From contig NZ_CP032101.1 of the NCBI RefSeq assembly GCF_003544855.1, positions 1,116,001 through 1,180,000 of the forward strand: a stretch of DNA of 64,000 bases. Reading direction: 5' to 3'. The stretch is from Malaciobacter marinus. Lineage in GTDB: Bacteria; Campylobacterota; Campylobacteria; Campylobacterales; Arcobacteraceae. The notes below the pieces were generated by a model that saw nothing but the letters and a program-made list of their open reading frames with translations, was not told the DNA's origin and did no database searches. Of the stretch, positions 1-64,000 are shown piece by piece; position 1 is the first letter of the stretch, and each line of letters begins with the position of its first letter. A program made the position numbers and the translations under genes.

Positions 1-2
1 TA

Positions 3-1604
3 AATGAAATAAATTATATAAAAAAACAAAAAATAGATATTAATTATGCTGGAGATGGTGTTTATTACAAACAGAAGAATAATGGTGGTTCTTCTGTTGT
101 TCTTTTGTCAAAAGATAAGCTTACAAATAAAATGAAAGAAAAAATTTTTAAAACAGAAAATTTTGATAGAAGCTTTAGAACAATCATTGATGAAAATCCT
201 TCAATTTTGGCTGTTTATTTTAATTCATATGATAATATGAATAGATACTATCCTTTTATCAAAGATGTTTATAAAGTTTTTTCTTCAGATACAAATTTAA
301 AAGATTATAATTTTTATAATCAAGCTACATTAAAAGAAAATCCTATGAAAAGTTCGGTATGGACAAAACCATACTTTGATCCAGTTAAAAAAGAGTGGAT
401 TATAAGTTGCATTGTTCCAATTTATAATAATAATTTTTTAGAAGGTGTTACTGGAATTGATGTTTCTTTAGATAGTTTTACTAAAAACTTTTTTGATTTT
501 AATTTACCTTATGAAACGAAGTCTATGATAATAGATAAATCAGGAACAATTTTAGCAATGAGTAAAGATCTTAATAATATTTTTGATATTAAAAAATCCA
601 AAAATCCAGACAAAAATAAACAAATAAATACAACTATTTTAAGACCAAATGAATTTAATATAATAAGTAATGAAAAATTTAAAAATATATTTACAAAAAA
701 TAATTATTTAAAAAACTCTAATTCAAGAATAAAAATAAAAAATAAAGAGTATATGATTTTTATAAATAAAATAAGAATTAATGATTGGAAAGTTGTATCT
801 TTACTTCCTGTGGAGAATTTATTAAGTTCAGTTAAAAATTTAGAAAAAAAACATTTGAAAATAGGCTATTTTTTAATTACTTTTATAATAATTTTTTATC
901 TTATATTTTTAGTTTTTTTATATCATAAGTCAAAACAATTTGTTGAGTCAATTAATGTTTCTTTAAAAGATATGGTTAGATTTACACAAAAACTTGTGAC
1001 AAACAAACCTGTCAATAAAGTACCCTTTAGTGGAATTTACGAAATTGATAAACTTGCAAAAAATTTCAATAACTTAAGTTTAGAATTAACACAAAGAACT
1101 CAAAAATTAGTTCAAACAGAAGCTTTGAAATTAGTAAATGAAAAACTAGCAAATACTGATGCATTAACTGGAATTTATAATAGAAGATTTTTAGATGACT
1201 TTGCAAAAGAGTTTAATTGTAAACCTACTACATTAAGTGTGATTCTTTTTGATATTGATGATTTTAAGCAAATTAACGATAATTTTGGACATGATACTGG
1301 CGATAAAGTTATTAAAAAGCTAATAAATATTATTGATACAAGTGTAAGGCAAAGTGACTGTATTATAAGACTTGGAGGAGATGAGTTTTTACTTTTATTA
1401 AAAGACTCAAAAGAAAAAGATGCTTATATAGTTGTGGAAAAAATATTAAATAAAATAGAAGAAAATAATAAAAAAGAAAATAATAATATAGTTTTTAATG
1501 TAAGCTATGGAATATCTGAATACAAAAATAATCATAGAACTATAAATGAACTTATAATTGAAGCAGATGAAACAATGTATAAAAATAAAAAATTAAGAAA
1601 ATAA
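3..1604 (+). CDS. Diguanylate cyclase with periplasmic sensor domain (5' partial)
   Basis: Makes cyclic di-GMP in response to a periplasmic signal. The reading frame is open from base 3 with no start, so the gene begins left of the window; the TTG at 105 is internal. Visible order: the end of a Cache-like extracytoplasmic domain (to about base 840), one membrane segment (about 860-935, rich in I/L/F), a HAMP-like linker, then a C-terminal GGDEF domain. The signature GGDEF lies at 1374-1388, and an RQSD inhibitory-site motif (RxxD) sits five residues before it, so the enzyme should be active and product-inhibited. No EAL domain is present. Its ligand cannot be read from the sequence. Confidence 0.9.
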   Translation, partial: NEINYIKKQKIDINYAGDGVYYKQKNNGGSSVVLLSKDKLTNKMKEKIFKTENFDRSFRTIIDENPSILAVYFNSYDNMNRYYPFIKDVYKVFSSDTNLKDYNFYNQATLKENPMKSSVWTKPYFDPVKKEWIISCIVPIYNNNFLEGVTGIDVSLDSFTKNFFDFNLPYETKSMIIDKSGTILAMSKDLNNIFDIKKSKNPDKNKQINTTILRPNEFNIISNEKFKNIFTKNNYLKNSNSRIKIKNKEYMIFINKIRINDWKVVSLLPVENLLSSVKNLEKKHLKIGYFLITFIIIFYLIFLVFLYHKSKQFVESINVSLKDMVRFTQKLVTNKPVNKVPFSGIYEIDKLAKNFNNLSLELTQRTQKLVQTEALKLVNEKLANTDALTGIYNRRFLDDFAKEFNCKPTTLSVILFDIDDFKQINDNFGHDTGDKVIKKLINIIDTSVRQSDCIIRLGGDEFLLLLKDSKEKDAYIVVEKILNKIEENNKKENNNIVFNVSYGISEYKNNHRTINELIIEADETMYKNKKLRK

Positions 1605-1685
1605 ATAGATATAACTTACATTTACTAACTATTAACATTAAAACTATATAATTTTATCATTGAATAAATTATAGGAATGTAATAA

Positions 1686-2090
1686 ATGTTATTAATGAAA
1701 TTACAAACAAAAGAGAAATTTTGCTTTTTGCAACTTGCTCATTATCTTGCTAGAATTGATAGTGATTATGGAGAAATTGAACAAGAAATCATAGAAGAGT
1801 ATTGTGCAGAAATGGGAATTGAAAACGAAGATTTGTTTGATGTTGCAGAGTTTTCATTAAAAGACACTTTGCGACATTTTAAAAGTAAAAAAAGCAAAAA
1901 AATAGTAATGCTTGAATTGATGATTTTAATTCATGCTGATGATTCTTTTGATTTAAAAGAGAAAGAGCTAATTGAAACAATAAATGAAACTTTTGGTTTT
2001 TCAACAAAAGATATAAGTTATTTTTCTCAATGGGGTAAAGCAGTTGCTTCATTGTACGAACAAGGTAAACTTATATTACAAGAGGAGTAA
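1686..2090 (+). CDS. TerB-like small helical protein
   Basis: A 134-aa soluble all-helical protein resembling the tellurite-resistance TerB fold. Acidic pairs (DSDYGEIEQ, HADDSFDLKEKE) occur in each half, as in the metal-binding repeats of TerB. No other ter gene is nearby, so a tellurite role is not implied. An AGGAATG ribosome-binding site precedes ATG 1686. It converges with cobA, and its stop codon lies inside a short hairpin shared by both genes. Confidence 0.6.
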   Translation: MLLMKLQTKEKFCFLQLAHYLARIDSDYGEIEQEIIEEYCAEMGIENEDLFDVAEFSLKDTLRHFKSKKSKKIVMLELMILIHADDSFDLKEKELIETINETFGFSTKDISYFSQWGKAVASLYEQGKLILQEE

Positions 2091-2098
2091 TCCTCTTG
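2079..2098. terminator. Short hairpin between convergent genes
   Basis: CAAGAGGA-gtaa-TCCTCTTG is a perfect 8-bp stem spanning the stop codon of the TerB-like gene and facing the end of cobA. There is no strong T run, so termination is only probable. Confidence 0.45.
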
Positions 2099-2106
2099 AA
2101 TAAGGA

Positions 2107-2826
2107 TTAATATTTTAAAGCATCAATTGTTTTACCTACAAATGTAATTATAGGAGTCATCTCTTTTAATTGTAGAAAAAAATCTTCATTTTTATTATAA
2201 ACATCTTCTAATGTTAAAATAATACATTTTTGTTCTAATGTTGTACCTTTACTTAAATATGCAATAGGAGTAGTTTTAGGAAAACCTTTTTTTAGTAAAC
2301 TTTGAACAATTTCTTTGGCTTTATAAGCACCCATCATAATTATTAAGTTTTCTCTTTCATGATATGAGGTAATAATTTCATTGAAAATAGTCAAATCATG
2401 ACCTGTAATAGTTCTATATGAATCAGAAAAACTTCTATCAATTGAGGGAATCATAAAGCTTTCAGGAACACTAGTAGTTGAAGAAACACCTGATATAATA
2501 ACTGGTGTAATACCAATTTGTTTTAAAGCATTTACTTCTTCATATCCTCTTCCAAAAACAAAAGGAGTTCCTCCTTTTAATCTTACTACAATATCTTTTT
2601 CTTTTGCATATTTTACAAGTAGTTCATTTATCTCATCTTGGTTTTTGAGATGCTTGCCTTTTCTTTTCCCAACATTTATTTTAATAGAATCTTTTTTACA
2701 AAAAATTGTAAATTCAGGATTTACTAAAGCATCATATAAAATCACATCAGCTTTTTTTAAAATATTTATAGCTTTTAATGTAAAAAGTTCAATATCTCCA
2801 GGTCCTGCACCAACTAAATAAACCAA
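2107..2826 (-). CDS. cobA: Uroporphyrinogen-III C-methyltransferase
   Basis: SAM-dependent enzyme that methylates uroporphyrinogen III at C2 and C7 to give precorrin-2, the branch point to siroheme and cobalamin. At 239 aa it is a stand-alone SUMT, not a CysG fusion. Family marks: GAGPGD at the N-terminus, VRLKGGTPFVFGRG in the middle, GVSSTTSVP soon after. The start is a TTG (complement of 2824-2826) preceded by AAGGAT. No precorrin-2 dehydrogenase lies alongside. Confidence 0.9.
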   Translation of the reverse strand: MVYLVGAGPGDIELFTLKAINILKKADVILYDALVNPEFTIFCKKDSIKINVGKRKGKHLKNQDEINELLVKYAKEKDIVVRLKGGTPFVFGRGYEEVNALKQIGITPVIISGVSSTTSVPESFMIPSIDRSFSDSYRTITGHDLTIFNEIITSYHERENLIIMMGAYKAKEIVQSLLKKGFPKTTPIAYLSKGTTLEQKCIILTLEDVYNKNEDFFLQLKEMTPIITFVGKTIDALKY

Positions 2827-3049
2827 AAAAAATCCTTATTAAATTAAATTATGATAAAAATTAGATAAAATTATATTGTTAAATAACTTAATATTATATT
2901 TTGAAATAAAATGGGTAAATAGAGCTATTTAATAATATATTCTTCAATATTTTAAGTGTAAAATATAAAAATTGAATAATATTAATTAAAAAACTCTAAT
3001 AATGTAAATAGATACAGAATAATTTAATTACTAGGAAGTTTGTGATAAA

Positions 3050-3280
3050 ATGCAAAGCATGGAAATTATCAAAGCACTCGATTCAAAAATCGAAAAACTA
3101 ATTCATGATTATGAAAGAATAAGAATAGAAAATGATGCATTAAGACAAGAACTTAATCAATTAAAAAATACAAATGATGAATTAGTAAGAAATAATCAGG
3201 ATATGCTTTTACGAATTGATAGTGCAATAACATTGACAAAAGGTAAGAATAGTGACGCAGAAATTGACTTTTCATATTAA
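3050..3280 (+). CDS. Short coiled-coil protein upstream of ZapA-like gene
   Basis: A 76-aa protein that is almost entirely heptad-patterned (I/L at regular spacing, rich in N, E, K), so a coiled coil is likely. It overlaps the next gene by 29 bases, which suggests translational coupling. Size and place beside a ZapA-like protein recall the division accessory ZapB, but no diagnostic motif confirms this. Confidence 0.6.
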   Translation: MQSMEIIKALDSKIEKLIHDYERIRIENDALRQELNQLKNTNDELVRNNQDMLLRIDSAITLTKGKNSDAEIDFSY

Positions 3281-3461
3281 TAATATGGCTTATACAATAA
3301 ATGTAGATGAATCTTTAAAATCAGAACTAACAAGATATTTGCAAACAGATAAGAATCTTGAAACAAGAGAACTTTTAGCTGCATATATCAGAGTTTCTCA
3401 AGAACATTCTAAATTTAAACAAGAAATAGATCAAATATCAAACAAAATCCCTTCTTTTTAA
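3252..3461 (+). CDS. ZapA-like cell-division protein (tentative)
   Basis: A 69-aa protein with a short beta-strand N-terminus (KLTFHINNMAYTINVD) followed by helix, the layout of ZapA, which bundles FtsZ. Similarity is weak. The GTG start at 3252 overlaps the preceding coding region and has AAGGT upstream. The next gene starts one base after this stop, so 3050-5717 looks like one operon. Confidence 0.5.
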   Translation: MTQKLTFHINNMAYTINVDESLKSELTRYLQTDKNLETRELLAAYIRVSQEHSKFKQEIDQISNKIPSF

Positions 3462-3462
3462 G

Positions 3463-3873
3463 ATGAAAAGAGCTTTTTCTTTACTTGAATTAATTTTTGT
3501 AATAACAACACTTGCATTGCTAATCTCTTTTTTTACATATAAATATGAATATGTTTTATCATTTGTTAACTCAAAGGAGCACAAGTTTCAAATAGCTCAA
3601 ATTAGAAGTGCTATAAAAGAAAAAAGTGCTATTAAAAGTTTAAATGATTTCGAAAAGCTAAATAACTTAGATGATTCAGCCTTAAATAAAGAGAATAGTA
3701 GGTTATTTACAAAAATATTTGATGAAGGAATACTCTCTTCAAAAGATTCTTGGATGAAAGTAGATGATAATATTTATACTTTAAAAATAAAAGGTGAAAA
3801 AATAAAATTTCAATATATAAATACAGAATTTAAATGTTTTAATAATAGTAAAATATGTAAAGAATTAGAATGA
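3463..3873 (+). CDS. Type II/IV pseudopilin-like protein
   Basis: A 136-aa protein starting MKRAFSLLELIFVITTLALL: a short basic leader, then the prepilin peptidase site A|FSLLE with Glu at +5 and a hydrophobic stalk helix. After cleavage it would be assembled into or beside a pilus or secretion pseudopilus. Two cysteines near the C-terminus (CFNNSKIC) could form a disulfide-bonded loop. The stop overlaps priA ATG by four bases. No other pilus genes are in the window. Confidence 0.75.
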   Translation: MKRAFSLLELIFVITTLALLISFFTYKYEYVLSFVNSKEHKFQIAQIRSAIKEKSAIKSLNDFEKLNNLDDSALNKENSRLFTKIFDEGILSSKDSWMKVDDNIYTLKIKGEKIKFQYINTEFKCFNNSKICKELE

Positions 3874-5717
3874 ATTATTATGAATTAGCAATATTAAAAT
3901 CACCCCTTACACCTTTAACTTACCAAAGTGAAAATGAAATAGAAATTGGTAAAAAAGTATTAGTTAAATTAGCAAGAATGAAAAAACTTTGTGAAGCGGT
4001 AGTTTTAAAAAAAGTTGAAAAACCAACATTTAAATGTGTAGATATTCAAGAGTTGACACAAGAGTATTATAATTTACAAATGCTTGAAACATCAAAATTT
4101 ATTTCAACTTATTATGTGTGTAGTATTGGTGAAGCATTGAGTTCATATAGCCCTTTTAATGAAGAGTTAGAAGAAGATTTTGATGAAAAAAGTTTTGATA
4201 GTAATATAAAATTATCAAAAAAACAAGAAGAAGCATTTATATTTTTAAAAGAGAAAAAGCAAGCTTTACTTTTTGCAAATACAGGAAGTGGTAAAACAGA
4301 AGTTTATATAAAAACTATTGAAAAACACTTAAATGAACAAAAACAAGCAGTTTTATTAATGCCTGAAATATCTTTAACTCCACAAATGCAAAAAAGACTT
4401 GAAAAGGTTTTTCATACAAGTGTTGCAATATGGCATTCAAAAGTTACAAAAAAAAAGAAAAAAGAGATAATTCAAGCTTTATTAAGTGGAAAAATTAGGC
4501 TAATAGCAGGAGCTAGATCATCTCTTTTTTTACCCTTTAAAAATTTAGGTGTGATTGTAGTTGATGAAGAGCATGATGAGTCTTATAAAAGTGATTCTAA
4601 ACCAAGATTTCAAACTAAAGATTTAGCAATATATTTATCAAAAAAGTATGATATTCAACTTATTTTAGGAAGTGCAACGCCCTCAGCTTCTTCTTTTAAT
4701 AAAATTCCTTATTATAGATTAAAAGAGACTTTTTTTGAAACAAAAAGAGCAATAGAGTTTGATGATAGTGATGCAAATTTATCCCCTAAAACCATACAAA
4801 AAATAAATAAAACTCTACAAGAGAATAAACAAGTTATAGTTTTCTTACCAACAAGAGCAAATTTTAAATATCAAATTTGTACAAGTTGTGGTAAATCTGT
4901 TGAGTGTCCATATTGTTCTGTCTCTATGAGTTTACACAAAAACGATTTAGCATTAAAATGTCACTATTGTGGATATGCTCAACAAATTCCACAAACTTGT
5001 CCCTCATGCAATACAGGTATAATTCATAATCTAAGAGTTGGAACTGCACAAATTGAAGAAGAATTAAATAATCTTTTTCCAAATAAAGTTATAAAAAGAT
5101 TTGATAGAGATGAGATAAAAACAGACACAAAATTAAAAGCTGTTTTAAATGATTTTAATAACAATAAAATCGATATTTTAGTTGGAACACAAATGCTTTC
5201 AAAAGGACATGACTATCATAATGTAAAACTAGCAGTAGTTTTAGGAATTGATTCTGTTTTAAATATGAATTCATACAAAGCAAGAGAAAAAGCATTATCT
5301 TTACTTATTCAAATAGCAGGAAGAAGTGGGAGAAAAGGTGAGGGTGAAGTTATTGTTCAAACAAAAAATCAAGAGTTTTTTGAATATTTTTTTACTCAAG
5401 CAGATTATAAAGAGTTTTTAGAAGAAGAGTTAGAATTTAGAGAAGAATTGTATCCTCCATATGTAAAAATGGCAAGGATTTTATTTGCCCATGCAAATGG
5501 CTTAAAAGTGAAAGATGAACTTGACAAGTATGTTAATATTTTAAAACAAAACAACTCTATTGAAGTTGTTGGTTTTGGTCAGTGTGCAATTTTTAAATTG
5601 GCTAACAAATATAGATATGAAGTTATAATTCGTTCTAAAAGTATAAAAGCTATTTTAACAGCACTTCATGGTATAAATTCAACTATGGCAACAATAGACA
5701 TGGATACAAACTACTAA
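3870..5717 (+). CDS. priA: Primosomal protein N' (replication restart helicase)
   Basis: Superfamily 2 DNA helicase that reloads the replisome at stalled forks. Visible in 615 aa: helicase Walker A in ANTGSGKTEVY, Walker B DEEH in VVDEEHDES, a zinc-binding insertion with four CxxC pairs (CTSCGK, CPYC, CHYCGY, CPSC), and a C-terminal helicase core with QIAGRSGRKG. It is shorter than the E. coli protein (about 730 aa), mostly at the N-terminal DNA-binding end, which is normal in this phylum. ATG overlaps the pseudopilin stop. Confidence 0.95.
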   Translation: MNYYELAILKSPLTPLTYQSENEIEIGKKVLVKLARMKKLCEAVVLKKVEKPTFKCVDIQELTQEYYNLQMLETSKFISTYYVCSIGEALSSYSPFNEELEEDFDEKSFDSNIKLSKKQEEAFIFLKEKKQALLFANTGSGKTEVYIKTIEKHLNEQKQAVLLMPEISLTPQMQKRLEKVFHTSVAIWHSKVTKKKKKEIIQALLSGKIRLIAGARSSLFLPFKNLGVIVVDEEHDESYKSDSKPRFQTKDLAIYLSKKYDIQLILGSATPSASSFNKIPYYRLKETFFETKRAIEFDDSDANLSPKTIQKINKTLQENKQVIVFLPTRANFKYQICTSCGKSVECPYCSVSMSLHKNDLALKCHYCGYAQQIPQTCPSCNTGIIHNLRVGTAQIEEELNNLFPNKVIKRFDRDEIKTDTKLKAVLNDFNNNKIDILVGTQMLSKGHDYHNVKLAVVLGIDSVLNMNSYKAREKALSLLIQIAGRSGRKGEGEVIVQTKNQEFFEYFFTQADYKEFLEEELEFREELYPPYVKMARILFAHANGLKVKDELDKYVNILKQNNSIEVVGFGQCAIFKLANKYRYEVIIRSKSIKAILTALHGINSTMATIDMDTNY

Positions 5718-5777
5718 TACTTTTAAAGTTATCTTAGTAAACTTTATAGTATAATCCACAAAATTTAAGGAGAATAA

Positions 5778-6965
5778 ATGGCTTACACTAAAGATGATTT
5801 TAAACAACTAGTAACGGATATTCAATCTCAAAGTTGGTACAAAAACCCTATTGGTTTTGGTATTGCAAGAGTTGATAGAGGTCAATTAAATAAAGAAAAA
5901 ATATTACAAGCGACTTTTCCTATTGTAAATTGGGAAGAAAATTTTGGAAGTGCAGCAATTTTATTAAATGCTTTAAAAGAAAGTGGAGTAGAAATTGATA
6001 CTTCAAAATCAGAATTAGTTTGTGAAATAAATGATAAGTTTTTAGAAAAATGTATAGAGTCTTTTAGACCATATATTCCAGAAGCAAAGGGTGATGAACA
6101 TAAAAATGTACAAGTTATATCTACACTTGCTTCTTTACCAATTGATAGTGGATTAACATCAGAAAATTTCAAAGTTGTATTTTTATTTGAAGATGATGCT
6201 CCTCAAAGTGCAGAAACAGTTTATTTAAAACTTTATGCTTTATCTTTAGGAAAAGCAAAACTAAGAAGCTTAAATTTAAATGGTGCATTTGGTAAGCTTG
6301 AAAACTGCGCATGGATTGGAAATCAACCTATTGAGTTAGATTGGTTAAGACAAAATGAAATAACACTTAAATTATCAGGTAAATATCCTACTATTGATAT
6401 GATAGATAAGTTCCCAAGATTTTTAGGACATGTAATTCCTGCTGATAATACTAGAATATTAGAGAGTTCAAAAGTGCGATTTGGTGCACAACTAGCAGCT
6501 GGAACAACAGTTATGCCAGGTGCTTCATATATTAACTTTAATGCAGGTACTGAGGGTGCTGTTATGGTTGAGGGTAGAATATCTTCAAGTGCAAAAGTAG
6601 GTGCTGGTTCAGATGTTGGAGGAGGAGCTTCAATTCTTGGTGTTCTTTCTGGAACAGATGGAGTTCCTGTTACTATAGGAGAAAATACTTTACTTGGAGC
6701 TAACTCTTGCACAGGTACAGCAATTGGTGATAGTTGTATTTTAGATGCAGGTGTTACAATTTTACCTGGAACAAAAATTTCACTTTCAGAAAAAGCTGTT
6801 GAACAATTAAAAGAGATAAATCCAAATAAAGAGATTAAAACAGTTATGAAAGGAATGGATTTCCTAGGTGTAAATGGAGTACATTTTAGAGTTAATTCTA
6901 CTACTGGGCAAACAGTTGCTATGAGAAGTACAAGAGAAGTAAAACTAAACAAAGACTTACACTAA
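5778..6965 (+). CDS. dapD: Tetrahydrodipicolinate N-succinyltransferase
   Basis: Succinyl-CoA-dependent step of the succinylase branch of lysine and diaminopimelate synthesis. The protein has 395 aa with left-handed beta-helix hexapeptide repeats in the C-terminal half (runs of G-A/V-G around residues 245-330, such as AKVGAGSDVGGGASILG). The length and N-terminal domain match the longer DapD class found in Campylobacterota, not the 274-aa E. coli type. AAGGAG precedes ATG 5778. Confidence 0.9.
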   Translation: MAYTKDDFKQLVTDIQSQSWYKNPIGFGIARVDRGQLNKEKILQATFPIVNWEENFGSAAILLNALKESGVEIDTSKSELVCEINDKFLEKCIESFRPYIPEAKGDEHKNVQVISTLASLPIDSGLTSENFKVVFLFEDDAPQSAETVYLKLYALSLGKAKLRSLNLNGAFGKLENCAWIGNQPIELDWLRQNEITLKLSGKYPTIDMIDKFPRFLGHVIPADNTRILESSKVRFGAQLAAGTTVMPGASYINFNAGTEGAVMVEGRISSSAKVGAGSDVGGGASILGVLSGTDGVPVTIGENTLLGANSCTGTAIGDSCILDAGVTILPGTKISLSEKAVEQLKEINPNKEIKTVMKGMDFLGVNGVHFRVNSTTGQTVAMRSTREVKLNKDLH

Positions 6966-6966
6966 T

Positions 6967-6988
6967 AAGAAGAGCTTTTGCTCTTCTT
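6967..6988 (+). terminator. Hairpin after dapD
   Basis: AAGAAGAGC-tttt-GCTCTTCTT, a perfect 9-bp stem two bases after the dapD stop. The following stretch is A-rich rather than a T run, so strength is uncertain. Confidence 0.5.
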
Positions 6989-7006
6989 AAATAAAAAAGA
7001 GACAAA

Positions 7007-7144
7007 TTGAAAATAGGTGATATACTTTTTTGGCTAGTTTTAGCTATTATTGCAACTTTTTATTTATTAAAGGGTAATAATATGCATAAACAAATAGAAG
7101 ATAAAAAGTTACAAAAAATAGAACAAAAACAACAAAAAGACTAA
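7007..7144 (+). CDS. Small single-span membrane protein
   Basis: A 45-codon frame with a TTG start and an AAGAGA ribosome site. It has one hydrophobic segment (ILFWLVLAIIATFYLL) followed by a charged Lys/Gln tail. Topology resembles the 42-aa protein at 39947-40075, though sequence does not. Function unknown; the non-ATG start and small size leave doubt that it is expressed. Confidence 0.45.
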   Translation: MKIGDILFWLVLAIIATFYLLKGNNMHKQIEDKKLQKIEQKQQKD

Positions 7145-7191
7145 CCATCATATAAATAGTTTAGTTATATAATTAAATAAAAGGTTATATA

Positions 7192-8094
7192 ATGAAACTA
7201 AAAAATATACTACTAATTTTTACTTTCTTACTTTTACTTACTTCTTGTTCTTCTAAAAATAATAGTTTAGAATATTCAAATAATAGTTTAGTTTTTGTTA
7301 CAAAAAGCTATATGAAAAAACAAGAAGGGTATGATTGGATAAGTGTTAAATTTGAAAAACTTGATAAAAATCAAGCAAGAGTAATTATACGTTCACGAGC
7401 TGATAAAAAGAAACCTAGATGTACCTTTGATGGAATTGCTTATAAAAAAAGCAATAACAAATACATTTCATATACTGCAAATGCAAATATAGTTTTTATA
7501 ATTAAAAACAACAAATTAAATATAACAACAGAAAAAAACAGTAATGAAAATAGTCTATATTTTTATTGTAGTGGTGGAGCTACATTAAAAGCAGAATATA
7601 TAAAATATAATAAAAAACTTGATTTGGCGCAAATTGATAATACACAGTATCAAAAAAGCTTTTTTAGCAAAAAAGTTAGTTTTTTTGTAACTCAAAAAGA
7701 TAATATTTTAAAAATTCAAACTACTGGTTTAAAATATTCAAAAGAACCATTTATACATAAAACTAAGGCTAAAGTTTTTCATAGTGAAGTAGCAGATATA
7801 AATGAAGATGGCAATATAGAAATTTACATCTATTTAAAGGATAAAAAGCAAGCAAGTGTAATTGCTTATAGTGTAAACAATTATTTATCAGCAACACCTA
7901 TTTATATCTCTGATTTAAAATATAATAAAGAGGCATTTAAAGGTTATACTGGTTTAGATAGCTTTAAAATATCAAATAATAAATTAGTAAGAACTTTTCC
8001 TTTAGAAAATGGAAAAACAAAGAAGATAGAATACAAATTAATTGCAGGTGAAGCGACTTGGCAATTAAAAATTGACAAAATTGAAATATATTGA
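7192..8094 (+). CDS. Hypothetical lipoprotein
   Basis: A 300-aa exported protein. It has a lysine start, a hydrophobic run and the lipobox LLTSC with Cys near residue 19, so it should be lipidated. Residues 201-208 (DINEDGNI) resemble an EF-hand-like or FG-GAP calcium loop. The family is not recognised. It stands alone between two terminator regions. Confidence 0.7.
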   Translation: MKLKNILLIFTFLLLLTSCSSKNNSLEYSNNSLVFVTKSYMKKQEGYDWISVKFEKLDKNQARVIIRSRADKKKPRCTFDGIAYKKSNNKYISYTANANIVFIIKNNKLNITTEKNSNENSLYFYCSGGATLKAEYIKYNKKLDLAQIDNTQYQKSFFSKKVSFFVTQKDNILKIQTTGLKYSKEPFIHKTKAKVFHSEVADINEDGNIEIYIYLKDKKQASVIAYSVNNYLSATPIYISDLKYNKEAFKGYTGLDSFKISNNKLVRTFPLENGKTKKIEYKLIAGEATWQLKIDKIEIY

Positions 8095-8190
8095 TTTTAA
8101 GATTTTCTAGTAAAAATAGCTTAGTTTTATTGAAATGTTATTTTTTTTTGATATAGTTTTAGCTTTAAACAAATAAAAGGAGAAGTCAAT

Positions 8191-8610
8191 ATGGCTATAG
8201 AAAACAATCAAGTAGTGTCAATCACTTATGAATTAAAAATTAATGGGGAAGTAGTTGATAGTAACATTGACAAAGATCCTTTAGAGTTTACTTTTGGTAC
8301 TGGACAGTTAATTCCAGGTTTAGAATCAAGAATGATTGAAATGAATGAAGGTGACAAAGAAGAGATTGCAGTTCCAGCAGCTGAAGCTTATGGTGAGTAT
8401 AATGAAGAAGCAAAACAAACTTTACCAAAAGAGCAGTTTGAAGGAATTGAATTAAGCGTTGGAATGCCTTTACAAGGTCAAGGGCAAGATGGACAACCAA
8501 TTCAAGTTGTAGTTGAAGAAATCAAAGAAAATGAAGTAGTAGTTGATTTTAATCACCCATTAGCTGGAAAAGACTTAAACTTTTCAATTACAGTTAACTC
8601 AATTGTATAA
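8191..8610 (+). CDS. slyD: FKBP-type peptidyl-prolyl isomerase, SlyD-like
   Basis: A 139-aa prolyl isomerase and chaperone. The FKBP core is split by an insert-in-flap region as in SlyD: N-terminal GEVVDSN, DPLEFTFGTGQLIPGLE, flap through EAYGEYNEEAKQTLP, C-terminal FNHPLAGKDLNF. The His/Cys-rich nickel-binding tail of the E. coli protein is absent, so the nickel-delivery role is probably reduced. AAGGAGAAG precedes ATG. Confidence 0.9.
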   Translation: MAIENNQVVSITYELKINGEVVDSNIDKDPLEFTFGTGQLIPGLESRMIEMNEGDKEEIAVPAAEAYGEYNEEAKQTLPKEQFEGIELSVGMPLQGQGQDGQPIQVVVEEIKENEVVVDFNHPLAGKDLNFSITVNSIV

Positions 8611-8613
8611 TTT

Positions 8614-8646
8614 AATGAAGTAAGTTTACTTACTTCATTTGATTTT
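8614..8646 (+). terminator. Rho-independent terminator after slyD
   Basis: AATGAAGTAAG-ttta-CTTACTTCATT, a perfect 11-bp stem followed by TGATTTTTAT. Confidence 0.75.
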
Positions 8647-8683
8647 TATAAAAACTTTAACAATTTTAGGCTAAATTACACTC

Positions 8684-9037
8684 ATGAAAAATAAATATAA
8701 TATCGGTGGACAAATATGGGTTCAAAAAGATAGTGGAAACTTTATGGGGCCTGGTAGAATTAATCTTTTAGAAAAACTTATTGAAAATAACAATCTAAAA
8801 GTTGCTGCAAAAGAAGCAAATATTGATTATGATATAGCATTGAAAAATATTATTTCAATTAATAAAATCGCAAATAAACCTTTGGCTATTCAAAATAAAG
8901 AAAATGAAAATATCTATACAATAACAAATTATGGTAAAAAAATCATACATTCATATAAAACTTTGAAAAAAGAACATGATGAATTTTTAAAAGTAATAAA
9001 TAAAAAGTTTACAAAAGAGTTATTAGATTCTAAATAA
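8684..9037 (+). CDS. ModE-type winged-helix regulator (DNA-binding domain only)
   Basis: A 117-aa protein matching the N-terminal winged helix of ModE-like regulators: GPGRINLLEKLIENNNLKVAAKEANIDY carries the recognition helices. There is no C-terminal molybdate-binding (Mop) domain and no molybdate transport gene nearby, so its ligand is unknown. It ends convergent with the M23 peptidase gene, overlapping it by 15 bases. Confidence 0.65.
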   Translation: MKNKYNIGGQIWVQKDSGNFMGPGRINLLEKLIENNNLKVAAKEANIDYDIALKNIISINKIANKPLAIQNKENENIYTITNYGKKIIHSYKTLKKEHDEFLKVINKKFTKELLDSK

Positions 9038-10315
9038 GTCTTTTGGATTTACATGATATGAATTTTTTGTTGCTTGAAAGTTTAATGTATCACTTACTCT
9101 TCCAATTACATAACCTTTTTTAATCCATTTACCAACTTTTAGTGTTGGAGCTATTTCATCAAGATGAGAATAAATAGTATGCAAGCCATTACTATGTTGT
9201 ACTATTACAACATTCTCAAGCATACCTGCATTTCTCTTTGCATAAACAATTTTTCCATTAAATATAGAGTAAACTTTTGCTTTTGGTCTATTTGTTTTTA
9301 ATATAACTGATTCATTAAATAATTTTATTTTATATACTGGATCATAATATTTCCCAAACTTTTTTATGACTTTAAAGCTTTTTAATGGTGAAATGGTTTT
9401 TTTACCTCTATATCTTGATATTTTAACACCTCTTGTTGAAGAACCAATCATTCTAACATCCAAGTCAATATCTTGTGCATATCTTTTTTGAACTTCACTT
9501 TTGGTATTACTTTTACCTTTTCTTTGCTTTTCTCTTTTCTTTTTTAATGCAAGTAATCTTTTTCTTTCTCTTTCTCTTCTTGCTCTTTCTTTTTTTAACT
9601 CTTTAGATTTTAAGATATTTAATTGGCTTAGTAAAGATGACAACTCTTGTTGTTTTCTTATTACACTTTTTAACTCTTTTTGATATGTTTCATGTTTATT
9701 TTCAAGTGATTTTATAGATTTTGAATGTTCATTTATAAGTTTATTTAACTCTACTTTTTTCTTAGTTCTTTTTTGAATATAATCTTTGATAGTATCGATT
9801 TTCTTTTCATTCTCTTTTTTGTTTAAAGTTATTGTTTCATAGTTATTATTTAATTTTAAAATTTGATCTTTAGAATGCTCTGAAAGTAAAGTATAAATTT
9901 CGTTATCTATTAACTCTTTTTCTGAACTTTCCTTTGCTAATTTTATTGCAATTGATGAAGTGAAGTTTTCAATAATTGTATCAACAATTTGTTCTTCATT
10001 TGTTTTTTTCTTTTCTATTAAATTTTTTGATTTTTTTTGAAGTTTATTTAAATTGTTTTTTGAATTTTCAAGTAAATTTTGATGCTTTTTTATATCATTA
10101 TTAACATTAATTATTTGTTTTTCAAGAGTTGTTAATTCACTATTTTGCAATTTAATTTGTTTTGCTAAAAGTTTAATTTTTAAAGTTGTTTTCATTTTTC
10201 TTGATTTACTTTTATCAAGTATTGATTTATTGTTTTCAATCTTTTTTTCAATACTTTTACTTGAAGCATTTAAGAAATTAAAAATTAGAGTAATAGCTAA
10301 TATTATTTTAATCAT
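9023..10315 (-). CDS. EnvC-like murein hydrolase activator (M23 peptidase family)
   Basis: A 430-aa exported protein: N-terminal signal, a long coiled coil (about residues 20-255, Lys/Glu-rich) and a C-terminal LytM/M23 domain (about 330-430). The metal site is degraded: HSNGLHTIYSHL keeps parts of the fold, but the full catalytic HxH set is not evident. This fits EnvC, which activates amidases instead of cutting peptidoglycan. It lies directly downstream of ftsE-ftsX, whose complex recruits EnvC; its start overlaps the ftsX end. Confidence 0.8.
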   Translation of the reverse strand: MIKIILAITLIFNFLNASSKSIEKKIENNKSILDKSKSRKMKTTLKIKLLAKQIKLQNSELTTLEKQIINVNNDIKKHQNLLENSKNNLNKLQKKSKNLIEKKKTNEEQIVDTIIENFTSSIAIKLAKESSEKELIDNEIYTLLSEHSKDQILKLNNNYETITLNKKENEKKIDTIKDYIQKRTKKKVELNKLINEHSKSIKSLENKHETYQKELKSVIRKQQELSSLLSQLNILKSKELKKERARRERERKRLLALKKKREKQRKGKSNTKSEVQKRYAQDIDLDVRMIGSSTRGVKISRYRGKKTISPLKSFKVIKKFGKYYDPVYKIKLFNESVILKTNRPKAKVYSIFNGKIVYAKRNAGMLENVVIVQHSNGLHTIYSHLDEIAPTLKVGKWIKKGYVIGRVSDTLNFQATKNSYHVNPKDLFRI

Positions 10316-11126
10316 TTTTAATCTTATATTTTATTAATACACCAAATATTGTTAAAATAGAAATACCAAGAGATAAAAAGAATAGTTTAACTAATTCACT
10401 ACTTAATGATATCTCAACATCTACTATTTCGCTTAATTCTTGAGGAAAAATTAAAATTAAATTATTAACTAGAAATGTAAATAATCCTGCAACTAAGAAA
10501 AATGCAATAAATGCACTTAAAATAGCATATTTTATTATTGTAGAAGAGCTATACAAAATAGACGCACCATGTAGTTGCAGTATGGCAATTTTTTCTTGAT
10601 GTTCATAAAACCAAATTTGAATTTGTTTTGCTAGTATTAAAATTGAAAAGATTAAAATAACAACAAAAAGAACTAAACTTATTTCATTTATAAGTAATAG
10701 CAGCAAAAAGACTTGGTTATGGTTTTTTGAAAAAATTTCAACTTTTCTTATATTTTTATTCTTATAAAGTTCATCTTTTATATTATTTAATTCAGTTGTT
10801 GTGGGGAACTCTTCTAAATGAATTTTATAAAAATTTGGTAATTTTTGTCTTAATAGCTTAATAGATGTATCTGATAAGTTTGATTTGATATCATCGATAA
10901 TCTCTTCTTTTTTTAATGTAACAATTCTATTTACGTTTATATTTGAAAGCTTATTTATATTCTCTTTTATTAAAGGGGTATTAGTTATTACAACTATTGA
11001 GTAATCATTTGATATTTTTTTCTTATATTGATTTACTGTATTTTGTGCAAACAAATATAAGGTAAATGTTATTAACATTGCACTAAGAGGTATAACAAAT
11101 GCAAGAATATTTTTAAGAAACTTCAT
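10308..11126 (-). CDS. ftsX: Cell-division ABC permease FtsX
   Basis: A 272-aa membrane protein with four expected segments: one near the N-terminus (residues 7-27), then three in the C-terminal half. The large periplasmic loop between segments 1 and 2 (about 30-135) would bind the EnvC-like activator. It transmits FtsE ATPase cycles to septal peptidoglycan hydrolysis. It overlaps ftsE upstream and the EnvC-like gene downstream, a tight translationally coupled operon. Confidence 0.85.
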   Translation of the reverse strand: MKFLKNILAFVIPLSAMLITFTLYLFAQNTVNQYKKKISNDYSIVVITNTPLIKENINKLSNINVNRIVTLKKEEIIDDIKSNLSDTSIKLLRQKLPNFYKIHLEEFPTTTELNNIKDELYKNKNIRKVEIFSKNHNQVFLLLLLINEISLVLFVVILIFSILILAKQIQIWFYEHQEKIAILQLHGASILYSSSTIIKYAILSAFIAFFLVAGLFTFLVNNLILIFPQELSEIVDVEISLSSELVKLFFLSLGISILTIFGVLIKYKIKND

Positions 11127-11775
11127 ATATTATCCCATCTTCAATTGATAATTGCCTAAATCTAATTCCAAAATTCTTAGGAACCCTATGTGTTACAACT
11201 ACGACAGTTATTCCTAATTGTTCATTTGCACCTTTTAATAAGTTCCATACAACTTCAGCAGAATAGTCATCTAGGTTTCCTGTTGGTTCATCTGCAATGA
11301 TTAGCTTTGGATTATGTGCTAATGCTCTAGCAACTGCTACTCTTTGTTGTTCTCCCCCACTTAATTCATTTGGATAATATCCTGCTCTATGACCAAGCTT
11401 AACGTGATGTAAAAGTTTTGTTGCTTGATCTCTTGATATTTCATTTGAGTAACCATTTATCTTAAGGGGAATCATTATGTTTTCTTCAATTGTCCACTCA
11501 TGTATAAGTTTATAATCTTGAAAAATTATTCCTATATCTCTTCTTACTTTTCTTAGCATTTTTGCAGATATATTATACATCTCCTGTCCATCAATATTTA
11601 AACTACCATGTTTTAAGCCGATATCTCCATAAAATGATTTCAAAAGTGTAGATTTTCCACTACCACTTGTTCCACCAATAAAAATAAACTCTTTACTATT
11701 AATTGCAAAGTTTCCTTTTTTTATAATAAATTTATTTTCATCATATGCTAAGTAGATATTTTTTGCTTTTATCAT
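11113..11775 (-). CDS. ftsE: Cell-division ATP-binding protein FtsE
   Basis: A 220-aa ABC ATPase partner of FtsX. Walker [14 protein letters not shown]-loop FQDYKL, signature [15 protein letters not shown], Walker [13 protein letters not shown] and the switch His in VVVTHR are all intact. Its ATG overlaps the trmB stop by one base (TAATG), so trmB-ftsE-ftsX-M23 are probably co-transcribed. Confidence 0.95.
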
Positions 11776-12959
11776 TATTTTAAAATCTCTTTCAATCTTT
11801 CATGGGCTTTAATATTTGAACTTGTAGGAAGAGGCGAACCTTGATAATATGAAGCCTTATTATTTTCTACATATATATATTTACTAAGTGGTCTATTAAA
11901 ACTTCCGAATGTAACTTCTATTAATCCAGAGTTTGGTTCATCTAATAAAAATAAGTCTTCAATATGAATAAAAAAGTTTTCATCAAGCATAGGTTTATTT
12001 GAAATGATATCTTTAAACTTTTCAAGGTTTATTTTCCCAAAAGAGAAATCATATTTTAAATCAATATCTTCATCTTCTCTTTGGCATTGCAAAACAACAT
12101 CATAGATATTTTTACCTTGTTTTTTCCATCTATCTTCATATTTGCTAGAAACTTCTAAGTCTTTATTTATGTCAATTGTAATTTTTCCGCTATTTAAATT
12201 TGTTAAAAGCTCAACACAATAATCGAAATATTTTCTACTATCTGATCTTAATTCAAGTGTTCCTTTTGGCATTAGTACTCTTAATGCTTCATCTATAAAC
12301 TCATTTGAATAGATTCTTCTATGAGGTTTTTTATCCCATGGTACTGGAAAGTGTACAAATATTTTGCCAACTTTATTTGAATCTATAAATTCCATAAAAA
12401 GTCTTGCATCATAATTTACAACTAAAACATTATCAATTTCTTGAATTTTTAACTGTTTTAAAAGTTGTTCTATTGAGGGTGTATGAATTTCTAATCCAAT
12501 AAATTGAACATTAGGGTTCTTTTTTGCTTGATAAAGTAAGTGTCTTCCACTTCCAAACCCAATTTCTATTTGAATTTCTTTATTAGTTTTAAAATCATCA
12601 ACAAAATATTGTATATCTTTTAAGTACTCTTTTTTAGGCTCTATTTTTTGATTAAAACTGTTTGTATTTGAAAAAACAATATTTGCACCAATCTCTTCTA
12701 CATATGCATTTAATGCATCTTTTACTAAAGTAACAGGAGTAACTCTAGTTACTTTATCTGCTTTTAGCATTCTATTGTCATTTTTATCTTTTAACGTTAA
12801 TAAAAAATCTTTACTTTCATAACTTACACCAATTTTATACTCTACTCTTCTATCTTCTTTAGTAAAGTTATATGATTTTGCACAAAACTTAAAATCAACA
12901 CCATTTTTTTCAAATGGTGTTTTTATATTTTTTTCATTATTAAAAACTATATGAGGCAT
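11775..12959 (-). CDS. trmB: tRNA (guanine-N7)-methyltransferase
   Basis: Makes m7G46 in tRNA using SAM. In 394 aa the catalytic domain is central (about 125-270): IEIGFGSGRHLLYQAKKNP is the SAM loop, GLEIHTPSIEQLL follows, and FVHFPVPWDKKPHRRI is the TrmB-specific PxPW-type motif. N- and C-terminal extensions of over 100 residues each are absent in E. coli TrmB (239 aa) but usual in Campylobacterota. Confidence 0.9.
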   Translation of the reverse strand: MPHIVFNNEKNIKTPFEKNGVDFKFCAKSYNFTKEDRRVEYKIGVSYESKDFLLTLKDKNDNRMLKADKVTRVTPVTLVKDALNAYVEEIGANIVFSNTNSFNQKIEPKKEYLKDIQYFVDDFKTNKEIQIEIGFGSGRHLLYQAKKNPNVQFIGLEIHTPSIEQLLKQLKIQEIDNVLVVNYDARLFMEFIDSNKVGKIFVHFPVPWDKKPHRRIYSNEFIDEALRVLMPKGTLELRSDSRKYFDYCVELLTNLNSGKITIDINKDLEVSSKYEDRWKKQGKNIYDVVLQCQREDEDIDLKYDFSFGKINLEKFKDIISNKPMLDENFFIHIEDLFLLDEPNSGLIEVTFGSFNRPLSKYIYVENNKASYYQGSPLPTSSNIKAHERLKEILK

Positions 12960-12962
12960 TGA

Positions 12963-14243
12963 TTATTTTAACTCTCTTAATTTAGGTAATATTAGTTGTG
13001 TTGTATCTGTTTTTTCAGATGCAATCCCAAACTCATCAACAGACTGAATTGAATAGCTATACTCAACACCTCTTACGATATCTTTATCTTCATATCTTAA
13101 TGCTTTTATTCCAGATATTTTAATAGTCTTTTTATTGAACATACCATCTTTTACTGTTTTATAGACATTGAAGCTAACTGTTCTTTTATCAGCACTTTGC
13201 CAATTTAAAATCGCTTTTTCACCTTGAATTTGTGCTAATGTCATAATTGGTTTATTTACTTTATTTAAAGTAGAACCCATTACTGCATTTACATTTAAAC
13301 TACTTTCTAAACCATCTTTATCAGTTGCAGTAATTTTGTAAAAAAAGATTTTTCCATCTTCATTAATAAAATCTTCATAATCTAATGTTTTACTATTAAC
13401 ACTTTTTAAATAAGAAAACCCACTAGTGGCACTTGAACTTCTATAAATATTATATCTTACAATATCAGAAGATTCAGATGCATTCCAATTTAATACTATT
13501 TTTCTTGGTCTATTTGTTGAAGCTTTTAATGTATAAATTCCAGCTGGTAAAGCCTTTGTTTGTGCTTTTACTATTTGACTTGGTTTTGTTGGAATATCAT
13601 CAAAAGTATATGCAGTTACCCTATAATTGTAAACTACACTATCTTTTAAATCTTCATCAATATATTCAGCTTGAAGTCTTCCTTTTACATCATCTAGTTC
13701 TTTCCATTTAGGAGTTTGAGGAGAGCTTCTTTCAACTTTATAGTATGCAACTCTTTCATTCCCATGAGGTCTCCAAATTAATTTAATTTGTCTTGGAAGA
13801 TTAGAAATAGCTTGAATAAAGCTAATTCCCTCTGGTAAGTCTAATGTTGAAACTATATAGTCTTTTGTAGTTTTTGATTCAACATCATTTTTTGTTGCAC
13901 TAGATATTTTATAAACATATTTTGTATTTGGTTCAACATTTGTATCTAAATAGTGAGTTATATATTTGTTTTCAATAGTATCAATAAGTTTTAGTTTTGT
14001 TCCATCTTTTTGTAAATTTGCTCTATAAAAATTATAACCTGTAACTCTTGTATCATCAACTTTTTTCCACTCAAATGCAATCGCATTAATATCACTTATA
14101 GATCTAATAGAATTAGAATCCACTATTTCAAGTGTTTCATCAATTTTTGGTTTTTTAGCTGACATTAAGTCACCTTTGTAACTACAACCACTAACTAAAA
14201 GAATCAAAGCAAGTGATGATGTGATTTTCATCAAGTTTTTCAT
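12963..14243 (-). CDS. Fibronectin type III repeat lipoprotein
   Basis: A 426-aa secreted lipoprotein: signal MKNLMKITSSLALILLVSGC with lipobox VSGC, then about four FN3-like modules (WKKVDDTRVTGYNFYR, WRPHGNERVAYYKVER, WNASESSDIVRYNIYR, WQSADKRTVSFNVYK mark the repeats). ATG 14243 is preferred to the upstream TTG because GGAGAATATTG precedes it. The 5' end lies 53 bases inside the pseudouridine synthase gene, in another frame. Likely a surface or outer-membrane binding protein; the ligand is unknown. Confidence 0.8.
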   Translation of the reverse strand: MKNLMKITSSLALILLVSGCSYKGDLMSAKKPKIDETLEIVDSNSIRSISDINAIAFEWKKVDDTRVTGYNFYRANLQKDGTKLKLIDTIENKYITHYLDTNVEPNTKYVYKISSATKNDVESKTTKDYIVSTLDLPEGISFIQAISNLPRQIKLIWRPHGNERVAYYKVERSSPQTPKWKELDDVKGRLQAEYIDEDLKDSVVYNYRVTAYTFDDIPTKPSQIVKAQTKALPAGIYTLKASTNRPRKIVLNWNASESSDIVRYNIYRSSSATSGFSYLKSVNSKTLDYEDFINEDGKIFFYKITATDKDGLESSLNVNAVMGSTLNKVNKPIMTLAQIQGEKAILNWQSADKRTVSFNVYKTVKDGMFNKKTIKISGIKALRYEDKDIVRGVEYSYSIQSVDEFGIASEKTDTTQLILPKLRELK

Positions 14244-15177
14244 CAATATTCTCCATTTTAAAATTATTCTGTAAAAATTGTTCTATATCATCGGGTAAAT
14301 CTGCCTTAAAGCTCATTTTTTCGTTTGTTATAGGATGATAAAGATATAAACTATAAGCGTGCAGATAAAATCTATTTATTTTATTTAATTCGCCCTTAAA
14401 CCCATATAAATTATCCCCTAGAATATGCCTACTTATCGAACTTATATGAACTCTTATTTGATGAGTTCTTCCTGTGAAAAGTTTTGCAGCAATTAATTCA
14501 TATTTTTCATTTTTACTCAAAGCAATTTTTGCAAATGCAGATTTTGCATATTTACCATCTTCAACAATTGCCATTTTCAATCTATTATTGGGATTTCTTG
14601 CAATTGGTTTTTCCATAATCATATTCTCTTTTAATGGTAAATCTATAATTGCTAGATAGTACCTACCCATTGATTTATCTTCTAGTTGCTTTGCTAATTT
14701 TGCATGTGCTTCATTTGATTTAGCAACAACCATAACACCACTGGTTCCTTTATCTAGTCTATGTACAATTCCATGTCTTTGCTCTCCACTTATTGTTGAA
14801 AGAGATATATCTTTTAATTTTAACCAATCAACTAAAGTGGCATCTTTTACACTTGGTGCATCATGTACAGTTAAGTTATAAGGTTTATTTAAAACTAATA
14901 TATGCTCATCTTCATAGATAACTTTTATCTCTTTGCCTTTTAAAGATTCTATTATAAAATCTTTATCTTTGATTTTAGAAATTTCTGCTTTTGGAAAATT
15001 TACACTAACTTTTTGATTCTCTTTTAGCTTTAATCCTGTTTTTTTTGATTCTTTTTCATCAACTTTAACAAAGCCCTTTTTTATAAGCTGTTCTATTTGA
15101 TTTCTAGATGCATCTATATGCATTGAAAGAAACTTATCTAGTCTATTTGGGCTGTAAACAATAAAATTTTTATCCAT
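14191..15177 (-). CDS. RluA-family 23S rRNA pseudouridine synthase (RluD-like)
   Basis: A 328-aa enzyme converting uridines to pseudouridine in 23S rRNA. It has an N-terminal S4 RNA-binding domain (about residues 10-70) and a catalytic domain with HRLDKGTSG, whose Asp is the nucleophile, then FTGRTHQIRVH. The RluC/RluD subgroup cannot be settled by eye. It overlaps the FN3 lipoprotein gene at its 3' end and is divergent from rodA with only 19 bases between. Confidence 0.9.
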   Translation of the reverse strand: MDKNFIVYSPNRLDKFLSMHIDASRNQIEQLIKKGFVKVDEKESKKTGLKLKENQKVSVNFPKAEISKIKDKDFIIESLKGKEIKVIYEDEHILVLNKPYNLTVHDAPSVKDATLVDWLKLKDISLSTISGEQRHGIVHRLDKGTSGVMVVAKSNEAHAKLAKQLEDKSMGRYYLAIIDLPLKENMIMEKPIARNPNNRLKMAIVEDGKYAKSAFAKIALSKNEKYELIAAKLFTGRTHQIRVHISSISRHILGDNLYGFKGELNKINRFYLHAYSLYLYHPITNEKMSFKADLPDDIEQFLQNNFKMENIDEKLDENHIITCFDSFS

Positions 15178-15196
15178 ATTTTGCTACTCTTTCATT

Positions 15197-16303
15197 ATGC
15201 GTTTATTTGATAAGAGAATTGTATCTCATTTTGATTATTTATTAATAATTTTTATTTTACCATTAATACTATTATCATACCATTTGATAAGTGAAACTAA
15301 TGAAACATTAGCCAATAAACAATTGGTATATTTTTCTTTGTCTTTACTATTTTTTATTGGTGTATTTTTACTTCCAATTAGAAAACACATAAGGTTAATG
15401 CCATTATTTTATTGGATAGGTATTGCACTTTTGCTCTCAGTTGAGTTTTGGGGAGAAAGTAGGCTTGGTGCTAAAAGATGGATTAGTATTCCATTTTTAG
15501 AAACCACAATTCAACCCTCAGAAGTTATAAAACCTGTATTTATTTTAATGATTGGTTATTTGGTTCACAATAGGCCACCTCCAAGAGATGGATATGGAAT
15601 CAAAGATTTTATTTATTTTTCATTCTATATTCTTTTGCCTTTTATTTTAATTGCAAAAGAGCCAGATTTAGGAACAGCACTTGTTTTACTTTTAGTTGGT
15701 TATGGAATTTTATTTGTAATTGGTGTAAATTGGAGAATTTGGGCAACTATTATGTTTATAGTTGCAGTTAGTGCACCCTTTGCATATACATATTTAATTA
15801 AAGATTATCAAAAGAAAAGAATAATAGATTTTGTTTCTGAAAAGCCAAGTTACCATGTACAACAATCTATAATAGCAATAGGTTCTGGAGGTTTAAACGG
15901 TAAAGATAGTGATGAAGCTACTCAAACACAATTAAAGTTTCTACCCATAGCCACAAGTGATTTTATTTTTGCTTTTTTTGTTGAAAGATATGGTTTCCTA
16001 GGTGCAGTTTTACTGATAGTAATTTATACTTTATTGATTTATCACTTGCTTTTAATGAACTCCTACTTTAAAGATGATTTTATAATTAGAGCCTTTGCTT
16101 CAGGAGTTGGTTTATTGATATTTTTTAATATGAGTGTAAATATACTTATGGTTATAGGTTTTGCTCCAGTTGTTGGACTTCCTTTACCACTTTTTTCATA
16201 TGGTGGAAGTTCCTTTATAAATTTTATTGTATTAATTGCAATATTAGAAAATTTACTTGCATTTAGATTTATGGATATGTACGATTTTGAGAGAAAATTG
16301 TAA
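15197..16303 (+). CDS. rodA: SEDS peptidoglycan glycosyltransferase RodA
   Basis: A 368-aa polytopic membrane protein (about 10 segments) that polymerises lateral-wall glycan with a class B PBP. SEDS marks: TTIQPSEVIKP, KEPDLGTALVLL with the key Asp, and GLPLPLFSYGGSSF near the C-terminus. RodA is chosen over FtsW from the overall resemblance of the sequence; FtsW remains possible. Confidence 0.88.
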   Translation: MRLFDKRIVSHFDYLLIIFILPLILLSYHLISETNETLANKQLVYFSLSLLFFIGVFLLPIRKHIRLMPLFYWIGIALLLSVEFWGESRLGAKRWISIPFLETTIQPSEVIKPVFILMIGYLVHNRPPPRDGYGIKDFIYFSFYILLPFILIAKEPDLGTALVLLLVGYGILFVIGVNWRIWATIMFIVAVSAPFAYTYLIKDYQKKRIIDFVSEKPSYHVQQSIIAIGSGGLNGKDSDEATQTQLKFLPIATSDFIFAFFVERYGFLGAVLLIVIYTLLIYHLLLMNSYFKDDFIIRAFASGVGLLIFFNMSVNILMVIGFAPVVGLPLPLFSYGGSSFINFIVLIAILENLLAFRFMDMYDFERKL

Positions 16304-16325
16304 TAAAAGATATACTAACTTTCTT

Positions 16326-16360
16326 AGTAAAGTAACTATTTAATTCTAGTTACTTTACTT
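16326..16360. terminator. Bidirectional terminator between rodA and tonB-like gene
   Basis: AGTAAAGTAACTA-(8)-TAGTTACTTTACT, a perfect 13-bp stem followed by TTTT on the plus strand and lying one base from the opposing stop codon. Confidence 0.75.
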
Positions 16361-17170
16361 TTAATATAATCTATAATGAACATATATTCTTATTTTTGTA
16401 ACCTCTTTAGGACGTGGATAATCTTTATATGCAATTTTTATTGTATCTATACTATTCTCATCCAAGGCTGTATAACTAGAAGAGTTTATAACTTTTAATC
16501 CTTTTATATCACCATTTGGGTATAAAAAGAATTCAACAACATTCACTCCTTGTTGTTTTGTCCTTATTGCAATTCTTGGATAACCTTTAGAACTTAAATA
16601 TTTTTGTGTAATTCTTCCAATATCTTTTAAGTTATTTTGTAAAAATGCTTTTTGAACTTTTGTAAACTTATCATATTCATCACCATAAAGTTTAATATAA
16701 CTTTTTGTTACATCATCAAGTAACTCTTTATCTAATACAGGATTTTCAAGTAAAAAGTTTTCAAGTGAACTTTTATCTACACTTTTTCTTCTTTCTTGTG
16801 GTTTAATCTCTTTTTGTACTTTTTTAAATTCTTTTTGTTTTTTAACAATTTTTTTAGACTCTTTGACAATTTTTTTCTTTGTTTTTACAACTTTTTCTCT
16901 TCTTTTTTGAGGCTTTATCTCTTTTTGTACTTTTTTAAATTTCTTTGGAATTTCTTTTTTTAAACTCTTTTTTTCTTTTATAATTTTTGGTTCACTCTTT
17001 TTTATTGGTTTTGGTTTTTTTAGCTGAACGTATGTAATAGAGCTTTTTTTCTTTTTACTCTCTATTTTTTTCTCATGGAAATCTTCTTGCTTTTTTTCAA
17101 CCTCATAGTTAAATAAAAAAAGTATATGTATAATAATTGAAAAAATAAGTGCTAGTATAAACGTTTTCAT
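16361..17170 (-). CDS. TonB-family energy transducer
   Basis: A 269-aa protein: N-terminal membrane anchor (MKTFILALIFSIIIHILFLF), a long Lys/Glu/Pro-rich spacer, and a TonB C-terminal domain (GVNVVEFFLYPNGDIKGLKV onward). ATG 17170 is preferred; a longer frame reaches across the hemL start. The spacer contains a duplicated block, KVQKEIKPQ(K/E)RR, encoded by a 25-bp exact DNA repeat. Neither ExbB nor ExbD is adjacent. Confidence 0.8.
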   Translation of the reverse strand: MKTFILALIFSIIIHILFLFNYEVEKKQEDFHEKKIESKKKKSSITYVQLKKPKPIKKSEPKIIKEKKSLKKEIPKKFKKVQKEIKPQKRREKVVKTKKKIVKESKKIVKKQKEFKKVQKEIKPQERRKSVDKSSLENFLLENPVLDKELLDDVTKSYIKLYGDEYDKFTKVQKAFLQNNLKDIGRITQKYLSSKGYPRIAIRTKQQGVNVVEFFLYPNGDIKGLKVINSSSYTALDENSIDTIKIAYKDYPRPKEVTKIRIYVHYRLY

Positions 17171-17223
17171 AACGGGATTATAGTATAATGAAGCTTTTAA
17201 ATTTAACAAAGATAGGATATTTA

Positions 17224-18504
17224 ATGTTTGATAAATCAATAACAGCATATGAAGAAGCAAAAAAAGTAATTCCTGGTGGAGTTGATTCACCAGTTAGAGC
17301 ATTTAAAAGTGTAGGTGGAACACCTCCATTTATTGATAGAGGTGAGGGTGCTTATCTTATTGATGTAGATGGTAATAAATATTTAGATTTTATTCAAAGC
17401 TGGGGTCCTTTGATTTTTGGACATTGTGATAAAGATATTGAAGAAGCTGTAATTAAAACTGTAAAAAAAGGTTTAAGTTTTGGTGCTCCAACTGTATTAG
17501 AAACTGAACTTGCAAGTGAAATTGTTGAGATGTATGACAATATAGATAAAGTTAGATTTGTAAATTCTGGAACAGAAGCAGTGATGAGTGCTATTAGATT
17601 AGCAAGAGGTGTTACAGGTAAAAATGGAATTTTAAAGTTTGAGGGATGTTATCATGGACATTCTGATTCTTTATTAGTTCAAGCAGGTTCTGGTATGGCT
17701 ACTTTTGGTACTCCAAGCTCACCAGGTGTTCCAGCAGATTTAACAAAACATACATTACTTTGTGAATATAACAATATTGATGAGTTAAAAAAATGTTTTG
17801 AAGCAAGTGATGATATTGCTTGTATTATTATTGAGCCAATTGCAGGAAATATGGGATTTGTTCCAGCTGATGAAGAGTTTTTAACACAATGTAGAAAACT
17901 TTGTGATGAAAATGGTGCACTTTTAATATTTGATGAAGTAATGAGTGGTTTTAGAGCGAGTTTAACAGGAGCTCATGGTGTAGTTAATACTAAATCAGAT
18001 ATTATAACTTTTGGTAAAGTAATTGGTGCTGGTATGCCAGTTGGAGCTTTTGCTGCTAGTAGTGAAATAATGGCTCATTTAAGTCCGGATGGAGCAGTAT
18101 ATCAAGCTGGTACTTTAAGTGGAAATCCAGTTGCTATGGCAGCAGGACTTGTAAGTCTTAGAAAGATTAAAGCCCAAAAAGGTTTATATGAAAAATTAAA
18201 CCAAAAAGTAACAAAACTGTTAGCAGGATTTAAAAAAGCAGCAGAAGATAATAATATTGCATTTCAAGTTGATTCAAGAGGATCTATGTTTGGATTCTTC
18301 TTTTGTGAAAAACCACCAAGAAACTTTAAAGAGGTTGGTACTTGTAATTTTGATAGATTTGCTAAGTTTCACCAAGAGATGCTAAAAAGAGGTTTTTATT
18401 TTGCTTGCTCTCAATATGAAGCAGCATTTATGTGTGAAGCAATTAGTGATGAGGATATTGACAATTGTATTAAAGCTGCACAAGAAGTGATGGCTAAATT
18501 ATAA
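17224..18504 (+). CDS. hemL: Glutamate-1-semialdehyde 2,1-aminomutase
   Basis: PLP enzyme making 5-aminolevulinate in the C5 heme pathway. 426 aa, with start [34 protein letters not shown], and the PLP lysine in [18 protein letters not shown] 17224 is chosen because AGGAT sits eight bases upstream and homologues start MFDKS; an upstream ATG at 17188 would overlap the divergent tonB-like promoter region. Confidence 0.95.
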
Positions 18505-18516
18505 GATAGGAAATAT

Positions 18517-18822
18517 ATGGAAAATAATAATCAACAACCAAAACACCAATCTAAGTTAAGAGCTTTAGATAATTTATCTTTAGGACTCTCTTTAGTTGCA
18601 GCAGTTGCGATTGGATTTGGTGTAGGGTATGGCTTGAAACATCTATTTGGATATGACTGGCTTTTATGGCTAGGACTTTTTTGGGGTATTGCAGCAGCTG
18701 TATTAAATATAGTAAAAGCATATAAAAGAGCTCAAAAAGAGTATGAAGGTTTAGAAAACGATCCAAGATATGCCCATAGAGCAAAATATGGGGATAAAAA
18801 ATTTGATGATGAAGATGATTAA
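18517..18822 (+). CDS. AtpZ/AtpI-family membrane protein
   Basis: A 101-aa protein with two membrane segments (LGLSLVAAVAIGFGVGYGL and WLLWLGLFWGIAAAVLNIV), the pattern of AtpZ-type proteins tied to F1Fo ATP synthase assembly or Mg2+ uptake. It follows hemL by 12 bases, and the ATP synthase operon is not nearby. The acidic C-terminus overlaps the next gene. Confidence 0.75.
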   Translation: MENNNQQPKHQSKLRALDNLSLGLSLVAAVAIGFGVGYGLKHLFGYDWLLWLGLFWGIAAAVLNIVKAYKRAQKEYEGLENDPRYAHRAKYGDKKFDDEDD

Positions 18823-19363
18823 AAATTTTGCAAAGGTCTTTTTACTTGTAGACCTTTGCATTATAATTTACTCTTTGTCTTTTGAAAACTTTTATTGGTT
18901 ACTTAATTCACAAGTTGCTTTTTTTGCTTCTATAGTTATTACTGTTTCTTCTTTTTTATCATATAGAAAGAATATACAAAATAGATTAAAAAATTTTGAT
19001 AGTAAAATGGAAACTAAAATTGAAGATAGAGATAAAGTGGATGAAATTGATGATCCCTTTGATTTATATTCAGAAGATATAGAACCTATAAAAGAAGAAG
19101 ATTTGACACCAGAAAAAATCAAAGAGATTATAAAAGAAGAGAAAAGTAAAGTAAAAAGAAACTCTTTTAAAAATACAATATTTTCAACAGGTGGTTTTGT
19201 TTCAATTTATAGACTACTTGGTTATGGTATTTTGATTTTTGGATTTTTCTCTTTAAATAATAATAATATATTTTTACCAATACCTTTTTTAATTGGTTTA
19301 GGAATAGTTCCTATTGCTGTATTATTAACAAAACTAATTATAAAATCAGAGGTAAGTCAATAG
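18806..19363 (+). CDS. Hypothetical membrane protein
   Basis: About 185 aa with membrane helices near residues 10-50 and 135-180 and an acidic middle (EDIEPIKEEDLTPEKIKEI). Start uncertain: ATG at 18806, 18809 or 18815 all overlap the preceding gene. A strong hairpin (18829-18860) falls just inside the coding region. Its 3' end overlaps the opposing gene by 26 bases. Family not recognised. Confidence 0.6.
   Translation: MMKMIKNFAKVFLLVDLCIIIYSLSFENFYWLLNSQVAFFASIVITVSSFLSYRKNIQNRLKNFDSKMETKIEDRDKVDEIDDPFDLYSEDIEPIKEEDLTPEKIKEIIKEEKSKVKRNSFKNTIFSTGGFVSIYRLLGYGILIFGFFSLNNNNIFLPIPFLIGLGIVPIAVLLTKLIIKSEVSQ
18829..18860 (+). terminator. Hairpin after the AtpZ-like gene, inside the next ORF
   Basis: TGCAAAGGTCT-(10)-AGACCTTTGCA, a perfect 11-bp stem starting six bases after the AtpZ-like stop. 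Its place suggests an attenuator or partial terminator; there is no T run. Confidence 0.4.
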
Positions 19364-20027
19364 CTATTTTTGACTTATCTTTTGTAAGAATAAAGTAAGA
19401 CGAATTGTCTTCATACTTAAAATTGCTATAGTCTGCTAAATCTTTACTAGATACTTCGATTGATATAAGTGAGTATTTTTTCTTCTCAATTTTAATATAC
19501 TCTCCTATTTTTAGCATTATTGTTGTTGTAATTATTGATGAAGTGTTAAAGCACTCTAAAGATGAATTTAATATTTTTATAAACTCTTTTGCATTTAACT
19601 TAAAATCAGGAATTGAAGGATCATAATTTTTGATAACTTTTATGTCTGATTTAGACTTCATTGCTGAAATAGATAAATCAACTAAAGTAAATACATTTAC
19701 TATGTCACTATTTTTAGTATTAAGTTTTGATTCTTTTTTTACCATAGTACTTTTATATAGTTTTATATTGATGGCTTCTTCATTTTCATATGAAACAGTA
19801 ATTGCATAAAAAATATAATTTTTCATATGAAGATCAATATAAGTAGTTTCTGCACCGAAGTTTTTAGGTGCATACTCAACAGCTAGTTCGAATATCTCTT
19901 TTTGAGATATTCGACTAAGTAAAAACTGTGCTTCTTGATTTGAGTAAAGCATTTTCCCTGTTGAAGAAAAAGATATTATTGGATTTAAATCTAACTCTAC
20001 CCACTTTTCAAAGAAGTTATTACTCAT
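19338..20027 (-). CDS. PAS-like protein with degenerate histidine-kinase-like C-terminus
   Basis: A 229-aa cytoplasmic protein three bases after rpoD. The N-terminus (LNPIISFSSTGKMLYSNQEA) looks like a PAS fold; the second half (NVFTLVDLSISAMKSKS to the end) is laid out like the entry to a HATPase domain but lacks recognisable N, G1 and G2 boxes and an H-box histidine. It is probably a signalling protein without kinase activity. Co-transcription with rpoD is likely from the spacing. Confidence 0.55.
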   Translation of the reverse strand: MSNNFFEKWVELDLNPIISFSSTGKMLYSNQEAQFLLSRISQKEIFELAVEYAPKNFGAETTYIDLHMKNYIFYAITVSYENEEAINIKLYKSTMVKKESKLNTKNSDIVNVFTLVDLSISAMKSKSDIKVIKNYDPSIPDFKLNAKEFIKILNSSLECFNTSSIITTTIMLKIGEYIKIEKKKYSLISIEVSSKDLADYSNFKYEDNSSYFILTKDKSKIAIDLPLIL

Positions 20028-20030
20028 ATA

Positions 20031-21884
20031 TTAGCTTTCTACGTAGTTTTTAAGATTTTTCCCAACTTTAGGGTGTTTTAATTTTTTAATTGCACTTGAT
20101 TCTATTTGTCTTACTCTTTCTCTAGTAACACTTAATTCTTTTCCAATTTCTTCTAAAGTTCTATCACTAGCATCTTCCATAAGTCCAAATCTCATTCTTA
20201 CAACTGCTTGTTCTCTTTCATTTAATTGAGCAAGAATTTGATCAATTTGACCTTGTAAATCTTCTTTCATGATATTGTCAACAGGAGTTGGAGCTTTTTC
20301 ATCAGGTACAAAGTCTCCAAACTTACCATCATCATCACTACCAATTGGTGCTTCAAGTGAAACAGGCTCTTTAGTGATTTTGATTACTTGTTTAACTTTA
20401 TCAATTGGAAGTCCAACTTCTTTTGCAATCTCTTCTACATCTGGCTCTTTTCCATTTTCTTGAATACCTTTTCTGATGATTTTATTAATTCTATTAATAG
20501 TTTCAATCATATGAATTGGAATTCTAATAGTTCTTGCTTGATCAGCAATTGCTCTACTAATTGCTTGTCTAATCCACCATGTTGCATAAGTAGAGAATTT
20601 ATAACCTTTTTTATACTCAAATTTATCAACAGCTTTCATAAGACCAATGTTTCCTTCTTGAATTAAATCAAGGAAAGGTAAACCTCTATTTGTATATCTT
20701 TTTGCAATAGATACAACAAGTCTAAGGTTTGATTTTGCCATTCTTGTCTTAGCTTGATCAGTAATTTGTTTACCTCTTTTAATTTGTTCTAGTACATCTT
20801 TTAACTCTTCAGGTTCTAAATCAAATCCATCTTTACTTGCTTCTGCTGTTTGGAAAAGTTTTTTAATCTCCATATAAGTACTTACCATAGTAGCTTCTGG
20901 AACCATAGAAGTAATTTGAACTTTAGTTAAGTTCAAAATATTATCCAAAATCTTTTGGTGGTTTTTCTTTAGCATATCATTAAAAAGTGGTAATCTATAC
21001 TCTAATCTTTTTAATTCATGTTCAAAACCAGTGTCTGATTTTAGTGCAGTTTCCATAGCTCTTACGATTTCACTAATAAGTTTTGAAGTTGGGCCTAAAT
21101 CAAGTAAAGCTTCTTTTAATATTTTTTTCTTAAAAGCAATAGCTAGATTATGTTGCATTTGATCAATTTCATCATCAGATTTTGCTGATTCTTTTGTCAA
21201 GAATTTTAACCAATCTTTTTTTGCTTTTTCTAAAACTTTAAAAGCTGCAATAATTGTTTCTGCTCTTTTATCAAGTTTTTTTTGTTTTTTACCTTTTTTC
21301 TCTTCTTCCTCTTCAGGTTCAGACTCTTCTTCAATGTCATCATCTTTATCATCTGAATCTTCATCATCAAAGTTTCTAAAAAGTTCTTTAACTTTTCTTT
21401 CTCTATTTACTAAAGGTTCTTTATACTCAAGAATAAAGTCAATTAAATATGGAACATAACAAATGGCATCAAGAATTACATCTTCACCCATTTCTATTTT
21501 TTTGGAAATTTCAATTTCTTCTTCTTTTGTTAAAAGAGGAATTTGTCCCATTTCTCTTAAATACATCCTAACAGGTGAATCAGATCTACTCCATTCTAAA
21601 AGTTCTTTATTCTTTAGTAAGTCATATACATCTTCTTCGTTTTCTCTTAGTTTGTTTCTATGTTCTGCTTTTCGTTTTGCTTCTTCGGCATTCATTCTTT
21701 TAGCTTGTTCTTGCGAACTAATCAGTTGTACATTATATAACTGAACTAAAGCTAGAAGTTTTTTAATATTTGCTGCTGAAGGTGCTTTTGGAAAGATTTT
21801 AATGATTTTTTCATAAGTTAAGATAGAATCTTTGTACTCTTTAACAATTTGTTCTATTGATTTATTTAAATCTTTTGCACTCAT
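20031..21884 (-). CDS. rpoD: Primary sigma factor RpoD (sigma-70)
   Basis: The housekeeping sigma subunit, 617 aa. Region 1.1-like N-terminus, region 1.2 (SPVRMYLREMGQIPLL), a long acidic insertion (EEESEPEEEEEKKGKKQKK), region 2 (AKSNLRLVVSIAKRY, GLPFLDLIQEGNIGLM, YKFSTYATWWIRQAI), region 3, and region 4 (MRFGLMEDASDRTLEEIG, VTRERVRQIESSAIKKLKHP). All core contacts are present. Confidence 0.97.
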   Translation of the reverse strand: MSAKDLNKSIEQIVKEYKDSILTYEKIIKIFPKAPSAANIKKLLALVQLYNVQLISSQEQAKRMNAEEAKRKAEHRNKLRENEEDVYDLLKNKELLEWSRSDSPVRMYLREMGQIPLLTKEEEIEISKKIEMGEDVILDAICYVPYLIDFILEYKEPLVNRERKVKELFRNFDDEDSDDKDDDIEEESEPEEEEEKKGKKQKKLDKRAETIIAAFKVLEKAKKDWLKFLTKESAKSDDEIDQMQHNLAIAFKKKILKEALLDLGPTSKLISEIVRAMETALKSDTGFEHELKRLEYRLPLFNDMLKKNHQKILDNILNLTKVQITSMVPEATMVSTYMEIKKLFQTAEASKDGFDLEPEELKDVLEQIKRGKQITDQAKTRMAKSNLRLVVSIAKRYTNRGLPFLDLIQEGNIGLMKAVDKFEYKKGYKFSTYATWWIRQAISRAIADQARTIRIPIHMIETINRINKIIRKGIQENGKEPDVEEIAKEVGLPIDKVKQVIKITKEPVSLEAPIGSDDDGKFGDFVPDEKAPTPVDNIMKEDLQGQIDQILAQLNEREQAVVRMRFGLMEDASDRTLEEIGKELSVTRERVRQIESSAIKKLKHPKVGKNLKNYVES

Positions 21885-22059
21885 ATAATAAAGTTCCTTA
21901 TTTTAGATAGTCATATATTATACCGAAATTAGTTAAAAAAATAATTAAATTTATCTATTTAATCTATTATTTTTAAATAATTGGATAAAATGCGTCTTCA
22001 TTTAAAATTATATAAGATAAAAATTGTATGGAGAAATACTAAAAACTTAAGGACAGAAT

Positions 22060-22572
22060 ATGAATGTAATTACTGGAAAAGTATGGAATTTTGGGGCAAA
22101 TATTGATACTGATATTATTATTGCTGCTAGATATTTAAATAGTTCAGAGCCTGAACATTTAGCAAAATATGTAATGGAAGATGCAGATCCAGATTTCCCT
22201 AAGAAACTACAAAAGGGTGATATTATTGTTGCTGGTGAAAACTTTGGTTGTGGTTCTAGTAGAGAACATGCTCCAATTGCCTTAAAAGCTGCTGGTGTTG
22301 CTGCTGTTGTAGCCCCATCATTTGCAAGAATTTTTTATAGAAATGCTTTTAATATGGGATTGCCTATTTTTGAACTACCAGAAGCATTAGAAATAAAAGA
22401 GAATGATGAAATTTCTATTGATCTTGATAATGGAAAAATTATTAATAATACAACTAATAAATCATATGAATTTATTGCTATCCCTGAGTTTATGCAAGAG
22501 TTGATTGCAGTTGGTGGATTAATAAACTATGCAAAAGAAGAAATAAAGAAGGAAAATAATGAAGAATTATAA
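22060..22572 (+). CDS. leuD: 3-isopropylmalate dehydratase small subunit
   Basis: A 170-aa swivel-domain partner of LeuC in leucine synthesis. [27 protein letters not shown] and [16 protein letters not shown] are diagnostic. The stop overlaps leuB by 14 bases. leuC is not in the window. Confidence 0.93.
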
Positions 22573-23626
22573 TATTTCAATTATTAAAGGTGATGGAATT
22601 GGTCCTGAGATTGTTGATGAGGCAATTAAAGTACTAGATGCTGTTTCTTACTCTTGTGGATTTTCTTTAGAGTATAAAGAGTATTTAATGGGTGGAATTG
22701 CTATTGATATGACAGGTGTTCCACTTCCTGATGAAACTGTACAAGGTGTTTTAAACTCTGATGCTTGTTTATTTGGTTCAATTGGTGGAGAAAAATGGGA
22801 TACACTTCCACGAGAACTTAGACCTGAAACTGGACTTTTAAAGTTTAGAGAAGCTATGGGTGTATATGCAAACTTAAGACCTGCAATTATTTATGATGAA
22901 TTAGTAAATGCTTCAACACTTAAACCTGAAGTTATTGAAGGTGTTGATATTATGGTTGTACGTGAGCTTATTGGTGGAATTTATTTTGGTCAACCAAGAG
23001 AAAATGATGGTTTCAAAGCATTTAATACAATGGTTTATACAAAACCTGAAATTGAAAGAATTGGTAAAAAAGCTTTTGAACTTGCAATGAAAAGAGATAA
23101 AAGAGTTTGTTCTGTTGATAAAGCAAATGTTCTTGAAGTTTCTCAATTATGGAGAGATACAATGGAAGAGTTATCAAAAGATTATCCAGAAGTTGAATTA
23201 TCTCATATGTATGTAGATAATGCAGCTATGCAACTTGTTAGAAATCCAAAACAGTTTGATGTTATTGTAACAGGAAATATATTTGGAGATATATTATCAG
23301 ATACAGCTTCAATGGTAGTTGGTTCAATTGGATTATTGCCAAGTGCTAGTACTGGTGATAAAACAGCAGTTTATGAGCCAATTCATGGAAGTGCACCTGA
23401 TATTGCTGGACAAGGAATCGCAAATCCTATTGCTACAATTGAAAGTGCTGGAATGATGCTTAGATACTCTTTAGGTGAAGATGAAGCAGCAAATAAAATT
23501 GATTCAGCTATTAAAAAAGCACTTAAAGATGGTTATAGAACAAAAGATTTAGCAGCATATGATGCTAAAGAGATTGTTACAACAGCAGAAATGGGTGATA
23601 TTATCGCCAATTATATAAATAAATAA
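22559..23626 (+). CDS. leuB: 3-isopropylmalate dehydrogenase
   Basis: A 355-aa NAD-dependent dehydrogenase forming 2-ketoisocaproate. The start is [19 protein letters not shown]; substrate-site [13 protein letters not shown] and the metal-binding region [24 protein letters not shown] follow. Coupled to leuD by overlap and followed by a hairpin terminator. Confidence 0.95.
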
Positions 23627-23643
23627 GAGATTTTCTCTTATTT
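23621..23643 (+). terminator. Terminator after leuB
   Basis: AAATAAGAGA-ttt-TCTCTTATTT, a perfect 10-bp stem overlapping the leuB stop. Confidence 0.6.
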
Positions 23644-23829
23644 ATAAAAATATAAGTAACTCTTTTTTTTTACGTTATTTTTTGTTTAAATCTTATACTA
23701 CAAATAAAACTTGAGATAAAAGTAAAAGAATTCTTTTGATAAATATTTAATTAAAATTTTTTATTATTTTCTTTAAATAATTTATTCTTTTGATGTAAAT
23801 TTAGGTAGAATCTTTAAAAGGTAATTAAA

Positions 23830-25083
23830 ATGGAAAGTATTATTGCTTTAGAAGAACTCATTAAAGATAATGAAACAAAAATTGCTTTACAAGAAAAACA
23901 GATTAAAAATCATGAAACTGGTGTATATAGACTCTCTCGTATGGGTTTAGCCTCTGCTGAAAATTCACTTGAATTAGCAACACAATTAGTAGAAAAATAT
24001 AAAAAAATGTTAGAACAACTTCAATCAATTGAAGGAGAAGCTTTAAGAGAAAAAGAGCAGCTCGTGATTTTAGCAGAGAGAAAAAAGTATTTTGATGCAC
24101 AACCTTCTAGAATAAAACTAAATAAAGAAGAAAGTAGTGATAAAAAACTCGAGGTTTTAAGAATTTTAGATGAATTACCAGAAGGTATTCAATTTGAAGA
24201 TAAAGAGTTACTTGAAATGGCTGAAAAATCTTTAGAATTAAATCTTTCTGATTTAGAAGAGTTTCATTCTAAATTAGAAGATATTAAAAGTGAGTTTAAA
24301 GCTATTAAAGATCAAATTGAAGATGAAAATTTACAAGAATTCCAAACAATTGATTTTTTAATTCCTCTTGTTGTACTTCATTTTTATGTTTTAAAGTCAA
24401 ATATACAAGACCATATAAAGAAAATTAATGATAAAGCTTTACAAAAACAAAAAGATTTAGAAGAAGAAAAAAATCTACAAATAAAAAAAATTCAAGAATC
24501 TTTTAAAGAACAAGAAGAACTTTTACAGGCTAAACAAACAGATAAAAGTACAAAAAAACAAGAACTTCTTGATATTCAATCAACAATGAAAACTTTAAGT
24601 AACAAACTTTTAAAAACAAAAAATACTAAAATAGAAAAACCAATTGAAAAAAAATTCCCAGGATTTCCAAAATATGAAGATTGGTGGATAAGAGAGTTGT
24701 GGTCAAGTCATCAAGCATACTTTGCCTTATTTAGATGGAAAAAGATTATAAATAAGCTATGTATAACAACAGAGCAAAAAAAAGCGTGGTCTATTATTTT
24801 TGATAGATGGGTTTTTATAAAAAAACTTTTAAATGATAAGGGAAAACTTGCATATCACTATCACTTTGCATTTGATTCTTTACTAAGTACATATGCAGAA
24901 GTAGAAGAAGAATTAGAAGTAAAAAATATTGAATCAATGGAAACTATTATAAATAAAATTACTGCAAGAGAGGACTTTACAAAAAATGTCAGTTTTCATA
25001 AAGTAATTACTTCTTATTTAAAGTTTAAAACAGAAAAAATAAATAAAAGTTCAAAACAAAAAGAAGAAGATGTCTTATTTTAA
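23830..25083 (+). CDS. Large coiled-coil protein of unknown function
   Basis: A 417-aa soluble protein without signal or membrane segment. Residues 1-80 and 185-275 are strongly helical and charged. A compact aromatic region near 275-345 (FPKYEDWWIRELWSSHQAYFAL) suggests a folded C-terminal domain. Not recognised. The run of 203 bases upstream is AT-rich and carries its promoter. Confidence 0.65.
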   Translation: MESIIALEELIKDNETKIALQEKQIKNHETGVYRLSRMGLASAENSLELATQLVEKYKKMLEQLQSIEGEALREKEQLVILAERKKYFDAQPSRIKLNKEESSDKKLEVLRILDELPEGIQFEDKELLEMAEKSLELNLSDLEEFHSKLEDIKSEFKAIKDQIEDENLQEFQTIDFLIPLVVLHFYVLKSNIQDHIKKINDKALQKQKDLEEEKNLQIKKIQESFKEQEELLQAKQTDKSTKKQELLDIQSTMKTLSNKLLKTKNTKIEKPIEKKFPGFPKYEDWWIRELWSSHQAYFALFRWKKIINKLCITTEQKKAWSIIFDRWVFIKKLLNDKGKLAYHYHFAFDSLLSTYAEVEEELEVKNIESMETIINKITAREDFTKNVSFHKVITSYLKFKTEKINKSSKQKEEDVLF

Positions 25084-25159
25084 TTGATATTTGTATCAAT
25101 AGTTCAAATTTATTTTTTTTATGATAAAATTTATAAAAATATTTTTATATAGGAAAATT

Positions 25160-26089
25160 ATGTCTGATAAAAAGTATAGACTCGTAACTAGAAGCGATAT
25201 GGATGGTCTTGTTTGTGGAACATTACTAAAGTATTTAGGAATTATTGATGAAATAACTTTTGTTCATCCAAAAGATATGCAAGATGGAAAAATAGAAATT
25301 ACATCAAGTGATATTACGACAAATTTGCCATATGTTGATGGTGTGTATTTAGCATTTGATCATCATTTTAGTGAAACACTTAGAAATGAAAAAAAAGATA
25401 ATCATATTATTGATGCAGATGCTCCTAGTGCAGCAGAAGTTGTATATAGATATTATGGTGCAGATGAAAAATTTCCTTCAAAGTTTAAACCAATGATGGA
25501 TGCAGCCAATAAAGCTGATAGTGCATCTTTTACAAAAGAAGATATATTAAATCCTAAAGGATGGGAATTATTAAGCTTTTTGATGGATAGTAGAACAGGT
25601 CTTGGTAGATTTAGAGATTTTACTGTTGCAAATTATCAGCTAATGATGGATTTGATTGATTATTGCAAAGATCATGATATTAGTGATATTTTAGCTTTAA
25701 GTGATGTAAAAGAGAGAATAGATTTATATTTTAAGTATGAAGAACAGTTTAAAGAACAACTAAAAAGATGTACAAGCATTCATAAAAATCTTATTATAGT
25801 TGATTATAGAGGTGAAGAGATAATATACCCAGGTAATAGATTTATGATATATGCAATGTATCCAGAAGCAAATATTTCTATTCATGCTATTTGGGGAAAA
25901 GATAAACAAAATGTTGTTTATAGTACTGGAAAATCAATTATTAATAAAACTTCAAATACAAATGTAGGTGAACTTATGCTTAAGTATAATGGCGGAGGTC
26001 ATAAAGCTGCTGGTGGTTGTCAAATTGACCATGAAGATGCTAATAAAGTGCTAGATGAGTTAATTACTAAAATTAATATAGATGGATAA
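25160..26089 (+). CDS. DHH-family phosphoesterase
   Basis: A 309-aa enzyme of the DHH/DHHA1 superfamily (pAp phosphatase, nanoRNase or exopolyphosphatase type). RSDMDGLVCG and AFDHHFSE carry metal-binding Asp and His; GGGHKAAGGCQI near the C-terminus is the DHHA1 substrate loop. ATG 25160 follows AGGAAAATT; the longer frame from 25121 has no ribosome site. The substrate cannot be assigned. Confidence 0.8.
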   Translation: MSDKKYRLVTRSDMDGLVCGTLLKYLGIIDEITFVHPKDMQDGKIEITSSDITTNLPYVDGVYLAFDHHFSETLRNEKKDNHIIDADAPSAAEVVYRYYGADEKFPSKFKPMMDAANKADSASFTKEDILNPKGWELLSFLMDSRTGLGRFRDFTVANYQLMMDLIDYCKDHDISDILALSDVKERIDLYFKYEEQFKEQLKRCTSIHKNLIIVDYRGEEIIYPGNRFMIYAMYPEANISIHAIWGKDKQNVVYSTGKSIINKTSNTNVGELMLKYNGGGHKAAGGCQIDHEDANKVLDELITKINIDG

Positions 26090-26094
26090 AACTT

Positions 26095-26121
26095 AATAAA
26101 TAGACAAAATGTCTATTTATT
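26095..26121. terminator. Bidirectional terminator
   Basis: AATAAATAGAC-aaaat-GTCTATTTATT, a perfect 11-bp stem between the convergent DHH and BCCT genes, including the BCCT stop. Confidence 0.75.
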
Positions 26122-28170
26122 AGTCTCACTTTCATTATCTAGTAAGTCATCATGCTCTTCCATATCCCAAGGAAGTGTTGCTGGTGTTGTATGAATAAAT
26201 CTTAAATATTTTTCAAATTGTGTTAAAATATCATTTATTATCGTATGCTCTTCATATCCATATAAATCATAATGTAAACCACCTCTTTTTAAAAATGCTT
26301 CTGCATTATAATAATAAGTTTGTTCTTCTTCCATCTTATCAAGAGTTAAATATGCAAAATCTGGCAGATCATACTCTCTTAATCTAACTTCATAGTTAAA
26401 GTTTACATGTTCATCTTTATAAATAGAAATAATAGCTCTTACATACTCTTCATCATACTCTATTTCGCAATTCCAATTAGATTCTTTTAACTCTTTTTTG
26501 ATTTTTTTCATACTGTTATAAACATCATTTCTTATAAAATGCTCAACAACATCTTTTTTGGGAAAGTTAATTAACTCTTTTAATCTACCTTTCCAAAACT
26601 CATCATTATCTACACTTGGATGTTGCAAGTTCATATTTACAGTGTGTTGCAAACTATGCTCTCTATGATCTTCAATAATCAAAGCTCTCCACATGCCAAC
26701 TCCTGCTATTAACATAATAATAGCAAAGGGCAGTGCACTTACAATGGATGCTGTTTGTAAAGCTCCTAATCCACCTGCAATTAAAAGTACAGAAGCTACA
26801 ACTCCTTCTAATATAACCCAAAATGAACGTTGCCATACAGGTGTATGAATTGCTCCACCTGAAGCTAAAGAGTCTATTACTAGTGAACCTGAATCTGATG
26901 AAGTTACAAAAAAAGTAATAATTAAAAAAACAGTTAAGAAAGAGATTACTTCTGTAAAAGGTAATCTTTCAAAAAGTTTAAATAGTGCTATTGCTTTGTC
27001 ATTTTGAACTTCTGTAATTAAAGAATCATAACCTTGTACCATTACCATATGAAGTGCAGTATCACCAAATATCGAAAACCATAAAAATGTAAAAATTGTA
27101 GGTACTAACATAACTCCTACAACAAACTGTCTAATTGTTCTACCTTTACTAATTTTAGCAATGAAAAGTCCAACAAAAGGTGCCCATGCAATTGTCCATC
27201 CAAAAATAAACAATGTCCAGTTTCCAATCCAATCATTTGAAGTATATGCTTGAAGACTAAAAGTTCTTTCAACAATATTACTTAAATAACTACCTGTATT
27301 TTCCAAGAAAGTATTTAAAATAAAAATAGTTGGACCTACAGTAAATACAAATAACATAAGTGCAAGAGCAAGTAATATATTTATTATAGATAATCTCTTT
27401 ACACCTTTATCCATCCCTGCAAGTACTGAAAATAGGGCAAGTGCTGTTATTAAAGCAATAATAGTAACTTGTACTGTAGTACTTACTTCAATACTAGGCC
27501 ATAAATAATTAAGTCCCGCATTAATTTGAGATACAGATAAACCTAAAGTGGTTGCTATACCAAATAGTGTTCCTAAAATTGCAAAAGTATCAACTGTATG
27601 ACCAGCTGGGCCATGAATTTTATCTCCAATTAGTGGATAAAGAGTTGATCTCATTGATAAAGGTAAACCATGTCTAAATGCAAAATATGCAAGTGTTAAA
27701 CCAACTAATCCATAAATAGCCCAAATATGAAATCCCCAGTGAAAATAAGCAATTTGCATAGCTTGTTTTGCAGCTTCAATTGTCAATGCTTCTCCAGAAG
27801 GGGGTGCAGCATAATGAAGTATAGGTTCAGCAACACCAAAAAATAATAATGCAATACCATAACCAGCTGAAAAAAGCATAGCAAACCAAGATGAAAAGCT
27901 GTATTCTGGTTCTGAGTGATCAGGTCCTAATTTAATATGTCCCCAAGGTGAAATAGAAATTGATATTATAAATATCAAAAATAGTGCCACTGCAAGCATA
28001 TAAAACCAACCAAAGTCATCAGTGATATATTCAAGTGTTGAAGAAAAAATTTCTCCCATTAATTTTGGATTGCTTATAGTTCCTACTACTAATAATAAAA
28101 TTACTATAACAGCAGGAATAAAAACAGGAACCAAAATTGTTGAGTTAGAATTTTTAAGTTTCTCTAACAT
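26113..28170 (-). CDS. BCCT-family betaine/choline/carnitine transporter
   Basis: A 685-aa symporter for quaternary ammonium osmolytes. Twelve membrane segments span residues 1-510. Family marks: FGVAEPILHY early, and the tryptophan-rich helix FGWTIAWAPFVGLFIAKISKGRTIR. A cytoplasmic tail of about 170 residues, as in BetT-type osmosensing members, is acidic and ends HDDLLDNESETNK. It suits an organism facing variable salinity. Confidence 0.92.
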   Translation of the reverse strand: MLEKLKNSNSTILVPVFIPAVIVILLLVVGTISNPKLMGEIFSSTLEYITDDFGWFYMLAVALFLIFIISISISPWGHIKLGPDHSEPEYSFSSWFAMLFSAGYGIALLFFGVAEPILHYAAPPSGEALTIEAAKQAMQIAYFHWGFHIWAIYGLVGLTLAYFAFRHGLPLSMRSTLYPLIGDKIHGPAGHTVDTFAILGTLFGIATTLGLSVSQINAGLNYLWPSIEVSTTVQVTIIALITALALFSVLAGMDKGVKRLSIINILLALALMLFVFTVGPTIFILNTFLENTGSYLSNIVERTFSLQAYTSNDWIGNWTLFIFGWTIAWAPFVGLFIAKISKGRTIRQFVVGVMLVPTIFTFLWFSIFGDTALHMVMVQGYDSLITEVQNDKAIALFKLFERLPFTEVISFLTVFLIITFFVTSSDSGSLVIDSLASGGAIHTPVWQRSFWVILEGVVASVLLIAGGLGALQTASIVSALPFAIIMLIAGVGMWRALIIEDHREHSLQHTVNMNLQHPSVDNDEFWKGRLKELINFPKKDVVEHFIRNDVYNSMKKIKKELKESNWNCEIEYDEEYVRAIISIYKDEHVNFNYEVRLREYDLPDFAYLTLDKMEEEQTYYYNAEAFLKRGGLHYDLYGYEEHTIINDILTQFEKYLRFIHTTPATLPWDMEEHDDLLDNESETNK

Positions 28171-28226
28171 TTTTGTCCTTTAAAAAATTATTATATTTAT
28201 ATATAATATCAAAATTGAAATTAAGT

Positions 28227-28589
28227 CTATAATTTTTTTTTCAAATTACTATAAAATTCTTCAAATGAGGGTAATATTAAGCTTGGTTCTCTTTGTTTTT
28301 TTCCCCACATAGGTTCGGGAAAATAGGAGTCTTGTTTAAACCTTGCCATAATATGAAAATGAACATGAGGCACATAGTTCCCAAATGAAGCAATATTTAT
28401 TTTTTCAGGATTAAAATAATCAATCATCTCTTTTTCTATAATATCAAGTTTACTCCAAATCTCATTTTTAACATTTTGAGGACAATGACAAAACTCTTTA
28501 TAATTCTCTTTTGTAAAAATTTTCAACCAAGGTATTTCACTTTTTTCTAAATCTATATATATTAAATCGTTTTCATAAATATAATTCAT
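28227..28589 (-). CDS. HIT-family protein
   Basis: A 120-aa nucleotide-binding protein of the histidine-triad superfamily. The triad is HVHFHIMARF near residue 78, so HxHxH is present with Ile next. Such proteins hydrolyse or transfer AMP-linked substrates; the actual substrate is unknown. Confidence 0.8.
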   Translation of the reverse strand: MNYIYENDLIYIDLEKSEIPWLKIFTKENYKEFCHCPQNVKNEIWSKLDIIEKEMIDYFNPEKINIASFGNYVPHVHFHIMARFKQDSYFPEPMWGKKQREPSLILPSFEEFYSNLKKKL

Positions 28590-28901
28590 GTTTTATCCTT
28601 GTTTTTTTATCATTTTATCAAAAATATACTAAATCAAGTTAAAAAACCTATTTAGATACACAATTCAACATACTTTAAGTAAACATTAAATATAATCCAA
28701 TTCCATTTTTCAGCCAAAGAGGAATTTTTTATAAAATATTTGTGTTTTATAAAGAGTTGGGCAGAATCAGAAAAAAGCAAATTTCCTTATATTAAGGTTG
28801 TTTTAGCTTAGCTTACATTTTTGATAAAAGGTTTATGCTTTTTTCAAGTGTAATTCTTCCCTGTTGAAAAGTGGTAAATAACACAAAAAGAGGACCAGCT
28901 T
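28590..28901. other. 312-base gene-free stretch upstream of the ribosomal operon
   Basis: No coding frame is supported. It should carry divergent promoters for the HIT gene and the rpmJ operon, plus the untranslated leader of the latter. infA and secY, which lie upstream of rpmJ in many bacteria, are not here. Confidence 0.5.
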
Positions 28902-29015
28902 ATGAAAGTAAGAGCTTCAGTTAAAAAAATGTGTGATAAATGTAAAGTTATCAAGAGAAAAGGGATCGTAAGAGTAATTTGCGATAACAAAAAACACAAA
29001 CAAAGACAAGGATAA
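28902..29015 (+). CDS. rpmJ: 50S ribosomal protein L36
   Basis: A 37-aa ribosomal protein, [20 protein letters not shown] onward, with the zinc ligands CxxC...C...H retained (C11, C14, C27, H32 pattern). AGAGGACC precedes ATG. First gene of the rpmJ-rpsM-rpsK-rpsD-rpoA-rplQ block. Confidence 0.95.
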
Positions 29016-29021
29016 AAAGAC

Positions 29022-29390
29022 ATGGCTAGAATTGCAGGTGTTGATTTACCAAATAAAAAAAGAATGGAGTATGCTTTAACATACATTTTCGGTATTGGTT
29101 TACATAACTCTAGATTAATCTTAGACGCTGTTGGAATTGATTACAACAAAAGAGCTCACGAGCTAACAGAAGATGAAGCAGCAGCTATTAGACAAGAGAT
29201 CCAAAAAAACTATATGGTTGAGGGTGATCTTAGAAAAAAAGTTGCTATGGATATCAAATCATTAATGGACTTAGGTTCATACAGAGGTTTAAGACATAGA
29301 AAAGGTTTACCTTGTAGAGGGCAAAAGACAAAAACTAATGCTAGAACAAGAAAAGGTAAAAAGAGAACTGTTGGTGCAGCAGCGAAATAA
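29022..29390 (+). CDS. rpsM: 30S ribosomal protein S13
   Basis: A 122-aa small-subunit head protein contacting the 50S subunit and P-site t[37 protein letters not shown] and the basic C-terminus are typical. Six bases after rpmJ. Confidence 0.97.
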
Positions 29391-29399
29391 GGATAACTG

Positions 29400-29792
29400 A
29401 TGGCAAAAAGAAAAGTAACTAGAAAAAAAATAGTAAAAAAGAATATTGCTGACGGAATTGTTCACATTGCAGCAACGTTCAATAATACAATGGTAACAGT
29501 AACTGACAACGCAGGAAATGCTATTGCATGGTCAAGTTCTGGAAACTTAGGTTTCAAAGGTAGTAAAAAATCTACTCCATTTGCTGCTCAACAAGCAGTA
29601 GAAGATGCAATGAAAAAAGCTATGGAACATGGTATTAAAAATGTAGGAATCAAAATCCAAGGACCAGGTTCTGGAAGAGATACTGCAGTTAAATCAGTTG
29701 GTGCTATGGAAGGTATCAGAGTTACATGGTTAAAGGATGTTACACCACTACCACACAATGGTTGTAGACCTCCTAAGAGAAGAAGAGTGTAA
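29400..29792 (+). CDS. rpsK: 30S ribosomal protein S11
   Basis: A 130-aa platform protein binding 16S r[30 protein letters not shown] and the C-terminal [13 protein letters not shown] are diagnostic. Confidence 0.97.
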
Positions 29793-29802
29793 GGAGTAGG
29801 TA

Positions 29803-30429
29803 ATGGCAAGATATAGAGGACCAGTAGAAAAAATTGAAAGAAGACTAGATGCAGACCTTGGATTAAAAGGTGAGAGAAGACTTAATGGAAAGTCTGCATT
29901 AGAAAAAAGACCATACGCTCCAGGACAACATGGACAAAGAAGAACTAAAATCTCTGAGTATGGTTTACAATTAAGAGAAAAGCAAAAAGCTAAATATCTT
30001 TATGGAGTATCTGAAAAACAATTTAGAAAATACTTCAAAATAGCTGCAACAAAAGGTGGAAATACAGGTGAAAACCTTATTACACTAATTGAGCAAAGAT
30101 TAGACAATGTTGTTTATAGAATGGGATTTGCTTCAACTAGAGCAAACGCTAGACAATTTACAACACATGGACATGTTTTAGTAGATGGAAAAAAATTAGA
30201 TATTCCTTCTTATATTGTAAAACCTGGACAAAAAATTGAAATTAGAGAAAAATCTAAAACTAACCCACAAATCGTAAGAGCTTTAGAGTTAACAAACCAA
30301 ACTGGTATGGTTGACTGGGTAGATGTAGATAAAGATAAAGTATTTGGTATTTTTACAAGAATTCCTACAAGAGAAGAAGTAGTTATTCCTGTTGAAGAAA
30401 GATTAATTGTAGAGTTATATTCTAAATAA
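29803..30429 (+). CDS. rpsD: 30S ribosomal protein S4
   Basis: A 208-aa primary 16S rRNA-binding assembly protein with an S4 domain ([20 protein letters not shown]). It lacks the N-terminal zinc-binding cysteines, so it is the C- form. In enterobacteria S4 represses this operon; no such site is evident here. Confidence 0.96.
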
Positions 30430-30444
30430 TAAGTAAGGTAGCAT

Positions 30445-31443
30445 ATGAAAAAGTTTGCAGACGCACCGTTTTTACCGACAGAAGTTGAAATAGAAGCTAT
30501 CAGTGAAACTGAAGCTAAAATATCAGCATATCCATTTGAGAGTGGTTTTGCAATTACTTTAGCTCACCCTTTAAGAAGACTTCTATTAAGTAGCTCAATT
30601 GGATACGCTCCAATTGCAGTTAAAATAGAAGGTGCTAATCATGAATTTGATTCATTAAGAGGTATGCTTGAAGATATAGCTATTTTTATTATTAATCTTA
30701 AAAATATTAAGTTTAAAATCAATAGTGATGAAGAGCAGGTTATTGCTGAATACTCTTTTGATGGACCAAGAGAGATAAAGGGAGCTGACTTAACTAATGC
30801 AGATGTTGAAGTTGTTAGTCCTGAAGCACACCTAGCTACGATTAATAGTGATTGTAATTTAACTTTCTCAATTATTATTCAAAAAGGTATTGGTTATATG
30901 CCTTCTGAAGATATTAGAGATATAGTTGGACCTGATTACATTCCTATTGATGCATTTTTCACGCCAGTAAAAAAAGTTGTTTATGATATTGAAAAAATGT
31001 TAGTTGAAGATAATCCAAATTTTGAAAAAGCTGTATTTACAGTACAGACAAATGGTCAAATTACACCAATTACTGCTTTTAAAGAAGCAATATCTGTAAT
31101 GTATTCTCAAATGTCAGTATTCAATAAGGTATTTGATTTATCTGAAGTAACAGTTAATGATTCTGGTGAAGAACCAGTTGAATTAAAAGATTTGATTGTA
31201 AAAATTGATGATTTGAATTTAAGTGCTAGAAGTTTTAACTCTTTAGATAGAGCTGGGTTAAAATATTTAGGTGAATTAGTACTTATGAGTGAAGTAGAAG
31301 TTAAAAATATCAAAAACCTAGGAAAGAAATCTTTTGATGAAATTTCTGATAAGTTAGAAAGCTTAGGTTTCCCTATTGATAATACACTTCCAGAAAATAT
31401 TGCGTCGGCTTTAAGAAGAAAGCTTGAACAATTAAAAGTATAG
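30445..31443 (+). CDS. rpoA: RNA polymerase alpha subunit
   Basis: A 332-aa protein: N-terminal dimerisation and assembly domain (FAITLAHPLRRLLLSSSIGYAP) and C-terminal domain with the helix-hairpin motif (KNLGKKSFDEISDKLESLGF) that contacts UP elements and activators. Confidence 0.97.
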   Translation: MKKFADAPFLPTEVEIEAISETEAKISAYPFESGFAITLAHPLRRLLLSSSIGYAPIAVKIEGANHEFDSLRGMLEDIAIFIINLKNIKFKINSDEEQVIAEYSFDGPREIKGADLTNADVEVVSPEAHLATINSDCNLTFSIIIQKGIGYMPSEDIRDIVGPDYIPIDAFFTPVKKVVYDIEKMLVEDNPNFEKAVFTVQTNGQITPITAFKEAISVMYSQMSVFNKVFDLSEVTVNDSGEEPVELKDLIVKIDDLNLSARSFNSLDRAGLKYLGELVLMSEVEVKNIKNLGKKSFDEISDKLESLGFPIDNTLPENIASALRRKLEQLKV

Positions 31444-31458
31444 TAGTAAAGGTTTAAT

Positions 31459-31812
31459 ATGAGACATAAGCATGGTTATAGAAAGCTAAATAGAACATCT
31501 TCTCATAGAAAAGCAATGTTAAAAAATATGGCAATTGCTTTAATTACAAGAGAAAAAGTTGAAACAACTGTTCCAAAAGCAAAAGAATTAAGAAGATATA
31601 TTGAGAAATTAGTTACTGTATCAAAAAATGCAGACTTAAATACTCACAGACAAGTATTCGCTTCATTACAAGATAAAGAAGCAACTAAAAAATTAATTAA
31701 TGAAATAGCTCCACAATATGAAACAAGAAATGGTGGATATACTTCAATTGTTAAAACTAGAATTAGAAGAGGTGATGCTACACAAATGGCATTCATCTCA
31801 TTTGTTAAGTAA
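31459..31812 (+). CDS. rplQ: 50S ribosomal protein L17
   Basis: A 117-aa protein starting [20 protein letters not shown], last gene of the operon, followed at once by a strong terminator. Confidence 0.97.
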
Positions 31813-31832
31813 TTATTAACAAACTTTCACAA

Positions 31833-31866
31833 AAGGGATAGAAGCTTTGCTTCTGTCCCTTTTTTT
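31833..31866 (+). terminator. Rho-independent terminator of the rpmJ-rplQ operon
   Basis: AAGGGATAGAAGC-ttt-GCTTCTGTCCCTT with one mismatch, then a run of T. The clearest intrinsic terminator in the window. Confidence 0.9.
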
Positions 31867-31978
31867 ATTCCTTAAAAAATAATTTTTTCAACTCCTATTT
31901 ACTTTACTAGATTTTAATCATTTTTTATATATAATGTGGCGTAATACTATATTTGTAAACAAATTTTAGGAGCAATAA

Positions 31979-33340
31979 TTGATAACTCTAAAAGAAGCAC
32001 TACAACTTAGTAGTGAGGAAATAAAAGATTTAAGAAAAGATTTAAAAGAAAAGATAAAACAGAGCAATATAGGTGCTTATGTAGAACAATTAACTAATAA
32101 TGATATTTCTATTTGTGGTGAGGGAATACCTATAGCTATTAAAGATAATATTAACGTAAAAGATTGGGAAATTACTTGCTCTAGTAATATTTTAAAAAAT
32201 TATATATCGCCATACAATGCAACTGTGATTGATAATCTTATTGAAGCTAAATTAAGTCCATTTGGTAGAACAAATATGGATGAGTTTGCTATGGGAAGTT
32301 CAACTGAATCTTCATGTTATGGTAAAACTTTAAATCCTGTTGATAATACAAAAGTTCCAGGGGGAAGTTCTGGTGGTTCTGCTGCTGCTGTTGCAGGTGG
32401 AATTGCTATTGCTGCACTTGGAACAGATACTGGTGGAAGTATTAGACAACCAGCAGCTTATTGTGGATGTGTTGGTATGAAACCAACTTATGGAAGAGTT
32501 TCAAGATATGGAATTACTGCTTATTCATCTTCTTTAGATCAATGTGGACCAATAACTCAAAATGTTGAAGACGCAGCAATATTATATGATATTATTTCTG
32601 GAAATGATCCAATGGATTCAACTTCTGCAAATGTCGAATATCCAAAAGTTAGCCAAAATTTAAATAGTGATAAAAAACTTACAATTGCAGTTATTGAAAA
32701 CTTTATTGAACAAGCAAGTGATGAAGTAAAAAAAGGTTTTAATAAAGCAGTTGATGCATTAAAAGAGGCTGGTCATACAATTGTTTATAAAAATATGGTA
32801 GATACTTCAAAGATTCTATCTTCGTACTATATTGTAGCAACTGCAGAAGCTAGTGCGAATTTAAGTAGATTTGATGGTGTAAGATATGGAAATAGAAAAG
32901 GTGATGCAGGTCTAAAAGACATGTACACACAAACAAAATCACAAGGTTTTGGACATGAGGTACAAAAAAGAATTTTATTAGGTTCATTTGTATTAAGTTC
33001 TGGATACTATGATGCGTATTATATCAAAGCTCAAAAGGTAAGACATCTTATAAAAGATGAATATGAAACAATTTTTAAAGAAGCAGATTTAATACTTTCT
33101 CCAGTATCTCCAACTACAGCTGTAGAGTTTGGAAGTTTTAAAACTTCACTTGATATGTATTTAAGTGATATATATACAATCTCTGTAAACTTAGCGGGAC
33201 TTCCTGCAATATCATTGCCTGTAGATAAAGATAATAGTGGAATGCCAGTTGGTGTTCAATTAATAGGTAAAGCATATGATGAACAAACTATGTTTGATGG
33301 TGCTTTATCTTTAGAAAAATGTGTAAATTATAAGAAATAA
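31979..33340 (+). CDS. gatA: Asp-tRNA(Asn)/Glu-tRNA(Gln) amidotransferase subunit A
   Basis: Amidase subunit that frees ammonia from glutamine to convert mischarged tRNAs. 453 aa with the Ser-cisSer-Lys triad: Lys in IAIKDNINV, Ser in PGGSSGGSAAAVA and GTDTGGSIRQPA. The TTG start at 31979 follows TTAGGAGC. gatB and gatC are elsewhere. Confidence 0.94.
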   Translation: MITLKEALQLSSEEIKDLRKDLKEKIKQSNIGAYVEQLTNNDISICGEGIPIAIKDNINVKDWEITCSSNILKNYISPYNATVIDNLIEAKLSPFGRTNMDEFAMGSSTESSCYGKTLNPVDNTKVPGGSSGGSAAAVAGGIAIAALGTDTGGSIRQPAAYCGCVGMKPTYGRVSRYGITAYSSSLDQCGPITQNVEDAAILYDIISGNDPMDSTSANVEYPKVSQNLNSDKKLTIAVIENFIEQASDEVKKGFNKAVDALKEAGHTIVYKNMVDTSKILSSYYIVATAEASANLSRFDGVRYGNRKGDAGLKDMYTQTKSQGFGHEVQKRILLGSFVLSSGYYDAYYIKAQKVRHLIKDEYETIFKEADLILSPVSPTTAVEFGSFKTSLDMYLSDIYTISVNLAGLPAISLPVDKDNSGMPVGVQLIGKAYDEQTMFDGALSLEKCVNYKK

Positions 33341-33361
33341 ATATTATAAAGGGGATATTAA

Positions 33362-34837
<1,476 letters not shown>

Positions 34838-34841
34838 TTAT

Positions 34842-34915
34842 TCTGCGTTGAAGCTTAAATTTTAATGCTCATGTACTTATATGTACACTCCGCTTAAAAT
34901 TCAAGCTTCGCCTTG
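34842..34915. repeat. Large imperfect palindrome
   Basis: Two arms around a centre near 34878: the left arm reads GCGTTGAAGCTTAAATTTTA then ATGTAC, the right arm GTACACTCCG then CTTAAAATTCAAGCTTCGCC. The outer 20 bp pair with few mismatches. It looks like a dispersed intergenic palindromic element, but this window has only one copy. Confidence 0.65.
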
Positions 34916-35080
34916 ACTAAATCTAAAATCTAATATTTCTAATATCACTTTTTGATTTCATTGATTTTTCTAAAACTTTTATAATTTATTTTAAAAACCC
35001 AAGACGAATTTACAATATCTTAACAATTAAATCATTTAAAAAATTATATTAAATATATAAGTTAGGATAAAATTATTATA

Positions 35081-35208
35081 TATTGTAATATTTTATTAAA
35101 ATCGTCGTATTTACGGAATTTTGTTTAACTCAATATCATACATTAAAAATGTATTACTATTAAGTAGTTTTATGGGTAATTAATATATAATATATTATTA
35201 ATGAATGG
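35081..35208 (+). repeat. Leader repeat copy A (attI/Pc-like)
   Basis: Related along its length to copy B at 36241-36381; the best-kept core runs from about 35132 (CATTAAAAATGTA through TTATGGGTAATTAATATATA). Homology stops at GTTAT at the point where cassette 1 begins. It contains TATAAT at 35186-35191, placing transcription start a few bases before the cassette. An integron attI with its cassette promoter would look like this; no integrase gene is beside it. Confidence 0.65.
35186..35191 (+). promoter_or_regulatory. Candidate cassette promoter -10 (copy A)
   Basis: TATAAT in the leader repeat, about 17 bases before the cassette junction; the same box occurs at 36359-36364 in copy B. The -35 side is AT-rich without a clear box. 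Confidence 0.5.
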
Positions 35209-35688
35209 TTATACGAATATAATATGAACGAAAAATATCGAAAAATAATAAACGAACGTCAGTTAGTTTCTGTGATGAACAAAACTAAGTGGCGAGAATT
35301 GTGTCATGATTTTGAAAAGCTCCACTCTCTATACATTAGGGTAAAATACAAACTGATTTCATCTGAAGAAATTTTAGGGTTCAGTGCAGTTTGGTGGAAT
35401 GAAATCTACGAAGAAAGTTCAGCTATCGAGTGGATAGATTTTAATCCAATAATTTCTAAGTATCGTGGACGTTTAGTCGCGCCAAAAGAAACTGATATGA
35501 GTTATGAAATTCTGGCAATTTTAAAGAAGCATGGAATCAAATATTCTATGGAAGGGTCTTACTTTCGAGTTTGGGGATATTTGAACCAACATACAAATCC
35601 AGTATTCGTATAACAAAGTATTAAAGAGCTGGGCATTTGAATGCTAGTTTGAGTACAGTGATTTGTGTTGCCTACTCTTGATGCGGCG
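35209..35688 (+). mobile_element. Integron gene cassette 1
   Basis: Runs from the G|TTATAC junction to the core site of attC1. The first bases, TTATAC, are the exact complement of the R'' box GTATAAC at 35608, as expected when both come from one circular cassette. It carries one ORF in sense orientation ending inside the attC, the normal cassette plan. Confidence 0.75.
35224..35613 (+). CDS. DUF6678-like cassette protein
   Basis: A 129-aa soluble protein resembling the DUF6678 group: MNKTKWRELCHDFEKL near the start, then IEWIDFNPIISKYRGRLVAP, then an HGIKYSMEGSYFRVWGY ending. Function unknown. Its ATG lies only 15 bases after the cassette junction with no Shine-Dalgarno, so translation would be leaderless or inefficient. 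Codon use is less AT-biased than the surrounding genes, a sign of transfer. Confidence 0.6.
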   Translation: MNEKYRKIINERQLVSVMNKTKWRELCHDFEKLHSLYIRVKYKLISSEEILGFSAVWWNEIYEESSAIEWIDFNPIISKYRGRLVAPKETDMSYEILAILKKHGIKYSMEGSYFRVWGYLNQHTNPVFV

Positions 35689-35694
35689 TTATAA
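35608..35694 (+). repeat. attC1 recombination site
   Basis: R'' box GTATAAC at 35608-35614 and R' box GTTATAA at 35688-35694. Between them the arms pair: GTATTAAAGAG with CTCTTGATGC (one extrahelical base), and TGGGCA with TGCCTA-like bases further in. An 87-bp imperfect hairpin with unpaired bases is the hallmark of a chromosomal-integron attC. The stop codon of the cassette ORF lies in the R'' box. Confidence 0.75.
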
Positions 35695-35729
35695 ACACAA
35701 AGGAACTTCTTGGACTTAACAAAAAAATA
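35689..35729 (+). pseudogene. Truncated cassette remnant
   Basis: Starts like the intact cassettes: TTATAAACACAAAGGA with a Shine-Dalgarno and TTG, then stops after six codons where the GGGTCAG repeat begins. The rest of the cassette and its attC are missing. Confidence 0.5.
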
Positions 35730-35746
35730 GGGTCAGTTGTCACCTT
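35730..35746 (+). repeat. GGGTCAG repeat, copy A
   Basis: GGGTCAGTTGTCACCTT. The same 17-mer with one change occurs at 37770-37786. Both directly follow cassette sequence that is cut short. Confidence 0.7.
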
Positions 35747-36240
35747 AAATTTTGACGAAATTTATTTAACTAAATGGGCAGAGAAAATATTAAATGGTAC
35801 TAAAAAATGCAAAGGTCAATATCGTACCTTCCCGCATTTGAGAAGCCAAGTGTTTATTTATTGTTTCGGAGAAGTTTTGTAACTGTTTGAGCATAATAAA
35901 TATGCTGGGAGCATATTTTTATGTAAGTTTTCTCAAAGAGAGTGCAAGCACAAGACAAAACAGAAATAATAAATAATAAGCGAGGGAACCTTCGGCTTCG
36001 AAACCTGTGGGTTGTTTTTATTTTACTTTTTTCAATAAAAAAGTGAATATTTAGAATTTATCTCTCATAATATCTAGTAATTTCTTTCCCATTTTTAACT
36101 CCTGAAATACTTAGCATTTTGTTAAACTATTACAATTTTTAACCAATATCAGAACATTTTGATAAGATATTAAACATATTGGTAATAATCTAACAAAAAT
36201 AATTATACCAAGTATAAAAAATAAGATAAAAAATATTACA
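35747..36240. other. Gene-free stretch between array halves
   Basis: About 490 bases without a supported gene. A short open frame (about 35747-35880, NGTKKCKGQYRTF in it) has no start codon and may be a gene fragment. Two terminator-like hairpins stand out: AAATATGCT-ggg-AGCATATTT at 35898-35918 with T's after it, and ACTTTTTT-caat-AAAAAAGT at 36025-36044. Confidence 0.5.
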
Positions 36241-36381
36241 TATTGTAATATATTATTTATTATTTTATTGATATCGCTATATTTATAGGACTTTATTTAA
36301 GTTAATATCATAACATTAAAAATGTAATCCTATTAAGTAATTTTATGGGTAATTAATATATAATGTATTACTAATAAATAG
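36241..36381 (+). repeat. Leader repeat copy B (attI/Pc-like)
   Basis: Second copy of the leader at 35081-35208, diverged but alignable, with TATAAT at 36359-36364. Homology again ends at GTTAT (36381-36385), where cassette 2 starts. Confidence 0.65.
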
Positions 36382-36903
36382 TTATGATTCAAAGGAAATT
36401 ATGTGAAACACTATGTAACCGGTTTTCTATTTACAAGAGATTCTAATCATGTTGTTTTAATAAAAAAGCTAAATCCGAAATGGCAACGAGGATTGTTTAA
36501 TGGCGTGGGTGGAAAAATAGAAGAAAATGAAAAGTCTTGCGATGCTATGTCCAGGGAATTTAAAGAGGAGACAGGAGTTGTTATAAACGCTGAAGAGTGG
36601 GTTCAATTTTCACATATTCATCGTCCCGGATTTTATCATTTGGACCTATATTATGCTCATTCTGACCTTGCTTTTGATGTCAGGACTATTGAAAAAGAAG
36701 AAGTTCATATAGTAAAAGTGAATAACTTACCAAAAAATATTATTCCGAACTTACAATGGCTAATTCCTTTAGCTTTAGATAAAGAAATGGATTTTTCAAA
36801 TCCTATTTTAATGCAGGAAATAGCTAATGAAAGAACTAAATCATAACAAATCAGTGGAGCTAATAAACTACCCTGCGGGCAATTTATTAGCTCACTTTAA
36901 ACG
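36382..36903 (+). mobile_element. Integron gene cassette 2
   Basis: From G|TTATGA (core box 36381-36387) to the attC2 core site. TTATGA matches the complement of its own R'' box TCATAAC at 36841, which supports the boundary. Confidence 0.75.
36403..36846 (+). CDS. NUDIX hydrolase (cassette-borne)
   Basis: A 147-aa hydrolase of nucleoside diphosphates linked to another moiety. The Nudix box is complete: GGKIEENEKSCDAMSREFKE then ETGV (Gx5Ex7REUxEExGU). The GTG start at 36403 is preceded by AAAGGAAA; the ATG two bases earlier is followed at once by a stop. Codon use (CGTCCCGGA and the like) differs from the host. NUDIX genes are common integron cargo. Confidence 0.85.
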   Translation: MKHYVTGFLFTRDSNHVVLIKKLNPKWQRGLFNGVGGKIEENEKSCDAMSREFKEETGVVINAEEWVQFSHIHRPGFYHLDLYYAHSDLAFDVRTIEKEEVHIVKVNNLPKNIIPNLQWLIPLALDKEMDFSNPILMQEIANERTKS

Positions 36904-36909
36904 TTATAT
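36841..36909 (+). repeat. attC2 recombination site
   Basis: R'' box TCATAAC (36841-36847) and R' box GTTATAT (36903-36909). Arms AGTGgAGCTAATAAA (36853-36867) and TTTATTAGCTCACT (36883-36896) pair perfectly except for one extrahelical G. The 69-bp length is typical. The clearest attC in the window. Confidence 0.85.
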
Positions 36910-37374
36910 GCACAAAGGAGTATAACTTGAATATCGAATATAAACTAAATCAAAATATTACATCATCAGAATTTATAGAGGTTTTAAAAAACTCAACTCT
37001 AGGCGAAAGAAGACCTATTGATGATTTGAAAACAATCAAAGGTATGATTGAAAATGCAGATATAATCGTAACGGCTACAATAGATGACAAAATAATTGGT
37101 GTTGCAAGAGCAATTACTGATTTTAATTATTGTTGTTACCTATCAGACTTGGCAGTAGATGAACAATACCAAAAGAATGGAATTGGTAAAAAACTCATTT
37201 CAAAAGTTCAAGAACAATTAAATGATAAATGTAAAATTATATTGCTCTCAGCACCTGATGCAACAGAGTATTATCCAAAAATTGGATTTACTCAACACAA
37301 TTCAACTTGGACACTTGGAAGACAAGATAAATTAAACTAAAATGTATATGACAAAATATTTCTCAACTCAAACG
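36904..37374 (+). mobile_element. Integron gene cassette 3
   Basis: From G|TTATAT to the core site at 37374. The expected R'' box is ATATAAC; the sequence has ATATGAC at 37346, one change. Confidence 0.65.
36927..37340 (+). CDS. GNAT-family N-acetyltransferase (cassette-borne)
   Basis: A 137-aa acetyl-CoA-dependent transferase. LSDLAVDEQYQKNGIGKKLI contains the Q/R-x-x-G-x-G/A cofactor motif; YYPKIGFTQH near the C-terminus is the usual last strand. The TTG start at 36927 follows AAAGGAG. The substrate could be a drug, polyamine or protein; resistance is possible but unproven. Confidence 0.85.
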   Translation: MNIEYKLNQNITSSEFIEVLKNSTLGERRPIDDLKTIKGMIENADIIVTATIDDKIIGVARAITDFNYCCYLSDLAVDEQYQKNGIGKKLISKVQEQLNDKCKIILLSAPDATEYYPKIGFTQHNSTWTLGRQDKLN

Positions 37375-37380
37375 TTATAT
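37346..37380 (+). repeat. attC3, unusually short site
   Basis: Bounded by ATATGAC (37346-37352) and GTTATAT (37374-37380). At 35 bp it is below the usual attC minimum and has no long inner stem, so it is either a deleted or a non-functional site. Confidence 0.5.
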
Positions 37381-37769
37381 TAAAAAGGTATTTTAGATTT
37401 TTAAAGGAAAGTTATAATATGAGAAAATTAAAACAAGAAATGTTAAATAAAATGGATGAGGAGTTATTATTAGAAGAATTGAAATACATTAATAATGTTA
37501 CATTGCATAATGATAAAACTACACTATCATTAATACTTGGATCAATAAGTATTAATATGTTAATTTACAGATTTTTCACAGGAACTTCAGAAATATTTAT
37601 TTGGTTTAAAACTAATATTGATTTAGTTACATTTATATCAGTTATATGTATTTTTTTAATAAATCTATTCTTAACAAAATATTTCAATACGTATAAAGAT
37701 GATATTATTAATAGATTAATTAAGAAGAAATATAAAGCAAACAATAAATATAACAAATCATTGAAATAG
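37375..37769 (+). mobile_element. Integron gene cassette 4 (3' truncated)
   Basis: Begins at G|TTATAT; its R'' box ATATAAC (37748-37754) is the exact complement of that start. After about 15 more bases the site is replaced by the GGGTCAG repeat, so the attC is cut and the cassette could not be excised. Confidence 0.6.
37419..37769 (+). CDS. Cassette-borne two-span membrane protein
   Basis: A 116-aa protein with a charged N-terminus and two membrane segments (about residues 27-50 and 63-85), then a Lys/Asn-rich tail. AAAGGAAAG precedes ATG. The last codons read through the attC R'' box, so the original C-terminus may have differed. Family unknown. Confidence 0.6.
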   Translation: MRKLKQEMLNKMDEELLLEELKYINNVTLHNDKTTLSLILGSISINMLIYRFFTGTSEIFIWFKTNIDLVTFISVICIFLINLFLTKYFNTYKDDIINRLIKKKYKANNKYNKSLK

Positions 37770-37786
37770 GGGTCAGTTGCCACCTT
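37770..37786 (+). repeat. GGGTCAG repeat, copy B
   Basis: GGGTCAGTTGCCACCTT, 16 of 17 identical to copy A, ending the second half of the array. Confidence 0.7.
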
Positions 37787-37876
37787 GAGTTACAAACTAA
37801 AAAACAAACAAGAGGTTTTCTATTTTTTTATTAATTTTTCACTACAATACGAAACTCAAAAATTCAAGGCTAAAAA

Positions 37877-38083
37877 ATGGCAAAAAGTCAAAACAATAAT
37901 AGTGTAAAAAGTTCAAAAGTTGATTTAGTTAAACTAAGTAGTAACTCTACTCCAAAAGCATTTTCTAAAGACACAGCAGTAAAAGAGCAAGTTGTAAATG
38001 CAAGAAAAGCTTCAAGTCAAAACAAAGAAAAAGCAAAGAAAAAAGCTAAAATGGCAAAAAAATCTAGAAAAAAAGCAAGATAG
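37877..38083 (+). CDS. Small basic protein
   Basis: A 68-aa protein, Ser/Asn-rich then a Lys/Ala-rich tail (KAKKKAKMAKKSRKKAR). Likely nucleic-acid binding by charge alone. The first host-type gene after the cassette region. Confidence 0.55.
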   Translation: MAKSQNNNSVKSSKVDLVKLSSNSTPKAFSKDTAVKEQVVNARKASSQNKEKAKKKAKMAKKSRKKAR

Positions 38084-38182
38084 TAGATTGCTATAGTAAT
38101 ATAAGTGAATTTTTCAATAAAATTTATAAAGCTTTTATTAAATTTAAAAATTCGCTATAATGCCTAAAATATAAGGATATAT

Positions 38183-38608
38183 ATGCCAAAAGGTAAAAAA
38201 ACAGTTATTAAAGAAATAAAACTATTAGAAAATGATGAAATTCTAATAAATGGAAGAGAATATGTTATTCTTGAAACAACAAAAGATATTCAAACAGCAA
38301 AGACTATGAAGGTATCTTCAAATGGAAATAGAATATTAAGATTTGATGATGAAAATAAAAAAGCTAGAATTGATTTAAAAAGATCAATAGATATTTATAA
38401 AATAACTTTTAAAGATGAACAAAGAGCAAAACAGTTTGCTAAAAGCAAAGACAAAAAACTAATTTTAGCAGATGATACTAAAGAGATTATTTCAACTGCA
38501 AACTCATCTATACAAGCTCGTTCTATCATCTCTAAATTTCAAGATAAAAAAAGTAAAGATTATGACAAGCAATTAGGTGTAAATACTTTTTATTTATTTG
38601 AAGAGTAA
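38183..38608 (+). CDS. Hypothetical protein
   Basis: A 141-aa soluble, basic protein with predicted beta strands first (EILINGREYVILETTKD) and helices later. No family recognised. GGATATAT precedes ATG. Confidence 0.55.
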   Translation: MPKGKKTVIKEIKLLENDEILINGREYVILETTKDIQTAKTMKVSSNGNRILRFDDENKKARIDLKRSIDIYKITFKDEQRAKQFAKSKDKKLILADDTKEIISTANSSIQARSIISKFQDKKSKDYDKQLGVNTFYLFEE

Positions 38609-38716
38609 ACTCTATAACAAATCAAATTACAATATGTAATATTTTTGATACTTTAGTTTTAATTGTTGTATACTTTTATAAATAAAACAGAGGTTACTAC
38701 AATTAGAAAGAAGGAT

Positions 38717-39052
38717 ATGAAAGTGCAAGGTAATATAGAAGTAACATACAAAATAGTAAATAAAAACGATTTAAATTTAACTATTAGTTTAGAAGAACTC
38801 TTGAAAAATGAAAAAATAGTAAAAGCTATAAAAAGTGAGTTTGCAAAAGGATATCGAAATATTGATATTAAAACTGATTCAGATTTAAGTGATAAAATCA
38901 AAGTTGAAACTATAAAGAAGCATTACTCTTTTAGTGCTTTAAAAGATGATTTTGCAGATATTATTGCTCTTGCTGAAGATCATGCTACAAATAATAAGCT
39001 ACTAAAAAAAGACTCTTTTGTTGAACTTGTAGATATAAAAACAGTTGAATAG
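38717..39052 (+). CDS. Hypothetical protein
   Basis: A 111-aa soluble protein, mixed alpha/beta. ATG 38717 with AAGAAGGAT is preferred to a TTG 54 bases upstream. No family recognised. Confidence 0.55.
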   Translation: MKVQGNIEVTYKIVNKNDLNLTISLEELLKNEKIVKAIKSEFAKGYRNIDIKTDSDLSDKIKVETIKKHYSFSALKDDFADIIALAEDHATNNKLLKKDSFVELVDIKTVE

Positions 39053-39158
39053 TTTTTTGATTTTAAAAAATAATAATCTCTATTGTTCTTTTAGATTTTA
39101 TAATAGTCTAACTTTTATAATAGTAAGATTTAGTATATAAATAAGAATTGGAATAATT

Positions 39159-39422
39159 ATGTTAAAAAATAATAAATATATCAATAAAATTAAATATTAC
39201 TATAAGTTGGCAAAAGAAAAAAAGATTGATAGCTATATGATACTTGCTGGTGCAGCTGGTGTATTACTTGGATTAGTTTGTTCAATACCTATTATAAACA
39301 AAATATTTGCTTGGTTTATACTGTTTGGAGTTGTAATAAAACTATATGATTTTTCAGAAGAAATAGAAAAAAATATAGTTCCATACGATTTTAATCGTTT
39401 ATTGCCACCACCAAAAAAATAA
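39159..39422 (+). CDS. Small membrane protein
   Basis: An 87-aa protein with two closely spaced membrane segments (MILAGAAGVLLGLVCSIPII, IFAWFILFGVVIKLY) and a proline tail LPPPKK. Function unknown. Confidence 0.55.
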   Translation: MLKNNKYINKIKYYYKLAKEKKIDSYMILAGAAGVLLGLVCSIPIINKIFAWFILFGVVIKLYDFSEEIEKNIVPYDFNRLLPPPKK

Positions 39423-39441
39423 TATATTTATGAGTAATTAT

Positions 39442-39819
39442 TTACTCAACTTCCATTGCTATTTTTTCTAGTTGGGATAATGTTTTTTTCTCTAAATATT
39501 CAATCTTCTCAATAAGCTTTTTTTGGCTGTGAAATTCATACTTTTTACAAATAGTTTCTATTAGATAGTATTTTGTTTGAGTTTCATCTTCTATTTTTGA
39601 TTTCTCTTTAGTTTTTAAAATCTCATTTCTTTTTGTTATAACTTTTTTTAAGTACATATCAACTGCTTTTGTATTTAGTTGATTTTCAACTAAAAATATT
39701 TTACTAGTTTTAAGTATTTCTTCTATTTTTTGTTTTAATGTGTCAAAGTCATAAAAAGTTTTGTCATTTATAAGCTCTTTGATTTTGCTATCAATAAAAT
39801 CAAGTTCATTATGCGTCAT
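39442..39819 (-). CDS. Helical hypothetical protein
   Basis: A 125-aa charged helical protein without signal or membrane segment. No family recognised. It stands alone on the minus strand. Confidence 0.55.
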   Translation of the reverse strand: MTHNELDFIDSKIKELINDKTFYDFDTLKQKIEEILKTSKIFLVENQLNTKAVDMYLKKVITKRNEILKTKEKSKIEDETQTKYYLIETICKKYEFHSQKKLIEKIEYLEKKTLSQLEKIAMEVE

Positions 39820-39946
39820 ACTTTTCCCTTGTATTATCTTTTGTGTGATTTTAACATATTATAAACTAGGGTTAAATTATAAATATATTTATTAACAAAG
39901 ATTAAATATTTAATTGTTATCATATTCAAAATATTGTGGAGAGATT

Positions 39947-40075
39947 ATGAAGAATATTTTAGTTATTGGTATGATTATTATTGCTATTGGTTATATGATT
40001 GTTATGATGAAAAATAATTATGACAATGTAAAACAAACAAATGAAAAAATCAATCAGCAAAAGAAAATAAAATAA
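39947..40075 (+). CDS. Small single-span membrane protein
   Basis: 42 codons, MKNILVIGMIIIAIGYMIVM then a polar Asn/Lys/Gln tail. GGAGAG stands six bases before ATG, a strong ribosome site, which supports translation. It lies 25 bases before the DUF2905 gene and may be its operon partner. Confidence 0.6.
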   Translation: MKNILVIGMIIIAIGYMIVMMKNNYDNVKQTNEKINQQKKIK

Positions 40076-40100
40076 TAAACTTGAAGTAAAGGAGTTTTAT

Positions 40101-40310
40101 ATGGAACGTTGGTTTATTTTAGCGGGTTTAGCTCTTGTTTTAGTAGGATTGATTTTGCGTTTTATTCCAAATGTTTTTAGTTGGTTTGGAAAACTTCCTG
40201 GAGATGTACATATAGAAACTGAAAGCACAAAAGTAATGTTTCCTTTAACATCGATGATATTAATAAGTATTGCATTATCTTTAGTAATAAGTCTTATTAA
40301 TAAATACTAA
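40101..40310 (+). CDS. DUF2905 membrane protein
   Basis: A 69-aa two-span inner-membrane protein of the DUF2905 family: GLALVLVGLILRFIPN, then GKLPGDVHIE and a second span. Role unknown. AAAGGAG precedes ATG. Confidence 0.75.
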   Translation: MERWFILAGLALVLVGLILRFIPNVFSWFGKLPGDVHIETESTKVMFPLTSMILISIALSLVISLINKY

Positions 40311-40311
40311 T

Positions 40312-40668
40312 ATGAAAGATATAAAGCTTTACTATGATAAAAATTGTCCTTTTTGTTCAAAGTATGCTACTTTTTTAAAACTAAAAGAAAATCATAAACT
40401 AACTATTTATAACGCAAGAGATAATAAAGAGTTGATGAATGATTTTTATAAAAAAGGTTTTGATATCAATAGGGGCTTTATTATTTTGATTGATGATTTA
40501 GTTTTGATTCAAGGAAGTGATGCTTTAGCTTATCTTGATAATATTGCAAAAAATAGATTATTTATTTTTAGAAGTTCAAAACTAATGTTTTTTATATATC
40601 CTATTTTTAAGTTTTTGAGAAAAACAATACTCTTTTTACTAAGAAAAAATACAAATATTAGAAGTTGA
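40312..40668 (+). CDS. DCC-family thiol-disulfide protein (DUF393)
   Basis: A 118-aa thioredoxin-like protein. YYDKNCPFCSKYATFL carries the DxxCxxC redox motif. It starts one base after the DUF2905 stop. A hydrophobic segment near the C-terminus (LMFFIYPIFKFLRKTILFLL) may anchor it to the membrane. Confidence 0.75.
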   Translation: MKDIKLYYDKNCPFCSKYATFLKLKENHKLTIYNARDNKELMNDFYKKGFDINRGFIILIDDLVLIQGSDALAYLDNIAKNRLFIFRSSKLMFFIYPIFKFLRKTILFLLRKNTNIRS

Positions 40669-40729
40669 TTTATAGTTAAGTTAATTTGACTATAATTTAT
40701 GCCTATTTATAAAATAAAGGAAAATTATC

Positions 40730-41287
40730 ATGAGAATAGCTGTTTTTTGTGGCTCAAGTGTTGGAAATAATGAAAAATATATAGAAGAAATAAAAGCGCT
40801 TGGAGAGTTTTTTGCAAAAAATGACATAGAGTTAGTTTATGGTGGTGGTAAAGTAGGACTTATGGGTGCAGTTGCAAACAGTGTTATGCAAAATGGTGGC
40901 AAAGTTTATGGTGTTATTCCTGAAAAACTACAAGAAAAAGAGCTTGCTCATACAGGTATTACAAAACTAAAAGTAGTAAAAGATATGCATGAAAGAAAAG
41001 CAGAAATGGCAGCAAATGCAGATGCCTTTATTGCTTTTGCAGGTGGAGCTGGAACTTTAGAAGAGATTTTTGAAGTTTGGACTTGGGCTCAACTTGGATT
41101 TCATTCAAAGCCTTGTATATTTTTTAATATAAATGGATTTTACGATAGTTTATTTGATATGATGGATAACATGGTAAAAGAAGGGTTTTTAAAAGAAGAG
41201 TATGTAAATATGCTAATTAAAACAGATGATAAAAAACAGATGTTAAAAGCTATTGAAAACTATAAATCACCAAATCAAAAATGGTAA
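40730..41287 (+). CDS. LOG-family nucleotide phosphoribohydrolase
   Basis: A 185-aa Rossmann-fold protein of the LOG/TIGR00730 type, which cleaves nucleoside 5'-monophosphates to base and ribose 5-phosphate. YGGGKVGLMGAVA and AGGAGTLEEIFEVW carry the active-site Arg/Glu region; the usual PGGxGT reads AGGAGT here. Confidence 0.85.
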   Translation: MRIAVFCGSSVGNNEKYIEEIKALGEFFAKNDIELVYGGGKVGLMGAVANSVMQNGGKVYGVIPEKLQEKELAHTGITKLKVVKDMHERKAEMAANADAFIAFAGGAGTLEEIFEVWTWAQLGFHSKPCIFFNINGFYDSLFDMMDNMVKEGFLKEEYVNMLIKTDDKKQMLKAIENYKSPNQKW

Positions 41288-41288
41288 C

Positions 41289-41313
41289 AAAAAGAGTGAA
41301 AAACACTCTTTTT
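41289..41313. terminator. Bidirectional terminator
   Basis: AAAAAGAGTG-aaaaa-CACTCTTTTT, a 10-bp stem with A and T runs on either side, between convergent genes. Confidence 0.8.
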
Positions 41314-41806
41314 AAATAATAGCTTCACCTTGTGGTGTTGTTCTTACAAGTTCAATTTGAAATGTATCATTTGCTATATTTCTTGGGCTTGTATCTTTAT
41401 ATTTTTTAACTATTTTTCTAATAGTATCTAGCTCTTCTTTTTCAAAAAGTGAACTGTCAAACTCTTCTTCAACTTTGATAAATCTTAATTCTGTATGAGT
41501 CTTTTTACTAATTGTTTCAATATCTATATACTCAAGAAGTTCTCTAATTAAAAATAGCATTTCATCTTCTTCATCTAAATCTTCATTGTTTTCAATAATT
41601 GTAAAGATTTCTTGCATGATTTTAGGAGTTGGCGCTCTTTTTTCTTTGATATAATCATCTGCAAATATTTTTTCACCATTTTTTTGTAAGTTCTCATAAT
41701 CAACCAAAAATAAAAGTGTTGAAACTTTCTTTTGATTTATAAATTGTGCATCTTTTTCTAACATATATAGTATAAAGTTTGCAATTTTTGTAATATCAAA
41801 ACCCAT
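41312..41806 (-). CDS. Panacea-like (DUF4065) protein
   Basis: A 164-aa protein resembling the Panacea/SocA antitoxin domain: KVSTLLFLVDYENLQKNGEK then a short strand region and APTPKIMQEIF. Panacea domains neutralise varied toxins when paired with them. Here the partner three bases upstream is an acidic helical 84-aa protein, not an obvious toxin, so a toxin-antitoxin role is unproven. Confidence 0.5.
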   Translation of the reverse strand: MGFDITKIANFILYMLEKDAQFINQKKVSTLLFLVDYENLQKNGEKIFADDYIKEKRAPTPKIMQEIFTIIENNEDLDEEDEMLFLIRELLEYIDIETISKKTHTELRFIKVEEEFDSSLFEKEELDTIRKIVKKYKDTSPRNIANDTFQIELVRTTPQGEAII

Positions 41807-41809
41807 AAA

Positions 41810-42064
41810 TTAGATGTCCTCTTCATGTAGTTGCATCTCTTCTAAAACAGCAAGAATTTCAACTGCTTGTTCTTGTGTTAATTCATCTTTTGCAATTGCT
41901 CTTAATGTCTCTTCGAAATATTTTTTTAAATCTTTTAAGTATTGAAGTTCTTCTTTGTCTTCATCATTTTTGATGTTTTTTGATACTTCAATAATAGTTT
42001 CATCTAACTCTAAAAGTGCATCATCTTCTAATAAATCTTTTAACTCTTTGATTTTTGCTGTCAA
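41810..42064 (-). CDS. Small acidic helical protein
   Basis: An 84-aa very acidic protein (Glu/Asp-rich throughout) predicted all helical, coupled to the Panacea-like gene. No family recognised. Confidence 0.6.
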   Translation of the reverse strand: MTAKIKELKDLLEDDALLELDETIIEVSKNIKNDEDKEELQYLKDLKKYFEETLRAIAKDELTQEQAVEILAVLEEMQLHEEDI

Positions 42065-42125
42065 GTTTATTCCTTTGTCTTTTTTTGAAAGTATAACTAA
42101 ATAAAAATGATAAAACTAGTAAACA

Positions 42126-42560
42126 TTAAACCCAAAACATAACTTTTGCTAAAATTACAATTATAATAGCTAAAATAAGTGCAATAAGATGAAAGTGCTT
42201 CATAAAAGCCATTGGTTTTTTTTGTCTAAATTTACAAGATAGTGAATATAAAACTCCAATAGCAATACCCAAAACTAAAAATAGTTTTATCCAAAGTAAA
42301 ATTTGCATATTTGTTTGAAAATATCCCAATGTAGAGTTTATATATTTTGAAAACATATAACCACCACTTAGTACAAGTAAAAGTACACAAACTGGATAGA
42401 CTTTTACACCCTTTGTATAAATAGTCTGTTTTATCTCTTCTGCTTTTTGTGTATTGTATTTTTTATCTAAGATATTCAATACGAAAACATCTGCAAAAAT
42501 AAAACCTACAAAAAAAATAGCACAAAAAACATGAATAATAAGCGCGATGTTATAAGCCAT
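42126..42560 (-). CDS. CopD-like four-span membrane protein
   Basis: A 144-aa membrane protein with four segments and conserved His in the first and last (LIIHVFCAIFFVGFIF, FMKHFHLIALILAI), similar to CopD/DUF2269-type proteins that may bind heme or copper. Assignment rests on the pattern only. Confidence 0.55.
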   Translation of the reverse strand: MAYNIALIIHVFCAIFFVGFIFADVFVLNILDKKYNTQKAEEIKQTIYTKGVKVYPVCVLLLVLSGGYMFSKYINSTLGYFQTNMQILLWIKLFLVLGIAIGVLYSLSCKFRQKKPMAFMKHFHLIALILAIIIVILAKVMFWV

Positions 42561-42668
42561 AGTAGCTCCTTTATTGATTTTGATAATTATACTTAAAAAG
42601 AAAAAAATAAAAATTGATTTTTGTCAACTTCTTTAGATATAATCAATAATCTAATAAAAGGAAGCAAC

Positions 42669-43115
42669 ATGGATACTATTTTAAATTACATTAAGATAAA
42701 TGAAAATATCTCTACATCAGGTCAGCCAACAGAAGATGAGCTTAAAATGATTGCAAATAATGATTTTAAAGTAGTTATTAATCTTGCTTTATCTGACTCA
42801 TCTTTAGCTTTAGAAAATGAAGATAAGATTGTGAGTGATTTAGGTCTTACTTATATTCATATACCAGTTGATTTCCAAAATCCAGAACTAGAAAATATGA
42901 AGATATTTCTAAATATACTAAATGGTTTTGTAAATGAAAAGGTTTGGATACATTGTTCAAAGAACTACCGTGTTACATCATTTATGTATGTTTTTCATAA
43001 ATACTTTTTAAAAACACCTTTTGAACAAATCGATTTGTCAATGTTTGATTTTTGGACTCCAAATACACAATGGCAAGAATTAATGAAAATCTCTTTTGAA
43101 GAGTTACAAGCATAA
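42669..43115 (+). CDS. DUF442/PTP-like phosphatase-fold protein
   Basis: A 148-aa protein with the beta-lactamase-hydrolase-like (DUF442) fold: ISTSGQPTEDELKMIA at the start and the P-loop-like HCSKNYR, a CX4R variant. ATG 42669 follows AAGGAAGC; the longer frame to 42621 has no ribosome site. A sulfur or phosphate transfer role is possible. Confidence 0.7.
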   Translation: MDTILNYIKINENISTSGQPTEDELKMIANNDFKVVINLALSDSSLALENEDKIVSDLGLTYIHIPVDFQNPELENMKIFLNILNGFVNEKVWIHCSKNYRVTSFMYVFHKYFLKTPFEQIDLSMFDFWTPNTQWQELMKISFEELQA

Positions 43116-43193
43116 AATAAAAGTCTCTTTTATGATAGAATTTGGTACAATTTCCACGTTTATAATAAAATAATAATTAAATATACAAAAAAT

Positions 43194-44315
43194 ATGGGAT
43201 ATATTTTGAGAATAGAGACAAAAATAGCAAAATTTACTAGCCCTTTGTATCTTGAAAGTGGTAGGATTTTACAATCATATGATATTGCTTATGAAACATA
43301 TGGAGAATTAAACGAAGACAAATCAAATGTAATAGTAATATGTCATGCATTAGCAGGGAGTCATCACGCAGCAGGAAGATATGCAGATGAAGCTAAGCCT
43401 GGTTGGTGGGATAAGTTTATTGGTGATGGAAAGGCTGTGGATACAAGAAAATATTTTGTAATTTGTACAAATAATATTGGTTCATGTTTTGGTTCAACAA
43501 GCCCTATGAGTCCAAACTATCCAAGTAAAGAACCTTATAGATTTAAGTTTCCAGTACTTGCAATTTCAGATATTGTAAAAGCACAAAGAAATCTTTTTGA
43601 TTCATTGGGGATTTATCATGCAAAAGCAGTAATTGGAGGTTCAATGGGTGGAATGCAAGCATTATGCTATGCGATTGAACATCCTGAGTTTTCAAAAACA
43701 ATCATACCCTTGGCAACAACTGCATATACAAGACCTTGGGCAATTGCAATAAATAAAATAGCAATGGAAGCTGTAAGACATGACCCTGCATTTAACAACG
43801 GTCATTATGATAAAAAAGATTTGATAGCAAATGGACTTCCAGGATTAGCAATAGGAAGAATGGCAGGACTTATAGCATATCTTAGTCCAAACGTATTTAA
43901 TAAAAAATTTGCAAGAAACTATACACATACAGATGGTTTGTATGAACTTTTTGGACGCTTTGAGGTTGAAAGATATTTAGAATATAACTCTTATAGCTTT
44001 CCAAAAATATTTGACCCTTTATCGTATTTGTATATTTGTAAAACAATGAATATATTTGATGTGGGAAGAAACAAAGATAAAATAGAAGACTCTTTTTCTA
44101 AAATCAAAGGAAAATTACATCTTATATCATTTTCTGATGATATGCTATTTTTTCCAGAAGAGATGGAAGAGATACATGATATTATGTGCAAAATTGGTAA
44201 AAAAAATCAAGTAACATATAAGATGATAGAGAGCCAATCAGGACATGATTCCTTTTTAGTAGAAGTTGAAAAATTTGAAGATTATGTAAAAGATATATTA
44301 GAGGAAAAAATATGA
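43194..44315 (+). CDS. metX: Homoserine O-acetyltransferase
   Basis: A 373-aa alpha/beta hydrolase-fold enzyme making O-acetylhomoserine for methionine. CHALAGSHHAAG (oxyanion region), GGSMGGMQALCYA (nucleophile Ser) and SGHDSFLVE (His) are intact. Start is ATG 43194 or the TTG at 43206, which fits GGGATA upstream better. It overlaps xseB by four bases. Confidence 0.92.
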   Translation: MGYILRIETKIAKFTSPLYLESGRILQSYDIAYETYGELNEDKSNVIVICHALAGSHHAAGRYADEAKPGWWDKFIGDGKAVDTRKYFVICTNNIGSCFGSTSPMSPNYPSKEPYRFKFPVLAISDIVKAQRNLFDSLGIYHAKAVIGGSMGGMQALCYAIEHPEFSKTIIPLATTAYTRPWAIAINKIAMEAVRHDPAFNNGHYDKKDLIANGLPGLAIGRMAGLIAYLSPNVFNKKFARNYTHTDGLYELFGRFEVERYLEYNSYSFPKIFDPLSYLYICKTMNIFDVGRNKDKIEDSFSKIKGKLHLISFSDDMLFFPEEMEEIHDIMCKIGKKNQVTYKMIESQSGHDSFLVEVEKFEDYVKDILEEKI

Positions 44316-44521
44316 ATGAAGAAAAACAAGAAGAAAAGTTAGCATTTGAAGAAAAAATCTTAAAAGCAAAAGAGCTTTTAGAAAAACTAAATAGCCAAGA
44401 TATAACACTGCAAAACTCTATTGAAGTATATAAATCAGGAGTAAAAGAGCTAGAAGAAGCTCAAAAACTACTTGATGAAGCAAAACTAATATTTACTACA
44501 AAAGAGAAAGATAATAACTAA
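44312..44521 (+). CDS. xseB: Exodeoxyribonuclease VII small subunit
   Basis: A 69-aa helical protein: AFEEKILKAKELLEKLNSQD then LQNSIEVYKSGVKELEEAQ, the XseB pattern. ATGA overlap with metX. xseA is elsewhere. Confidence 0.85.
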   Translation: MNEEKQEEKLAFEEKILKAKELLEKLNSQDITLQNSIEVYKSGVKELEEAQKLLDEAKLIFTTKEKDNN

Positions 44522-44578
44522 AATTATTATTTAATAAAAACTTAGCTAAACTTTTCCAAGTAAATTTTGGAGAAGTTT

Positions 44579-45244
44579 ATGAAAACTACAATAAAAAACC
44601 TTGAAAATATCGATAAACCAAGGGAAAAACTCAAAAAACTAGGTGCTGATGCACTAAAAGATTATGAACTTATGGCTATACTTTTAGGAAGTGGAGTAAA
44701 AGGTAAAGATGTCATAACTTTATCAAAAGAGATAATCAAACTATTTAAATCAGACTTTGAAAATATAAGCTTAGAAACCTTACTTCAAATACATGGATTA
44801 GGAACAGCAAAAGCATGTCAAATAGTAAGTGCAATAAGCTTAAGTAAAAGATACTTAATAAAAAATCAAAATATAAAAATAACAAACTCAAATGATGTAT
44901 TTGAAGAACTAAAACCATACAAAAACAAACAACAAGAACATTTTTTTACACTATATCTTGATGGAGCAAATAATCTAATAGAAACAAAAGTTATAACAAT
45001 AGGCACACTAAACCAAAGCTTGGTTCATCCAAGAGAAGTTTTTTCATATGCAATAGAAAAAAGATGTGCAAGTATCATAGTAGCTCACAATCACCCAAGC
45101 GGAATACTAAAGCCAAGCAGTGAAGATATAAATGTAACTAAAAGATTAAAAGAATCAGGAAAAATACTAGGAATAGAACTACTTGATCACGTGATATTTA
45201 CAAAAGATGGATTTTATAGTTTTCAAGAAGAGGGTGTTTTATGA
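44579..45244 (+). CDS. radC: RadC/JAB-domain DNA repair protein
   Basis: A 221-aa MPN/JAB metalloprotease-fold protein. N-terminal helix-hairpin-helix (LLQIHGLGTAKACQIV), then VHPREVFSYAI and the zinc site AHNHPSGILKPSSEDI. ATG 44579 is preferred because GGAGAAG precedes it. The historic repair role is doubtful for this family. It overlaps the PemK/MazF-like gene. Confidence 0.88.
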   Translation: MKTTIKNLENIDKPREKLKKLGADALKDYELMAILLGSGVKGKDVITLSKEIIKLFKSDFENISLETLLQIHGLGTAKACQIVSAISLSKRYLIKNQNIKITNSNDVFEELKPYKNKQQEHFFTLYLDGANNLIETKVITIGTLNQSLVHPREVFSYAIEKRCASIIVAHNHPSGILKPSSEDINVTKRLKESGKILGIELLDHVIFTKDGFYSFQEEGVL

Positions 45245-45699
45245 ATATGTTTAATAAAAGAATAAAGTTGTATGATATAGAAATAGGTTCCTTAGTTTGG
45301 GTTGAATTTGGAGAGACTAAACATATATTTTTAAAGCAGATGGAAAGAGAATTAAAAGAAGAGTGTTTTTCTTTAGATGATTGTCCTCATGGATTAAATC
45401 TTTTGCATGAATTCTCGTATTATCATATGGCATTCTTATTGACAAACAAAGTTAATAAAGTAGTTGCAGTTGTGCCTGTTACTCAATATAAAGACAGAGA
45501 TAATAATTACTCTGATGTAAATATTATTTTAGAAAAAAATGATTTTGGTTTAAATCTAGTGAAAAAGAGTACTATTAAACTTGATCAATTAAGATTTATT
45601 GATAAATCAAGAATTGTAAAGGTTGAGAAGAAATATATTAATAAAACATTGAAACATTTGATTTTAAAAAAAGTACAAGACATGTTTAAACATGCTTGA
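45241..45699 (+). CDS. PemK/MazF-like protein
   Basis: A 152-aa protein with MazF/PemK features: IEIGSLVWVEFG at the start, then VVAVVPVTQYKDRDN and STIKLDQLRFIDKSRI, matching the SxVxxDQIRTIDK motif of toxin mRNA interferases. There is an insert of about 30 residues after the first strand. No antitoxin gene precedes it: its ATG overlaps radC. It may be an orphan or a non-toxic relative. Confidence 0.6.
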   Translation: MNMFNKRIKLYDIEIGSLVWVEFGETKHIFLKQMERELKEECFSLDDCPHGLNLLHEFSYYHMAFLLTNKVNKVVAVVPVTQYKDRDNNYSDVNIILEKNDFGLNLVKKSTIKLDQLRFIDKSRIVKVEKKYINKTLKHLILKKVQDMFKHA

Positions 45700-45718
45700 T
45701 TTTTTCAATTTTTTAATG

Positions 45719-45724
45719 TATAAT
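45719..45724 (+). promoter_or_regulatory. Promoter -10 of putative small RNA
   Basis: TATAAT preceded by T-rich DNA (TTTTTCAATTTTTTAATG), the standard sigma-70 promoter style of Campylobacterota. Transcription would start near 45731. Confidence 0.6.
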
Positions 45725-45730
45725 GCACTC

Positions 45731-45804
45731 ATAAAGAATTTGGGCGGTCATAATTTGTGGCGGGCTCGCCGATGGCAGGGGTACTGAAAAGGTGCCCTTT
45801 TTTT
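45731..45804 (+). ncRNA. Putative small structured RNA
   Basis: A GC-rich island in AT-rich DNA, just behind a good -10 box and ending in an intrinsic terminator. Hairpins: GGCG-ggct-CGCC (45759-45770) and GGGTAC-tgaaaag-GTGCCC (45779-45797) followed by seven T. About 74 nt. No tRNA arms, SRP core or known riboswitch core was recognised. A short untranslated leader without a gene is a less likely alternative, since hsdM starts 130 bases later beyond the terminator. Confidence 0.6.
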
Positions 45805-45933
45805 ATGCTCTAAATCAGTAATCAAAACAACTATCCTTTAAATATCTTTTATTTTATCCAGTACACTACTAAATTTTAGTAAAATAATAAGCTTAGATAT
45901 AAATACAAATAAATTTTAGGATAAAAATAATAG

Positions 45934-47130
45934 ATGTTTGAACAAACTTTTAAAAATATAGACGATATCTTATGGAAAGACTCAGGTGCAGATAGTGAGC
46001 TTGACTACATAGGACAAACCTCTTGGATAATGTTTTTGCGTTACCTTGATGACCTTGAAAAAGATAAAAAAGATATAAAAGAGCTTTCAGGTGAAGAGTA
46101 TACTTTTATACTAGATGAAGAATATCGTTGGAATACATGGGCTATGCCAAAAGACAAAGATGGAAACCTAGACCATAACATTGCTCTTACAGGTAAAGAT
46201 TTAGTAGAGTTTGTGGACTTAAAGCTTTTCCCATATCTTGCGAAGTTTAAACAAAATACAGACAACCCACTTACAATAGAGTATAAAATAGGGGAGATAT
46301 TTTCTGAGCTTAAAAATAAAATCCAAAGCGGATACAACTTACGAGAGATAGTAGAGTACGCAGATGCTCTACCTTTTAAATCTAGCAAAGACAAACACGA
46401 ACTAAGCCACTTATATGAAACCAAAATCAAAAACATGGGAAATGCAGGAAGAAATGGAGGTCAGTACTATACGCCAAGACCACTTATTCGTGCGATGGTA
46501 AATGTGATAGAGCCACAAATAGGTGAAAAAGTTTATGATGGAGCGGTGGGAAGTGCAGGCTTCTTATGTGAAGCTTATGACTACATGTATGCAAATATGA
46601 ATAAAAATGTAGATAACTTAAAAATCCTACAAGAGAAAACTTTTTTTGGAAAAGAGAAGAAAAACCTAGCCTATGTGATAGGTATTATGAATATGATACT
46701 TCATGGTATCGAAGCACCAAATATAAAGCATGTAAATACTTTAGCAGAACCTATTCGAGATATACAAGAAAAAGATAGATACCACGTAATCTTAGCAAAC
46801 CCACCTTTTGGTGGAAAAGAACGTAAAGAGGTGCAACAAAACTTCGATATAAAGACAGGTGAAACTGCCTTTTTGTTTATGCAACACTTTATCAAGTCAC
46901 TTAAAGCTGGTGGACGTTCCGCTGTGGTGATAAAAAATACTATCTTAAGTAACTCAGACAATGCCTCAGTAGCTTTGCGTAAGTATCTTCTTGAAAGCTG
47001 TAATCTTCACACTATTTTAGATATGCCAAGTGGTACTTTTACAGGGGCTGGGGTAAAAACTGTGGTGCTGTTTTTTACAAAAGGTGAAAGCACAAAAAAT
47101 ATCTGGTACTATAAACTAAACCCTGGGTGA
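45934..47130 (+). pseudogene. hsdM: Type I restriction-modification methylase, N-terminal part
   Basis: DNA N6-adenine methyltransferase subunit. N-terminal helical domain (ILWKDSGADSELDYIGQTSW) then the catalytic domain: GGQYYTPRPLIRAMV, motif I VYDGAVGSAGFL, motif IV NPPFGGKE. The frame stops at TGA 47128-47130, where homologues read NPGRNxGKT, and continues in the same frame as the next feature. A single CGA-to-TGA change would explain it. Activity is uncertain: inactive, read through, or restored by reinitiation. Confidence 0.85.
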
Positions 47131-47133
47131 AAC

Positions 47134-47388
47134 ATGGGGAAAACAAACCCCTTAAACGATAAAGATATGAAAGAGTTTATCGAGCTTCAAAAAGATAAAA
47201 AAGATAGTCAAAACTCTTGGAGTGTGAATATACACGATATAGATGAAACCACTTTTGACTTATCAGTTAAAAATCCAAATGTAGTAGATGAGGTTGAACT
47301 TAGAACGCCAAAAACGATACTTGAAGAGATGAAAAGTTTAGATAAAGAGACAAATGAGCTTTTAGCTTCTATTAAAGAGATGGTATGA
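47134..47388 (+). CDS. hsdM: HsdM C-terminal fragment
   Basis: 84 aa in the same frame as the preceding part: MGKTNPLNDKDMKEFIELQK onward, the C-terminal helical tail of HsdM. ATG 47134 follows GGGTGA, so it could be translated by reinitiation and supply the tail in trans. It overlaps hsdS by four bases. Confidence 0.75.
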   Translation: MGKTNPLNDKDMKEFIELQKDKKDSQNSWSVNIHDIDETTFDLSVKNPNVVDEVELRTPKTILEEMKSLDKETNELLASIKEMV

Positions 47389-48545
47389 GTAAGAACCTAG
47401 AGTATAAAAAGCTTAAAGAAATAGGAAAAATATTTAGTGGGAATAGCATAAATGCGAAACTTAAAGAAGAAAAATATACTAATATTAATGAGGGAATTCC
47501 ATATATTGCTACAAAAGACATAGATTATAATTCATTTATTAATTATGACAATGGTGTATCTATTCCTTTAAGTGATATAAAAACTTTTAGAGTTGCTCCA
47601 AAAAATAGTGTTTTGATATGTGCAGAAGGTGGAAGTGCAGGTAGAAAAATAGGTATTTTAAATCAAGATGTTTGTTTTGTGAATAAACTATTTACACTTG
47701 AACCAAATCATGAGATAATAGGAAAGTATGTATTTTATTGGTATAAAACAAATATATTTCAAAAAGATTTTAAAGATCAACTTACAGGTTTGATTGGTGG
47801 TGTTTCTAAAGCAAAATTTGGAAATTTAACTATCCCAGTAGTTTCTTTTTCAAAACAAAAACAAATTGTAGAGATTTTAGATAAAGCTTTTGAAGCTATA
47901 GATAAAGCAAAAGAGAATCTTGAAAAAAATATCCAAAACTCAAAAGAGCTTTTTCAAAGTAGACTAAATGAGATATTTTCACAAAAAGGTGAAGGTTGGG
48001 AAGAAAGTACTATTTTAGAAGTTTGTAATGATATTTTTGCTGGTGGAGATAAGCCAGAAGAAAACTTTTCAAAGGAAAAAACTGATAAGTTTACTATACC
48101 AATTTTTGCAAATGCCGTAAAAGACAAAGGTTTATATGGTTATACAAATAAAGCAAGAGTAAATGAAAGTGCAATTACAATTTCTGCAAGAGGAAGTGGA
48201 ACTGGACATACTGAAATAAGAATGGAAAGTTTCTTTCCAATAGTAAGACTTATAGTATTAGTTCCAAATACAGAAAAAATGAGTTTAATATTTTTAAAAT
48301 ACATAATTGATAATTTAGATATATTAAGAAGTGGAAGTGCAATTCCTCAATTAACTGTTCCAATGATAAAAGAATATAAAGTAGACTATCCATCTTTAAA
48401 AAAACAAAATGAAATAATTGATGAATTAGATAGTTTAAAACAACAAACAAAACAACTAGAAACCCACTACCAACAAAAACTTCAAAATCTAGAAGAGCTA
48501 AAAAAGTCTATACTACAAAAAGCTTTTAGTGGAGAGTTAATATGA
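47385..48545 (+). CDS. hsdS: Type I restriction-modification specificity subunit
   Basis: A 386-aa protein with two target-recognition domains, each followed by a conserved helix: first half to about residue 195 (QKQIVEILDKAFEAIDKAKE), second ending KQLETHYQQKLQNLEELKKS. It sets the DNA sequence methylated and cut. Both TRDs look complete. Confidence 0.9.
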   Translation: MSKNLEYKKLKEIGKIFSGNSINAKLKEEKYTNINEGIPYIATKDIDYNSFINYDNGVSIPLSDIKTFRVAPKNSVLICAEGGSAGRKIGILNQDVCFVNKLFTLEPNHEIIGKYVFYWYKTNIFQKDFKDQLTGLIGGVSKAKFGNLTIPVVSFSKQKQIVEILDKAFEAIDKAKENLEKNIQNSKELFQSRLNEIFSQKGEGWEESTILEVCNDIFAGGDKPEENFSKEKTDKFTIPIFANAVKDKGLYGYTNKARVNESAITISARGSGTGHTEIRMESFFPIVRLIVLVPNTEKMSLIFLKYIIDNLDILRSGSAIPQLTVPMIKEYKVDYPSLKKQNEIIDELDSLKQQTKQLETHYQQKLQNLEELKKSILQKAFSGELI

Positions 48546-50914
48546 ATGAAGCACAAACAAGATTGGAACTCATAGACCCAAAGCTTCGTGAAGCTGGCTG
48601 GGGTGTGGTAGAAGATAGCCGTATTCAAGTTGAGTATCCGATTTCTCAGGGAAGACTTATAGGAAATGGAAGACGAGCCAAGCCACTTAGTGCAGACTAT
48701 GTTCTTATTTATAAAAACAGACGCTTAGCAGTAATAGAAGCAAAAAAACGAGATTTACACTACAGTGATGGTGTAGCTCAAGCAAAAGAGTATGCAGACA
48801 GATTACAGATAAGATATGCCTACTCTACAAATGGTTTACAAATTTATGGTATAGATATACAAGAGGTAAAAGAGGGCGATGTAAAAACTTTCCCCACACC
48901 TGAAGAGTTATGGCAAATGACCTATCCTAAAGAAGACACTGTTTTAGATAGATTATTTGCGATACCTTTTGAAACCAGTAGTGGAAAATGGCAATTAAGG
49001 TACTACCAAACAAATGCAGTGAATAAAACCCTTGAAGCTGTCTCAAATGAAAAGCAAAGAATACTTTTAACCCTTGCAACAGGTACAGGAAAAACTGCTA
49101 TAGCTTTTCAAATAGTTTGGAAACTTTTTCATTCACGGTGGAATCTTCAAAAAGATTTTAAAAGAACACCAAGAATTTTGTTTTTAGCAGATAGAAATAT
49201 ACTAGCTGACCAAGCTTTTAACTCTTTTGGAGCTTTTGAAGAAGATGCTTTGGTGCGAATAGACCCACAAGAGATAAGAAAAAAACAAAGAGTTCCTAAA
49301 AATGGCTCTATATTTTTTACTATCTTTCAAACCTTTATGACAGGGCTAAATGGCACACCAAACTTTGGAGAGTATCCAAAAGACTATTTCGATTTTATTA
49401 TTATAGATGAGTGCCATAGAGGTGGAGCAAATGATGAGAGTGAATGGAGAGCAATATTAGAGTATTTTTCTCCAGCTTTCCAGCTAGGACTTACAGCCAC
49501 TCCAAAAAGAGATGTAAATGGTGATACCTATAACTATTTTGGAAAACCAGTATATGAATACTCATTAAAAGAGGGGATAAACGACGGATACCTAACCCCT
49601 TTTAAAGTAAAAGATATCTCAACTACTGGAGATACTTATATCTATACAAATGAAGATGAAATCATAGAGGGTGAGATAGAAGAGGGCAAAGAGTACACAA
49701 AAGAGGAACAAAATAAAATTATAGAGATAATGGATATAGAAAAGTATCGTGTAAATCTTTTTATGGATATGATAAACCAATCTCAAAAGACTTTAGTATT
49801 TTGTGAGACCCAAGCTCACGCTTTAGCCATACGTAACCTTATAAATCAAAGTGTAAAAGTAAAACATCTTGATTATTGTCATAGGGTGGGAGCTGATGAT
49901 GGAGCTAGAGGAGAGAAGTTTTTAAGAGATTTTCAAGATAATGAAAAAAGATACCCTACAATACTCACAACCTCAAGAAAACTAAGCACTGGTGTAGATG
50001 CTCCTGAGATAAAAAATATAGTACTTTTACGTACAGTTAAATCTATGGTGGAATTTAAACAAATTATTGGGCGAGGAACACGGCTATTTGATGGAAAAGA
50101 CTACTTTACTATATTTGATTTTTATGACGCTTACAAACACTTTCACGATGAAGCTTGGGATGGTGAACCAATAGAGCCAGAAATACCTACTCCCAAACCA
50201 CCAAAAGAGCCATGTGAAATATGTGGAGAGTTGCCTTGTGTTTGCTCTCCTAGCGAAGTAGAAGATGAATCTTGTGAAGAGTGTGGCAATACCCCTTGTG
50301 TATGTGAAAAGCCACTAAACAAGATGATAAAAATAAAACTATCAGATGGAAACTTTAGAAGTTTAGACTCTATGGTAAAAACCATGTTTTACTCCCCTGA
50401 GGGAAAGCCAATATCAGCAGGAGAGTTTGTAAAAAAACTTTTTGATGAAATGCCAAACTTCTTTGAAAGTGAAGATGAACTAAGACGAATTTGGAGTATA
50501 CCTGATACTAGAAAAAGACTTTTAGAAGAACTTAGTGAAGCTGGCTACTCTTTAGAGCAACTTGAAGATTTAAAATCTATAGTTCATGGAGAAGATAGTG
50601 ACCTTTACGATGTACTAGCTTATATAGCTTATCATAAAACATTAGTACCAAGACTAGATAGAGCCACAAAAGCAAAGATAAAAATAACCCACTATGATAA
50701 TGCAAAACAAGATTTTTTAGACTTTGTACTTAAACAGTATGTAGACCACGGAGTAAAAGAGTTAGACGACAAACGCCTAGCTACATTACTTGTAACAAAA
50801 TACCATGCAATAGACGATGCAAAACAAGTTTTAGGTGAAATTCCAGAGATAAGAGATACCTTTATAGGCTTTCAGAAGTATTTATATGATGATAGTATTT
50901 ACATGATGATATAA
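48542..50914 (+). CDS. hsdR: Type I restriction endonuclease subunit (EcoEI-like)
   Basis: A 790-aa translocating nuclease. N-terminal nuclease domain (SADYVLIYKNRRLAVIEAKK), helicase motif I LATGTGKTAIAF, II IIDECHRGG, III LGLTATP, VI QIIGRGTRLF, and a C-terminal EcoEI-type domain. Between helicase and C-terminus is a cysteine block with two CxxCGxxPCxC motifs (residues 558-596), probably a zinc-binding insert. Starts four bases inside hsdS. Confidence 0.92.
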   Translation: MNEAQTRLELIDPKLREAGWGVVEDSRIQVEYPISQGRLIGNGRRAKPLSADYVLIYKNRRLAVIEAKKRDLHYSDGVAQAKEYADRLQIRYAYSTNGLQIYGIDIQEVKEGDVKTFPTPEELWQMTYPKEDTVLDRLFAIPFETSSGKWQLRYYQTNAVNKTLEAVSNEKQRILLTLATGTGKTAIAFQIVWKLFHSRWNLQKDFKRTPRILFLADRNILADQAFNSFGAFEEDALVRIDPQEIRKKQRVPKNGSIFFTIFQTFMTGLNGTPNFGEYPKDYFDFIIIDECHRGGANDESEWRAILEYFSPAFQLGLTATPKRDVNGDTYNYFGKPVYEYSLKEGINDGYLTPFKVKDISTTGDTYIYTNEDEIIEGEIEEGKEYTKEEQNKIIEIMDIEKYRVNLFMDMINQSQKTLVFCETQAHALAIRNLINQSVKVKHLDYCHRVGADDGARGEKFLRDFQDNEKRYPTILTTSRKLSTGVDAPEIKNIVLLRTVKSMVEFKQIIGRGTRLFDGKDYFTIFDFYDAYKHFHDEAWDGEPIEPEIPTPKPPKEPCEICGELPCVCSPSEVEDESCEECGNTPCVCEKPLNKMIKIKLSDGNFRSLDSMVKTMFYSPEGKPISAGEFVKKLFDEMPNFFESEDELRRIWSIPDTRKRLLEELSEAGYSLEQLEDLKSIVHGEDSDLYDVLAYIAYHKTLVPRLDRATKAKIKITHYDNAKQDFLDFVLKQYVDHGVKELDDKRLATLLVTKYHAIDDAKQVLGEIPEIRDTFIGFQKYLYDDSIYMMI

Positions 50915-51072
50915 TAAACAACGCTTATGATGCTCAATTAGGAATCCAACCAAAACCAGAGTATAATAGTCAAGTTTTTTATTGATTTATATCATAAAAA
51001 TTTAATTTTAATGTGTTATTATTATAAACAAATAATAAAAATAAACTTGACTTATTTAATAAGGATTATAAC

Positions 51073-51753
51073 ATGAGTGAGATTCATGAGTTTTTTAACA
51101 GACAAATAAAACTTTGGGGTGAACAAACACAAGATAGTTTACAAGATAAAAAAGTAGCTATTATTGGTAGTGGTGGACTTGGATGTTCTTTAGGTATTGC
51201 ACTTGGTGCTTCTGGTATTGGTGAGTTTGCGCTTGTTGATTTTGATGAGGTTGGTGTTCATAATATACATAGACAAATTGGGTTTAAAGTAGGGGATGAT
51301 GGAAAGTATAAAGCTGAAGTTCTAAAAGAACTTTTAGAATCAAGATGTCCTTATACTAAAGCAACTGCTTATGTTGAGGGTTTTGATGAGTTTGCAAAAA
51401 GAGAATTAGAGTTTGATTTAATCATTGATGCAACTGATAACTTACCAACAAGAGCTGCTATAAATGAGTATTGTATAAATCATAAACAACCATGGATTTA
51501 TGGAACAGTTGAAGAGTTTCATGGTCAAGTTTGTTTTTTCAAAGAAGCATCTTATGAAGCAGTATTTCAAATAAATGACAGAAAACCAAATGGTATTGCT
51601 TGTCCTATTGTAATGCATATTGCTTCACTTCAAGCAAATTTAGCTATTAGATATCTAACAGGGCTTCCTGTTAAAAAAGATATTTTATACTATTTATCTT
51701 TTGATGAAGAGGGTGTTTTAAACACTAAAAAATTCAACCTTCCAAAAAGTTAA
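51073..51753 (+). CDS. MoeB/ThiF-family adenylyltransferase
   Basis: A 226-aa E1-like enzyme that adenylates the C-terminus of a sulfur-carrier protein. IIGSGGLGCSLGIALGASGIG is the nucleotide loop; DFDEVGVHNIHRQIGF and DATDNLPTRAAIN are conserved. The zinc cysteine pairs of MoeB are missing, so a ThiF-like or partial role is possible; no thi or moa gene is next to it. Confidence 0.82.
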   Translation: MSEIHEFFNRQIKLWGEQTQDSLQDKKVAIIGSGGLGCSLGIALGASGIGEFALVDFDEVGVHNIHRQIGFKVGDDGKYKAEVLKELLESRCPYTKATAYVEGFDEFAKRELEFDLIIDATDNLPTRAAINEYCINHKQPWIYGTVEEFHGQVCFFKEASYEAVFQINDRKPNGIACPIVMHIASLQANLAIRYLTGLPVKKDILYYLSFDEEGVLNTKKFNLPKS

Positions 51754-51867
51754 TTTAGGTTAAACCCTAAGTTAACTTTGTATATAAAAATCTTACATAA
51801 CCAGTTTCTAAGCACTATTTAGATATACTTCCCAAATTTTAACTACACTAATGGGGAACTATTTATT

Positions 51868-54800
51868 ATGCCAAAAAGAGAAGATATTAAGACTATTTTA
51901 CTTATCGGTTCAGGTCCAATTATTATTGGTCAAGCTTGCGAGTTTGACTACTCAGGAACACAAGCTACAAAAACATTAAAAGAGTTAGGTTATAGAGTTG
52001 TACTTATTAACTCAAACCCAGCCACAATTATGACTGATCCTGAGTTTGCAGATAGAACATATATTGAGCCTATTACAGAAGAGGTTGTTGCAAAGATTAT
52101 CAAGCAAGAGAATATTGATGCAATTTTACCAACGATGGGTGGACAAACTGCTCTAAATGTTGCTACTTCTATGTATGATAAAGGTATGCTAGAAGGAATA
52201 AAATTCTTAGGTGCAAATCCAGAAGCTATTAAAAAAGGTGAAGATAGACATCTTTTTAATGAAGCAATGATTAAAATTGGAATGGATTTACCAAAAAGTA
52301 AAAATGCATATAATCTTGAAGAAGCCATTGAAATTGCAAAAGAGATAGGGTTTCCTGTAATTAGTAGAGCTTCATTTACACTTGCTGGTGGAGGTTCTGG
52401 TGTTGCTTATAATATGGAAGAGTTTAAAGCTCTTGCAGCAACAGGAATTGAAGCAAGTCCAATCAATGAAATTGAGATTATGGAATCAATGCTTGGTTGG
52501 AAAGAGTATGAAATGGAAGTTATCAGAGATAGAAAAGATAACTGCATTATTGTATGTTCTATTGAAAACTTAGACCCTATGGGAGTTCATACGGGTGATT
52601 CTACTACAATTGCACCAGCACTTACTTTAACAGACAAAGAGTATCAAGATATGAGAAATGCATCTTTTGCAATTCTTAGAGAAATTGGAGTTGATACAGG
52701 TGGTTCAAATGTACAATTTGCTATCAATCCAGAAACTGGTAGAATGATTGTAATTGAAATGAATCCAAGAGTTTCAAGAAGTTCAGCACTTGCTTCAAAA
52801 GCTACTGGGTATCCTATTGCTAAAGTTGCAACTTTACTTGCAGTTGGTTTTACACTTGATGAAATTCAAAATGACATTACAGGAACAACAGCATCTTTTG
52901 AGCCAGTAATTGATTATATAGTTACAAAAATTCCACGATTTACTTTTGAAAAATTCCCTAAAGCAGACTCTACACTATCAACAGGAATGAAATCAGTTGG
53001 TGAAGTTATGGCTATTGGTAGAACATTTAATGAGTCAATTCAAAAAGCACTTTGCTCTATGGAGACTGGATTAGTAGGTTTTGATCCAATTTGTGATGAT
53101 TTAGAAAAAATCAAAGCAGAAATAAGAAGACCAAACTCTGAAAGATTAAGATATCTAATGGATGGTATGAGACACGGTCTTTCAAATGAAGAGATTTTTG
53201 AACTTTGTGCAATTGACCCATGGTATTTAGGTAAATTCAGACAAATTGTAAATATTGAAAAATCAATCAATGAAACAATCTTAACAGATGAATTAGCAAT
53301 GAGAAATGTTAAAGCAAATGGATTCTCAGATGCTATGATTGCTAATCTTTTAGAAAAATCAGAAGAAGAAGTTTATGAAGCAAGAAGAGCTATGGATATT
53401 CACTTTGAATATAGTGAAGTTGATACTTGTGCTGCTGAGTTTAAAGCACTTACACCTTATCTTTACTCTTCAACAAATGTACATAGCCTACCAAAAATTG
53501 AAAAACCAATAAGTGATGAAAAGAAAGTTTTAATTATTGGTGGAGGTCCTAATAGAATAGGGCAAGGTATAGAGTTTGATTATTGTTGTGTGCATGCTTC
53601 ATTTGCATTAAATGAAATGGGAATTAAAACAATTATGTACAATTGTAATCCTGAAACAGTATCAACAGATTATGATACATCTGATATTTTATATTTTGAG
53701 CCAATAGATTTTGAACATGTAAGAAGTGTAATAGAAAATGAAAAACCAGATGGTGTAATAGTACACTTTGGTGGACAAACACCTTTAAAATTAGCAAATG
53801 CATTAACAAAAGCAGGAGCAAATATCATAGGTACAACTGCTGAAGTTATTGACTTAGCAGAAGATAGAAAAAAGTTTTCTACATTTGTAGAAAAAGCAGA
53901 ACTATTACAACCAGAAAATGGAACAGCAGTTGAAGTTGAACAAGCAATTGAAATAGCAGAAAAGATAGGTTATCCAGTACTTGTTAGACCATCATTTGTA
54001 CTTGGTGGAAGAGGAATGAAAATTGTTTATTCAACTGATGAATTAAAACAATATATGGATGAAGCAGTTTCAGTATCAAATGATGCACCTGTATTAATTG
54101 ATAAGTTTTTAGATAGAGCGATTGAGTTAGATGTAGATTGTATTTGCGATGGAAAAGAAGTATATATTGGTGGAGTTATGCAACATATCGAAGAAGCAGG
54201 TGTTCACTCTGGTGATTCTGCTTGTTCATTACCACCTGTATCAATTAGTGATGAACTTATAAAAGAACTTGAAGATAAAACTAAAAAAATGGCTTTAGAA
54301 CTTGGAGTTGTTGGTCTTATGAATGTTCAATATGCAATTCATAAAGGACAAATATATCTAATTGAAGTAAATCCAAGAGCATCTAGAACTGTTCCTTTTG
54401 TAAGTAAAGCAACAGGTATGCCATTGGCAAAAGTCGCAACTAGAGTTATGTGGGGAGAAAACCTAAGACAAGCTCTTGATGTATATGATAAAAATATAGT
54501 TTATGAAGACAATGGTGTATTAAAACCAATATTAAAAGACCATATTGCAGTAAAAGAAGCAGTTTTCCCTTTTACAAAACTTAGTGGTTCTGATATGCTT
54601 TTAACTCCTGAGATGAAATCAACAGGTGAAGTAATGGGTATCTCAGATAACTTTGGTGAATCTTATGCAAAAGCACAAAGTGCAGCAAAAAATGACTTAC
54701 CAACAAGTGGAAAAGTGTTTATTTCATTATGTGATTTAGATAAAGAGTATGCTCCAAGAATTGCACAAGGACTTGTAAATGAAGGCTTTACAATTATAGC

Positions 54801-55110
54801 AACAGGTGGAACGCACAAGATTATTACTGATGCTGGAATTGAATGTGAGAAAGTTTTAAAAATTAGTGAGGGAAGACCTAATATTAATGATTCTATTACA
54901 AATGGTGAAATTGTACTTGCATTAAATACAAGTGATGGAAAAGAGTCTTCAAAAGAAGATGGAAAAAATATAAGAAGAACAGTTTTAAAAACAAACACTC
55001 CTTATGCTACAACAGCAGCAGCTGCACTAGCTTGTGTAGAAGCAATGAAGTCACTAAAACAAAAAGATGGAGTTTCAGTTAAGTCTATACAAGACTTCTT
55101 AAACGACTAA
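51868..55110 (+). CDS. carB: Carbamoyl-phosphate synthase large subunit
   Basis: A 1080-aa synthetase making carbamoyl phosphate for arginine and pyrimidines. Two homologous ATP-grasp halves ([17 protein letters not shown], then [17 protein letters not shown]), a central oligomerisation region and the C-terminal allosteric MGS domain ([11 protein letters not shown]). Complete. carA is not in the window. Confidence 0.97.
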
Positions 55111-55553
55111 TGAATTCAAAACTAGTATATTTAGTACAAACAGATACAACAGTTGGCTTCTCATCAACAGATGATGAGAAGCTTTCAACTTTAAAAAAAC
55201 GACCCTCAACACAAAAAATACTTCAAGTAGTAGATAGTTTCACTACGTTAAAACAATTTACAAGAATTCCAAAAAAACATAAAAAACTAATAAGAAAAGC
55301 AAAAAAAACTACATTTATTTATCCAAATACACACTCATTTAGAGTTATACCAAAAGATGATAAGTTTTATGATTTTGTAAAAAAGTTTAAAAATATATAC
55401 TCAACTTCAGCAAATATCACTACAAAAAATTTTGATAAAGAGTTCGCTATTAATAGTGCAGATATAGTAGTTGAAACAAAAGAAGGCTTTAGTGAAACTA
55501 CATCTTCATCTATTTATTTACTAAAAAAGAGTAAAGTTAGAAAAATTAGATAA
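55110..55553 (+). CDS. Short Sua5/YciO/YrdC-like protein
   Basis: A 147-aa protein resembling the YrdC fold that binds dsRNA and makes threonylcarbamoyl-AMP: VQTDTTVGFSS at the start, KRPSTQK, and the YSTSANITTKNFD pocket. It is shorter than the usual 185-200 aa. Start overlaps the carB stop (TAATG). Confidence 0.7.
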   Translation: MNSKLVYLVQTDTTVGFSSTDDEKLSTLKKRPSTQKILQVVDSFTTLKQFTRIPKKHKKLIRKAKKTTFIYPNTHSFRVIPKDDKFYDFVKKFKNIYSTSANITTKNFDKEFAINSADIVVETKEGFSETTSSSIYLLKKSKVRKIR

Positions 55554-55613
55554 AACTAGTAAAAGATTTTAAAAATAATTTAATATTTAAGCAAAGTAAA
55601 ATTAAATCTAAAA

Positions 55614-55619
55614 TATAAT
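55614..55619 (+). promoter_or_regulatory. tRNA-Glu promoter -10
   Basis: TATAAT 12 bases before the mature tRNA start. Confidence 0.55.
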
Positions 55620-55630
55620 TCAATCTCAAT

Positions 55631-55706
55631 GACCCTGTCGTCTAGTGGCCAAGGACCTCAGGATTTCCTCCTGATGACGCAAGTTCAAATCTTGCTGGGG
55701 TCGCCA
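55631..55706 (+). tRNA. tRNA-Glu (UUC)
   Basis: Full cloverleaf: acceptor GACCCTG with TGGGGTC, D-arm with TAGTGGCC, anticodon arm TCAGG-ATTTCCT-CCTGA with anticodon TTC, T-arm ending TTCAAAT, and encoded CCA. Base 37 is C rather than the common A. Confidence 0.9.
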
Positions 55707-55741
55707 ACTGTTTTATGGGCTTTGTAGAACTTTTAATGAAT

Positions 55742-55783
55742 AAAAAAGTTCACTAGGTGATACTTCGGGTGATACTTTTTTTA
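55742..55783 (+). terminator. Terminator-like region with direct repeat
   Basis: AAAAAAGTTCAC pairs with GTGATACTTTTTTT across a loop that contains GGTGATACTT twice (55756-55765, 55768-55777). Such repeats are common beside integrase att sites. Confidence 0.45.
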
Positions 55784-55807
55784 ATGAATTTATATTTAAA
55801 ATTTTAA

Positions 55808-55930
55808 AATTACCTAGTAAGTACACAATTACCCTTTAATATATTTTACAATTACTCCCTAGTAATTATATAGTTACCCTTTAGTAAAATATAGAGTTAT
55901 TCCCCAGTAATTATATAATTACCCCTACAT
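55808..55930 (+). repeat. Iteron-like direct repeat array
   Basis: Six direct copies of a sequence like RRTTAYYCCYHAGTAA begin at 55808, 55827, 55850, 55872, 55895 and 55917. Spacing is 19 then 22-23 bases, two helical turns, as in plasmid replication or partition iterons. The best copies are AATTACTCCCTAGTAA, AGTTACCCTTTAGTAA and AGTTATTCCCCAGTAA. No rep gene is present. Confidence 0.6.
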
Positions 55931-56233
55931 CTTTATATATTCTATTTTACGGTATCTAAATTATATATTTTGCTACATATACAAAGTTACAATTACATTA
56001 GTACATATAAAAAGTACATTTACAGTTAATTTTATTGCAGTAATTTTTATAATTGTTTGAGTATTTTTTACTTTAAATCTTTTAAAGACGATTAGAACAT
56101 ATATGAGATAATAGGGAAAGATAATAAAATGACTTTAGATATGCAAAATCAGCTTCTGATAGTGGTATAGAGTCCATTGAGAATTTATATAATATATGAT
56201 AAAATTTAATGTTATTAAAATTAAAGGCATTTA

Positions 56234-56668
56234 GTGAGTCAATTGTATCAACAAAGATTAGCAAAATTAAAGAGGGAACTTTCTATAGAAGTAACTAAAA
56301 GAAAAAAGAAAAAGAAAAAGTTCACGCCTAATCAACAAATAATGATTGATTTTATTAATAATGTCACTAAAAATGCAACTTTTTATATAAAAGATATGAA
56401 AATAATATTAAGAAAAGGACATAGTGGAGCAGGTTTTCAACATATATTAGAAAAACACTATTGTAATGAATGTCCTGGAAAAATCACATTAAGTGATATT
56501 CTAAATATGGATTTAATAATACAAAGAGGCTTAAAACTAAATAGTGTAGGTGTAACAAATCCTGATAATATTGTAATCAATTATAAAAATAGAGATAAAG
56601 AACATAATATTATATTGAAATCAGAAAAAGAGAATGAATTAGTTGTTTCTTTTTACAGTATTAATTAA
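56234..56668 (+). CDS. PBECR-like RNase-fold protein
   Basis: A 144-aa protein with a basic N-terminus (KRKKKKKKF) and a C-terminal domain resembling the phage-associated Barnase-EndoU-colicin E5/D-RelE (PBECR) group: RKGHSGAGFQHILEKHYC, PGKITLSDILNMDLII, then strands ending LVVSFYSIN. The conserved His is present. The GTG start at 56234 has AAAGG. Probably from a phage or toxin module; activity unknown. Confidence 0.55.
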   Translation: MSQLYQQRLAKLKRELSIEVTKRKKKKKKFTPNQQIMIDFINNVTKNATFYIKDMKIILRKGHSGAGFQHILEKHYCNECPGKITLSDILNMDLIIQRGLKLNSVGVTNPDNIVINYKNRDKEHNIILKSEKENELVVSFYSIN

Positions 56669-56671
56669 ATT

Positions 56672-56739
56672 GGAAGAGAGACGATATATCTTTAAACCTC
56701 CACGGGTAAACTAACGCAGACTATCGTAACCCCTCTTCA
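56672..56739 (+). other. Structured intergenic element
   Basis: GAAGAG pairs with CTCTTC, and inside it CGATA with TATCG, around the bases AACCTCCACGGGTAAAC and TAACGCAGAC. Nested helices enclosing an unpaired GC-rich core suggest a folded RNA, four bases after the PBECR-like stop. Confidence 0.45.
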
Positions 56740-56750
56740 CTAATAGAAGA

Positions 56751-56797
56751 CATTTCTGTCATCAAATACACTATATGTGTACTTTGTGATAGAAATG
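56751..56797 (+). repeat. Long imperfect hairpin
   Basis: CATTTCTGTCATCAAATACA pairs with TGTGTACTTTGTGATAGAAATG-type bases on the other side of TATA; about 19 of 22 positions pair. Function unknown. Confidence 0.5.
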
Positions 56798-56932
56798 ATA
56801 TAGTAAAATTATAGTAAAATATTCATTAATTGTCAATGACTGGATATTAAAGTCAAGTTTTAACTGAATCAAAGAATTAAATAAGAGAAAAGTATGGAAG
56901 TTTAATTACTATTAGGTTTTTTAAGAATTTCT

Positions 56933-57144
56933 TTATCTAAAAAGTTGAGAGTGTGTCCCACTTATATGAAATTCTTTAGTATCTTTATATTCACCAGTTA
57001 AAAATGATCTCTTGCTTGAGTAGGTAAATCTTTATTATTTTGAAGTAGTGAAATATATGTAAATAATTTTGCACTATTTGTTGGATTTAGTTGAGCTTTT
57101 TTTAAATCTTTTGTAAATGTTTTGTGTACTTCTATTTCAAGCAC
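56933..57144 (-). pseudogene. Decayed YafQ/RelE-type toxin
   Basis: Reads LEIEVHKTFTKDLKKAQ, LLQNNKDLPTQARDHF, then after a one-base frameshift in a T run (57000-57004) LTGEYKDTKEFHI joined to SGTHSQLFR. A YafQ toxin has about 20 residues between those last two blocks, including its catalytic strand, so an internal deletion also occurred. The pair of lesions makes it inactive. Confidence 0.75.
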
Positions 57145-57165
57145 CTAAATCCTTTTTAAAATCAC

Positions 57166-57351
57166 TTAAATCAACTTTAGACATATTTTTATTTCAAAAG
57201 GAATTCCTTTTTCTAGTACTGATTGAGTTAAAAAGATATTAAAAGCATCACTTAACCCTAATCCATATTGTTTAAATATTTCTTGAGCCTTTGTTTTTGT
57301 ATCTGCATCAAGATAAACATTAGTTCTTTTTTTATTTGATGTAGCAATCAT
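57166..57351 (-). CDS. RelB/DinJ-type antitoxin, C-terminus altered
   Basis: A 61-aa ribbon-helix-helix antitoxin: KKRTNVYLDADTKTKAQEIF then GLGLSDAFNIFLTQ and GIPFEIK. After FEIK the frame differs from the likely ancestral one: the +1 frame gives MSKVDLSDFKKDLGA ending at the toxin start, so a frameshift has altered the tail. Start ATG 57351 is chosen over an upstream ATG in a longer frame. It still could bind DNA. Confidence 0.65.
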   Translation of the reverse strand: MIATSNKKRTNVYLDADTKTKAQEIFKQYGLGLSDAFNIFLTQSVLEKGIPFEIKICLKLI

Positions 57352-57547
57352 GTTAAATACTTTTTGATTATTATAACACACACTGTGTGTCTATATCAAT
57401 AATTATAATAATATTCAAATGCTTTTTTTAAGACTCTTACTGTTACATTTTGTCTAACTTTAGCATATTTTTTAGTTACTTTTTTTTTGTTTGTCTTAAA
57501 ACTAGCTAAGCATTACACAATTTTTCCTAGTTGAATATATAATTATT

Positions 57548-57667
57548 TTATTTTTTATCTTTATTTCTAGATATAAAAAATATTAAAATAATTGCAACAA
57601 AAAAAGTTAAACTAATTTCCCAGTTATCTATAATACTATCAAGACCTGGATTATGAAAAACCTGCAT
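57548..57667 (-). CDS. Small single-span membrane protein
   Basis: 39 codons with one hydrophobic segment (ISLTFFVAIILIFFI) and a basic C-terminus. AAAGGATTAAAG precedes ATG. Unknown function; small size leaves doubt. Confidence 0.45.
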   Translation of the reverse strand: MQVFHNPGLDSIIDNWEISLTFFVAIILIFFISRNKDKK

Positions 57668-57828
57668 ATCTTTAATCCTTTCACTTTATTGTAATTGTAT
57701 ATGCACATTTATTTTTGACTTTTATAATTTAAATTTTATTTTCTAAAAATCATGTATTTGCATTAATAGGTTTGTACTATACCCTTTTTTTTCTTATATT
57801 TATTCATATTAGTTGTATTTTAAGTTTT

Positions 57829-58752
57829 TTATTTGTTTTGAAATTTTTTTAAAGAATACTCTATTCTTTTTTTATTTTCAAAGACTATTAAAAACATAGA
57901 GAAAATAATTAGTATAAATCCTATAGATTGATTTAAAGTAAAAAATTCCTTTCCTATATTTAAGTAATAAGACATGTATAATGGGAATAGTACTCCTACA
58001 ACTGGTTCAAAATTGAATATAATAGCTGCTCTTATTGAAGTAACTTTTTTTATACAAACTGTTTGAATTACAAAAGCTAGAGCTGTTCCTAAGCCTCCTG
58101 TATATAATATAGAAAAAAGTATTTTTTCATTATTTAAGAGGTGATTGAAAGATATATTTTTTAATCCTGAAGAAAATAGATATAAAGTTATTATTGATAC
58201 AATCAAAGCAAAATATATTTGAACAAGACCAATAAGAAACGAATTGCCTTTTTGAGTTGTTTTTTCTGTTGCAATAAAGTGTAAAGCAATGATTATAGAT
58301 AAAAATAATCCTAAAATATCTCCTCTTTCTAAAGAAAAACTAGATAAATCAAGTATAAAAGTCAATCCAATAAAAGAACAGAAAACTGATATTAAAATTA
58401 TTTTATTCCATTTGTTTAATATAAAAGTATCTATTATTGCAATTATTATTACACTCATTCCTGTATAAATTGCAACTTTAGCAGATGATAAGTATTCAAG
58501 TGATAAATTAGTTACTAATAGTACTAAAGATAACAAAACCCCAATAATCGCACCAGAAAGGATATCATATGTTCTTACTTTTTTAATATTTATTACAAAG
58601 AAAGGTGTTATTACAATAACTGCTGCTAAAAATCTTAGAAATAGAAACTCAAAGGAATTTAAACTATTTAAACTTTCTTTGATAAAGAAAAAAGAAGTTC
58701 CCCAAATAATTGTTACAAAGAATAATAATATATAATATTTTATATTAAGCAC
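57829..58752 (-). CDS. EamA/DMT-family transporter
   Basis: A 307-aa ten-segment inner-membrane exporter of the drug/metabolite superfamily. Two EamA repeats (GTSFFFIKESLNSLNSFEFL and the second half GGLGTALAFVIQ) are visible. Substrate unknown. Confidence 0.85.
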   Translation of the reverse strand: MLNIKYYILLFFVTIIWGTSFFFIKESLNSLNSFEFLFLRFLAAVIVITPFFVINIKKVRTYDILSGAIIGVLLSLVLLVTNLSLEYLSSAKVAIYTGMSVIIIAIIDTFILNKWNKIILISVFCSFIGLTFILDLSSFSLERGDILGLFLSIIIALHFIATEKTTQKGNSFLIGLVQIYFALIVSIITLYLFSSGLKNISFNHLLNNEKILFSILYTGGLGTALAFVIQTVCIKKVTSIRAAIIFNFEPVVGVLFPLYMSYYLNIGKEFFTLNQSIGFILIIFSMFLIVFENKKRIEYSLKKFQNK

Positions 58753-59245
58753 AATTAATTACCTCTATGATTTGCTTTTTTATTATCAATACATTTATAA
58801 TAAATATTTGTTGTATATTAAAATACTTTTTCAACATATTCCTTAATTAAATAATCATATTTTTTATTAAAATTGTATTATATAAATAAAGTCTTAACAT
58901 ATTTTTAAATATGTAATTATTGTGTCATAAAATATGATGAGTTAAATAAATAATAAATAATTCAAAATACTTATACTATTAATAATAAAATATTGTCTGC
59001 TAAATAGAGTTTATTTAAGTCTAATTAAATTGTTTTTATAATGAAAATCATAAACTTTCACTCTTGTTAAATCATACTAATCTTATTAAGGTTATAAATA
59101 TTTTGATAAATTATACTTTATAATCTTACTAAATTAAAAATAGAAGTTGTAAAGATATAATTCAAAAAGTTACAGAAATTATAAATAAATAATAAAAATT
59201 TATAATTTGATATAAAATAAAACAAAGTTTAATTATAATTTAATA
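58753..59245. other. 493-base gene-free stretch
   Basis: Very AT-rich with no credible frame. It must hold the divergent promoters of the DMT gene and sbcD; TTATAATTTAATA just before 59246 may include a -10 box, and no clear ribosome site is seen for sbcD. Confidence 0.5.
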
Positions 59246-60445
59246 ATGAAAAAGTTGAGATTTTTACACACATCAGATTGGCACTTAGGTCAAAATTTTA
59301 TGGGCAAAAGCAGAATTGAAGAGCATGAAGCTTTTCTATCTTGGCTTTTAAATACAATAAAAGAAAATAATATAGATGTATTACTTGTATCGGGAGATAT
59401 ATTTGATACAGGAACACCACCAAACTATGCACTTGAACTTTACTATAACTTTTTAAAACAATTATCAAGCATAAATAGTTTAAATACTACAATTATAACA
59501 GCTGGAAATCATGACTCTGTTTCCACTTTGAAAGCACCAAAGCAACTACTTGAAGCACTAAATGTGCATGTAGTAGTAAATGGTGATGAAGATGAAAATA
59601 TAATCATACCTATAAAAGAGGGCGATACTACTAAATCGATAGTTTGTGCCGTACCATTTTTAAGAGATAGTGTTATCAGACAATCACTTGGTGGGGAAAC
59701 TGTAAGCGACAAAGAAAAACTTGCAAACAATGGTATCAAAGCTTATTATGAAAAAGCCTACAAAAAAGCAAAAGAGATAAGCAAAAACTCTCCAATCATA
59801 GCTACGGGACACTTGACAACTGTAGGCGGTCGTACAAGTGAAAGCGAAAGAGATATTTACATAGGTGGAACACTTGATATTGGTGGGGATTATTTAGCTA
59901 GTATGTTTGACTATGTGGCTTTGGGACACTTACATATCAATCAAACAGTAGGAAACGAACATGTAAGATACTCAGGTTCTCCAATACCTCTAAGTTTTTC
60001 AGAGTCTAAAAACACGCAAAAAGTAAATATAGTAACTATAGAAGAAGATGTAAAAGTAGAAGAATTAGAAATCCCTTTAAAAAGAAAGCTTCAAGTTATC
60101 AAAGGTGATTTGGAAACTATAAAAAAAGAGTTAAAAGCTATCGAAGATAAATCTACTTGGATAGAAGTTCATATAAAAGATGACAACCCAATGTTTGCAA
60201 ATACTGAGATAAGAGAACTAGCCACAAAACTAGAACTAACAATCCTAGCAGTGAAAATAGAAAAAAGCGAAAAGCAGTTAAGAGCAAAAGAGTTAAAAGC
60301 TATAAGCCTAGATGAACTAAGTGTTCAAGAGGTTTTTGAAAAAAGATTAGAACTAGAAGAGATAGAAAACAAAGAGTTTAAAGAGCAGTTATCTCAAACT
60401 TTTAATGAAGTAGTTTCAAATCTTCATGAAAGTGAGCAAATCTAA
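59246..60445 (+). CDS. sbcD: SbcCD nuclease subunit D
   Basis: A 399-aa Mre11-type phosphoesterase that degrades hairpins and processes double-strand ends. HTSDWHLGQ, GDIFDTG, TAGNHDS, ATGHL and ALGHLH supply the metal ligands. The stop overlaps the sbcC ATG. Confidence 0.95.
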   Translation: MKKLRFLHTSDWHLGQNFMGKSRIEEHEAFLSWLLNTIKENNIDVLLVSGDIFDTGTPPNYALELYYNFLKQLSSINSLNTTIITAGNHDSVSTLKAPKQLLEALNVHVVVNGDEDENIIIPIKEGDTTKSIVCAVPFLRDSVIRQSLGGETVSDKEKLANNGIKAYYEKAYKKAKEISKNSPIIATGHLTTVGGRTSESERDIYIGGTLDIGGDYLASMFDYVALGHLHINQTVGNEHVRYSGSPIPLSFSESKNTQKVNIVTIEEDVKVEELEIPLKRKLQVIKGDLETIKKELKAIEDKSTWIEVHIKDDNPMFANTEIRELATKLELTILAVKIEKSEKQLRAKELKAISLDELSVQEVFEKRLELEEIENKEFKEQLSQTFNEVVSNLHESEQI

Positions 60446-63400
60446 TGAAGATACTAAAAGTAAGACTACAAAATATAAACTCCCTAAAAGGTGAGTTTGA
60501 AATAGATTTTCAAGAGTTTCTAAAAGATGAATCTCTTTTTGCCATAACAGGACCAACAGGAGCAGGGAAAAGTACAATTCTTGATGTAATCACTTGTGCT
60601 TTATATGGAAGAACAGCCAGATTAACAAACCCAAATGACTTGATGAGTAGACACACAGGTGAGTGTTTATGTGAAGTGGAATTTGAAATCAAAGGCAAAG
60701 TCTATAGAAGTTCTTGGGCTCAAAAAAGAGCAAGAAAAAACCCAAATGGGAACTTCCAATCTGCAAAGATGGAGATAGTAGAACTAGAAACAAACAAAAT
60801 ACTAGAATCATACCTTTCAAAAGTACCAAAAGTAGTAGAAGAGATATCAGGGCTTGATTTTGATAGATTTGTTCAATCTATGATGTTAGCCCAAGGAAGT
60901 TTTGATGCCTTTTTAAAAGCCAAAGAAAATGAGCGTTCTAATCTACTAGAAAAGATTACTGGAACATATATCTACAAACAAATCTCACAAAGTATCTATG
61001 AAACATACTCGTCAAAGAAAAAAGAGATAGAAGCTGATGAAATAGCACTAGGAAGTATAGAACTACTAGAGCCAAACATAGTAGAAGAAAAAACAAAACA
61101 ACTAGAAACAAATAAAAAAGAAAAACAAGAACTAGATAAAAATGAAACCGAACTAAAAAAACTATCAAACTATCTAGAAACTCTTGATAAACTAGAAGCA
61201 GATAGCCAAAAATACAACCAAGAGTTTGAACAAATAAGCAAAGAAAAAGAAGACAACAAAGAGCAGTTTACAAAGCTAGAACTAGCAAACAAAGCCATAA
61301 GAATACAAGCTTTGAACCAAGAGAAAAACCAACTAACAAACACAATCTCAAATGATAAACAAACCCTAGAGTCTTTGCAAAAAGAGGATAAAGAGTTAAA
61401 AGAACAAATCCAAACAAAAGAGCAAGAGTTTAAACTCTCAAAACAAAGCCTTGAAAAAGAGCAAATAACATACAATGAAAACTATAAAAAACTAAAAGAG
61501 TTAAGAACTATAAAAACACAAAGTGATGGTAAAAACCAACTTTATAAGCAAATATGTCAAAAAATCTCACAACACCTACAAGAGTTAGCAAATCATTTTG
61601 AGATAGCTTTTGAAACACTTCTAAGTGACGAAACACAAATAGACAATCTATACAAAAACTTCTCATCAAATCTAGACACAAAAAAAGAGCAGTTAGATAC
61701 TCTAATAGAACAATACAAAGCAATAGAAACCCAAACAAAAGATATAAACCAAAAAGAGCAAAACACAAGAGTCAAACTAAAAGAGATAGAAACACTTCTA
61801 AAAGCCCTAAGTGATTATGAAACACTACAAGAGCAAATCACACAAGAGCAAAACAAGATAAAAGAATACAACACTGAGATTGAAACACAAACAAAACTAA
61901 ACCAAGAGAAAACAAAACTAATAAACCAAATAAACGAAACTCTAAACTCACTAAAACAAACAAGAGAAAAAGAGCTTCTTATCAAAAACTACGAGCAAGA
62001 TAGAGCCAAACTAAAAGATGGGCAAGAGTGCTTTTTATGTGGTTCAAAAGAGCATCCATATATAAACCACTCTTTAAATATAGATACAGAGATAAGTCAA
62101 ACACTAGCTAAAATAAAAGAGCAAGAAAGCTATCTACAAGAGCAAAACAGCGAACTAAACAAGGCTCAAATAAACCTAGCAAAACTTAGCTCAAAACTTG
62201 AAAGCTCAAACCTAGAAATACAAAAACAACAAACTACAAAAGAGCAAATAGAAGAGTACTTCAAAACAAACGATTTCAAACTACAAGAAGACTCAAAAGC
62301 CACACTACAAGAGCAAATGCAATTTTGCGAAAATGAGTTAAAAGAGTATGTAACTTTAAGAGAGCAAAAAGAGTCTTTACAAGCAAAAAAAGAGTCTCTA
62401 CAAACATCTGTAAACAAAGAGCTACAAAAACAACAGCAGATAAACACAAGCATAAACACTATAAAAGAGTTAAAAGAGGAACAATCAAAACTAAAAGAAG
62501 AGATAACAAAGCTTCAAACCCAAAGCAAAAGTATCTTAGATATAGAAGATTTAGACCTTTTTGAAAAAAATATCCAAGAGAGTTTAGACACTGTTTCAAA
62601 ACACTTTAACAGTTTGCAAAACCATCTTTCAAGCCTAAAATCAAAAGATGAATCCCTATCAAAACAGATAATCCAATTAAACAAAAAACAAGAAGATGAT
62701 AAACAAAACCTAGTACACATAAAAGAGAAGTTTGAGAAAGCTTTAGTAGAGTATGGCTTCAACTCACAAGAGGAGTTTGAAAAAGCAAACTTAGCAAAAG
62801 AAGAGTTTGAAACCCTAACAAACCTATGCAAAACCATAGAAGAGAAATATACACAAATACAAACTCTAAAAACAGACACAAACAAAAAACTAAAGGAACA
62901 CAAACTCTTAGAAAAAGAGATAAACCCAACAAATCAAAACAAAGATGATACAAACAAAGAGTTACAAAAACTACAAAGCACAATAGACCAACTACAAGAA
63001 ACCATAGGAAGCATCTCAAAAGAGTTAGAGATAAATACCCAAAATATAAAAAAATCAGAAGACAAAATAAAACAACTTGAAAAGAAAAAACAAGCCTTCC
63101 AAGTATGGGTAAAACTAAACGATATGATAGGCTCAAGCCAAGGGGACAAGTTCGCCAAATTTGCCCAAGGTATCACCCTAGACCAACTAATCTACCTAGC
63201 AAACAAACACCTAGAAATCTTAAGCCCAAGATATGAACTTCAAAGAAATACAGAATCAAACAAACTCTTAGATATAGAGATAATTGACGGCTTCCAAGGA
63301 GACGCAGTCCGAGGTGTAAATACACTCTCAGGGGGAGAAAGCTTCATAGTAAGTCTATCTTTAGCTTTAGGACTTTCAAGTCTAGCAAGCCAAAAGATAA

Positions 63401-63615
63401 GTATAGACTCACTTTTCCTAGATGAAGGGTTTGGAACACTAGATAGCGATAGCCTAGAACTAGCACTAAATGCACTAAATCAATTACAAAGCTCAGGAAA
63501 AATGGTAGGTGTGATTTCCCATGTGGAAGCACTAAAAGAGCGAATTCCATTGCAGATAAAGGTTGAGCCTAAGGGTGATGGGACGAGTGGTTTGGATTTG
63601 AATAATTTAATATAA
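60445..63615 (+). CDS. sbcC: SbcCD nuclease subunit C
   Basis: A 1056-aa Rad50-type SMC ATPase. Walker A GPTGAGKSTILDVI, two long coiled coils around a zinc hook (CFLCG near residue 530), signature LSGGESF and Walker B SLFLDEGFGTLD. It opens DNA ends for SbcD. Confidence 0.95.
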   Translation: MKILKVRLQNINSLKGEFEIDFQEFLKDESLFAITGPTGAGKSTILDVITCALYGRTARLTNPNDLMSRHTGECLCEVEFEIKGKVYRSSWAQKRARKNPNGNFQSAKMEIVELETNKILESYLSKVPKVVEEISGLDFDRFVQSMMLAQGSFDAFLKAKENERSNLLEKITGTYIYKQISQSIYETYSSKKKEIEADEIALGSIELLEPNIVEEKTKQLETNKKEKQELDKNETELKKLSNYLETLDKLEADSQKYNQEFEQISKEKEDNKEQFTKLELANKAIRIQALNQEKNQLTNTISNDKQTLESLQKEDKELKEQIQTKEQEFKLSKQSLEKEQITYNENYKKLKELRTIKTQSDGKNQLYKQICQKISQHLQELANHFEIAFETLLSDETQIDNLYKNFSSNLDTKKEQLDTLIEQYKAIETQTKDINQKEQNTRVKLKEIETLLKALSDYETLQEQITQEQNKIKEYNTEIETQTKLNQEKTKLINQINETLNSLKQTREKELLIKNYEQDRAKLKDGQECFLCGSKEHPYINHSLNIDTEISQTLAKIKEQESYLQEQNSELNKAQINLAKLSSKLESSNLEIQKQQTTKEQIEEYFKTNDFKLQEDSKATLQEQMQFCENELKEYVTLREQKESLQAKKESLQTSVNKELQKQQQINTSINTIKELKEEQSKLKEEITKLQTQSKSILDIEDLDLFEKNIQESLDTVSKHFNSLQNHLSSLKSKDESLSKQIIQLNKKQEDDKQNLVHIKEKFEKALVEYGFNSQEEFEKANLAKEEFETLTNLCKTIEEKYTQIQTLKTDTNKKLKEHKLLEKEINPTNQNKDDTNKELQKLQSTIDQLQETIGSISKELEINTQNIKKSEDKIKQLEKKKQAFQVWVKLNDMIGSSQGDKFAKFAQGITLDQLIYLANKHLEILSPRYELQRNTESNKLLDIEIIDGFQGDAVRGVNTLSGGESFIVSLSLALGLSSLASQKISIDSLFLDEGFGTLDSDSLELALNALNQLQSSGKMVGVISHVEALKERIPLQIKVEPKGDGTSGLDLNNLI

Positions 63616-63623
63616 GGAACAAT

Positions 63624-64000
63624 ATGATTTTTAAAAATATTAGAGTTAAAAATTTTAAAGGATTAAAAGATATATCTACTCCTTTATCAGATTTTACTTG
63701 TGTAATAGGAGAAAATAATGCAGGGAAATCAACTTTTATACAAGCTTTATTACTTTTTATAAAAGGTACAAAATTAACACAAGATGATTTTTTTGATAAA
63801 GATAAGGATATCTTTATATTTGTGGAAATTGATAATATTAAAAAGAAAGATTTAGAACTAATTGATGAAATACATAGAGATAAGCTTGAAAAAAATATTG
63901 ATTTTGATGAAAAAGGTATTGGTAGTTTTAGGTTAGTAAGAAGATATTCTCATGTAGATTATTCTTCTAAATTAAAGAATATAAAGTTTGTTCCGAAAGA
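63624..64000 (+). CDS. OLD-like AAA ATPase (3' partial)
   Basis: Starts ATG 63624 with AAGGAAC upstream, nine bases after sbcC. MIFKNIRVKNFKGLKDI and Walker A GENNAGKST mark an ABC-type ATPase of the OLD/RecF-like group. A C-terminal TOPRIM nuclease would confirm OLD, but lies beyond the right edge. Its place after sbcCD suggests a DNA-end or phage-defence role; that is inference. Confidence 0.75.
   Translation, partial: MIFKNIRVKNFKGLKDISTPLSDFTCVIGENNAGKSTFIQALLLFIKGTKLTQDDFFDKDKDIFIFVEIDNIKKKDLELIDEIHRDKLEKNIDFDEKGIGSFRLVRRYSHVDYSSKLKNIKFVPK

Follow-up and report, generated by a model that had tools for sequence, protein, structure and literature searches.

Evidence for a tandem pair of dead integron platforms beside guaB in Malaciobacter marinus

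Cassette arrays that lack an integrase are known, in IntegronFinder terms, as CALINs, and the locus described here resembles them in lacking IntI and in having a minimum of two attC sites spaced no more than 4 kb apart. A second close parallel is the sedentary chromosomal integron at ilvD in Xanthomonas, which, in the portion of PMC12444791 drawn on here, is a vertically kept housekeeping-gene locus with differing cassettes and many inactivated or deleted intI genes. Loss of intI is common here as in a survey of intI pseudogenes across bacteria, where, in the part of PMC2426708 cited, such loss affected nearly one third of the intI genes found. The superintegrons of Vibrio, with their VCR-type attC sites, are matched by one cassette of the present locus and its site. 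Campylobacterota are listed among integron-bearing phyla in the relevant passages of PMC8618304 and PMC10295459, and intI scoring above the cut-off of model TIGR02249 was found in 16 of the 104 family genomes, so the suggestion of an initial annotation that integrons are not commonly described in this phylum is not supported. The literature already covers integrons, CALINs in Campylobacterota and the decay of intI; what the present locus adds is its anchoring at guaB, a doubled attI accompanied by two losses of intI, and a cross-phylum cassette. Compared with the Xanthomonas integron as presented in that portion of PMC12444791, the locus belongs to another phylum, is anchored at guaB (guaA in some relatives), has small arrays and carries two attI within one locus. 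What sets it apart from a CALIN is the retention of two attI leaders and a fragment of intI, which makes its origin by intI loss directly readable, and its attC set consists of one Vibrio-type site, one family-type site and two damaged sites.

The window, the whole 64-kb stretch of chromosome that was analysed, very probably contains a pair of dead integron platforms, one behind the other on the downstream side of guaB, at a chromosomal integron locus that is ancestral in the Arcobacteraceae. guaB itself is present in all 104 family genomes. The features are as follows.

33362..34807, plus strand: guaB (IMP dehydrogenase; Pfam IMPDH, 534 bits), left anchor of the integron locus
34941..35002, minus strand: relic of the guaB-intI spacer, 87% identical over 63 nt to that of relative G058, ending within the intI 3' end
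35003..35208, plus strand: attI leader 1, assigned by homology, which includes the region of the cassette promoter and has its crossover G at 35208
35209..35688, plus strand: cassette 1, Vibrio-type, comprising a DUF6678 gene (ORF 35224-35613; Pfam, 130 bits) and attC1
35608..35694, plus strand: attC1, a shortened Vibrio-type site
35689..35727, plus strand: start only of a further cassette, read from the sequence, interrupted by GGGTCAGTTGTCACCTT sequence (repeat D6)
35785..36047, no strand assigned: dispersed repeat, roughly 260 bp long, adjoining the intI stub; limits approximate
36057..36092, minus strand: remnant of intI 2 covering the start codon and codons 1-12 (MGKKLLDIMRDK), preceded by a Shine-Dalgarno-like AGGAG
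36229..36381, plus strand: attI leader 2, assigned by homology, which includes the region of the cassette promoter and has its crossover G at 36381
36382..36903, plus strand: cassette 2, comprising a NUDIX gene (ORF 36403-36846) and attC2
36841..36909, plus strand: attC2, an intact family-type site
36904..37374, plus strand: cassette 3, comprising a GNAT gene (ORF 36927-37340) and attC3
37346..37380, plus strand: attC3, with an internal deletion and one base changed in R''
37375..37769, plus strand: cassette 4, with a two-TM-like ORF of 116 aa (37419-37769; no Pfam family above cut-off); its attC is truncated after about 13 bases by GGGGTCAGTTGCCACCTT

The proposal that four small genes lie in integron-type cassettes was confirmed. 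As had also been claimed, every cassette starts with bases complementary to its R'', over 12, 9 and 8 exact bases in cassettes 1, 2 and 4 (the R'' of cassette 4 ending at 37754) and at 6 of 7 positions in cassette 3 (ATATGAC for ATATAAC, counted by eye); the unmutated R'' is kept in a related cassette 3 of relative G081. The three R'' heptamers occur 6, 6 and 11 times on the plus strand of the 64 kb, so that chance does not explain why each is found where it should be. The attC sites were scored with two covariance models built in this analysis. The family model R1 was trained on sites picked by attC's own features, with the window sequences left out; 20 candidates passed the filter, of which 15 were used (one trimmed) and 5 excluded for length. 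Its structure is weak because the site arms were badly aligned by MAFFT, and the attC chain search in relatives also returned many poor links. The second model, R2, was built from 7 Vibrio campbellii sites. attC2 scored 77.9 bits with R1 (genome-wide E 2.4e-13), while attC1, not matched by R1, scored 30.2 bits with R2 (E 5.1e-5 in 64 kb; runner-up match 11.3 bits). Two close attC sites, at least, therefore score, and the array stands. With R1, attC3 reached 23.5 bits, which is not significant genome-wide (E 0.58; E 0.013 in the window), and neither covariance model matched attC4; the two are damaged sites, by internal deletion and truncation, respectively. Of the long imperfect hairpins initially described for attC1 and attC2, that of attC2 was borne out by a plain fold better than shuffles (z -4.5), but attC1 folded no better than shuffles, as did attC3 and attC4 (z about 0). 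An Rfam search gave a tRNA as the sole match in the window; an attC-like family was absent from the region, where the single snoRNA match is due to chance. Searches with the GGGTCAGTTG(C/T)CACCTT repeat gave no identification.

Cassette 1 is 75% identical at the DNA level, over 410 bp from the crossover G to R'', to a cassette of V. campbellii (NZ_CP050465.1), and this degree of identity implies that the transfer was not recent. A Vibrio-type cassette is here housed in a Campylobacterota platform, with an attC1 some 40 bases shorter than the VCR-type attC of V. campbellii. A search of genome contigs returned no relatives of the DUF6678 gene, and among 397 genomes of the phylum only its own genome and two weak partial matches were found. 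The array had no match in phages, and plasmid searches with the NUDIX and GNAT genes gave no match reaching 60% identity. An AT-rich region in which three of four sites fold no better than shuffles might be thought to hold only small horizontally acquired genes among coincidental GTTAT repeats; this explanation is almost certainly wrong, being refuted by the genome-wide score of attC2, the boundary-to-boundary Vibrio cassette, and attI homology detected in 15 of the 104 genomes of the family.

The two leaders are identified as attI by their sequence homology to intI-linked leaders, the adjoining intI having apparently been lost here. Divergent intI or its remains lie directly upstream of the leader in five relatives (G058, G061, G033, G036 and G087). 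Leader 1 is 77% identical to the G058 attI leader over 35038-35213, the alignment of 26 leaders being the one support for 35003-35037. In that alignment, GTT(A/G) ends 25 of the 26 rows, with different genes beyond, and TATAAT is retained in 22 of 26 (by eye); in a generic scan, promoter-like sites were no more frequent than in shuffles (21 versus 23.0). A genome search with the attI leader gave two strong matches only, both in this locus. A CATAAC...GTTATG pair in leader 2, from an exact R''/R' pair search, was judged coincidental, since the corresponding position of leader 1 reads CATACA.

The reported lack of an integrase in the window was upheld, and the complete genome contains nothing above the TIGR02249 cut-off. 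Its three Phage_integrase matches all lie outside the window and score 22-98 bits against the IntI cut-off of 265. Remains of intI are nevertheless indicated at both platforms. At platform 2, the intI stub is identical to intact IntI in 12 of 12 residues, and the stub with the attI DNA is 91.7% identical over 338 nt to G058, the match beginning exactly at 36057; leader 2 lies 137 bp from the intI start both here and in G058. As protein, the stub gave E 5e-5 against three intergenic stretches and 0.008-0.025 against the whole window, where an unrelated place scored better (0.005). At platform 1, the minus strand reads L-G-F-stop at 35002-34991, which apparently represents the final three codons of intI 1 with its stop, an assignment by eye that is weak on its own. 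A tblastn search at E 0.01 detected no intI in the 5.5 kb of the window that follow guaB, and the argument for the remnants therefore rests on DNA comparison.

The absence of intI nearby or elsewhere in the genome would also be expected had an IntI located elsewhere dropped single cassettes near guaB, with no platform ever present, and the cited portion of PMC12444791 describes CALINs away from the platform in Xanthomonas. Such off-target insertion is very unlikely, since it is largely refuted by the two attI leaders and by an intI stub that is correctly oriented and correctly spaced, at 137 bp. Against it stands also the intact intI that relatives G085, G088 and G089 carry at the same guaB locus; there, intI is broken in G058 and present as a C-terminal piece in G079 and a 5' stub in G064. 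Retention of attI and of intI remains at two platforms means that the missing integrase reflects intI loss. The initial reading of a CALIN-like array therefore stands as regards an integrase-less cassette array, but not as a bare attC cluster, the locus comprising two decayed platforms with attI and intI remains. The two attI leaders, the intI stub and the damage in attC3 and attC4 had been overlooked in that reading.

Gene order at the guaB locus is not fixed among relatives, which carry different cassettes: GNAT in G058, DUF2806 in G064 and a Tsi6-like gene first in G081. Window positions 35789-36919 are 86.6% identical over 1154 nt to the G061 guaB locus, and cassette 3 is 89.7% identical over 466 nt to a G081 cassette that follows a different site. 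The truncation junction of the intI 2 stub is shared with G057, G061 and G069, and the dispersed repeat has long matches in at least 11 relatives, with several copies in some.

Two attI need not mean two integrons: a leader-cassette unit of a single platform could later have been duplicated, or imported by homologous exchange. The three relatives sharing the stub junction have it downstream of guaB with no second full leader found, and the G081 array likewise has one full and two partial leaders, both of which favour a single platform. Against it, leader 1 keeps the guaB-side spacer by the former intI 3' end and leader 2 keeps the intI 5' end; moreover, the leaders, judged by sequence identity, descend from different lines, leader 2 being 96% identical to the G058 leader but 86% to leader 1. 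A single platform is thus possible though of limited probability, and it shades into the preferred explanation, since the better fit is a pair of platforms, of which one may have been imported.

Under the two-platform explanation, each platform would formerly have had an intI oriented away from attI, towards guaB, whose product would have joined circular cassettes at attI between G and TT by recombining the folded attC bottom strand. At platform 1, a deletion spanning the stretch from the 3' end of intI to the leader would have removed the gene; at platform 2, it would have been lost past codon 12, beside the dispersed repeat. With intI lost from both platforms, the cassettes would be frozen, inherited, and probably read from the two retained promoter regions. 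Three tyrosine recombinases in the genome raise the question of whether the array is still mobile in trans through a Xer-type or phage recombinase. These fit XerC/XerD-type models or no specific model, their scores fall far below the IntI cut-off, and attC3 and attC4 are decayed, leaving mobility in trans very unlikely. Movement would require a foreign IntI entering the cell, and even then cassettes 3 and 4 would probably stay locked, owing to the further decay of their sites.

A rather unlikely extension, offered tentatively, is that selection in this family favours, as an end state, arrays that have shed intI yet kept attI and its promoter. Capture arrays would then become fixed, promoter-driven gene clusters, with intI lost repeatedly while the promoter stays, and leaders within arrays would be kept, imported or multiplied as promoters (here two complete ones, and in G081 one complete and two partial).

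The locus shows the passage from an integron to an integrase-less array stepwise, with attI kept, intI stubbed or removed, and attC decay following, and it records the entry of a Vibrio-type cassette into a Campylobacterota platform. Attention to intI only overlooks such loci, as attC sites of the family type occur in 51 of 104 family genomes, in 39 of which intI above the cut-off is absent; since intI is nearly fully deleted here, a survey by intI homology, such as that in the part of PMC2426708 cited, would miss them. With intact, broken and deleted intI at one anchored locus, the tempo of loss, and what stays behind, become measurable in this family.

The four small genes and their junctions, assigned by the initial annotation to an integrase-less integron cassette array with GTTATNN core sites at 35081-37786, are as described there (sequence, ORFs and Pfam). 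The source genome is complete (2.917 Mb; window C1:1116001-1180000). In cassettes 1, 2 and 4 the start is exactly complementary to the cassette's own R'' over 12, 9 and 8 bases; in cassette 3 the complementarity is 6 of 7 bases (counted by eye). The reported lack of an integron integrase extends to the whole genome, where the three Phage_integrase matches (XerC/D-like, Xer-like and phage-type; 98.5, 83.6 and 22.5 bits) fall far under the IntI (TIGR02249) cut-off of 265. A weak plus-strand match at 19034-19210 to IntI residues 144-201 (E 0.005, 38% over 61 aa) is probably due to chance. The cassettes stand on two platforms, arranged as follows:

35003-35208, attI leader 1, on the guaB side, before cassette 1 (DUF6678, attC1)
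35785-36047, dispersed repeat of ~260 bp, also in relatives' loci L081, L084, L085, L130, L131 and L138
36092-36057, minus strand, intI stub of platform 2, MGKKLLDIMRDK, identical to intact IntI over residues 1-12
36229-36381, attI leader 2, before cassettes 2 (NUDIX, attC2), 3 (GNAT, attC3) and 4

As a protein alone the putative intI stub is weak (E 0.008-0.025, search over the whole window), and its identity is decided by DNA comparison. Stub and attI align to the DNA of the relative G058 with 91.7% identity over 338 nt, in a match that starts precisely at 36057, and the 137 bp from stub start to leader 2 are the same distance in G058. A longer match, of 35789-36919 to the guaB locus of G061 (86.6%, 1154 nt), spans repeat, stub, attI, NUDIX gene and attC2. 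The stub/repeat junction is present in 4 of 104 family genomes (own, G061, G069, and twice in G057), and each of the three relatives has one copy 1.5 to 4.1 kb past guaB. On platform 1, 34941-35002 matches the G058 guaB-intI spacer and last intI codons (87% over 63 nt), and leader homology resumes within 36 bases, suggesting that nearly the whole intI was lost there by deletion.

The ~260-bp repeat is common in relatives: at least 11 of them have matches >200 bp, some genomes carry several copies, and it frequently lies close to guaB. A 27-base core is also present in distant family members. A second repeat, GGGTCAGTTG(C/T)CACCTT, lies at 35730-35751 and 37770-37791, at both cassette truncation points; no other place in the genome matches its 19-base pattern with up to 2 mismatches, and it may be the terminus of an element since lost.

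Cassettes 1 and 2 are each preceded by an AT-rich leader that ends in G|TTA. Leader 2 is 96% identical to the G058 leader, and leaders 1 and 2 are 86% identical. A genome search in which 40 of 68 candidates were scored gave 24 leader matches with E no higher than 1; the window's two reach 302 and 137 bits and none of the rest exceeds 40 bits. Matches at E up to 1e-5 occur in at least 15 of the 104 family genomes, own genome included, a lower bound with 8 candidates scored per genome. By eye, 25 of 26 aligned leader rows end in GTT(A/G) (24 in GTTA), and 22 keep TATAAT. Because the leader adjoins divergent intI or its remains in relatives (G058, G061, G033, G036 and G087) and its alignment ends are conserved, it represents the attI side, with the putative promoter, of the Arcobacteraceae integron. 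The cassettes may be read from such kept promoter regions, a reading that gains no support from a scan in which promoter-like sites were not in excess (21 counted against 23.0 in shuffles). The G081 array, with a complete attI leader and two incomplete ones (L082 9129-8992, 6333-6287 and 4607-4527), is a second case of attI copies within one array.

Both attC1 and attC2, for which covariance scoring had been proposed, score with models built in this analysis. R1, built from 15 attC sites of relatives with the window sites left out, finds genome-wide attC2 (77.9 bits, E 2.4e-13) and attC3 (23.5 bits, E 0.58); with 150 of 2176 candidates scored, nothing else has an E of 1 or lower. On relatives' loci, at a threshold of E 0.5, it gives 100 matches, a count that includes hits on opposite strands and in loci that overlap. 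R2, from seven V. campbellii sites, finds attC1 in the window (30.2 bits, E 5.1e-5; runner-up 11.3 bits), and attC1 is thus of another kind than the family type. In rough counts, subject to incomplete genomes and a narrow model, R1 sites at E up to 0.001 occur in 51 of 104 family genomes and intI over cut-off in 16 (at least three with stops), with both in 12 and sites without intI in 39.

Cassette 1 matches V. campbellii DNA at 75% over 410 bp, from the crossover G through R'' AACAAA, and its counterpart sits in an array with seven Vibrio-type sites, another of which matches the 3' part of attC1 (78% over 51 bp). Among plasmid records DUF6678 has a single match (68%), in a 2.06 Mb V. campbellii record, and 397 genomes of the phylum hold no further good match. 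Transfer of cassette 1 between Vibrio and the window lineage, the direction of which we infer, was not recent.

Across 17 genomes compared around guaB (intI threshold E 0.01), three (G085, G088 and G089) have an open intI and G058 has a broken one, G079 retains a C-terminal piece and G064 a 5' stub; none is found at guaB in the other 11, including the window and G061, whose stubs show by DNA only. In G063 the intI deletion seems, by eye, to be bounded by a 13-bp stretch present in two copies; this junction differs from the one in the window, so intI was lost more than once. The proposed search of relatives for other cassettes at this locus found GNAT (G058), DUF2806 (G064) and Tsi6-like (G081) genes behind leaders. 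G078 retains a leader and has neither an R1 site nor, ahead of the downstream genes, any cassette gene of at least 70 aa, and in G036 guaB and the downstream gene lie 670 bp apart without an array. A G081 relative of cassette 3 (89.7% over 466 nt, DNA comparison) has an R'' without the mutation and is preceded by a different site, showing that this unit moved on its own. In L079 (G063), three consecutive genes follow the attI leader at 9284-13700, the first encoding a long coiled-coil ATPase-like protein (DUF3584 below cut-off); we take them to resemble a Wadjet-type defence operon. At L078, L086, L120 and L122, intI or its remains adjoin guaA, not guaB. Arcobacteraceae has two purine-synthesis anchors, guaB and guaA.

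The initial view that integrons are uncommonly described in Campylobacterota is not supported, since the available text of two sources places the phylum among integron carriers (PMC8618304) and tabulates CALINs for Sulfurovum and Sulfurimonas (PMC10295459). No description of a chromosomal integron in Arcobacteraceae was found in the literature, as judged by titles and abstract openings, and the terms epsilon, campylobacter and arcobacter are absent from the available text of PMC9024848. Decay of intI has long been known (PMC2426708), and the Xanthomonas integron at ilvD, as outlined in PMC12444791, is a like case, anchored, decaying and chromosomal. Particular to this locus are its anchoring at guaB, the presence of two attI and the Vibrio cassette. 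IntI would formerly have worked at attI, and the cassettes would now be frozen.
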